IMG/VR virus record: IMGVR_UViG_3300034092_005311
Location: 1-33,456 of that record
DNA: 33,456 nucleotides
Source of the DNA: a virus
Direction: 5' to 3' (one strand)
Positions within the stretch are counted from its first letter, which is position 1; the number at the start of each line of letters is the position of its first letter. Under the pieces are notes generated by a model that was not told the DNA's origin, searched no databases, and worked only from the letters and a program-made list of their open reading frames with translations. Both the position numbers and the translations under genes were made by a program. Of the stretch, positions 1-33,456 are shown piece after piece.

Positions 1-201
1 TTATCGTGTGGTGCCGATTCTACCAATCTTACCATCAGATAGAATACGCTTAACATCATTTGCCAAGTCAAGTACGCCTTGTCTGAATGGGTCGATAAAC
101 ACATATGCTGCGGCTACAATAGCAATAACAATAACAGAAATAAGTAGCATGTATTCTACTGTTGATTGTCCTTCCTCGTCTTTTAGAAGCTCTGCTAGCA
201 T
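1..201 (-). CDS. Flp-type (type IVb) pilin-like protein, 66 aa
   Basis: Seen: a short N-terminal segment ends in E10-G11, followed by QSTVEY and a run of about 20 hydrophobic residues, then a short polar tail rich in D/K/R. Flp/TadE-type prepilins are cut by prepilin peptidase after G in a G-xxxxEY motif; here G11, E16 and Y17 fit exactly, so the mature form would be about 55 residues with an N-terminal membrane helix. The start is supported by an AGGAG sequence just upstream, and the gene is complete. Host Flp pilins build tight-adherence pili. No Tad secretion genes are nearby, so any pilus role would depend on host machinery. The surrounding genes are ordinary phage genes, so acquisition from a host is likely. 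It could alternatively act as a decoy or inhibitor of host pili; that is inference. Confidence 0.8.
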   Translation of the reverse strand: MLAELLKDEEGQSTVEYMLLISVIVIAIVAAAYVFIDPFRQGVLDLANDVKRILSDGKIGRIGTTR

Positions 202-210
202 GGTGTTCTC

Positions 211-315
211 CTATATTAAAAACATTTTATAGTAAGCGACAAATACGTTGATGATTGTGTACCAAAAGGTAATCATTGTTGCTTTAAAGATTGTATCTAT
301 TACAAAAATCTTCAA
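211..315 (-). CDS. Possible 34-aa single-helix membrane peptide (TTG start)
   Basis: A short frame starts at a TTG about 9 bases after a GAGG sequence and ends in TAG inside the ribosome-binding site of the pilin gene, giving the spacing of translationally coupled genes. The predicted peptide is almost entirely hydrophobic/aromatic (segments such as MITFWYTIINVFVAYY), enough for one membrane helix. An internal ATG at about 276 has no good Shine-Dalgarno sequence. It fills the gap between the pilin gene and the next gene upstream. Evidence is limited to position, coupling and hydrophobicity, so the call is tentative. Confidence 0.3.
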   Translation of the reverse strand: MKIFVIDTIFKATMITFWYTIINVFVAYYKMFLI

Positions 316-335
316 CCTATCGCGCCTCTATATAA

Positions 336-611
336 CTAGTTCGTTCTCTTTACAAAGTCGTCAAGCGATATATAATGCTCATCAACAAACTTACATGAAC
401 GAATAACTGAATATCCTGCTTCTACCTTTTCTGCGAAAGGCCACTCAATCGAATAATGCTTGAAAGGTATCTCACCAATACCGCTAACCATGCAGGTTTT
501 CTCTGCTATTCTCTTACGATATTGCTCTTCTGTTTCATGGTCCTGTCTAGACTCAAGGAAAGAATCAAGCATAAGAATATCGCCGGGTGAATACTTTGGC
601 TGATCATCCAT
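336..611 (-). CDS. Hypothetical protein, 91 aa
   Basis: Not recognised. The product is mixed acidic/basic and soluble, without a signal peptide or membrane segment; two cysteines and an aromatic-rich centre (HYSIEWPF) are visible. An AGG-type Shine-Dalgarno (GAGGAA) lies about 9 bases before the ATG. It is the first gene after the strong promoter at 785-813 and the long inverted-repeat leader at 632-766, so its expression probably depends on that structure. No function can be assigned from sequence alone. Confidence 0.75.
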   Translation of the reverse strand: MDDQPKYSPGDILMLDSFLESRQDHETEEQYRKRIAEKTCMVSGIGEIPFKHYSIEWPFAEKVEAGYSVIRSCKFVDEHYISLDDFVKRTN

Positions 612-631
612 CTATTTATTTCCTCACAAGT

Positions 632-766
632 TAAAGTAGACCTAAATAAAAACTCGTATAAATAGAGGAAACTTAAAGATAAATCAGCGTTCAAAGCTAT
701 TTATTAACAACAACAAGGGATTTAAGTTTAAACTACCTATGCGAGTTTTTATTTAGGTCTACTTTA
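632..766 (-). ncRNA. Long three-tier inverted repeat: structured leader RNA
   Basis: Positions 632-656 and 742-766 are a perfect 25-base inverted repeat. Inside it, after a G-T wobble and a few more pairs, 669-677 pairs with 721-729 (9 bases). Inside that, 679-688 pairs with 696-704 (nine pairs with one bulged base) around a 7-base loop. Transcription from the promoter at 785-813 would enter the repeat about 12 bases after initiation and leave it about 20 bases before the start codon at 611. The distal arm is followed by AACTTGTGAGG rather than a U run, so a simple terminator is unlikely. It may be a regulatory leader, a processed small RNA or a stability element. No known riboswitch or RNA family is recognised. 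Nothing codes in this roughly 200-base gap. Confidence 0.65.
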
Positions 767-784
767 TTTAATCCTCACATATAC

Positions 785-813
785 ATTATATCGTGTTGAA
801 CCTATTGCGTCAA
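785..813 (-). promoter_or_regulatory. Sigma70-type promoter
   Basis: On the minus strand TTGACG (-35, 808-813) is followed by exactly 17 bases and TATAAT (-10, 785-790). The -35 box overlaps the stop codon of the upstream gene. The predicted start lies near 778, just before the structured leader at 632-766 and the gene at 336-611. It has the only perfect -10 box among the seven similar promoters in the window. Confidence 0.75.
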
Positions 814-1097
814 CCGATTTTCTTTGCATACTTTGAAATATATTCTTTTGGTAGTTTAAACGTACCATCCGTAGAATATGAACGTGCTGGGAATATTATT
901 GTCGTACTATCAATATTTTTAAGCGTGAACATTTCGCCTTCTTCGCCTAAAACTGTTAGTGTTTCTCTATACTTGACGATCTGTCCTTTGTCCTTGAAAC
1001 GAAACTCATGTTCTATTGTATCGCCAATAGAAACAGTAATCTTACTCTTTTTTAGTCTAGAGGAGATAAGATTGGATAAGTCCAAAGTTTCGCTCAT
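810..1097 (-). CDS. Hypothetical protein, 95 aa
   Basis: Not recognised. The ATG at 1097 (MSETLDLSNL) is preferred over a longer upstream frame because AAAGG lies about 7 bases before it. The protein is soluble and beta-rich in appearance (alternating hydrophobic segments such as KITVSIGDTIEHEF and TIIFPARSY), without cysteines or membrane segments. It ends in TGA overlapped by the -35 box of the next promoter. Upstream (minus strand) is another small unknown gene, so it probably belongs to the 1.1-5.3 kb cluster of small accessory genes. Confidence 0.7.
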   Translation of the reverse strand: MSETLDLSNLISSRLKKSKITVSIGDTIEHEFRFKDKGQIVKYRETLTVLGEEGEMFTLKNIDSTTIIFPARSYSTDGTFKLPKEYISKYAKKIG

Positions 1098-1159
1098 AGT
1101 GAACCTTTTATTGGTGTTGTCGCAGCAATACATTTTAAATAGATAGGAAAGTCCCTATT

Positions 1160-1510
1160 TTACTCAACAAGATAAAGATTTGGTGGTTTTTCTACCTTAT
1201 AGTGTTCTAAATCTTCTTCATATTCCCAACGCATCTTGTCTAGTTTCATCCAATAAACCTTGGATATATTCGTTGTGATTGATTGATATTTAGACTTTGT
1301 TGAATCGTTGTATTCTTCTATTGTAGTATCATATTCCATTTCTCCTGTCAAGGGAGGGAATATCAAAAGTTCTTCAAGTTTTTCTACAACGATTCCAACA
1401 CCTAGTTTATCTTGGGTTTCGTTTATAAATATCTTGCCTCTTATTGTTTTCTTGCGGTTCTTTAGCTGCTTCAATACAACCAAATCACCTATTTGAAATA
1501 ACTGTTCCAC
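1160..1510 (-). CDS. Hypothetical protein, 116 aa (GTG start)
   Basis: Not recognised. The start is GTG, positioned 7 bases after a strong GGAGG sequence; an overlapping out-of-frame ATG two bases upstream is not used. The N-terminus (QIGDLVVLKQLKNRKKTIRG) looks like a small SH3/KOW-like beta barrel opening, as in many small phage proteins with a 'GDLV' start, but this is only a resemblance. The rest is charged, with an acidic C-terminal half. No transmembrane segment. It lies between a coiled-coil gene and another small unknown. Confidence 0.75.
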   Translation of the reverse strand: MEQLFQIGDLVVLKQLKNRKKTIRGKIFINETQDKLGVGIVVEKLEELLIFPPLTGEMEYDTTIEEYNDSTKSKYQSITTNISKVYWMKLDKMRWEYEEDLEHYKVEKPPNLYLVE

Positions 1511-1531
1511 ATTAAGACCTCCACAACAGCA

Positions 1532-1753
1532 TCATGCATCGCCAACGGTCTTTGTTGATTTCATAAAGTTTTCAAATATCTTTTGTTGTGCTTCTTTTAC
1601 TTCACTTATTTCCATTTCTTTTAGTTCGTCCAAATGCTGCCATAGCATTTCATTTTCATCTGCAAGTTCTTCAATCATGGTGCGAGCAAGCTTTACTTCT
1701 TTTTCAAGCTTCTTTATCTTTTGTAACAGCTTCTCTTTTTCTTCATCCTGCAT
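1532..1753 (-). CDS. Coiled-coil protein, 73 aa
   Basis: The product is dominated by heptad-like repeats of L/I with E/K over about residues 5-60 (for example KLLQKIKKLEKEVKLA), predicting a continuous coiled coil, with a short polar tail. Its ATG overlaps the TAA of the HAD-type gene upstream (TAATG), so the two are translationally coupled. Such short coiled coils are common in phages as oligomerisation partners; no specific family is recognised. Confidence 0.75.
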   Translation of the reverse strand: MQDEEKEKLLQKIKKLEKEVKLARTMIEELADENEMLWQHLDELKEMEISEVKEAQQKIFENFMKSTKTVGDA

Positions 1754-2358
1754 TATTCTTCGACCCCTACAATACTTCTAGCTCTCATTTTAATGTGAGG
1801 ATATTGATCTTTAAGTTCTAGTGCTGCTCTTACATTCTTTTCACTATCATCAAAAAACTCAATATCATTATAACCATTTAGTATTTTGTTTTCAATCCAC
1901 TCTTTCTTTTTTAATGGATTTGAGTCGTTAAGAGTTTCTATCTCTATTTCGTCTGGGTTTATTCCAACTACATTTTTGAGCCATTGTATTAAGCTTTCTT
2001 TTACCTTTGGTCCTCTTGCGGTTAGGATAGCTAACTTTCTATCTTCTCCTGTTACACCAGCATTATATATTCTTTTAAATATATTTGTGGTATATTTAAT
2101 CATTTTTGGATCAACGAGCGAATGAAACTCGGCATACGCATCATCGCCATAGTATTCACCCTCTTCTTCTTTTGGCTCATAAACGGCATATTCTGCTGGG
2201 GATAACATTCTGAACTTGCCATTTGGTAAGGTAAGCTTAACTCTACCAGTTGTGTGGACAAGAGTGTCGTCTAGATCGAACACACGCAGCTTTTTAACTG
2301 GCTCTGGATTATTGGCCTCATTTAGAAACTCTTTCCATTTTTTCATACTGACGTACAT
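1753..2358 (-). CDS. HAD-superfamily phosphatase-like protein with capsid-targeting-like leader
   Basis: HAD motifs are visible in order: motif I FDLDDTLVHT near residues 27-36 (nucleophile and acid/base Asp), motif II LTAR in the middle, and an acidic motif FFDDSEKN near the C-terminus that would bind Mg. This arrangement resembles phage nucleotide 5'-phosphatases and polynucleotide 3'-phosphatases; the substrate is unknown. The start at 2358 has AGAGGA 8 bases upstream. The first residues (MYVSMKKWKEFLNEA) resemble T4 capsid-targeting sequences (MKTYQEFIAEA) with a potential prohead-protease site after LNE, suggesting packaging in the head. It is coupled to the coiled-coil gene downstream. 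Confidence 0.8.
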   Translation of the reverse strand: MYVSMKKWKEFLNEANNPEPVKKLRVFDLDDTLVHTTGRVKLTLPNGKFRMLSPAEYAVYEPKEEEGEYYGDDAYAEFHSLVDPKMIKYTTNIFKRIYNAGVTGEDRKLAILTARGPKVKESLIQWLKNVVGINPDEIEIETLNDSNPLKKKEWIENKILNGYNDIEFFDDSEKNVRAALELKDQYPHIKMRARSIVGVEE

Positions 2359-2521
2359 TGTTGCTATCCTCTTTTGCGTTGTAATGTGCTTTAAGCTTTT
2401 TTCGTATCTTCTTCAAATGTTCTCTTTTATCGATTATTTGTACTTTTTTATTATTGTTTGCTTTATAAGAAGCAAAACTTAATATTGTATTTTTTACTAT
2501 ACAATATAAATAGGTCAAAAC

Positions 2522-2555
2522 ATTTAAAGGCACCATTTTCATGATGCCTTTAAAT
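2522..2555 (-). terminator. Hairpin terminator after the cupin gene
   Basis: A perfect 11-base stem (2522-2532 with 2545-2555) and 12-base loop lie 24 bases after the cupin stop codon; on the minus strand the stem is followed by GTTTTGACC. The 2359-2578 gap also holds a weaker AT-only hairpin near 2485-2510. I see no convincing gene here. Confidence 0.55.
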
Positions 2556-2578
2556 ATACATTCGTTTATTTTATTGCT

Positions 2579-2962
2579 TTAAATCGATGGAAAATCTGAT
2601 GCGTCTGATCTATTTCTTGCACGCTCATAATCATCTTGCAGTCTAACCACATCGTCCAGCTGTGATGTGGATACTTCTACTAGCTCTACTGCTTCTTCCC
2701 TTGCCTCAAACCTGTGGACGGTCTTGACAGGAACATGGAATGTATCACCCTCAACCATTTGAGTTACGATAAGTTCCTTATTGACTTCGTGATGAAGGAA
2801 CAGTCGTCCTTTAAGGACTCTGATGGTTTCCTCTTTCTCGTTATGATATTGTAGTGATAGCTTTGAGTTTGGGTTGATATATAGAATCTTACCAACATAC
2901 TTTGGTGTATGTGCCCAAATCTCCTCACTTCCCCAAGGTTTACTAACATATGTTGTAGTCAT
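2579..2962 (-). CDS. Cupin protein, mannose-6-phosphate isomerase-like, 127 aa
   Basis: The sequence follows the type II mannose-6-phosphate isomerase/GDP-mannose pyrophosphorylase cupin pattern: KPWGSEEIWAHT near the N-terminus, then YHNEKEETIRVLKGR (metal-ligand His and Glu of cupin motif 1), then VPVKTVHRFEA (motif 2 His), ending in the family-like 'VRLQDDYERA'. The family isomerises or binds phosphosugars, feeding mannose-derived sugars. The ATG at 2962 is chosen because GGAAGGAAG lies just upstream; it overlaps the stop of the AT-hook gene as TAATG. No other sugar genes are adjacent, so the phage use (glycan decoration or a host-capsule precursor) is inferred. Confidence 0.8.
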   Translation of the reverse strand: MTTTYVSKPWGSEEIWAHTPKYVGKILYINPNSKLSLQYHNEKEETIRVLKGRLFLHHEVNKELIVTQMVEGDTFHVPVKTVHRFEAREEAVELVEVSTSQLDDVVRLQDDYERARNRSDASDFPSI

Positions 2963-3606
2963 TAACTTCCTTCCTTCCAAAATAGTTTACTCTTTCTCTC
3001 ATTAGTAAAAAAGATTACTGACAGTCTGTTATCTCCCAATACCTTGAAATAATAAGGCATGAGATTGCCTAGCTTTTTTAGCTTTGATTTGCTCTGATTC
3101 CTATTCAAGTAGGAAATGCAGCCAGCATAAATGTCACTATCGCTATGACCAGCAGAACGCAAAGTATTAATGTCAACATTGATATACGCTACAACAGGAT
3201 AAATAGTATGCTGCGTCTTTAAAGGATACCTTGTGCTGGAATAGGAGCCTAGCTTCTGCTTATCATCGTCGCTTGTAGGGATGATGTTTAACCACTCATT
3301 GATAGGTTCAAACTTACATTCAAACGAATGCTGACAATCAATGAAAGGATTTACATAACCTCGTTGTGTATCTTGTACGTCGTTTTCAAAAACACTAACG
3401 TCTTGTGTATTCTCTTGGGAGACAATAATAGACTTACTTGACTTTGCACCACGCTTTTGAGGCTTGTTTGAGAGATTGATAGCTTTCGTGTTCTTGGAGC
3501 CGGGAGGTCTGCCACGACGCTTTGGTGCTGCTGCTTGCAATAGCTTTGGCTCATTGATAGTCTCCATTGTTTTTGGCTTGTTCTTGCTACCTTTTGGGCG
3601 ACCCAT
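2962..3606 (-). CDS. AT-hook DNA-binding protein, 214 aa
   Basis: Two AT-hook motifs are visible at the N-terminus: GRPKGSKNK (residues 2-10) and RRGRPPGSKN (30-39), each with the G-R-P core that inserts into the minor groove of AT-rich DNA. A basic low-complexity linker continues to about residue 60. The remaining 150 residues form a separate domain with no family I recognise (aromatic segments such as YPVVAYINVDI and LMPYYFKVLG). The gene is preceded by AGGAG overlapping the stop of the 50-aa gene upstream and ends as TAATG with the cupin gene. The genome is AT-rich, so the protein could bind phage DNA broadly as an architectural or regulatory factor (inference). Confidence 0.75.
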   Translation of the reverse strand: MGRPKGSKNKPKTMETINEPKLLQAAAPKRRGRPPGSKNTKAINLSNKPQKRGAKSSKSIIVSQENTQDVSVFENDVQDTQRGYVNPFIDCQHSFECKFEPINEWLNIIPTSDDDKQKLGSYSSTRYPLKTQHTIYPVVAYINVDINTLRSAGHSDSDIYAGCISYLNRNQSKSKLKKLGNLMPYYFKVLGDNRLSVIFFTNERKSKLFWKEGS

Positions 3607-3614
3607 ATTAGCTC

Positions 3615-3767
3615 CTAAAAATAAGTTGATGTAATGTGGTGTCCTGCTACTACAGCTATGACAGTAGAACCCTTAAAGAGTTCTAATGCCTCTTTTAGAG
3701 CCTCTGCACCACTTTTAGGACCATAGAATACTCTAACAAATCCATCGCCAATAACAGTCCAATACAT
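3615..3767 (-). CDS. Small hypothetical protein, 50 aa
   Basis: An ATG at 3767 is preceded by AGGGGTG at a normal distance, and the frame runs 50 codons to a TAG. The stop sits in the TTTTTAGGAG that forms the ribosome-binding site of the AT-hook gene, a coupling typical here. The product opens MYWTVIGDGFVRVFYGPKSG and continues with an alanine/leucine helix, ending in a beta-like VIAVVAGHHI segment. It resembles a compact alpha/beta mini-domain; no family recognised. It fills an otherwise empty 164-base gap. Confidence 0.65.
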   Translation of the reverse strand: MYWTVIGDGFVRVFYGPKSGAEALKEALELFKGSTVIAVVAGHHITSTYF

Positions 3768-3770
3768 ATT

Positions 3771-4055
3771 TCACCCCTTCAATAGATTCTTTTGCGAAGT
3801 CCTAACCTTCTCATAAACTGTTTCAGTATCGCCAAATACTGTAATATCATAGTTTCCAGTACCACCGCGTACAGTAATACGAGTGAAAGTCATTTTACTA
3901 TCAACTCCTAAATCTACCAACCTACCTTCTCGTAGAAAGGAGCTAAAACGGCTATCATCACGAATCATAACAACGTGTGCTGGATTTACAAATACATTCC
4001 TAACACTAATACGATTAGTTGCAGACTCTTCAAAGATTTCAGTAAGCTTAACCAT
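3771..4055 (-). CDS. Hypothetical protein, 94 aa
   Basis: Not recognised. The central part (VFVNPAHVVMIRD, then a beta-rich TFTRITVRGG) superficially resembles small beta proteins of the FlbD type, in which 'NP..I..I' begins a strand, but similarity is weak. No cysteines or membrane helices. Its start overlaps the stop of the next gene upstream, and it is followed after three bases by the 50-aa gene, so it is part of the same translationally coupled run. Confidence 0.7.
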   Translation of the reverse strand: MVKLTEIFEESATNRISVRNVFVNPAHVVMIRDDSRFSSFLREGRLVDLGVDSKMTFTRITVRGGTGNYDITVFGDTETVYEKVRTSQKNLLKG

Positions 4056-4297
4056 TATGTCTCCTTCTTTTGTATAAAAATGTTATTTAATGTTGTTGCC
4101 CAAAACTGACCATCAAGCCATATCTTGGCTGTATCCTCAGTATTATTTATAGATTTTATGAATATTGCAATGTAAGGTTTATCTGTTATCATAAACCTAT
4201 TAGGTGCTTTAATATTATCGGGATCAAATAATAAACAGCTTTGCGGTATGCGTACTAGATCCCCTTCTTTGTAAAAGTCACTCTCCATCATCTTCAT
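4055..4297 (-). CDS. Hypothetical protein, 80 aa
   Basis: Not recognised. The N-terminus (FYKEGDLVRIPQSCLLF) has the 'GDLVRI' opening of small SH3-like barrels seen in many phage proteins. Several in-frame ATGs occur (MKMM); 4297 and 4288 are both possible, and neither has a strong Shine-Dalgarno sequence. It overlaps the upstream gene by 20 bases in another frame, so translation probably depends on coupling. The stop overlaps the next ATG by one or more bases. Confidence 0.65.
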   Translation of the reverse strand: MKMMESDFYKEGDLVRIPQSCLLFDPDNIKAPNRFMITDKPYIAIFIKSINNTEDTAKIWLDGQFWATTLNNIFIQKKET

Positions 4298-4586
4298 ACT
4301 GTGGTAGCGGCTCGGATACAGGGACCGACTGTGTATTGCTAGCCATATGCTTAGTATAACCCGTTAGGATGGATTGGCAATCAACTAATCTGCGATCTAA
4401 TATAGCCAACTGCTTGCGTAGATTTTCAATATCTTGGATTGCAAGTATGGTATTCTTCTTTCTAATAAGTTCAATCAAACCACGCTTAGTGTGTTCAAGA
4501 TTTAGATTTGGAGTATCCGAAAGAAGCCTAGCTACTTCTTCGGGAACATCGTCTAGTTCGACGGTATAAGATAGGCTAACTTTCAT
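4278..4586 (-). CDS. Helical hypothetical protein, 102 aa
   Basis: Not recognised. Residues 1-20 are beta-like and acidic (SLSYTVELDDVPEEV); residues about 30-75 are a long amphipathic helix with heptad character (IENLRKQLAILDRRLVDC), followed by a disordered acidic tail. No membrane segment. The start overlaps the stop of the gene upstream (ATGA). Likely a small oligomeric accessory protein. Confidence 0.7.
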   Translation of the reverse strand: MKVSLSYTVELDDVPEEVARLLSDTPNLNLEHTKRGLIELIRKKNTILAIQDIENLRKQLAILDRRLVDCQSILTGYTKHMASNTQSVPVSEPLPQYEDDGE

Positions 4587-4990
4587 TTGATTACCTCTTC
4601 TGCTATCATTTTGATTGTAAGTTTATCTGTTGGGATAAATCTATCGGGTTCATATAGTGCTTGATTGCCAAGCTCTATCATTAGTGAACTGAGATACTTA
4701 TACATATAAGATATCTTAGACAGTTTGTCAAGTCCGCCAATATATGAAGGATGCAAATAAAGAACATTCCCATTCTTCATGCATACACCTATTGGAGTTT
4801 GTTCTACAAGCAATACACCATTTTTAAGCCACAAAACACCAGCCGTGTCTTTATGGCCGGTGCTTGCGACATATTGCATTTTGCTGCTCATACACCATTT
4901 ATAAATAACAGTAGAAATGGTATTAGATGTGTAGCTTTTCTTATTAGCTTTAAAATCTTTATAACATTCAGATATTTTACTTTCGTTCAT
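4583..4990 (-). CDS. Hypothetical protein, 135 aa
   Basis: Not recognised. A soluble mixed alpha/beta protein with three cysteines spread out (residues 9, 33 and 70), a central beta-rich part (GVLWLKNGVLLVEQTPIG) and a helical C-terminal third. No signal peptide or membrane segment. It ends as ATGA with the following gene. The 32 bases upstream hold no visible promoter. Confidence 0.7.
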   Translation of the reverse strand: MNESKISECYKDFKANKKSYTSNTISTVIYKWCMSSKMQYVASTGHKDTAGVLWLKNGVLLVEQTPIGVCMKNGNVLYLHPSYIGGLDKLSKISYMYKYLSSLMIELGNQALYEPDRFIPTDKLTIKMIAEEVIK

Positions 4991-5022
4991 TTGTATCTAT
5001 CCGACACAAACAATATAACATA

Positions 5023-5295
5023 CTATACTCTACTTAGCAAGTCCCAAACTTCTTTTATTACAACGGCTAATGTAGCAGAGGTTAATATCCACATAAACTT
5101 GGAATATGTGTCTTTCCATTGTTCTAAGGATCTGATTCTTGGGAACAAGCCTGTATCGGGGTCTTTTATTTTAGATAAGTCTTGAGTTATTTGATCTTGA
5201 CTATCTTTTAAATGCTCTACTGTATTTACAAGTCTATCAAGCTTTTTGTCTAAGCTAATAAATGCATCCTTAATATCTTGAAAATCAGTAGACAT
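5023..5295 (-). CDS. XhlA-like coiled-coil protein with C-terminal membrane helix, 90 aa
   Basis: The start at 5295 is chosen over a longer frame that runs into groEL, because GGAGG lies 8 bases upstream. Residues 1-45 are a coiled coil (DIKDAFISLDKKLDRLVNTV), then a short linker with PDTGLFPRI, a W-containing helix and one C-terminal membrane helix (FMWILTSATLAVVIKEVW). This layout matches XhlA/haemolysin-type proteins, which sit in the inner membrane and assist holin-endolysin lysis in some phages. No endolysin is beside it. An ACTATTTAG sequence 36-45 bases upstream is one of the candidate late-promoter-like motifs. Confidence 0.65.
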   Translation of the reverse strand: MSTDFQDIKDAFISLDKKLDRLVNTVEHLKDSQDQITQDLSKIKDPDTGLFPRIRSLEQWKDTYSKFMWILTSATLAVVIKEVWDLLSRV

Positions 5296-5339
5296 AAAAA
5301 GACCCTCCAAGCAGATAGTACGCCTACAACTAAATAGTC

Positions 5340-6917
5340 CTAACTTTTGACAACGGCATAGTTGGTTGTCAATAATGTTCCCGCTGCTGATACAGAGTTT
5401 TGTATGGCACAACGAGTAACTTTGGCAGGATCAATAATGCCAGCTTTAACCATGTGTTTTACACTTCCTGTTCGGAAATCATATCCCTCAAACCATTCAT
5501 CCTTACCTACAAGTTCTACTGTTTGAATGATTAGGTCTGGTGATCCACCAGCATTAAGTGCCATTTGTCTGATTGGTTCTTGACAAGCTTTCTCTACAAT
5601 CTGAAAGCCAAGCTTCTCTGCTTCTGTTAAATCTTCACGCTTTCTTATAAGCTGAGATAAACGTAGTAAAGCAACACCACCACCGGGTAGGATACCTTCT
5701 TGCTGTGCAGACTTAACTGCTTCTAGAGCATCCTCAATACGGTGCTTCTTCTCAATCATTTCGACTTCTGTTGCTGCACCTACACGGATGATAGCAATAC
5801 CACTTGCAAGCCGTGTAATGCGTTCCTGTAGCCTTGCAGCATCATGTAAGCTTTCTGTATCTGCTATCTCTGCTTTTAGTGTTTCAATGCGTTTGTCTAT
5901 CTCTTCAAATGAACCTTTACCACCAACGATTGTAGTTAGGCTCTTTGCTACTTCGATAGACTTGCAACGTCCAAAGTCTTTCAACTTAACGTCTGATAGC
6001 TTGATTCCTGCTGTGGATGAAATGTATGTGGCACCTACGGCTACTGCTAGGTCTTTAAGAATACCTCTACGCTCTTCACCGTATCTTGGAGCTTTAACAC
6101 CAACAACTTTCATTGTTCCTCTAACTGCATTCATAATAAGAGCAGCTAGGGCTTGTCCTTCAATATCATCTGCTACAATAACAAATGGTCTACCTTCTCT
6201 TGCAATCACTTCAAGAACTGGTAGCATTTCATTTACTGTTTCTAGCTTATGATCTGTTACAAGAATATATGGATCATCATATTTGACTACACCACGTCGC
6301 TCATCATTGATAAAAGCAGTAGCTAGATAACCACTATCAAAGCGGAATCCTTCAACAACATCCAAGGAAGTGTCCAAGGAACGAGCTTCTTCAATAGTAA
6401 TAGCACCATCTTTACCAGCTTTGTCAACAGCGGTCGCGATAAGCTTTCCAATAGAACGATCATTGTTAGCTGAAATAGTTGCAATATCTTCAATCTCCTG
6501 TTCGGATGAAATAGGTACTGCTATGTCTGTGATATGAGATACAATATCTTCTGCTGCCTTATCCATTCCTCTTTTTAGTTCAACAGGGGATACACCAGCA
6601 CTAATATATTTCTGTGCCTCACGAAGCATTGCACGCGCTAGGACGATGCTAGTAGTAGTACCATCGCCAGCCTGTGCAGCGGTTTGTTGCGAGGCTTGCT
6701 TGATTACTTGTGCTCCAAGGTTTTCAAATGGATCTTCCAAATCAATGAAGTTAGCAATCGTGACACCATCTTTGGTTACGATTGGTTTGTTTCCATCATA
6801 AAGGATTACGTTTCTTCCTTTTGGACCCAATGTAGATACAACATTGTCTGCTAACACATTAACACCTTGGAGCACTTTCTCGTTTAAAGTGCGACCATTA
6901 CAATACAGTTTGCTCAT
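5340..6917 (-). CDS. groEL: GroEL-type (group I) chaperonin, 525 aa
   Basis: A complete 60-kDa chaperonin. Equatorial ATP-site motifs are present (STLGPKGRNV, GDGTTT, and the hinge/equatorial ILPGGGVALLR). The IEDAL segment before it corresponds to the catalytic Asp398 region of E. coli GroEL. In the apical domain the GroES/substrate face is largely kept (MLPVLEVI, then ALAALIMN), but GYLSPYF is GYLATAF, losing one aromatic. The C-terminal GGM repeat tail is absent and the protein ends in NYAVVKS. A few large phages encode GroEL; it may fold phage capsid or enzyme proteins in the cytoplasm. It has its own promoter at 6939-6966 and GAGG before the ATG. No groES is adjacent, but a GroES-like gene lies at 23060-23341. 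Confidence 0.97.
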   Translation of the reverse strand: MSKLYCNGRTLNEKVLQGVNVLADNVVSTLGPKGRNVILYDGNKPIVTKDGVTIANFIDLEDPFENLGAQVIKQASQQTAAQAGDGTTTSIVLARAMLREAQKYISAGVSPVELKRGMDKAAEDIVSHITDIAVPISSEQEIEDIATISANNDRSIGKLIATAVDKAGKDGAITIEEARSLDTSLDVVEGFRFDSGYLATAFINDERRGVVKYDDPYILVTDHKLETVNEMLPVLEVIAREGRPFVIVADDIEGQALAALIMNAVRGTMKVVGVKAPRYGEERRGILKDLAVAVGATYISSTAGIKLSDVKLKDFGRCKSIEVAKSLTTIVGGKGSFEEIDKRIETLKAEIADTESLHDAARLQERITRLASGIAIIRVGAATEVEMIEKKHRIEDALEAVKSAQQEGILPGGGVALLRLSQLIRKREDLTEAEKLGFQIVEKACQEPIRQMALNAGGSPDLIIQTVELVGKDEWFEGYDFRTGSVKHMVKAGIIDPAKVTRCAIQNSVSAAGTLLTTNYAVVKS

Positions 6918-6938
6918 AAAAACCTCAATAGATATGGG

Positions 6939-6966
6939 AATGTAATCAGTTATTCTAAACTGTCAA
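6939..6966 (-). promoter_or_regulatory. Sigma70-type promoter for groEL
   Basis: TTGACA (6961-6966, minus strand) is followed by 16 bases and TACATT (6939-6944). It lies directly after the stop of the 475-aa gene, and the predicted start is about 15 bases before the groEL ATG. It matches the CTTGACA motif found before other operons here. Confidence 0.6.
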
Positions 6967-6971
6967 GAGTA

Positions 6972-8399
6972 TTATTGCTCTATTTTTTTAGTTACTTGTG
7001 CAAGTTCTCTTGATTTTTGAGCTGCTAACGTAGCATATTGCTTGTTAGAAACATCATTGCTTTCAACTCCCAAGAAATAATTATTAATAGCATTTCCTAC
7101 TTCGTCTAATTTTGTATAAATTGGAATCAAATTATTTTGCAATAATTCTGCATATTTTTCAGCAACACCACGAACTGTGTCTTCTGACAAATCAAGTGTT
7201 CCAATAATTCTAGAATTTCTTTGTGCATAACCAGTAGGAATTGCCCATTGTAAACGCTTTTTATATCCCGGTGTATTTCTTAATAAAGATATAAATTCTT
7301 GTTTATTTCCTTCTTTTTGTAAAATGAGGAGTTTATTATACATTTCTTCACTTCCATACAATTTAGCAGCTGCACCAGATAATTTAAGTTTTGATCTTGT
7401 AGATGTAACAGTATAATTTTTTGTATCATCTATAGTTTCTATGTCTAATGGTTTTCCTTTTTCTTTATAGATTGTTGCGCCACTATCATTTGCCACTTTT
7501 AGAATTAAAACTTGCTTATCATCTAATAATTGTTTCAATTCTTGTCCAGTTACAACTTGTGGAGTTGCATTAGATTTTACTACTACTTCTTCACCGAATC
7601 CAATATATGTTAAGAAATTTTCTAATGTAATTTCAAATTCTGAGAATTGTAGTGTTTCTTGATCATCTGATTTACGGACAATAAGATAAATAATCTGTCC
7701 ATATTGATCCATGTGTTCAACAATGTTTTCAAACGAACCATGAATACCAGTTTTTTTAGAAAGAAGTTTTAAGCTATACAATTTTCCGCTTAGAACAACG
7801 TCAGTAATTGGTTTGCCCTTTTGTCCTTCACCTTCTTCGCCTTCAACATCGGTAATCTGTACCGATTGTCCGCCAAAAATACCTGCCAAAAAACCTTCAA
7901 ACAAGAACCCAGATACTGCTTCTGTGTATTCTTGTACAATAGAACGCAATAATTCTAAAAATACAATAGTTGATAAAATTTTTGGAACACTAGCATTAGT
8001 ATCGAATTGTGTGATTACTTTACTTATATTTGCAAGCTTTTGTTCTACTGTAGCACCACCAATATTTTTAGTGAAGGTTTCAATAATTTCCCTGTCTCTG
8101 CCACCTTCTGCCTCTCTCAATTTGCCCCAACGCTCTGTAATTTTAATAACTGGTACTTTAATTGATATTTGTTCAACTTCTCTATCAGATGATTTTTCAG
8201 CCTTATACAAATCAACTGCTCTAGCGGAAGATATACGACCACTTGATGTAGTGTTAGCTTCCAACACTAATGTTGGAAGTGTGCTTTTAACTTCATTTAT
8301 AATAGCAATTAAATCATCAAAAGACATTTGACCAACTTCTTTCTTTGGCTGTGGATTAAAAAAGCTCTCAACGAGCATATCTATTTCTTGTTTTTGCAT
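6972..8399 (-). CDS. Large unknown protein, 475 aa, with PD-(D/E)XK-like residues and a capsid-leader-like N-terminus
   Basis: Not a family I can name with certainty. The ATG at 8399 is preferred (AGGA about 12 bases upstream); a TTG at 8438 would add 13 residues overlapping the protease gene. Residues about 165-212 contain LFEGFLAGIFGG (E168), then ITDVVL (D200) and YSLKLL (K211). This E...D...xxK order is reminiscent of PD-(D/E)XK nucleases, with Ser replacing the usual second acid. The N-terminus (MQKQEIDMLVESFFNP) has the [L/I]xE form of the putative capsid-targeting leaders. It could be an injected or virion-internal nuclease or a structural protein; both are inference. It follows the ClpP-like gene and precedes groEL. 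Confidence 0.75.
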   Translation of the reverse strand: MQKQEIDMLVESFFNPQPKKEVGQMSFDDLIAIINEVKSTLPTLVLEANTTSSGRISSARAVDLYKAEKSSDREVEQISIKVPVIKITERWGKLREAEGGRDREIIETFTKNIGGATVEQKLANISKVITQFDTNASVPKILSTIVFLELLRSIVQEYTEAVSGFLFEGFLAGIFGGQSVQITDVEGEEGEGQKGKPITDVVLSGKLYSLKLLSKKTGIHGSFENIVEHMDQYGQIIYLIVRKSDDQETLQFSEFEITLENFLTYIGFGEEVVVKSNATPQVVTGQELKQLLDDKQVLILKVANDSGATIYKEKGKPLDIETIDDTKNYTVTSTRSKLKLSGAAAKLYGSEEMYNKLLILQKEGNKQEFISLLRNTPGYKKRLQWAIPTGYAQRNSRIIGTLDLSEDTVRGVAEKYAELLQNNLIPIYTKLDEVGNAINNYFLGVESNDVSNKQYATLAAQKSRELAQVTKKIEQ

Positions 8400-8418
8400 A
8401 TTATAAATAGTTCCTGTT

Positions 8419-9117
8419 TTAGAATACTTCGTCAGCAATACCTAATTCTACTGCTTCCTCTGCTGATAAATAGACATTTACCTTCTTATTAATCATCTTT
8501 TTGAGTTGATTCTCTGTCATTTTTGTTTCTGCTGCTAGAAGCTTGATATAAGTGTTCTGAATATGACGGATCTCTTCCATTTCATTTTCTAGATTATGGA
8601 AAGAACCAGCGTTACCACCAATGACTGAGTGAATCATAACACGACAGTTACGACCTAGACGACGCTTACCCTTTGTACCTGCTGCAAGAATAAGAACACC
8701 AGCAGACATTACCTTACCAATACCAACTGTATGAATCTCGCATGTATCCTTGACAACACGCATCATATCATATAGAGATAGCATATCGTCTGCGTTGCCA
8801 CCGGGAGTTGAAATAATAAACTCGATTGGCTCTGATACAATCCGTGTACCTTCTTCGGGATTTTCGGGGTTTACTGCTTCCTCAACTTCTGCTGTTGCAG
8901 CAAGCTGAATAAGACCACCAATAAGTTCTGCTACCTTCTTTTCCTCTACCTCACCATAAAGTCCGATAGTACGAATCTCGGGTTCGCCTTGAAGGAGTGA
9001 CATAGGAATGATAGCCTTCCCTTCACTTTCAGTCTCACTCTCGTCAGTCTCTTCTGTGGTTTCGTCAGTCTCTACTTCTTCCTCAACGCGCTTCTTGCCG
9101 AATAGTGTAAAACCCAT
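8419..9117 (-). CDS. clpP: ClpP-like serine protease with Asn at the catalytic Asp position, 232 aa
   Basis: The ClpP fold is clear: FIISTPGGNADD (ClpP SPGG region), VMSAGVLILAAG with nucleophile S138, CRVMIHSVIGGNAG with H163, and YLSAEEAVELGIADEV at the C-terminus. The third residue of the triad (D171 in E. coli, in DRFLSA) falls on N214 (NVYLSA). Residues 11-33 are a very acidic low-complexity insertion absent from host ClpP. The ATG at 9117 has GGAG upstream. Phage ClpP-class enzymes include prohead proteases; here the position before a possible virion protein and groEL would fit a head-maturation role, but a ClpX partner or regulatory role is possible. The promoter at 9140-9167 drives it. 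Confidence 0.88.
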   Translation of the reverse strand: MGFTLFGKKRVEEEVETDETTEETDESETESEGKAIIPMSLLQGEPEIRTIGLYGEVEEKKVAELIGGLIQLAATAEVEEAVNPENPEEGTRIVSEPIEFIISTPGGNADDMLSLYDMMRVVKDTCEIHTVGIGKVMSAGVLILAAGTKGKRRLGRNCRVMIHSVIGGNAGSFHNLENEMEEIRHIQNTYIKLLAAETKMTENQLKKMINKKVNVYLSAEEAVELGIADEVF

Positions 9118-9139
9118 TTTGTCTCCATTGGTATCAATC

Positions 9140-9167
9140 AATATAACACAAATCTATACTGTGTCAA
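9140..9167 (-). promoter_or_regulatory. Sigma70-type promoter for the protease operon
   Basis: TTGACA (9162-9167, minus strand), 16 bases, TATATT (9140-9145), within the shared string GTGTTATATT also seen at 14.5 kb. It begins a few bases after the terminator at 9175-9202, forming a terminator-promoter boundary. Confidence 0.7.
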
Positions 9168-9174
9168 GTAAAAA

Positions 9175-9202
9175 GGTCATACATCTTTTTTGATGTATGA
9201 CC
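9175..9202 (-). terminator. Rho-independent terminator
   Basis: Perfect 11-base stem (9175-9185 with 9192-9202), 6-base loop, and on the minus strand a run of five T directly after the stem. It closes the operon ending with the acidic protein gene at 9233-9718. Confidence 0.85.
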
Positions 9203-9232
9203 CGTTTACACAACAATGGTTTTTATTTTATA

Positions 9233-9718
9233 TTATTTAACTAAACGCTTTATTACTCTCTTGAGAGTTTCGTTTATTATCTCTTCGTCTGTCAACATTT
9301 CGGCTACGACTTCTTCATCTTCTTCGCCTTCGCCTTCCATATCGGCTTCGCCTCCAGCGTCGGGTCCAGCGAGTTCATCACCCCCTTCTTCGCCTTCACC
9401 TTCGTCACCTTCTTCGGCTTCGCCTTCCTCGCCAAGACCCATCTTGAGGAGTACGTTTTCGACAGCTTTCTCAATCATTGACATAAGTTGATCATCTTCT
9501 ACGGTCATTTCTGGCTCTGCACCTGCATCGCCCATATCCATATCCATTTCCATATCGTCTTCGGCTGGCATTTCGCCACCCATATCTTCTGCGCCCATAT
9601 CTTCTGCTGGCATTTCATCTTCACGTTCGCCAGACATACCATAACTTTCGTTTAGTTTAACACCGGACAACTTTGCCCAACGGTTAACTTGGCTCTCACT
9701 TAATAGTTTCTTGCTCAT
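9233..9718 (-). CDS. Highly acidic protein, probable prohead-core or virion protein, 161 aa
   Basis: Residues 30-130 are extremely rich in Glu, Asp, Gly and Met in loose repeats (AEDMGAEDMGGEMPAED, EGEGEEGGDE), flanked by an amphipathic helix (LMSMIEKAVENVLLKMGLG) and a basic C-terminal helix (ETLKRVIKRLVK). Acid-rich helical proteins like this are typical of scaffold/prohead-core proteins, though a DNA mimic is also possible. The N-terminus MSKKLLSESQVNRWAKLSGV resembles leaders I associate with virion proteins of large marine phages, with potential LSE and LNE cleavage sites. AGGAG precedes the ATG; TACTATTTAAA lies about 25 bases upstream. The gene is followed by a strong terminator. Confidence 0.75.
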   Translation of the reverse strand: MSKKLLSESQVNRWAKLSGVKLNESYGMSGEREDEMPAEDMGAEDMGGEMPAEDDMEMDMDMGDAGAEPEMTVEDDQLMSMIEKAVENVLLKMGLGEEGEAEEGDEGEGEEGGDELAGPDAGGEADMEGEGEEDEEVVAEMLTDEEIINETLKRVIKRLVK

Positions 9719-9766
9719 TGTTGTAAAACTCCTACAGATTTAAATAGTAATATCATTACAAAAAGT

Positions 9767-10093
9767 CTAAACATCTATATTATTTTCTTCAAGAATATCA
9801 AAAATATTTTCTATTTCTTCTTTATTTAAGGCTAAATCTTTCATTAGCTCTTGTCCATCTTTAAGTAGTTTTCTGTTTAGTTTATTTCTTTTTTTATTTC
9901 TAGCGTTTCTTTTGACTTTCAAATCATCAATAAAGTTTAATAAAAGCGGATCTTTGTTTGTATACGCTTCTATTATATCTCTGAAAAACTGAGATTGGCT
10001 TTTGAAATCATCATCTTTCAAACAGATGATCAACTCAGCATGTTGCTTCTCTGTTACATTTACGATAAATCTTTTTAGCTTATCTTCAACCAT
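9767..10093 (-). CDS. Putative ribbon-helix-helix protein, 108 aa
   Basis: Residues 6-45 fit a ribbon-helix-helix plan: a strand (KRFIVNVTEKQ), a helix, a turn, and a second helix (SQSQFFRDIIEAYTN), as in CopG/MetJ-type DNA-binding proteins. The middle is strongly basic (KVKRNARNKKRNKLNRKLLK), suited to nucleic-acid contact, and the tail is acidic and helical. The ATG begins directly after the TAG of the IMPDH-family gene. It may be a transcriptional regulator of phage genes; the assignment rests on pattern only. Confidence 0.6.
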   Translation of the reverse strand: MVEDKLKRFIVNVTEKQHAELIICLKDDDFKSQSQFFRDIIEAYTNKDPLLLNFIDDLKVKRNARNKKRNKLNRKLLKDGQELMKDLALNKEEIENIFDILEENNIDV

Positions 10094-11134
10094 CTAGTTT
10101 CTATGTAGAATATGTGTGTCAGACTCACGCATAGATGCTGCTGATTGACGAATGATTTGTGCTTTGGCTCTGAACTCAGTTATCGACCGGCTACCAGTAT
10201 AAGAAAGACCAGAGCGTATTCCATTATCAAGTTGCTCAATAATGTCCCTTGCAGTACCTTTGTATATAACAGAGGTTGAGATTCCCTCCAAAGATGAAGC
10301 CTTGCCTCTCCAATCAACTTGTGCATCCTTTGAAGCCATGCCACGATAGACTTTACGCTTTTCTCCTTCGGGGGTAATAAAGATTTTTCCGGGTGTCTCA
10401 TCAGTTCCTGCAAGGAGTGAACCAACCATTCCAAAATCAGCACCAACACCAATAGCCTTAACAATGTCTCCACTATTTTTAATGCCACCGTCCGCAATAA
10501 TCGCAACATTATTTGAAGTCCTCGCACAATCTAGAATACTAGAGATATTAGGAACACCGTGGCCTGTTTGTATGCGAGTAGAACAAATGCTACCGCCACC
10601 AATACCGACGCGAATGCTATTAGCTCCCCAAGAAACAATCCGGTCAAGACCTTCAAGCGTAGCCACGTTGCCAGCCATGATATGTGGTGCTTCACCAACC
10701 GCATGACGTAGTTCTCCAAGAGCATTTTTCATCAAGATATGATCTCCATGCGCTACGTCTACACATAATATTCTTGCTCCTAAACTAACTAGTTTCTTTG
10801 CTCTTTCTAGAAAGTCTCCTGTTATTCCTATTGCAAAACCTACCTTATCTGCTGGTATATTTTCAAAGATTTGTTCTGCCATTTCACATTGTCTTTCAAC
10901 TGTATTATATCTGTGAACAATAGCAAGACCTCCCATGCGAGCCATTAGAAGAGCCATATGCACTTCGCTAATGGTATCCATAGGAGAAGCAACAACTGGA
11001 AGCTCAAATGACAAGCCTCTATCTTCGTCTAACCAAGATTTAAGGCTGACTTCCTTGCGAGACATAATATCGCTATATTGTGGGACAATCAGAATATCTT
11101 CATAAGTTAGAGTTTCTTGAAACGGACTAAACAT
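10094..11134 (-). CDS. IMP dehydrogenase / GMP reductase family enzyme, 346 aa
   Basis: A TIM-barrel purine nucleotide oxidoreductase. Visible motifs: TYEDILIVPQYSDI at the N-terminus, VVASPMDTISE (IMPDH-like), the catalytic-Cys loop GIGGGSICSTR, IIADGGIKNSGDIVKA and the phosphate-binding GADFGMVGSLLAGT, then YRGMASKDAQ. There are no CBS domains; length matches GMP reductase or CBS-less IMPDH. Features are mixed: SPMDT-SE is IMPDH-like, but TGHGVP after the Cys loop and GMAS recall GMP reductase. GMP reductase would convert GMP to IMP, which with the phage PurA would steer purines toward adenine in this AT-rich genome; IMPDH would do the reverse (IMP to XMP). Direction is undecided. It sits between a thioredoxin-like gene and the ribbon-helix-helix gene. 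Confidence 0.9.
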   Translation of the reverse strand: MFSPFQETLTYEDILIVPQYSDIMSRKEVSLKSWLDEDRGLSFELPVVASPMDTISEVHMALLMARMGGLAIVHRYNTVERQCEMAEQIFENIPADKVGFAIGITGDFLERAKKLVSLGARILCVDVAHGDHILMKNALGELRHAVGEAPHIMAGNVATLEGLDRIVSWGANSIRVGIGGGSICSTRIQTGHGVPNISSILDCARTSNNVAIIADGGIKNSGDIVKAIGVGADFGMVGSLLAGTDETPGKIFITPEGEKRKVYRGMASKDAQVDWRGKASSLEGISTSVIYKGTARDIIEQLDNGIRSGLSYTGSRSITEFRAKAQIIRQSAASMRESDTHILHRN

Positions 11135-11142
11135 TTATTACC

Positions 11143-11532
11143 TCACAGTTTGTCTTGTATATATTTATCAAGTTGCTTTCTAAAATAATCTTCTGGAAAT
11201 CCAGTCTTTTCACTTGGTTTGTCTGGATAAGGGATAAGATGCATTCTTTTCTTTGGGTCTTGTTCTTTTGGATTAACGATATAAACCTCTGGTACACCAT
11301 CTACCTTGAAGAACTTCATTAGATTTGGTTGTAGTATAGTATTTACATTTGCAAAGATAAAAGCCTTTTCATAATCCTCAGATGCTCTATCGAATATAGG
11401 ACGAAAGCCTTTGCAAAGCGGACAAGTGCTTGTTGTAAACTTTATTACAACTGGCTTGTTTGCTTCCATTACTGTGTCTTTAAAGTTAGAAAATGTAACT
11501 TCAATAATATTAGATAGCTTTGGACGAATCAT
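11143..11532 (-). CDS. Thioredoxin-like protein, 129 aa
   Basis: A thioredoxin fold: VVIKFTTSTCPLCKGF gives the redox motif C37-P-L-C40, and VDGVPEVYIV supplies the cis-proline loop. The usual WCGPC is replaced by TCPLC, typical of phage-encoded or specialised thioredoxins. It probably acts in the cytoplasm as reductant, the obvious client being the phage class II ribonucleotide reductase with its C-terminal cysteine pair. Its start overlaps the stop of the DUF3310 gene (ATGA). Confidence 0.85.
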   Translation of the reverse strand: MIRPKLSNIIEVTFSNFKDTVMEANKPVVIKFTTSTCPLCKGFRPIFDRASEDYEKAFIFANVNTILQPNLMKFFKVDGVPEVYIVNPKEQDPKKRMHLIPYPDKPSEKTGFPEDYFRKQLDKYIQDKL

Positions 11533-11837
11533 GGTTTATTACCCTGCTGTTCCAAATATCTATCTAGATACCAAATAGCTTTTTTAATATCTTCTATTTG
11601 ATTATTTTTATGATCTGCTCTTGCAATATATTTGAGCGCATTACCAAGATGAAAGCCAAGCTTCCAATCTTCAATAACATCAATAACTTCATACTTTCCC
11701 TTATTATAATGGGAAGGATGATTAACCATTTCCTTTTTTTGAAGGGATTGTAGCTGTGTTTTGGTTGTATCAACGCTATTCTGTAAATGTTCGTGTAGCT
11801 TTCCTACAACAACTTGTCTGGTACTTTCTTTTGTCAT
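11529..11837 (-). CDS. DUF3310 (SaV-like) protein, 102 aa
   Basis: Residues about 38-98 carry the full DUF3310 signature: VNHPSHYNKGKYEVIDVIED, then LGNALKYIARADHK and IEDIKKAIWYLDRYLE. The family is widespread in phages, is often found near nucleotide-metabolism genes and is sometimes annotated as a nucleotide kinase-like protein, but its activity is not established here. The N-terminal 37 residues are a polar helix specific to this protein. Overlaps its neighbours at both ends. Confidence 0.9.
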   Translation of the reverse strand: MTKESTRQVVVGKLHEHLQNSVDTTKTQLQSLQKKEMVNHPSHYNKGKYEVIDVIEDWKLGFHLGNALKYIARADHKNNQIEDIKKAIWYLDRYLEQQGNKP

Positions 11838-12079
11838 GCTATTAATCCTTTTGCTTGATCTTCTAAATATGCTTTTACATTAGGCCAGCATTCTGGACAG
11901 AACAGCTTAACCTCTTCCGAATCTGTATAAACAGTTACGGACCAAGTTGTAGCATGTTCTTTGCTCTTTTTGTCATACGGAGCAACGCAACCTGTGCATT
12001 TATCGGGAAGCTTACCAAACAATACTGACTTTTCAGCCATTGCTTTTTGTGCTTTTTTTATTTTTCTTGCACTACTCAT
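11834..12079 (-). CDS. Small zinc-ribbon-like protein, 81 aa
   Basis: Two cysteine pairs (KCTGCVAP near residue 28 and FCPECWPN near 60) separated by beta-like segments (TTWSVTVYTDSEEVKLF) suggest a single treble-clef/zinc-ribbon domain. The N-terminus is basic and helical. Not further recognised. It overlaps the Dam gene upstream and the DUF3310 gene downstream by four bases each. Confidence 0.75.
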   Translation of the reverse strand: MSSARKIKKAQKAMAEKSVLFGKLPDKCTGCVAPYDKKSKEHATTWSVTVYTDSEEVKLFCPECWPNVKAYLEDQAKGLIA

Positions 12080-12570
12080 ATCTCATTTCCTTTGTTATCC
12101 ATCGTGGCAAACTCTTGTGATAGCATCTTGCCACCTTTCCATTTGCTGAATACAACAACAATAGAAGGAAATGGAGCAGAGTTTTGTGAACCACCAAACT
12201 TCAAACGACCCTTAATGAAAAATATCTTATCTGCTTTCATACAGTAATCATGGAAGAACTTTGTATCTGTACGGGCAGCTACAAGCATAACAACTGTTGT
12301 GTTAAGCTTCTTTGATTCCTCATATCCCTTCTTAACCCATTCTTTGGCTTTTGAGTAGGGTGGATTGCAAAATACTTTATGACCACCCCAATCTTGTTGG
12401 AGTCCGTCTTGTGCCTCTGTAAAGAATGTTGGACATTTTGTATTGCTAGCATCTGCACATGGGTCTAGTGTAAATCCAAAACGAACATTTAAACCATCAA
12501 AGAAGTCCTGTGGGGTAGACCATAAATCTTTTGCTGACGAGAATATTACATTTTGAGTCTGTTTATTCAT
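12076..12570 (-). CDS. dam: Phage DNA N6-adenine methyltransferase (Dam family), 164 aa
   Basis: Matches the short phage N6-adenine methyltransferase family: DLWSTPQDFFDGL at the N-terminus, FTLDPCADASNTKC, then the catalytic CNPPYSKAKEWV, followed by TVVMLVAARTDTKFF and a PFPSIVVVF strand. The NPPY tetrapeptide binds the target adenine; S-adenosylmethionine is the donor. About 165 residues is usual for this family. Likely roles are protection of phage DNA from restriction or marking for packaging/replication. Starts four bases inside the dUTPase gene end. Confidence 0.92.
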   Translation of the reverse strand: MNKQTQNVIFSSAKDLWSTPQDFFDGLNVRFGFTLDPCADASNTKCPTFFTEAQDGLQQDWGGHKVFCNPPYSKAKEWVKKGYEESKKLNTTVVMLVAARTDTKFFHDYCMKADKIFFIKGRLKFGGSQNSAPFPSIVVVFSKWKGGKMLSQEFATMDNKGNEI

Positions 12571-12995
12571 TTTCCACTAGCTCCAAAACCACCAGCACCA
12601 CGCTCAGTTTCTGAAAGTGTTTCAACAAACTCAAATGATTCAGTTGAAATCTTCTCTGGTATTGCTTGTGCGATTCTATCACCAATATCAAAATGGAAAT
12701 GAACCTTTGAAGTATTATGAAGAACTACCTTCCATTCTCCACGATAACTGGAATCAATAACCCCTGCGAGAACATCAACACCACTCTTAACAGCTAAACC
12801 AGAGCGAGGAGCAACACGCATATAATACTGAGGGCTAAATGAAGTGCAAATACCTACGGGTACTGCTTCTCTTTCACCGGGAGCAATAACCCCTTCCTCC
12901 GTTGCATATAGATCAAAACCAGCATTACCATTTGCTCTATCTTTAAAATCAACAAAGCCTTGTATCTTCATAACTTTTAGATTTAGTGGTTCCAT
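12567..12995 (-). CDS. dut: Trimeric dUTPase, 142 aa
   Basis: All five dUTPase motifs are present in order: NAGFDLYA, APRSGLAVK, GVIDSSYRGEW with HN, GDRIAQAIPE, and the C-terminal RGAGGFGASGK loop that closes over the active site. Hydrolyses dUTP to dUMP and pyrophosphate, both excluding uracil from DNA and supplying ThyX substrate. Length is standard. It is coupled to dam downstream. Confidence 0.97.
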   Translation of the reverse strand: MEPLNLKVMKIQGFVDFKDRANGNAGFDLYATEEGVIAPGEREAVPVGICTSFSPQYYMRVAPRSGLAVKSGVDVLAGVIDSSYRGEWKVVLHNTSKVHFHFDIGDRIAQAIPEKISTESFEFVETLSETERGAGGFGASGK

Positions 12996-13343
12996 TTATT
13001 CTCCTGTTTTCTTTTTAGCAAAAATAACTGTCTCATCAGCTGACTGATTATATTCTCTTTTTATTGGTTTGACAATACCTTTATCTTCTTTTCTTTTATC
13101 TAATGTATCAAGCCATTCATCTGGCTCTTCTTTACTTCTAACATCATAAAAAACAGGCCAGCCATTAAGCTCCCATCCCTTTAATAGTTCTCGCCATACC
13201 TCTGTGGGTATTCTAAGGAGCACTCCATCGTTTGATGCTCTAAACTCTACTTTATCCATTTTAAGATAAAGATTAGAATAATCAGATACTTCTTGATAAA
13301 AGTGGTGTTTAGTGTTTAAAGAGATTGTCTTTTTAGTGACCAT
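12996..13343 (-). CDS. Hypothetical protein, 115 aa
   Basis: Not recognised. Soluble, tryptophan-rich in the middle (VWRELLKGWELNGWPVFYDV), basic at both ends. The segment VEFRASNDGVLLRIPTE looks like paired strands. It ends directly against the dUTPase start and overlaps the upstream gene by 11 bases. Confidence 0.7.
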   Translation of the reverse strand: MVTKKTISLNTKHHFYQEVSDYSNLYLKMDKVEFRASNDGVLLRIPTEVWRELLKGWELNGWPVFYDVRSKEEPDEWLDTLDKRKEDKGIVKPIKREYNQSADETVIFAKKKTGE

Positions 13344-13557
13344 TATTGTTCCTAGTCGTTCTGAGTCTTAGTTCTGTAATAAGATTGATTGAATCTTCTT
13401 GTTGTCTTAGTATCTGACATAGATCATGCATTTGAGAACTAAGTAAAAGAACCGCTTGTAGGTTACTTTTTCTATCTTCTTTTAACATTTCAGTGCATAG
13501 GAACTCATATTGCTTATACAGCTGAACCCAAGCATTTATAATGTTTTCGTTAGTCAT
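13333..13557 (-). CDS. Helical hypothetical protein, 74 aa
   Basis: Not recognised. Predicted almost entirely helical (LQAVLLLSSQMHDLCQILRQ), with three cysteines or fewer and a polar tail. It starts four bases before the end of the UV endonuclease gene, so it is coupled to it. Confidence 0.65.
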   Translation of the reverse strand: MTNENIINAWVQLYKQYEFLCTEMLKEDRKSNLQAVLLLSSQMHDLCQILRQQEDSINLITELRLRTTRNNNGH

Positions 13558-14486
13558 GCTGCCTTCTTACAATGTATATCACGATACTTGAACAAAGCAA
13601 GTTCTTTCATTTTTGCTTCAATCATTATGTCTACATCTTGTCCGAAAGTATCAATATAGTTATAAACATAATCTGAATGTGCTTGTGGGGGACACTTTAT
13701 CTTTTGCTCTTCACAACGAGATTCAGAATAATGAACTACTGGCTTGATACTCCCCCAAGTAGAAACGGCGATTGCAAGCGCATCTTTGTGTGACATACCA
13801 CCATTGTTCAATGAATGATGATGATAGTCAAAAACAATAGGAATACCAGTGTGCTTGAAAATATTGTTGTATAGTTCCTCTGTGTTGTATAATGATGGTT
13901 TATCATCGTTTTCTAGTGTGAAACGTGTTCTAATCTTTTCATCCAGTAGTTCAAAGTTCCGTAGAAACTGTGCAATAGCCATAGGCTTATTCTTGTACGT
14001 CGCACCAACATGAATATTAATCTTGTTGTATGGAGTACGAGAAAGTCCCATCAAATCAAGAATATCTGCATGTACCGTCAAATCCTTGATAGTATTTTTG
14101 GTTACAGATGGATTAGACGAAGTGAGCTTATTAAATGGACCGGGATGGAAAGTAAGTCGTTGATTGGTTGCGGTAGCATATTGCCCACACTTACGAAGCA
14201 AAGTTGAAATACGCTCAACATTCGGGAGATTATAGATACCGTATTCGGATGCCCAAGGAAACATATCGGAGGACATACGGTAGAACCTAACTCCGTTTGT
14301 TGTATTCCATTGTAGAATCTTATAGAGATCAATGATATTCTGTTCAGCAAGTTGGGCAGCATAGTTAATACCTTTTTGATCGAACGTCTTGCGAATCATT
14401 GTACGGTTCGTTGTTACCCGCTTTTTGGCAGGAACATCGGAGAGAGTCATATTGATACAGGCATAGCCTAAGTTTAGTGTAGACAC
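13554..14486 (-). CDS. uvdE: UV-damage endonuclease (UvdE/UVDE family), 310 aa, GTG start
   Basis: TIM-barrel UVDE signature: LNLGYACINMTL at the N-terminus, RLTFHPGPF, INIHVGA, RFTLENDD, PIVFDYHHH, VVHYSESR, AHSDYV and IEAKMKELAL, covering the conserved His/Asp/Glu metal ligands. The family nicks DNA 5' of UV photoproducts and other lesions, a one-step start to excision repair. The GTG at 14486 is chosen because AAGGGG lies 6 bases upstream; the ATG at 14504 coincides with the predicted transcription start. The Shine-Dalgarno lies inside the palindrome at 14493-14524. Confidence 0.95.
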   Translation of the reverse strand: MSTLNLGYACINMTLSDVPAKKRVTTNRTMIRKTFDQKGINYAAQLAEQNIIDLYKILQWNTTNGVRFYRMSSDMFPWASEYGIYNLPNVERISTLLRKCGQYATATNQRLTFHPGPFNKLTSSNPSVTKNTIKDLTVHADILDLMGLSRTPYNKINIHVGATYKNKPMAIAQFLRNFELLDEKIRTRFTLENDDKPSLYNTEELYNNIFKHTGIPIVFDYHHHSLNNGGMSHKDALAIAVSTWGSIKPVVHYSESRCEEQKIKCPPQAHSDYVYNYIDTFGQDVDIMIEAKMKELALFKYRDIHCKKAA

Positions 14487-14492
14487 TAGAAA

Positions 14493-14524
14493 CCCCTTGT
14501 GCATATTGAATATAACACAAGGGG
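14493..14524 (-). promoter_or_regulatory. Palindrome enclosing the uvdE -10 box and Shine-Dalgarno
   Basis: Arms 14493-14501 and 14516-14524 are perfect complements (nine bases, ten if the flanking pair is counted). The -10 box lies in the 14-base loop. The AAGGGG ribosome-binding site is the copy nearest the gene (minus strand). RNA reading through from upstream would fold and hide it; RNA started at the local promoter lacks the first arm. Confidence 0.6.
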
Positions 14525-14537
14525 TCAACTAGGTCAA
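14509..14537 (-). promoter_or_regulatory. Sigma70-type promoter for the uvdE operon
   Basis: TTGACC (14532-14537, minus strand), 17 bases, TATATT (14509-14514). Same CTTGACC(TAG) and GTGTTATATT context as other promoters here. Predicted start near 14502. Confidence 0.7.
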
Positions 14538-14547
14538 GTAGAATAGA

Positions 14548-14856
14548 TTAGTAATCAGTGAAGGGTATTTGACCGGAGCGACCGTCACCAGTATTGGATG
14601 GATTCAAAGCTAGTTCAATCGCAAATAATATTGCCCAAGTTCTTGGTAAACGACCATGACGTGCTGATAGGAAGTTTAACTTTTCTTCAAACGTAGACAT
14701 ATCTACTTGTGACATTAGTGTTGGATAGAACTTTAATGCAAACTCTATACAGTCAGCAACACGACGGTCAACTTCTTCGTTTAAACGAGTCTTGGGTAAA
14801 CTCTTTGTTAACTCTTGCTTGATTATACTTCTCAAATATGATTCGGTCAGTTTCAT
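14548..14856 (-). CDS. Hypothetical protein with capsid-targeting-like leader, 102 aa
   Basis: The N-terminus MKLTESYLRSIIKQELTKSL is an amphipathic helix nearly identical in form to that of the next gene (MKLTESMLRSMIKQVLKEM). Potential prohead-protease sites follow LTE and LNE (RLNEEVDRR). The mature part is helical, with a compact C-terminus (RTWAILFAIELALNPSNTG) that resembles no family I know. Probably packaged in or on the virion (inference). Ends in the uvdE promoter region. Confidence 0.7.
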   Translation of the reverse strand: MKLTESYLRSIIKQELTKSLPKTRLNEEVDRRVADCIEFALKFYPTLMSQVDMSTFEEKLNFLSARHGRLPRTWAILFAIELALNPSNTGDGRSGQIPFTDY

Positions 14857-14868
14857 AATAATATGTCC

Positions 14869-15099
14869 TTATCTTGTCACAGCTGGTTTGGGTTTCTTGT
14901 ATCGTCCCAATTGTCTATCAATAAGTTTATGTAATTTTTTTGGATCAACACCATTTCTCTCGGCTACTTCTTCGACAGTATCAAAACCACTTAATGCATA
15001 ATCATTAACAGCATCTTGCAGAGCGTCTTCTGAGTCGTCATACATTTCTTTTAATACCTGTTTTATCATACTTCTTAGCATTGATTCTGTTAGTTTCAT
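14869..15099 (-). CDS. Hypothetical protein with capsid-targeting-like leader, 76 aa
   Basis: Same leader as the downstream neighbour, followed by an acidic stretch (DDSEDALQDA) and a helix-turn-helix-like segment (FDTVEEVAERNGVDPKKLHK), then a basic tail (RQLGRYKKPKPAVTR). AAGGAG precedes the ATG; an ACTATTTATT motif lies in the 43-base gap to the polymerase gene together with an AT-only weak hairpin. The small HTH plus basic tail would suit a packaged DNA-binding protein. Confidence 0.7.
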   Translation of the reverse strand: MKLTESMLRSMIKQVLKEMYDDSEDALQDAVNDYALSGFDTVEEVAERNGVDPKKLHKLIDRQLGRYKKPKPAVTR

Positions 15100-15142
15100 A
15101 ATAATAAACTCCTTAACAAAAATAAATAGTATTATTTATTGA

Positions 15143-18100
15143 TTATGCCACAAGTTTTAGCTGTGCAGTGATATTTCTTACAGAAAATCCCCAAGATGGA
15201 TCATAGTTAATCTTGCTCATATAAACACGATTCTTGTGAACCTTCTCGTTTGGCTTTACTCCCCAACAGCGAATCTGTGTAAGCTTATTGGTATCATCAA
15301 TAACTTCAAGAACAAGATAATCTTTTCCATTAGCTGTTCTCTTGTTGATTACGTTACGAACAATAAACCAAGTAATACCAAGTTCTTCGTCATACTCTCC
15401 GATTGGTGGAATATATTTCTCTTCAAAGCGTTTTGCAACTTCTATTGGAAGAACCATTGATACTGGATATTCACCAGTTAGATCTGTTAGATACTCAATC
15501 TTTTCTTCATCGGTGAAGTCACCCTCTGGCTTATAGAGTTCAATATTCTCCAATAGCTTCTTCTTGTTCTTTGGACGGTCAACTGCAACAGCAGACCAGA
15601 AATGCTTTGCTCCTGTAAAACGAGAATCAATCAAGCTATTGCAAGCACCAGCACGAATCAGAACGTCAAGAGCCTTCTTGTTAAACTTGCTGTAAGATAC
15701 AGACTCTGTAAAAAGAAGTTCTTCTGCACTCTTGAATGGACGATTGTTTATAATCTGCTCCATCGCTGCTTCACCAAGACCTTTGATGCAGGTAAGGGGC
15801 TGAATGAACTCTTTGCCGTCCTCTGAAATCTCCCAAGTTGTACCAGACTTATTGATATCTAGTGACGAGATTGAGAAGCCAAAAGACTTGATTAGGTTGA
15901 TTGCTTTCTCTTTGCGATTGATTTTATCATCCTTGTTCTGATCTTGCTCCGACTCTTTTTCAAGGAACGCACAAAGCCATTCGGATTCAAAGTAAGTGGC
16001 AAGCCAAGCACATTGATATGACAATACAGAATAGCAGACCGCGTGAGACTTATTGAAACCGTAACCAGAGAAGTATTCAAATGTTTCCCAAAGCTGTTGA
16101 GCAGACTTTTCATTTAGACCCTTTTCAACACAACCAGTTATAAACTTTGAATGAATCTTGTCTTTCTCTTCAAAGCCCTTACCTGTGCCCTTCTTGGTAA
16201 GTAGTTTACGAAGCTTATTGCCTTCATCAAGAGTAACGTCCTTACCAAGCTTGTGAGCAAGTAATGCGATTTGCTCTTGGAAAATAAGGAAGCCGTAAGT
16301 CTCCTTTGTTACTTCTTTGATTAGAGCATGAGCATACTTGACCTTGCTTGGATTCTCTTTTGCTTCTGCGAACTGAGTATCTACGTTAGCAGATAGAGGA
16401 CCGGGACGATAGATAGAGGTGATAGCAGAAAGATCAATGATGTTATTGGGTTTTACACGCTTACAGAAATCCTGTGCTCCACGCTCTGTAAACTGGAAGA
16501 TACCAGCCCACTTACCTTCGTGAAAGATATTCTGATAAACCTTCTTGTCGCTTAGATTCATCTTCTCTGGGTGTAGATTCTCCTCATAGAACTTATGAAC
16601 ATCAGCAAATGTTGGGTTTGGATTGTTGTGGTGACGCTTCAAGATATGACGGATTGCAGACTCAATCATACGAAGAGAAGCAAGTCCAAGAATATCAAAC
16701 TTAATGAATCCCATTGGTTCAAGGTGACGGACGTTCTGTCCTTCGGACCAAGGGGTCTGACGGACACCATCAGAGTTAATGAGAGGCATGTAATAATCTA
16801 GATTCTCACCTACAACGACACCGCCAGCATGACGAGAGCATGAACGAATCTGTCCATACAGAACGTCAATGTGAGTTGCGATGTGTGGATACTTGTCTAG
16901 AAAGTCCTGCAAAGACTTGGAATATTCCTTTACTTCCTCAAATGTTGGAACGTATACGCCAGCCTTCATTCCGTGAGCCTTCTTGGCAAGCGGAGTTGCT
17001 TCTGCCATCATCTTGGAGGTTACTTCATTTACTTCCTTGAAGGAAATATCATAGAACTTGCTGATATCCTTGACAAGAGATTTAAGTTGTAGTGTGTTCC
17101 AGTTTGAGATTGGAACTACGGTTGTATCTCCCCACTCATTGATTAGCATTTCCTTTAGAGCCATTGGATCGGAAACGTCATAGTCAATATCGGGGAAACC
17201 ATCTTGGTTCTTGGTCATGAAACGCTCAAAGAGTAGACCATGCTTGATTGGGTCTACTTGTGTAATACCAAGAGAGTATGTTACGAGAGAACCAGCAGCA
17301 GAACCACGACCGGGACCAGTAAGTTGAACGGACAATGCCTTATCGGAGATTGCCTTCATTGTAAGAAAGTACTTTGAAAAGTTCTGATTCTTGATAACAT
17401 CAAGCTCATAATCAAGACGATCACAATATTCCTTGTTATTGATTAGTCCAAGACCACGGAGTCCTTCGACAGCGTAATGACGTAGTGCTTCATCTGCATT
17501 GAAACCAGCAGGAACAACGAAATCTGGAAGGCGAACAGTAGCATCTGGAAGGAAGCTTTCAATGCGAGTATGTGCAATCTGATAAGTATTTGTAATGCTC
17601 TCCATTACAACATTATCGTTATAAGTTGCCTCACACTCAGCAGAATACTTCTTATAAGATTCCCACATTTGCTGACCATTCTTGGGATATAGTTCATATC
17701 CAATCTCGTCAACACCGCTAGGTAGTTCAGACTGATTCTCTGCCCAATCGGGGCGACCCTTGCCAAGCCAACCAAGACGCTTATAAAGTTCGCGGTCCTT
17801 CCAAGCATTTCGATTAGGATAATGGCTATCAGCAGTAGAAACAAGCTTGATACCAAACTCTTCCTTCATCTTGATGATATACTTATTTAGAATATGCTGT
17901 TCGGGAACATTATTCCATTGAAGCTCACCGTACCAGCGGTCACCAAAGATGCTTACCATACGCTTGGTTGTCTCACGGAAAGAAGCAAGAATAGCATCCT
18001 CGCCCTTATCGCGATTCTCCCAATAGCAACCAGCATATACACCACCAAGACAAGCAGAAAGTGCAATAACACCCTCATTATACTTTTCAAGTAGTGCATA

Positions 18101-18601
18101 ATCCATACGAGGATAGCGATAGAAGTTCTCAGTCTTGTAAGATTCAGAAACAAGCTTGAAGATGTTATTCAAACCCTTCTGATTCATTGCAAGAAGAACA
18201 AGGTGACGGCGACGATTAAGAATAGACTTGTTTTCCTTCTTCGCTGCTGCTTCGTCCTCAACAGTTGCGCCCGAAATGGATTCATCAATCTCGCTCTTGG
18301 CCTTTGTATTCTGTTCTGACTCGGCCTTGATGCGATCAAACTCTGAACGCCATTCATCAAGAGAAGGGATAAAGTAAGCCTCACAACCAAAGATTGGCTT
18401 AAAGTTCTTGCCCTCCTTCTTCATCTTCTTTGCATGAAGAACTTGATATGAAAGCCCATTCATATTGCCATGATCTGTGAGTGCCAATGCATCACAACCA
18501 TTGGAAAAAGCAAAATCCATATGCTCCTGTGGATATCCAAGAGCATCAAAAATAGAACCTGCAACAGAATGTGCGTGCAGACCAACAAAAGGGATAGTCA
18601 T
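15143..18601 (-). CDS. dnaE: DNA polymerase III alpha-type replicative polymerase (DnaE-like), 1152 aa
   Basis: A family C polymerase of full bacterial length. The N-terminal PHP domain keeps H9, H11, D19, H44, E74, H133, C184, D258 and H260, the complete nine-ligand metal site lost in E. coli. Palm motifs follow: TGPGRGSAAGSLVTYSLGI, FPDIDYD (catalytic D471, D473), ARHAGG-type (SRHAGGVVV), FIKFDILGL (third Asp), YRPGPL and the finger segment around GYGFNKSHAVCYS. A C-terminal OB-like region ends in RNITAQLKLVA. An insertion of about 50 charged residues occurs in the PHP domain (82-131). It probably copies the phage genome, with helicase, SSB and UvsX encoded nearby. AGGAG precedes the ATG. 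Confidence 0.97.
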   Translation of the reverse strand: MTIPFVGLHAHSVAGSIFDALGYPQEHMDFAFSNGCDALALTDHGNMNGLSYQVLHAKKMKKEGKNFKPIFGCEAYFIPSLDEWRSEFDRIKAESEQNTKAKSEIDESISGATVEDEAAAKKENKSILNRRRHLVLLAMNQKGLNNIFKLVSESYKTENFYRYPRMDYALLEKYNEGVIALSACLGGVYAGCYWENRDKGEDAILASFRETTKRMVSIFGDRWYGELQWNNVPEQHILNKYIIKMKEEFGIKLVSTADSHYPNRNAWKDRELYKRLGWLGKGRPDWAENQSELPSGVDEIGYELYPKNGQQMWESYKKYSAECEATYNDNVVMESITNTYQIAHTRIESFLPDATVRLPDFVVPAGFNADEALRHYAVEGLRGLGLINNKEYCDRLDYELDVIKNQNFSKYFLTMKAISDKALSVQLTGPGRGSAAGSLVTYSLGITQVDPIKHGLLFERFMTKNQDGFPDIDYDVSDPMALKEMLINEWGDTTVVPISNWNTLQLKSLVKDISKFYDISFKEVNEVTSKMMAEATPLAKKAHGMKAGVYVPTFEEVKEYSKSLQDFLDKYPHIATHIDVLYGQIRSCSRHAGGVVVGENLDYYMPLINSDGVRQTPWSEGQNVRHLEPMGFIKFDILGLASLRMIESAIRHILKRHHNNPNPTFADVHKFYEENLHPEKMNLSDKKVYQNIFHEGKWAGIFQFTERGAQDFCKRVKPNNIIDLSAITSIYRPGPLSANVDTQFAEAKENPSKVKYAHALIKEVTKETYGFLIFQEQIALLAHKLGKDVTLDEGNKLRKLLTKKGTGKGFEEKDKIHSKFITGCVEKGLNEKSAQQLWETFEYFSGYGFNKSHAVCYSVLSYQCAWLATYFESEWLCAFLEKESEQDQNKDDKINRKEKAINLIKSFGFSISSLDINKSGTTWEISEDGKEFIQPLTCIKGLGEAAMEQIINNRPFKSAEELLFTESVSYSKFNKKALDVLIRAGACNSLIDSRFTGAKHFWSAVAVDRPKNKKKLLENIELYKPEGDFTDEEKIEYLTDLTGEYPVSMVLPIEVAKRFEEKYIPPIGEYDEELGITWFIVRNVINKRTANGKDYLVLEVIDDTNKLTQIRCWGVKPNEKVHKNRVYMSKINYDPSWGFSVRNITAQLKLVA

Positions 18602-18622
18602 TCAGTTTACTCCTATATACTA

Positions 18623-19063
18623 TTAACCTTCATAGTCATCTTCGTCAAGATCATATTGACGCTCATCACCAGACCAATATTTGTCACTCTCGTCCCTGTC
18701 TAATCCATCCTCTGGAAGTTCTTTTAGTTCATCTTCACGTTTTGTAGGTTCAAATGATTCCATAAGTTTGCACTCCTTTAAATCTCCATCTGTAAATTTA
18801 AGTTTCCAAGTGCTATAAGCACCATACAGTTCAATCCAGCCATGAAAGCTGGTATCCAAAAGACCTAGATATTCGCTTGTATAAAGCTTGAACGTATACT
18901 TTGAAGGCTCAACGCTCTTGAACCTGTATAGACGCTTACACAATCTACCTTCTTCAATAAGATAGTTGTCCATTACGCAGTCAAGATCTTTTGTTTGATA
19001 CTCTCCTGCCTCTGGTCCGTTTGGAATATCTTTCTCAATCTCTATCGTGTCGAATACTCCCAT
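18623..19063 (-). CDS. Conserved phage hypothetical protein, 146 aa
   Basis: Begins MGVFDTIEIEKDIP and has QTKDLDCVMDNYLIEEGRL, a pattern I know from a widespread uncharacterised phage family ('MG.FD...QTKDLDC'). The C-terminus is a long acidic tail (DRDESDKYWSGDERQYDLDE). GAGGAAGAG lies before the ATG at 19063; a longer upstream frame is rejected. Its start overlaps the upstream gene by 29 bases. Function unknown. Confidence 0.8.
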   Translation of the reverse strand: MGVFDTIEIEKDIPNGPEAGEYQTKDLDCVMDNYLIEEGRLCKRLYRFKSVEPSKYTFKLYTSEYLGLLDTSFHGWIELYGAYSTWKLKFTDGDLKECKLMESFEPTKREDELKELPEDGLDRDESDKYWSGDERQYDLDEDDYEG

Positions 19064-19958
19064 CGTTCTCTTCCTCTTGTAAAGTGTAGTTGATCTCTTC
19101 AAAACGGCGAGCGTGAATAAATATTGGTCTACGCTCACCTAAATAAAAACTATGATCTGAACCTAAAAACTTACGGTACGAATCCCATTTAGAGATATTG
19201 TGATACCATTTAATCGTTTTAGTAAATATCTCTTCGGGGTTGTACCCACCATATATTTTATCTAATGTATAGTTTTTGGCTTCATATCTATCTTCAATAG
19301 GTAGTTTTTCTAACTCATTATTTTCATTCCGAAAAGTTCTTCTAGCACCAGCTCTTACGATATCAATAAATTGTTGCATATCTTCTGGCTTGAAAGAGAA
19401 ACCTAAGTATTCGTTATCTTTAACGCTTTTTCCATCGTGCATAGCCATGACTCTCATACCGCGAATCATTGGCTTTCTAAACGCACGAACTGTTTTTGGT
19501 TCGTATGTGCCGTATGGGAAGGAAGTATAGAACATAACAGGTTCTACGAACTTTGACAACCTTCTTCCAACAGATTGTGCATATTTAGCACCATGCAAAA
19601 TGGAAAATCCTAAACTATCAACTCTATCTCTGTATTTTGCGTGCATTGGAACGTAGAATATTGGAACGTTCCTTTTTTGCTTTACATAAACACCATATTT
19701 GTTTTTAAACTTAAAGTTATTGAAACAAGGATCGTCAATAAAATCTCTCATTCTATGACGAAGCAAAGGGGCTGTATCTTGATTGCATACAATCCAAATA
19801 GAAGAACAGCCAGCATAAGCACATTCAAGAACCGATCTTTCAACAGCCAACATGCCTCTTGTAACTGGCATCATATATTCGGGCCATTCAAGTTTAAAAT
19901 CTAAACTTGGACCTATTGTTGAAACTATTCCTGCGATGTTTTTTGTATTGTATTCCAT
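19035..19958 (-). CDS. Unknown protein, nucleotidyltransferase-like N-terminus, 307 aa
   Basis: The N-terminal 60 residues (IAGIVSTIGPSLDF, MMPVTRGMLAVERSVLECA, GCSSIWIVCNQDT) resemble the fold of sugar-nucleotide/nucleotidyltransferases, where a short strand leads to a 'P.....ML..' and a helix followed by the strand SIWIVCN. Catalytic residues cannot be assigned confidently. The middle has KYGVYVKQKRNVPIFYVPMH and the end is charged. It overlaps its upstream neighbour by 34 bases, suggesting one functional unit with it. Confidence 0.65.
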   Translation of the reverse strand: MEYNTKNIAGIVSTIGPSLDFKLEWPEYMMPVTRGMLAVERSVLECAYAGCSSIWIVCNQDTAPLLRHRMRDFIDDPCFNNFKFKNKYGVYVKQKRNVPIFYVPMHAKYRDRVDSLGFSILHGAKYAQSVGRRLSKFVEPVMFYTSFPYGTYEPKTVRAFRKPMIRGMRVMAMHDGKSVKDNEYLGFSFKPEDMQQFIDIVRAGARRTFRNENNELEKLPIEDRYEAKNYTLDKIYGGYNPEEIFTKTIKWYHNISKWDSYRKFLGSDHSFYLGERRPIFIHARRFEEINYTLQEEENDGSIRHDRD

Positions 19959-20812
19959 AGATAATCTACTCTTGGATTTGATGCTATCTGTTGCGAAAGT
20001 GATTCAACAGTATAATCACAAAACTTGATATTGTCAAAGTCAGAATATACATTTTTTGGTTTTTCTACTTCTCGTTGAATAAATGTATACTGAACTTGTT
20101 TATATCTTTGGGTTTTCTTGTCGTAATGATAAACGCCGTTTGCCTTGCCCTTTAATCCATATTCTTTAAACAAATCTTTTAACTTAAACTTGATAGCATA
20201 TTCTGTGTGCTCTGTTTCCATTTCTTTTTGTGTCTTGTAATACGAAACTAAGCAACCATCTTTTAATCTATTATTGTTAGTTGGTTCTAAGAAATGAATC
20301 TCGTTTATTGGATTATCATTTGAATATATTATATCAAGTTCATGCTTGTAAATACTGTTGAATATTAACCAATCATAAGCTGTATAAACTCCTACCTGCT
20401 TACTAAGTGGTAGACCAGTTACGTTTAAATCATCAAATAAATGTATGGTCTTTGGCTCTATGTTTATCATATATCTTTCGCTCAATACAATGCGGAAACT
20501 TCCATCATCTATTCTAAATGAGCTTGCTTCTTCTGTTATTGGTATCTGACCAGCAAGAGAAAGATAAAACATCAGATTTGACCATAACTTTTCCTTATTT
20601 ATTCCTTGTTCAATAACACCCTTTGTGGTATTTTTTGTTTGCAATAAATGAGGCATGTTTGGAAAAGTAAATGCTGGTTCAAAATGCTCAAAATCTTTTG
20701 GGCACCTTGAACCAGCAAAGAATACTGGGTATCCAGTTATGTATGCATACATTAGGGCTTCTATGGTAGAGCCTAATATAACATTATCGTACTTATGAAC
20801 TGTGCTTTTCAT
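19925..20812 (-). CDS. Unknown protein with Rossmann-like N-terminus, 295 aa
   Basis: Not recognised. It opens with a beta-alpha-beta pattern (YDNVILGSTIEALMYAYIT) that looks like a nucleotide-binding start with GST-E in the loop, followed by GYPVFFAGSR. The rest contains several aromatic-rich segments and no clear catalytic motif. No membrane helix. It overlaps ThyX by 20 bases upstream and the nucleotidyltransferase-like gene by 34 bases downstream. Confidence 0.6.
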   Translation of the reverse strand: MKSTVHKYDNVILGSTIEALMYAYITGYPVFFAGSRCPKDFEHFEPAFTFPNMPHLLQTKNTTKGVIEQGINKEKLWSNLMFYLSLAGQIPITEEASSFRIDDGSFRIVLSERYMINIEPKTIHLFDDLNVTGLPLSKQVGVYTAYDWLIFNSIYKHELDIIYSNDNPINEIHFLEPTNNNRLKDGCLVSYYKTQKEMETEHTEYAIKFKLKDLFKEYGLKGKANGVYHYDKKTQRYKQVQYTFIQREVEKPKNVYSDFDNIKFCDYTVESLSQQIASNPRVDYLWNTIQKTSQE

Positions 20813-21503
20813 TCCTTATCTTTCGGTATGCTTCAACAGTTACAGGATATAGATCTGTAATAATATCTAATACAGCTTCTGCAACTTTCTGAATCTCCCA
20901 TTGAGCACCTTCATGAATACGAAGATCGACAAACTTCAAAATATTATTTAGGTTTGCTGTTCCATAATATTCAGTATACATGGCTTGTGGTAAAACCATA
21001 CGTGCTTGTTCTTTACAAACACCACTATCTAGTAGTTTATTGTAGACTCGTAAGGAGTCTTTGAACAACCCTTCAACGACTGACGTAGCAGAATGGCTGA
21101 TATCGAGACTAGAACTATAAAACTCTGGATCAAAGGTATCATTCGTTGAAGCCTGCCTGTTCGATTTGTGTTGTTTTCTGAACTCTCTTGGTTGATAGAA
21201 CTCAATGTTATACTCCGTGTACCTTCTTGAAATCTCATTATAAGACCAAGTGCGGTGTCTATGATGTTGAGAACGAACAAATAATGGAACTTTAAATCTA
21301 AAAGTTACCATATTGTGTTCTAAGACAGAAGTGTGACGGTGGCGAATAAGATACTCAATAAGTTTCTTATCACTATCATCTAACTCTGTTTTATGTTTAC
21401 CGAACGAAACTCTTGCACTATTAACTACTGTCAAATCTGAACCCATATGTTCTACGAGTTCGACCTTTCCTATCTTGTCTTCATATAACTCAATCGATTT
21501 CAT
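20793..21503 (-). CDS. thyX: Flavin-dependent thymidylate synthase ThyX, 236 aa
   Basis: The ThyX signature RHRTWSYNEISRRY occupies residues 82-95. EHNMVTFRFKVPLFVRSQ before it and the C-terminal ARMVLPQAMYTEYY with LRIHEGAQWEIQKVA complete the family pattern. ThyX makes dTMP from dUMP using methylenetetrahydrofolate, FAD and NADPH. Its substrate is supplied by the phage dUTPase and deaminase. It overlaps the three-helix membrane protein gene by four bases. Confidence 0.97.
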   Translation of the reverse strand: MKSIELYEDKIGKVELVEHMGSDLTVVNSARVSFGKHKTELDDSDKKLIEYLIRHRHTSVLEHNMVTFRFKVPLFVRSQHHRHRTWSYNEISRRYTEYNIEFYQPREFRKQHKSNRQASTNDTFDPEFYSSSLDISHSATSVVEGLFKDSLRVYNKLLDSGVCKEQARMVLPQAMYTEYYGTANLNNILKFVDLRIHEGAQWEIQKVAEAVLDIITDLYPVTVEAYRKIRNEKHSS

Positions 21504-22036
21504 ACATCCTCTTCGTCATGATTAAGTGGTCCGTCTGCTGGTGGTTGTGCCTTGGTGCCAAAATAATAGGCGAACACCATTAAGCAGGTTTGCTGAATAA
21601 AATCAAGTATTTTTAAAGATTCTTGTGCTTCAAGCAACTTTGTTGTTGGACCTGCAATGATCTTGTCAGCAATAAAAATACCTGCGATCAAAGCAAACAT
21701 TGTGGTTACAAACTGTGTTAGGGCTGAATGATCAGTTTTTGCACGTCTGTAAATGTATGTTACAATACCAATAACACCAGAAACGATAGTAATACCAAGC
21801 AGAATGGCGACAAAGGTAGTTCCATAAGTGTCGTATAAGCTTGGATAATGTCTGCTTCCATCTGGATCAACTTGGACTGTGCTAGTCGCTTGGACTCTTT
21901 CATCAATCTTTGAAGCAAGTGACATACCCTCCGCTGATTTAATAGTTGGATCAATATCAATAGATGGAGTAATATCCAGTTCTTGTGCTTGTCCTTCTGT
22001 TTGTTCTACTTGATCTAAATCTATTGTTGTATCCAT
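21500..22036 (-). CDS. Three-helix membrane protein, 178 aa
   Basis: Three hydrophobic segments are visible: FVAILLGITIVSGVIGIVTY (about 74-95), FVTTMFALIAGIFIADKIIA (about 108-128) and FIQQTCLMVFAYYFG (about 146-160). They are flanked by an acidic N-terminal domain of some 65 residues and an acidic C-terminal tail (NHDEEDV). No signal peptide. Size and topology would fit a holin, but the long soluble N-terminus is unusual, and the position beside thyX does not argue for lysis. Function unknown. Confidence 0.7.
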   Translation of the reverse strand: MDTTIDLDQVEQTEGQAQELDITPSIDIDPTIKSAEGMSLASKIDERVQATSTVQVDPDGSRHYPSLYDTYGTTFVAILLGITIVSGVIGIVTYIYRRAKTDHSALTQFVTTMFALIAGIFIADKIIAGPTTKLLEAQESLKILDFIQQTCLMVFAYYFGTKAQPPADGPLNHDEEDV

Positions 22037-22040
22037 GATA

Positions 22041-22307
22041 TTACTCCTCTAGTTCTGGACCTACGTTTCCTCGTAGTGTCCGATAAGTCTCACGAAGCTC
22101 ATCAAAATCAACTTCCTGCTTCATTAGACGAAATGCCTTAACTGCTGTTCTAATGTCCTGCGCTGTAAGCCAACCATTATCACTATACTGCTTTCGTAGA
22201 TCTCGGCGTTGATCCTTATATGGTTCCATAGCCTCTTCAATGGTTGAAAGTGAAGAAATATAATCTACGATGTAATCCTCTTTGCTCTTCTTAGTAGTTG
22301 CAGACAT
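22041..22307 (-). CDS. Helical hypothetical protein, 88 aa
   Basis: Not recognised. Amphipathic helices with the pattern 'KDQRRDLRKQYSDNGWLTAQ DIRTAVK' (about residues 31-58) recall the coiled GapR/DUF2312-like plan ('eKK.irdDIkd.y.eak..G'), only as a resemblance. The ATG overlaps the TAA of the 59-aa gene as TAATG. Probably a small DNA-associated or structural accessory protein. Confidence 0.65.
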   Translation of the reverse strand: MSATTKKSKEDYIVDYISSLSTIEEAMEPYKDQRRDLRKQYSDNGWLTAQDIRTAVKAFRLMKQEVDFDELRETYRTLRGNVGPELEE

Positions 22308-22486
22308 TAGCCCTCCATTGTGTTTAGTTTGGTCTTTAGTTCTTCAAGACGCTTTAGATCCTTATCACGCATCATGCGATGATGCCAGCGAAACTTTTCA
22401 GTTTTATTTTGATTATTTATGTGATCAGTTCTCTCGCTTATCAAACGCTCTAATACCTTTATTTCCTTTTCAAGATTTTGGTCCAA
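22307..22486 (-). CDS. Short coiled-coil protein, 59 aa, TTG start
   Basis: A 59-codon frame begins at TTG, 4 bases after GGGAGG, and ends in TAA that overlaps the next ATG. The product is helical and charged (VLERLISERTDHI, then HHRMMRDKDLKRLEEL), consistent with a coiled coil. It overlaps the DUF3293-like gene end by 17 bases. The strong ribosome-binding site and tight coupling argue that it is real. Confidence 0.65.
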   Translation of the reverse strand: MDQNLEKEIKVLERLISERTDHINNQNKTEKFRWHHRMMRDKDLKRLEELKTKLNTMEG

Positions 22487-23057
22487 GTGTCCTCCCGCCT
22501 TGTTTTGGCTCTATATTATTTAACAGATCATCAAAGAATGGAATAACAAACTTACGATTCTTAATCTTAGAGTAGAAGTCTTCTCTGTTCTGTATATCGT
22601 CTGTTGTTAATATAACCTGTTTAGTATCTCCTGCAACCCCACTATCTGATTCAATATATTCAAATACGAAGTGTTGTTGGTCTTTTGGAGCACCATAAAT
22701 AACTGATACTTGACCATATTTCTTTCCAAGATTGATTAGATCTTGTTTGCTGATATTATTTACTAGATATGAATCTTCTTCTGAACCGAACTTGCCGCCG
22801 ATCTTCATAAATCCTAAACTCATGCTTCTTAGATCTGATTCAAGGCGTTTATTGGCTTTGTTATTAAACTCTGGTGTTGCTGCTTCGCCATTTGGATTTT
22901 GAGCAGTTAAAACACCAATAGAACGAACAGATGGTACTGCTCCTCTAGCTATGTTAACAACTCTTGGAAGTCCTGCTTCTGTTAGGACAACCTTCTTCTT
23001 ATTTTCTTGTAATACTTCTCTGATAAGAGATTTTAAATCACTAACTGTCATTTTCAT
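22470..23057 (-). CDS. DUF3293-like protein with capsid-targeting-like leader, 195 aa
   Basis: After a leader (MKMTVSDLKSLIREVLQENK) with potential prohead-protease sites after LIRE, LQE and LTE, residues about 47-115 have GVLTAQNPNGEAATPEFNNK, NKRLESDLRSM and LINLGKKYGQVSVIYG, closely following the 'TA.NP.g.....N...N..L...L....' and 'LG..fGQ.aviyG' pattern of DUF3293. That family is uncharacterised. The leader suggests delivery into the head. It lies between the GroES-like gene and the 59-aa gene. Confidence 0.75.
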   Translation of the reverse strand: MKMTVSDLKSLIREVLQENKKKVVLTEAGLPRVVNIARGAVPSVRSIGVLTAQNPNGEAATPEFNNKANKRLESDLRSMSLGFMKIGGKFGSEEDSYLVNNISKQDLINLGKKYGQVSVIYGAPKDQQHFVFEYIESDSGVAGDTKQVILTTDDIQNREDFYSKIKNRKFVIPFFDDLLNNIEPKQGGRTLGPKS

Positions 23058-23059
23058 AG

Positions 23060-23341
23060 CTATTCCTCCATTGCTGTAACTATACCTATTATATAGTTTT
23101 CAGTAACGAAATAAGCAGTTTGTGAGCCGATTTGTGCTTTTTCTAGTATCTGCGTTGGAACTAAAAGAAGTGTTCCACCAACATAAGAACCACTTGCTGA
23201 TTCCTTAACTCTTACAACAGTATATGGATCTACTTGCTGCATTTCATCTGGTAAAATAAAAGCCCGCTCTTGTTTATCAGACTTTGCCATTTCTACTGGT
23301 TCTACAACCACATAGTTATTACGAGGGGTTATTAGGTACAT
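23060..23341 (-). CDS. GroES-like co-chaperonin, 93 aa
   Basis: Opens ITPRNNYVVVEPVEMAKSD, like the first GroES strand ('I.P..DRV.V...E...KS'), continues with a probable mobile loop (ERAFILPDEMQ, the hydrophobic triplet position), a PYTVVRVKES strand and ends with NYIIGIVTAMEE, like GroES 'ILAIVEA'. Length equals GroES (about 97). Sequence identity is low, as with T4 gp31 and other phage co-chaperonins. It would cap the phage GroEL (5340-6917) or host GroEL. GGAG precedes the ATG; it overlaps the upstream gene by 23 bases. Confidence 0.7.
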   Translation of the reverse strand: MYLITPRNNYVVVEPVEMAKSDKQERAFILPDEMQQVDPYTVVRVKESASGSYVGGTLLLVPTQILEKAQIGSQTAYFVTENYIIGIVTAMEE

Positions 23342-23564
23342 ACTGATTCTCCAATAGTATTTTGTTAGTCTTAAACTGTTCTTCTGTTAGAAAGTTTGTT
23401 GTTCTCTTATTGCAGTATTTACAGGCAAAATCAACACTAACAAGATTTGAAACAGTTGCTTCAATACGACCAGACGGCAACCAATAGTGTGTTTTACTAG
23501 TTGGGTCGTGCTTGTCACATTTTTGATTTGCGTCATACTTTGGTACTAAATGATTTAGTTTCAT
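23319..23564 (-). CDS. Small cysteine-rich protein, 81 aa
   Basis: Contains QKCDKHD near the N-terminus and ACKYCNKRT in the middle, the two cysteine sites of a possible zinc-binding domain, with strands between. Otherwise unrecognised. It is the first gene after the promoter and palindrome at 23572-23614; its GGGAG ribosome-binding site lies in the distal palindrome arm. Confidence 0.7.
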   Translation of the reverse strand: MKLNHLVPKYDANQKCDKHDPTSKTHYWLPSGRIEATVSNLVSVDFACKYCNKRTTNFLTEEQFKTNKILLENQYVPNNPS

Positions 23565-23571
23565 AGTAAAA

Positions 23572-23603
23572 CTCCCGACTGATATACTATAATCAGTCGG
23601 GAG
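23572..23603 (-). promoter_or_regulatory. Palindrome enclosing the -10 box and Shine-Dalgarno
   Basis: Arms 23572-23583 and 23592-23603 are a perfect 12-base inverted repeat with an 8-base loop; the -10 box of the promoter sits in the loop. On the minus strand GGGAG, the ribosome-binding site of the gene at 23564, is the last part of the second arm and TTTT follows. The element could be both terminator for the upstream reductase operon and translational switch. Confidence 0.7.
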
Positions 23604-23614
23604 CTATATGTCAA
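23586..23614 (-). promoter_or_regulatory. Sigma70-type promoter
   Basis: TTGACA (23609-23614, minus strand), exactly 17 bases, TATAGT (23586-23591), placed between the reductase stop codon and the gene at 23564. Initiation would fall in the second palindrome arm. Confidence 0.7.
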
Positions 23615-23623
23615 GTATTTATT

Positions 23624-26029
23624 TTATGAGCATTTGCTCCAACCGCAAGTTGAGCAGCTAACACAACCATCTTGATAGATTAGTTCTATTGAACCACAAT
23701 CATTGCAAGTTTTCTTTCCAGATACCTTTGTACCATCTGGAACATACTGTTTAAGAACTCTTGCAATACAACGAGAGAAAGAGAACATATCTGAATCTGC
23801 ATCTTTTTGCATTTGCTCTACAACATAGTTGATTGGGGCACCATGACGCAGAGAAAGTGAAAGTAGACGGGTAAATGCTGAATGGTTAGCATTATCAAAT
23901 ACCTTAACAACATCACGGATTACAAGGTCACCAACAACCAAGTCATAACGAGCATTGTCTTTCGCTAATACTACTTTTTCAATATTACCTTTCTTTGCTG
24001 TCTTTGGAAGATCAACAATCTTGTTTGCTCCTCCAAGAACTTCATAAGGCTTACCATCCATCAAACCTACTAATACTGTCCATTTCTCGCCCTTGATTGT
24101 CATATTGTGAATATCGCATTCAAGAGAGAAAGGACGCTTTGGTGCATTGTTTTGAGGGAATGTCTCTTTCTTTGTTTCTGTGATCAGTACACCATCGCGT
24201 GAACCATCAACGTATACGGTAACTCCCTTCAAACCAAGTTTCCAAGCAAGCTGATAGAGTTCTGCAACTGTATCTGGTGAAGTGCCCTTTGGAAGATTGA
24301 TAGTAGAAGAGATTGAGTGATCAATATGCTTCTGAATAACACCTTGGATTTGAACACGACGTTTCCAATCAATCTTATCTGATTCTGTAAAGAATGAAGG
24401 AATCTCGTCTGTTTCAAAGCGTTTTAGATACTCTTGAACATTATGATGGTATACTTTGTATTCTGTCCACTTATCTCCGACACTATCAACGAATGCTGCA
24501 ACTTGATCTTGCTCATTGTGTGATAGTTTGCGACGACGGATATAGAAGTTACGGAATACTGGTTCAAGACCAGATGATGTTTGAGACATAATGGATACAG
24601 AACCAGTTGGAGCATTTGTTAAGATGCTAATGTTTCTACGTCCAAATGCCTTGATACCGTGTCTAACGTGCTCTGGAAGGGATTTGATAAACGCATTATC
24701 CTTTTCCTTCTCCCAATCAAAGACAGGGAATGAGCCTCTTTCCTTTGCTAACCAGCAAGATTCTGTATAAGCATTCTCTTTGAGAGCACCGTAAATCTTG
24801 TCAATCATTACTAGTGCATCACCAGAGTCATATCCCATATTCAAACAAGCTAGTGCATCAGCAAGACCGTGAGTACCAAGACCAGTACGGCGACCATTGA
24901 TACAAGCTGTTAGAAGTTTTGTCCAGAGTTCTTTTTCATCTTGTGTGTTGCAAGCTCCAAGGATACCTGTAAGCTTTTCAATCTCAAGATCAATGAGATC
25001 GTCAGATAAACGCATAGCCCTACGAGCAACGACGCTAAAACGATCAAAATCGAAGTAAGCATCTTTTTGAAATGGATTAACGACAAAGGATTTGAGATTG
25101 ACTGAAATAAGACGGCAAGAATCAAAAGCTGATAGAGGAATCTCACCACAAGGATTTGTTGTAATAGTCTTGAATCCAACATCTTTATAACTCTCTGCTG
25201 GTAGGAACTTCTCTATATTACCCCACATTAGGAGTCCGGGTTCTGCCGTTTTTGTCGCTGAATCAACAATATCCTTCCATAACTCTCTGGCTCTAATAGT
25301 TTTAGTAAAAGTATGAACATTGGAATCAACAGGAAATCGCAGAGTAAAATCTTGATCTTGCTCCACAGCTTCCATAAAATCATCTGAAATCTTGATTGAT
25401 ACATTTGCACCTGTCACCTTTGTTAAGTCATGCTTCATCTTAACGAACTTGTCAATATCTGGGTGTCTAATGTCAAGAGAAATCATAAGAGCACCACGAC
25501 GACCGTTTTGACCAATCATACGACAAACATATGAATAGAAGTCAGCAAACGACCAAGCACCAGTTGTAGTACCAGCAGAGTTATTAACCACCATCCCTTC
25601 TGGACGTAGATTTGATAGGTCTAAGCCTACTCCACAACGACGCTTGAATAGATTAGCCAGTTCCTTACCAGAATCCATAATAGAAGAAACATTATCTTCT
25701 GGTGAGGCTACAACAACGCAGTTCGATAGAGACACGTTAACAAAGTTGTTTCCAATGCCGTACATTGGAGAACCTTGTGGAACAATATCGCCAAAGTGAT
25801 CTAAATGCTGAAAGATTGTTTCTTCATCTAATGCTGTTGGTCCACCGTATGTTGCTTCAATGCGAGCAAACTCCTTAGCCAAACGACGATGAAGGTCTTT
25901 TGGTGTAAGTTCAACAAACTTGCCTTCTTTATTTTTTAAAGCATATTTGCTTGCAAAAACGCTTGCAGCAAGCTCATCGCCTTTGAAATATTCTAAACTA
26001 GCTTTACTAACTTCCTCTTTATTGTACAT
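23624..26029 (-). CDS. nrdJ: Class II (adenosylcobalamin-dependent) ribonucleotide reductase, 801 aa
   Basis: Converts ribonucleotides to deoxyribonucleotides with B12. Seen: C104 in SLSNCVVVASPEDN, the thiyl-radical motif TNPCGEIPL (C294, N292, E296), C305 as partner, and ILTNAPTGSVSIMSQTSSG, typical of class II enzymes. The C-terminal 60 residues hold a zinc-ribbon with CNDCG and CSTCG and end in GWSKCS, the redox cysteine tail. No class I small subunit or class III activase is present, so the enzyme relies on host or environmental cobalamin. Coupled to the helicase gene by an 11-base overlap. Confidence 0.97.
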   Translation of the reverse strand: MYNKEEVSKASLEYFKGDELAASVFASKYALKNKEGKFVELTPKDLHRRLAKEFARIEATYGGPTALDEETIFQHLDHFGDIVPQGSPMYGIGNNFVNVSLSNCVVVASPEDNVSSIMDSGKELANLFKRRCGVGLDLSNLRPEGMVVNNSAGTTTGAWSFADFYSYVCRMIGQNGRRGALMISLDIRHPDIDKFVKMKHDLTKVTGANVSIKISDDFMEAVEQDQDFTLRFPVDSNVHTFTKTIRARELWKDIVDSATKTAEPGLLMWGNIEKFLPAESYKDVGFKTITTNPCGEIPLSAFDSCRLISVNLKSFVVNPFQKDAYFDFDRFSVVARRAMRLSDDLIDLEIEKLTGILGACNTQDEKELWTKLLTACINGRRTGLGTHGLADALACLNMGYDSGDALVMIDKIYGALKENAYTESCWLAKERGSFPVFDWEKEKDNAFIKSLPEHVRHGIKAFGRRNISILTNAPTGSVSIMSQTSSGLEPVFRNFYIRRRKLSHNEQDQVAAFVDSVGDKWTEYKVYHHNVQEYLKRFETDEIPSFFTESDKIDWKRRVQIQGVIQKHIDHSISSTINLPKGTSPDTVAELYQLAWKLGLKGVTVYVDGSRDGVLITETKKETFPQNNAPKRPFSLECDIHNMTIKGEKWTVLVGLMDGKPYEVLGGANKIVDLPKTAKKGNIEKVVLAKDNARYDLVVGDLVIRDVVKVFDNANHSAFTRLLSLSLRHGAPINYVVEQMQKDADSDMFSFSRCIARVLKQYVPDGTKVSGKKTCNDCGSIELIYQDGCVSCSTCGWSKCS

Positions 26030-27407
26030 ATTCTGTGTTCTCCGATTTTGGTTTACGCTTATAAGATTTATACTTCTTCTTCAAGTTTTGTTCTTGTTCC
26101 TTGGCAGATTTAGTAACGATTTCTCCTACTGTTTCTCCCGTAGATGGTAACATCTTAATACCAACATTACCAGTATCCATATAGATTGGATACACAAGAC
26201 CATCTGGTCCGTTACGATTTTTAGCTATGAAGATACGTCCACCATTAACAGTCTTGTCTTCTACGGTTCTTGAAACAGAGAAAATAAGATCCGCTACGAA
26301 ACATTTGTTAAATGCTTCGCTGATTGATTCCATCGTGATTACTTCTGCATTCAAACCAGAACGATTTGTTTGTGAAGCTGTCCACAATGGACAGTTGGTT
26401 TCGGCTGCAATACCTCGTAGCTCTTCATAAATAGTTTCAAGTTCTGTGCGCTTCTCTTTTTGATTAGAAATAGGACGTAAAAGATCACCGTAGTCAACAA
26501 TGATCATATCTGGGTTAATACCTCGTATTTTTAGCTTCTCAATATGCATACGAATAGTATTGGTTGTAGCTGTCTTTGTTGGATATTCTTTTACGATTAG
26601 CTTACCGGGCATATCTTTGATTGTTTCAAAGATTTGATCCTTAAACTGATGTAGTTCACGAATATGGAATCCAGTATAGCAACTATCATAACGAGAAGCT
26701 ACAACCGTATCTGCAAGTTCTAGGGTATAATGAACGACTGTCTTACCCTTCTTCAAAGCCTCTGTGCCAAGATGCACAAGTACCATTGACTTACCTGCAC
26801 CAGTTGGAGCAACAACGACACCAAGCTCTCCACGACCTAGACCACCCTTTGTAAGAAGGTCCATTTCATCCCAGCCAGTTGTAACAGGATTACGTGATTT
26901 AATCTCAAATCGCTTCTCAAAGTCAACAAGAAAGTCATAGCCAATATCATTGGCTACACCAAGCTTCAAAGCATCATTGATTGTTTTTGAAATCTCATCA
27001 AACGAAGCAGATTGAAGAAGCTTGACAGATTTAAGCATTGCTTCTTTTAGCTTCTGCTTTTTACAGAAGTCCAATGATGTTTCTTTTATATAATCTGCAC
27101 CATCAATCTCTTTGTTATGAATGCGCGCAAAATAATCGCGTACTTGCTTCTGTAATGCTTCGTTCTCATCATCCAAAGTATTACGGATGATTGAAGTCAT
27201 AATATCGTAGGTTGGATGAACCTTATATTTGTCTTTGTAATCAAAGATACGTTGCACGAATATCTGCAAGTATTTCAGTTCAAGAAACTGAATATCCATA
27301 ACTTCTTTGATCTGATCGCAGAAAGGACGATCAATAAGCATAAGCTGGACAAGGTTTTCTTGGAATACCTTGCCAAAACGTGAAAAGTCACTTTTCTCGT
27401 TGGTCAT
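26019..27407 (-). CDS. DnaB/gp41-type replicative helicase, 462 aa
   Basis: RecA-like helicase: Walker A APTGAGKS (residues 200-207) after LGRGELGVVV, Walker B MIIVDYGDLL, and SQTNRSG, as in DnaB and T4 gp41. The N-terminal 170 residues are helical, like the DnaB N-terminal domain. It unwinds the fork ahead of the DnaE-type polymerase. A primase is not in the window. AAGGTG precedes the ATG; the promoter at 27432-27460 is just upstream. Confidence 0.93.
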   Translation of the reverse strand: MTNEKSDFSRFGKVFQENLVQLMLIDRPFCDQIKEVMDIQFLELKYLQIFVQRIFDYKDKYKVHPTYDIMTSIIRNTLDDENEALQKQVRDYFARIHNKEIDGADYIKETSLDFCKKQKLKEAMLKSVKLLQSASFDEISKTINDALKLGVANDIGYDFLVDFEKRFEIKSRNPVTTGWDEMDLLTKGGLGRGELGVVVAPTGAGKSMVLVHLGTEALKKGKTVVHYTLELADTVVASRYDSCYTGFHIRELHQFKDQIFETIKDMPGKLIVKEYPTKTATTNTIRMHIEKLKIRGINPDMIIVDYGDLLRPISNQKEKRTELETIYEELRGIAAETNCPLWTASQTNRSGLNAEVITMESISEAFNKCFVADLIFSVSRTVEDKTVNGGRIFIAKNRNGPDGLVYPIYMDTGNVGIKMLPSTGETVGEIVTKSAKEQEQNLKKKYKSYKRKPKSENTEYVQ

Positions 27408-27431
27408 TATACACCTTGGGGGATTGTTTAT

Positions 27432-27460
27432 AACTTAATACGTTTGAGAGTCTAGGTCAA
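27432..27460 (-). promoter_or_regulatory. Possible promoter for helicase and reductase
   Basis: TTGACC (27455-27460, minus strand, same CTTGACCTAG as at 14.5 kb), 17 bases, TAAGTT (27432-27437). The -35 is good; the -10 is poor. Confidence 0.45.
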
Positions 27461-27468
27461 GTGATTTG

Positions 27469-27882
27469 TTACCAAGCTTTGCAAGACCAATATCTGGCCT
27501 TAGTTTTTGGACCGGGATTATCACAGTTATGACGTGCTCTGAAAGATTTACGTCTTGCTGGTATATTCTTTTTTATCTTCATGTTTTTATCACCAAAGTT
27601 TACTTTCTTAATATTACCAGTTTGTGGATCTCTAACGTAAACTTTTGACTTCTTAACATCACCTTTCATTGGCTTATTAAGTGTTACTGTATGACCTTGA
27701 TATTTGGCTTCTTGAATAACTAATCTATCACTTTCAAGTAGTTCTTGCAAGCAAGCTTCGCAAACTAATGTTCCATCATCCAAATGGGCACCGTGATATT
27801 CAGAATGCTCTTCCTCTTCTAAGAAGCTTCTAAAGTTTTCTGTTATTAACTGTTGTTCTTTAAATGATGAATATTTGCTCAT
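27469..27882 (-). CDS. Probable virion-internal protein with capsid-targeting-like leader, 137 aa
   Basis: The N-terminus (YSSFKEQQLITENFRSFLEE) contains LITE and FLEE, matching prohead-protease sites. The middle has a CEACL site, and the C-terminus is strongly basic with a pattern I recall in proteins of T4-like marine phages: VYVRDPQTGNIKKVNFG, RRKSFRARHNCDNPG and KARYWSCKAW. The basic C-terminus and leader together fit an internal head protein binding packaged DNA. It lies seven bases after the neighbour of similar type. Confidence 0.75.
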   Translation of the reverse strand: MSKYSSFKEQQLITENFRSFLEEEEHSEYHGAHLDDGTLVCEACLQELLESDRLVIQEAKYQGHTVTLNKPMKGDVKKSKVYVRDPQTGNIKKVNFGDKNMKIKKNIPARRKSFRARHNCDNPGPKTKARYWSCKAW

Positions 27883-27889
27883 AACTTAA

Positions 27890-28618
27890 CTAGTCCTTTT
27901 TATTCTTTTTGGTCCATGAAATAGCTTTGCTGCTTTTCTTTTTTCTTAACGGACCTTTGCCAGCAGATTTACATTGTGCCTTAGTAGGTCTACAAGCTGG
28001 GTATTTACCGCCACTATCAGCTGATTCACGACCACATGGCCCGCCAGTTCTACAGTTTACCCAACCTTTTCCATCGTTACGAGCAAACCAGCCATGAAGA
28101 CCTTGCTCTTTTTCTTTTGAAAAGTTTGGTTTATATGGTTTTTTTGCCTCGTCAATCGTTTCTTCTACAATCTCTACTTCTTTGTCTGATATATCTTCTG
28201 ATACACCTTTCCAAATCTTTCCTTGACGACATTTAACGACTGCACCAGAGGCATAAGCACTAGGCCAAACATTGTATTTACGTTTAGCTATTCTTGTGCA
28301 ACGATCATCCTTTTCTAGTATAAATGCTTGTAGTTCTTCTTTTATTAGTTGATCAATTTTTAGTTTTAGATCTTGTCTTAAAGCTGACTTATCAACACCT
28401 AGTTTAGCAGCCAAAGCATTTATATCATGAAATGTATTTTCAGCATCACCTAATATTGTTGATTTAGCTGCTTCTTTTTTTTCTTGTTCTGTTGGTGGAG
28501 CGGGTGGTTCTTGCTCGGCTTTCTGTACGTCTTGTTGTGCTGATAACATAGCATCTGATGATATCTCTGCTTCACCAATAAACTTCTTCCATTCATTTAA
28601 TAAATTTTTATATTTCAT
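27890..28618 (-). CDS. Probable virion-internal protein with DUF5872-like region, 242 aa
   Basis: The leader MKYKNLLNEWKKFIGEAE closely resembles T4's capsid-targeting sequence and offers cleavage after LNE and IGE. A proline/glutamate linker follows. Two conserved patches are visible: DRCTRIAKRKYNVWPSAYAS and a cysteine-rich C-terminal part (GWFARNDGKGWVNCRTGGPC, then YPACRPTKAQC) like DUF5872-type phage domains. The last 25 residues are basic (PLRKKKSSKAISWTKKNKKD). Role in the capsid is inferred. The 12-base palindrome at 28626-28656 contains its ribosome-binding site. Confidence 0.78.
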   Translation of the reverse strand: MKYKNLLNEWKKFIGEAEISSDAMLSAQQDVQKAEQEPPAPPTEQEKKEAAKSTILGDAENTFHDINALAAKLGVDKSALRQDLKLKIDQLIKEELQAFILEKDDRCTRIAKRKYNVWPSAYASGAVVKCRQGKIWKGVSEDISDKEVEIVEETIDEAKKPYKPNFSKEKEQGLHGWFARNDGKGWVNCRTGGPCGRESADSGGKYPACRPTKAQCKSAGKGPLRKKKSSKAISWTKKNKKD

Positions 28619-28625
28619 AACAACA

Positions 28626-28656
28626 ATCCCACACTATAAATAGCATAGTGTGGGAT
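28626..28656 (-). promoter_or_regulatory. 12-base perfect palindrome over the Shine-Dalgarno of the gene at 28618
   Basis: Arms 28626-28637 and 28645-28656 pair perfectly with a 7-base loop; the minus-strand loop contains GCTATTT. GGGA, the only Shine-Dalgarno candidate of the next gene, lies in the second arm. No sigma70 -35 box is visible, so any promoter in it would be of another class. Possible terminator for purA, though no strong T run follows. Confidence 0.55.
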
Positions 28657-28669
28657 AAAAGGACTAGTT

Positions 28670-29698
28670 TTATAGGTTTTCTACGATTTCTGGTGAGAAT
28701 GAGAACAAAACCTTATTAACATCTGAACATTCGTTTTGAATGCATGAATCGATAAACCTTCTCATCTGGTCACCATTATCAAATCCTATTAGGTTACCAT
28801 GATAGAATAGTTTAAACTTACCAAGTTGATCAACAATATCACATTTATTGATAATCAGTTTTGTAGCACCAGTTAGCTTACAGGAGTCAATCAGCTTATC
28901 TAGATTAAGCCAGTTAACTTTACGACGACGACCTGTTGTTACTCCATACTCTTGTCCTGCATCTGCAATCGCAAGAAGTTCTGGATTATCTAATAGAGAA
29001 GCAGGAAAGTCTGGATCTTCACCAGAACGAGTATCATATAGCTTGGCTACTGAGTAGATGTTCTTGATCTTTTGAGGTCCAAATCCAAGTGAACAAGCAG
29101 CATAAGGCAGGCATTCGCTTGATGTTACATAGGGATAAGAACCCCAGTTAATATCAAGCCATACTCCTTGTGCGCCCTCGCACAGAATATTGCCATGAAG
29201 TTCTTCATTAAGCAAGAAAGACTTGTCAATCTCTGAATCTTTGGCTAAAAGACCAACTCTTGCACACTTATCACGATAAGCTGGTGCGATACCTTGGCCT
29301 GTTGTGCCAAGTTTACCAGCAAGTTTGGCCTTATCTTCTACGATGTGCTCGTTTGTTACGATATGAGCACGGGGATGAACCTTGATAAGAGAAACATCTA
29401 CCCCGCCTTCTTTTAGCTCGTTCACTTCTTTATAGAAAGCATCTAGATTGACAACACAGTTAGGTCCAATAACCGATGTAATGCCATAAAATACACCACT
29501 TGGAACAATATGAGTAGCAAACTTCTTGCCATTGTGGTAAATGGTATGTCCCGCATTCGAACCACCATTATAGCGGGCTACAAAGTCATAATATTGCTTA
29601 CCATCAAAACGCTTCTTGGATGCTAGATAGTGGGTTACTTTACCCTTACCTTCGTCGCCCCAAGCGGCTCCAATAACAACATCAACATTATTTACCAT
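28670..29698 (-). CDS. purA: Adenylosuccinate synthetase, archaeal-length PurA, 342 aa
   Basis: Motifs: AAWGDEGKGK with catalytic Asp D15, NAGHT with H51, GTTGQGIAPAY (131-141) and R147, CEGAQGVWLDINWGSYPYVT, and VTTGRRRKVNWLN. Length (342) matches archaeal PurA, not the 430-residue bacterial form. PurA joins IMP and aspartate using GTP on the way to AMP. In the phage homologue PurZ, which makes diaminopurine, that Asp is replaced; here it is kept. D-retaining PurZ0-like relatives are known, so dGMP use cannot be excluded. Starts two bases before the FEN gene's end region. Confidence 0.95.
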   Translation of the reverse strand: MVNNVDVVIGAAWGDEGKGKVTHYLASKKRFDGKQYYDFVARYNGGSNAGHTIYHNGKKFATHIVPSGVFYGITSVIGPNCVVNLDAFYKEVNELKEGGVDVSLIKVHPRAHIVTNEHIVEDKAKLAGKLGTTGQGIAPAYRDKCARVGLLAKDSEIDKSFLLNEELHGNILCEGAQGVWLDINWGSYPYVTSSECLPYAACSLGFGPQKIKNIYSVAKLYDTRSGEDPDFPASLLDNPELLAIADAGQEYGVTTGRRRKVNWLNLDKLIDSCKLTGATKLIINKCDIVDQLGKFKLFYHGNLIGFDNGDQMRRFIDSCIQNECSDVNKVLFSFSPEIVENL

Positions 29699-29699
29699 C

Positions 29700-30653
29700 T
29701 TAGCTCCTCTTTGTGTGTTTCATAGTATCAAATAACAGGTTTAGATTCAATGTGCCAATACCATCTTGAACCATCATTTTTTTAAAGTTGAATAGATTTG
29801 TTTGTGGTTGGAAAGTGTTAAAGATTTGTTCAATCTCAACTTTTGTTTGGATAGATACCTGTGGAGAATAAAGTTGCATAATCTTGTAGTTATCACGAAC
29901 TAGTTGTACATTATTTAAGATATTCTCATATACTTTGATTTTGTTTCCTTGCTCTCGGCAATAATCAACAACATCATCGATTGAATAGGAGTTGCTTTCT
30001 GCTAGCATTGGGATACGCTTTGCAACGGTTGCAAGACCTACTCCTTCAACACCAGCGAGATTGTCGGACTTATCGCCAGCAATAGCTCTTGCAAGAGCAA
30101 AGTTAGTAGGATGAATGTTGTAGTCTTCAACAACCTTCTTTACATTTAATACTTCTTCTTGGATTGGACGGTAAAGAACAACGTTCTTATCAAGAATCTG
30201 AATATAATCCTTATCGGAGGATACGATTACTTTCTGACTATTGCTTAATGATGGAAGGCTGCAAACAAATGAAACAAGATCATCTGCTTCAATCTCTGGG
30301 TACATAAGCTGGATTATTGGAAGTTCATTAAGATATTCAATAACCCTCGTTTGTTGCCAAATCTTGTTCTGCAACTCGTCGTTATCGGATAGAATACGAA
30401 CATCGCGATTAAGTCGGATAGGCGTTCTACCCTCCTTATAGTTGGAGTTCATAGCCTTGCGCTTACGAGAACCGCCAGCACCATCCCAGCAAACTACTAC
30501 AAGGTCTGGCTTTGTTTCCTTACAAAGCTTTTGTAGAATCTTTAGAAACCCTACAACACCACCAATAGGCTGACCGTTTGGAGAAAGTGTTGGGTTAACA
30601 ATATACGCTCTGAAAAACGCATTTAAAGCATCAACAATCAAGATACGATGCAT
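29700..30653 (-). CDS. FEN-type 5'-3' exonuclease (T4 RNase H/T5-like), 317 aa
   Basis: Metal-site motifs of the FEN/PIN-like family: ILIVDALNAFFRAY at the start (first Asp), VVCWDGAGGSRKRK, PEIEADDLVSF, VSSDKDYIQI and GDKSDNLAGVEGVG (the H3TH DNA-binding loop). Removes RNA primers and flaps at replication forks. Length is usual for phage RNase H. Its start overlaps the upstream 65-aa gene by 16 bases. Confidence 0.95.
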   Translation of the reverse strand: MHRILIVDALNAFFRAYIVNPTLSPNGQPIGGVVGFLKILQKLCKETKPDLVVVCWDGAGGSRKRKAMNSNYKEGRTPIRLNRDVRILSDNDELQNKIWQQTRVIEYLNELPIIQLMYPEIEADDLVSFVCSLPSLSNSQKVIVSSDKDYIQILDKNVVLYRPIQEEVLNVKKVVEDYNIHPTNFALARAIAGDKSDNLAGVEGVGLATVAKRIPMLAESNSYSIDDVVDYCREQGNKIKVYENILNNVQLVRDNYKIMQLYSPQVSIQTKVEIEQIFNTFQPQTNLFNFKKMMVQDGIGTLNLNLLFDTMKHTKRS

Positions 30654-30835
30654 TTAATATCCTCTTTGTGTATTAGGTATGTTTTATCTTCTTGTATTAC
30701 AAAGACTTTAAGTAAAGGCTCATCTATGTGTACTATAACTGCTAGAAGATCGTGTTTAGTAAATAAAGACTTCTGCGGCGTTTCTACTGCCCACACATCA
30801 TAAACATCTACCAATATTAGATCGCCTTTATTCAT
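30638..30835 (-). CDS. Small beta-rich hypothetical protein, 65 aa
   Basis: Not recognised. Opens NKGDLILVDVYDVWAV and continues with alternating hydrophobic strands (LLAVIVHIDEPLLKVFVI), suggesting a small barrel. It overlaps its neighbours by four bases upstream and 16 downstream. Confidence 0.7.
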   Translation of the reverse strand: MNKGDLILVDVYDVWAVETPQKSLFTKHDLLAVIVHIDEPLLKVFVIQEDKTYLIHKEDIKCIVS

Positions 30836-31245
30836 TCTCTTGGTTTTCTAATCTTCTGATAGCACGATTCGCATACTGGAATGAATCTTTTAGTTTCCAT
30901 TGGTTGTGCTTTACTTATCTTAGCTGAACAAGAACTGCAAGTCTTTTGTGCGATATACTCTGCTTCGGCTATAATAGCATCAACAAACTTATAAACTTTT
31001 TCTCTTTCTTTTTCATTGGCAATGTTTTTATCATCTTCATCATCTGGATAAGATACATAAATACGAAGAGTTCCAAACTTTTCTTTTATTTGAGCAATCT
31101 TAATATGATCTTTGAACATATTAAGTTTTTCAACTGCTTCTTCAATAAGAGAATACCAACCTATTTGACATTCAATATATGGAGCTTCAAACAGGTCTTC
31201 GTATTTAGAGATTAGTTTGTCATAATGACTTTCATTATATTCCAT
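30832..31245 (-). CDS. Zinc-ribbon hypothetical protein, 137 aa
   Basis: The first two thirds (IECQIGWYSLIEEAVEKL, IKEKFGTLRIYVSY) follow a recurrent phage/bacterial pattern in which 'GW..LI' is followed by 'iKEKFG.LR.Y'. The C-terminus has CSSC and CESC, a zinc ribbon. Function unknown; not a known DNA-binding family by eye. Coupled to the deaminase by overlap at 31245. Confidence 0.8.
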   Translation of the reverse strand: MEYNESHYDKLISKYEDLFEAPYIECQIGWYSLIEEAVEKLNMFKDHIKIAQIKEKFGTLRIYVSYPDDEDDKNIANEKEREKVYKFVDAIIAEAEYIAQKTCSSCSAKISKAQPMETKRFIPVCESCYQKIRKPRE

Positions 31246-31661
31246 TAGATCTTAATCTCCTCAATGTTACCGTCAGCATTAGAATAAACAACACGCTTAA
31301 TGCCGACAAACTGCATTGCTGCTTCGCACATAGGGCAAGGACGAGAGTTACGAAGACCACCATTACGACCAACGCGAACAACATAAATCGTTGCTCCTTC
31401 GGTCATAGCACGATCAAGCCCAAGAATCGCACCAATCTCTGCATGAACGGTAGCGTGACCGCGCTGCTGCTTGCGGAACCTACCAGCCCAAGCCTTATAC
31501 TTATTCTTATTGCAAGAAGTGTTCAACACAGTCCCACCACGAACAAGAACAGCACCATGCTTGTATTCCTTAAAATCCGTTTGTTCTGCGACACGGGAAG
31601 CAAGGTCAACAAACCGCTGCTTCTTCTTGGACAGTTCAATCGGCTTCGGGTAATACTCCAT
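31245..31661 (-). CDS. Cytidine/deoxycytidylate deaminase-family protein, 138 aa
   Basis: Zn-dependent deaminase: VHAEIGAI gives the catalytic H73-A-E75, and RPCPMCEAAM gives C109 and C112. Size and context (ThyX, dUTPase, ribonucleotide reductase) favour dCMP or deoxycytidine deaminase supplying dUMP; another cytidine-type substrate is possible. The ATG at 31661 is preferred since an in-frame ATG at 31685 lies inside the promoter. GGAGAAAG precedes the chosen start. Confidence 0.88.
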   Translation of the reverse strand: MEYYPKPIELSKKKQRFVDLASRVAEQTDFKEYKHGAVLVRGGTVLNTSCNKNKYKAWAGRFRKQQRGHATVHAEIGAILGLDRAMTEGATIYVVRVGRNGGLRNSRPCPMCEAAMQFVGIKRVVYSNADGNIEEIKI

Positions 31662-31687
31662 GATGGTTTCTTTCTCCATATACATTC

Positions 31688-31716
31688 AATATAACAAGGC
31701 ACCACAAGACTGTCAA
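31688..31716 (-). promoter_or_regulatory. Sigma70-type promoter for the deaminase-purA operon
   Basis: TTGACA (31711-31716, minus strand), 17 bases, TATATT (31688-31693). The -35 box lies in the loop region of the imperfect palindrome at 31698-31729, so an operator or terminator function overlaps it. Confidence 0.75.
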
Positions 31717-31729
31717 GCCTTATGGTGCC
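31698..31729 (-). terminator. Imperfect hairpin across the -35 box, possible terminator
   Basis: 31698-31708 pairs with 31719-31729 (ten of eleven positions; one C-A mismatch), 10-base loop. On the minus strand it follows the small lipoprotein-like gene and is trailed by TTGTT, a weak T run, so either a weak terminator or an operator. Confidence 0.4.
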
Positions 31730-31748
31730 CCATTATTTCTTTTTCTTA

Positions 31749-32021
31749 TTAGTGTCTACCGCAATGCGTTCTTCCATCAGCATGAACGTGACAATCTCTA
31801 TTTCTTGGTGCTCTTGGACGATCATATGGCTGTTGTCTCCAATGACCGGGAACCCAGTTACCACGAATAGAATAATGTCCATTTACCCAAATACGATAAT
31901 ATGTTGGAGGAGTTACCATGACGTTAGTATGATAATGAGATTCGCTATAATAAACAGGACTTGTTCTTATAGGAGCTTCATAGGCATACATTATACAACC
32001 AAGAAGAAATAGTACATTCAT
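31749..32021 (-). CDS. Possible small lipoprotein with WVNGHY/WVPGHW motifs, 90 aa
   Basis: The N-terminus MNVLFLLGCIM gives a lipobox-like LLGC after only eight residues and without basic residues, shorter than usual lipoprotein signals. The mature part has RIWVNGHYSIRGNWVPGHW, like the YxWxxGxW repeats of bacterial envelope proteins, and a His/Arg-rich tail. Such small phage lipoproteins can exclude superinfecting phages by blocking receptors; that role is inference. Its start overlaps the uvsX stop (32021). Confidence 0.6.
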   Translation of the reverse strand: MNVLFLLGCIMYAYEAPIRTSPVYYSESHYHTNVMVTPPTYYRIWVNGHYSIRGNWVPGHWRQQPYDRPRAPRNRDCHVHADGRTHCGRH

Positions 32022-33169
32022 TAGTCACCTACTGGAAATTCAACCTCTGGTTCATCACCATCGATATTATAATAATTAGATGCATTACCTTCTTTTGTTT
32101 CAAAGTTAGTAATAATCTCTTTATCCATGATCTGCAATACTCTTTCTCGGAACTTTGGATTTTCTAGTTTTTCTAACCACATGGCAGATTGAAACTTCTC
32201 TTTTGTTCCATCAGCATAAACTAGCGAGAACCAAGCACCACCTTGTTCAAGTTGGTCAGAGGTTTTGATTGCTTCAAACCAAGACTCTTCATCTTGAATA
32301 GCAATATCATCACCACCCCAAACAATCTTGAATGTACACTCTCTACCTTCTGTACCAAAACGTGACTTTTTAAGTCGTGCTTTAAGTTCAGAACCGATAC
32401 GATAACCCTTGTCGTCTATCAAGTAGGATGCCTTTGATTTGCGTCCTGTAAGCCATATACGAAGCGAATAGGCATAGGGTAGGGCTTTACCACCGGGAGT
32501 GAAATAAGGCTCTACAAGGGCTTCTGCGGGCGTGCTAGTGATATTGGTTTTAAGTTGATTCAATACCAGTACTGTGCATTGTTTATTAGCGATTGGTTGA
32601 ACAAGTTTGGACATACCCTTAGATAGAATACGTGGCTTTTGTGCCATTGAAGACTGAGGATTAAAGTCACCTTCAACATCTGCATTGGCAGGAGTCATAG
32701 CCAAGGAATCCCAAATAAAGAGAATCTTACCTGTATTTGCTGCCAATAGTTCTTCGATTGTTTCAAGAACAAACTCTACTGAGCTTGCTTGAACATATAG
32801 AATCTCATTCACCTTACATCCTGCTCTTGCTAAGAACGTAGAATCTAGTGCAGACTCTGAGTCAAAGTATACAACTTCAATACCTTGTTTTTGTGCATTA
32901 GCAGCAATCTGTGCAGCCATATAGGATTTACCAGAGGCTTCCAGACCAGCAATCTCAACAATCTTGCCTACTGGAATGCCTGCTTTCTTTCCTTTACAAA
33001 TAATAGAATCTAACCAACGAGAACCTGTTGGAATCCAATCAGTAACATCGGTTGGATTATCTTCTGTTAGATTATAGGCTACTTCTGTTCCAGCTTTCTT
33101 ATTGATTATTTCTCGCATTTGTGCGATTGATATTTTACCATTTCCGGTTGTCTGTACTCTTTTTGCCAT
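32021..33169 (-). CDS. uvsX: UvsX/RecA-family recombinase, 382 aa
   Basis: RecA-type ATPase: Walker A GLEASGKS at residues 75-82, VVYFDSESALD, Walker B ILFIWDSLAM, and VLVLNQLKTNI (L2-loop region) with YFTPGGKALPYAY. The ATG at 33169 (MAKRVQTTGN) with AGGA upstream is preferred over a frame extended by 12 residues. It would load on single-stranded DNA with the SSB-like protein encoded next door to drive recombination and repair. Ends with an acidic tail. Confidence 0.95.
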   Translation of the reverse strand: MAKRVQTTGNGKISIAQMREIINKKAGTEVAYNLTEDNPTDVTDWIPTGSRWLDSIICKGKKAGIPVGKIVEIAGLEASGKSYMAAQIAANAQKQGIEVVYFDSESALDSTFLARAGCKVNEILYVQASSVEFVLETIEELLAANTGKILFIWDSLAMTPANADVEGDFNPQSSMAQKPRILSKGMSKLVQPIANKQCTVLVLNQLKTNITSTPAEALVEPYFTPGGKALPYAYSLRIWLTGRKSKASYLIDDKGYRIGSELKARLKKSRFGTEGRECTFKIVWGGDDIAIQDEESWFEAIKTSDQLEQGGAWFSLVYADGTKEKFQSAMWLEKLENPKFRERVLQIMDKEIITNFETKEGNASNYYNIDGDEPEVEFPVGD

Positions 33170-33198
33170 TTTAATATCCTTTTTTTGGAACAGGAAAA

Positions 33199-33218
33199 GG
33201 CACACATTTCTGTGTGCC
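33199..33218 (-). terminator. Rho-independent terminator after the SSB-like gene
   Basis: Perfect 8-base stem (33199-33206 with 33211-33218), 4-base loop, then TTTTCC on the minus strand. It lies between the SSB-like gene and uvsX, so it attenuates or separates their expression. Confidence 0.7.
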
Positions 33219-33237
33219 CCTTCGTATTTACATTAGA

Positions 33238-33456
33238 TTACATTCCCATGAAATCATCAAGGGCTTCATCAACCTTAGTTTTACCACCCTTTGAGCTACC
33301 ACGCTCAACGGTAGAGGAAGCCTCTTCTGCACCCTCATCAGTTGCGAATGCTTCATCAAGAATCTTCTGTACCTCAGAAGTTGATAGACGCTTGTAGAGA
33401 CTATCAAAGTCTGGAAGTGTATCAAGAATCTCCTTGCACTTAGCTGGTCCACCGTA
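33238..33456 (-). CDS. gp32-like single-stranded DNA-binding protein, C-terminal 72 residues (partial)
   Basis: A frame open to the window edge encodes YGGPAKCKEILDTLPDFDSL, then YKRLSTSEVQKILDEAF, an acidic linker, a K/G-rich stretch and the end VDEALDDFMGM. The order, a helix then acidic C-terminus ending in a hydrophobic 'DDFM', resembles T4 gp32. The position just before uvsX supports it. The N-terminal DNA-binding domain is beyond the window. The overlapping 74-codon frame (33228-33452) is a shadow. Confidence 0.7.
   Translation of the reverse strand, partial: YGGPAKCKEILDTLPDFDSLYKRLSTSEVQKILDEAFATDEGAEEASSTVERGSSKGGKTKVDEALDDFMGM

Follow-up and report, generated by a model that had tools for sequence, protein, structure and literature searches.

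Hairpins processed by RNase III lie between the early genes of T7-like phages. The Correia (NEMIS) elements of Neisseria, bacterial MITEs of 104–157 bp, have inverted-repeat ends and a duplicated target, are bound or cleaved by RNase III within mRNA, and include an element that separates the mtrCDE promoter from its genes (PMC2649163; PMC10969869). An mRNA can also be stabilised by a hairpin at its 5′ terminus (PMC3997798), and integron attC sites, a further class of palindrome, have been reported in phages too (PMC9892861). Here, we describe a long palindrome in the leader region of a phage gene, for which Correia elements appear to be the closest working analogue.

The window analysed, the whole 33,456-base record of an uncultured phage, has all its main genes on the minus strand, including those for a GroEL-like chaperonin, a DnaE-type DNA polymerase, a DnaB-like helicase, ribonucleotide reductase and thymidylate synthase. 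Its largest intergenic gap (612–809, 198 bp) separates a 107-aa ORF (810–1133, minus strand) from a 91-aa ORF (336–611, minus strand) and holds, in the direction of reading, a TTGACG-17-TATAAT site, the palindrome and a Shine-Dalgarno (SD) sequence, followed by the ATG at 611, which lies 20 bases beyond the stem as originally placed. The 91-aa ORF matches nothing in Pfam, PHROG or NCBIfam, and the predicted structure of its product is too poor for use (pLDDT 49).

The first-pass annotation described a three-tier inverted repeat at 632–766, and its two outer tiers stand exactly as drawn. On the minus strand the 5′ arm of the outer stem (742–766) and its 3′ arm (632–656) form 25 of 25 Watson-Crick pairs, uninterrupted, and the second tier (669–677 with 721–729) folds as 9 perfect pairs. 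A middle stem of 8 further pairs (658–665 with 733–740, including two U-G pairs on the minus strand) joins these tiers, so that the repeat amounts to two 46-nt arms that are 87% complementary, with mismatches and internal loops in the inner arms, and with the ends TAAAGTAGACC. The third tier holds for one strand only: a bulged 9-pair stem (679–688 with 696–704) within the apical 43 nt (678–720) is present in the plus-strand minimum-energy fold, whereas on the minus strand, which the annotation took to be transcribed, two small, weak hairpins form at the apex instead. U runs occur inside the arms, at about 742–751 and 647–656. Part of the 5′ arm (723–737) also shares 12 exact complementary bases (GTTTAAACTACC) with the end of the upstream ORF (850–864), which is probably chance, since windows of this size yield chance matches of 10–14 bp.

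The hairpin is real and unusually long for this DNA. The minus-strand fold of −51.7 kcal/mol compares with −30.9 ± 3.5 kcal/mol for shuffled sequences (z −5.9), and the plus strand folds at −53.9 kcal/mol (z −9.6); no shuffled sequence folded as well on either strand. The longest perfect inverted repeat is 25 bp, against 14 bp in 100 Markov-shuffled windows. Perfect inverted repeats of at least 20 bp were absent from ∼2.63 Mb of retrieved phage DNA with some redundancy, in which the next longest was 19 bp, and we found no other such hairpin between the remaining genes of the window.

An insertion is indicated by an 8-bp direct repeat, TGTGAGGA, overlooked in the first-pass annotation and read directly on both sides of the palindrome: the upstream copy lies at 772–779 (minus strand), while the downstream copy at 621–628 (minus strand) is the SD of the 91-aa ORF. 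In 20000 random placements of two 16-nt flanks separated by 135 bases, 43 (0.2%) showed an 8-bp match. When the palindrome and one TGTGAGGA copy are removed, a 47-bp gap (TATAATGTATATGTGAGGAAATAAATAGATG) is left, forming a compact leader in which the spacing of promoter, SD and ATG is ordinary. A transposition-like event that duplicates an 8-bp target would be expected to produce such a remainder, a reading weakened by the TGTGAGGA copies, which sit 5 and 3 nt from the paired arms and do not abut them exactly, and by the occurrence of a single copy of the element. Like a MITE, the palindrome has terminal inverted repeats (the 25-bp perfect arms), is short (135 bp) and contains no conserved ORF; the collections searched yielded neither copies at other sites nor a cognate transposon sharing its ends. 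Its affiliation with known element families would be one of resemblance, and we call it MITE-like. With Correia elements it shares approximate size class, inverted-repeat ends and a possible position between promoter and gene, and its flanking repeat may correspond to their duplicated target (PMC2649163; PMC10969869). It differs from them in that they exist in many copies with defined core and end sequences, whereas here there is one copy of different sequence, an 8-bp repeat set off from the arms, and a palindrome that spans almost the whole element.

The comparison with relatives points the same way. Among 80 loci retrieved via GroEL, only two (L005 and L007) keep both flanking ORFs in order, with identities of 29–35% for the 91-aa protein and 42–44% for the 107-aa protein. 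In both loci the upstream stop and downstream start overlap as TAATG (GTGAATTAATGTTT), leaving no intergenic space, and leader, promoter and hairpin are all absent between the two genes. A more distant contig (L085) retains homologues of two upstream ORFs and has no such palindrome after them. Missing in these relatives, the combination of leader, promoter and hairpin is confined, within the material examined, to the window's lineage, and with its nearest relatives lacking it the hairpin looks like a lineage-specific palindromic insertion. As the flanking proteins of the relatives are only 29–44% identical, the empty site cannot be matched base for base, and these relatives may instead have lost the element.

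No second copy of the hairpin was found in the window, in IMG/VR, in phage and plasmid records, in a GTDB pattern scan or in 296 whole bacterial genomes. In IMG/VR, exact 22-nt arm and paired-arm patterns returned nothing, nor did single-sequence homologue searches with either flanking ORF, and 25 whole related viral records together with 296 genomes of the Pontibacter phylum gave only AT-rich chance matches of 13–40 nt. Two matches to a 19-nt arm were rejected as chance, as they look like coding sequence (KVDLNK codons) with no palindrome. Paired 10-nt arms matched twice in GTDB, once by chance in Halomonas and once in a Pontibacter sequence that contains GTAGACCTAA three times but no long palindrome. 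These three Pontibacter copies, two direct and one inverted, fall within 170 bp (L152:5735–5904), where 0.5 would be expected in 8 kb allowing one mismatch, although the search pattern itself required two copies; the cluster may be a regulator site, without relation to the window. The earlier view that no known RNA family fits is upheld for Rfam at the gathering threshold. The weak matches there, far below cut-offs, are to miRNA precursor models only, and any long hairpin will trigger such models.

The signals around the hairpin are of uneven quality. The promoter at 813–785 (minus strand) is present as annotated, TTGACG-17-TATAAT, matching the consensus at 11 of 12 positions in our scan, and its −35 shares bases with the upstream ORF's stop codon. 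Such sites nonetheless occur at chance frequency in this DNA (18 in 5 kb against 18.2 expected from shuffling, three of them 11/12 matches), and we therefore treat it as a putative promoter. The SD of the 91-aa ORF is clearer, with AGGA at 9-nt spacing from the ATG at 611; it does not pair with the hairpin in the predicted fold, and in partition-function folding the SD and start region are equally accessible with and without the insert. A terminator scan found nothing at the hairpin, in agreement with the first judgement that this is not a simple terminator: a GC-rich, short-loop stem directly before a U run is absent, and the U run lies inside the stem. The accompanying statement that there is no T run is correct beyond the stem, but the 3′ arm itself contains UUUUU after CGAG. 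Translation switching and attenuation are thus left without support, given the unchanged SD accessibility and unrecognised terminator, and on this modelling the hairpin does not appear either to switch translation or to sense a ligand.

The explanation we favour, tentatively and with not quite an even chance of being right, is that a MITE-like palindrome specific to this lineage inserted into the 5′ UTR, where any effect of the hairpin would fall on mRNA processing or stability. An insert of ∼143 bp, together with an 8-bp duplication, would have moved, by presumed mobility, into the short leader that precedes the 91-aa ORF. With the SD duplicated on both sides by the insertion, the gene would have kept a working ribosome site. 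Transcription, presumably started at the adjacent upstream promoter or reading through from farther back, would then produce an independent AU-rich hairpin with a long double-stranded stem, whose 25-bp uninterrupted duplex should begin ∼12 nt from the mRNA 5′ end predicted from the −10. RNase III sites require at least about two turns of double-stranded RNA, which 25 uninterrupted pairs would provide if transcribed, and the likeliest effects would be to offer a substrate for RNase III, to slow 5′-end-dependent decay by means of a 5′-terminal stem, or both. This second possibility has a parallel in the stabilising 5′ stem-loops of the E. coli papA and ompA type, where a stable stem likewise lies near the 5′ end (predicted here) with the SD outside it, although the present hairpin is much longer and AU-rich. 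The sequence is compatible with each of these effects, and with a neutral insert.

Several of the same features would be accounted for if the hairpin had arisen in place as a functional phage leader or intercistronic element, marking where the downstream mRNA begins and being processed by RNase III or protecting that 5′ end, and we regard this as rather doubtful though deserving of serious consideration. The hairpin lies directly behind a promoter-like site and ahead of a clear SD and ATG, its 25 uninterrupted pairs suit RNase III, and its intact outer arms suggest maintenance. Since the genes here are all co-directional, read-through transcripts would carry the hairpin too. In this respect it recalls the RNase III hairpins of T7-like phages, also long stems between co-directional phage genes, but it is not repeated between other genes of the window, is shared with no relative, and an origin in place leaves the SD duplication unexplained.

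The run of U residues invites the further idea of a transcription attenuator or bidirectional terminator, in which an inner stem closed by CUCG/CGAG and followed by UUUUU inside the arm would stop some transcripts. The inner stem is indeed flanked by an A-tract and a U-tract, and the nascent transcript is predicted to be folded by the time it reaches the U run (−24.3 kcal/mol on the minus strand, −38.7 kcal/mol on the plus strand). We nevertheless consider attenuation unlikely, as the terminator scan was empty at this site, the apical loop measures 43 nt, the inner stem is AU-rich, and the U run falls within a longer perfect stem and not at a stem end. No greater likelihood attaches to an element working at the DNA level, as a replication start, a recombination site or a protein-binding palindrome, for which one can cite a long AT-rich palindrome in the window's largest gap that folds well on both strands. 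Against it, GC skew does not switch at 600–800, and the genes on both sides read one way. The palindrome resembles an integron attC site in being imperfect and of similar length, but the required boxes (RYYYAAC/GTTRRRY) are absent from both ends of 632–766, and we reject that assignment.

A bolder version of the insertion, in which an unreported palindromic element mobile among large phages inserts at, and duplicates, SD sequences so that the gene it hits stays on, while the long double-stranded leader alters processing or titrates host RNase III, strikes us as improbable. The first-pass annotation had also suggested a ligand- or protein-sensing leader, similar to a riboswitch, or a free small RNA of ∼135 nt. 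A strong fold in leader position that belongs to no known Rfam family fits either idea, yet both are very improbable: the structure is conserved in no relative and is missing from the two syntenic loci, the stem leaves SD accessibility unaffected, an expression platform (SD sequestration or a terminator) is absent, and a small RNA would have no terminator for its release. An assembly or amplification artefact, although the hairpin occurs on a single metagenomic contig 632 bases from its end, is scarcely credible, because fold-backs give arms that are perfect to the apex, unlike the mismatched and looped inner arms here, and the neighbouring ORFs are both intact.

The favoured MITE-like insertion, if recent, would be a rare instance of a short palindromic element trapped in a large phage genome, with a leader remodelled and the gene unbroken. 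If the hairpin is instead a selected leader, it would be one more case of a phage mRNA whose 5′ end is a long duplex. Current knowledge would stand under either reading, and with a single orphan copy the conclusions that can be drawn are limited.

The surrounding genome offers some further observations. Just downstream of the hairpin-bearing gene, a 66-aa ORF (1–201, minus strand; MLAELLKDEEGQSTVEYMLLISVIVIAIVAAAYVF...) resembles Flp or class III pilins through weak Pfam matches below cut-off (Flp1_like, E 0.0025; Class_IIIsignal, E 0.005), and has no match in the 25 related records. The phage also encodes purine enzymes on the minus strand, an adenylosuccinate synthetase (28670–29698), which is PurA-like and not PurZ-like since the GDEGKGK motif is kept, and an IMP dehydrogenase/GMP reductase-like protein (10094–11134), as well as a UV damage endonuclease UvsE/UvdE (13554–14528, minus strand) that scores above the cut-off of NCBIfam TIGR00629. 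Finally, an N-terminal pattern resembling (I/P)GD(L/I/T)(V/L/I)xL is common to the two ORFs flanking the hairpin (336–611 and 810–1133) and to two other small minus-strand ORFs (1160–1510 and 4055–4297), and these may be paralogues of one small fold.
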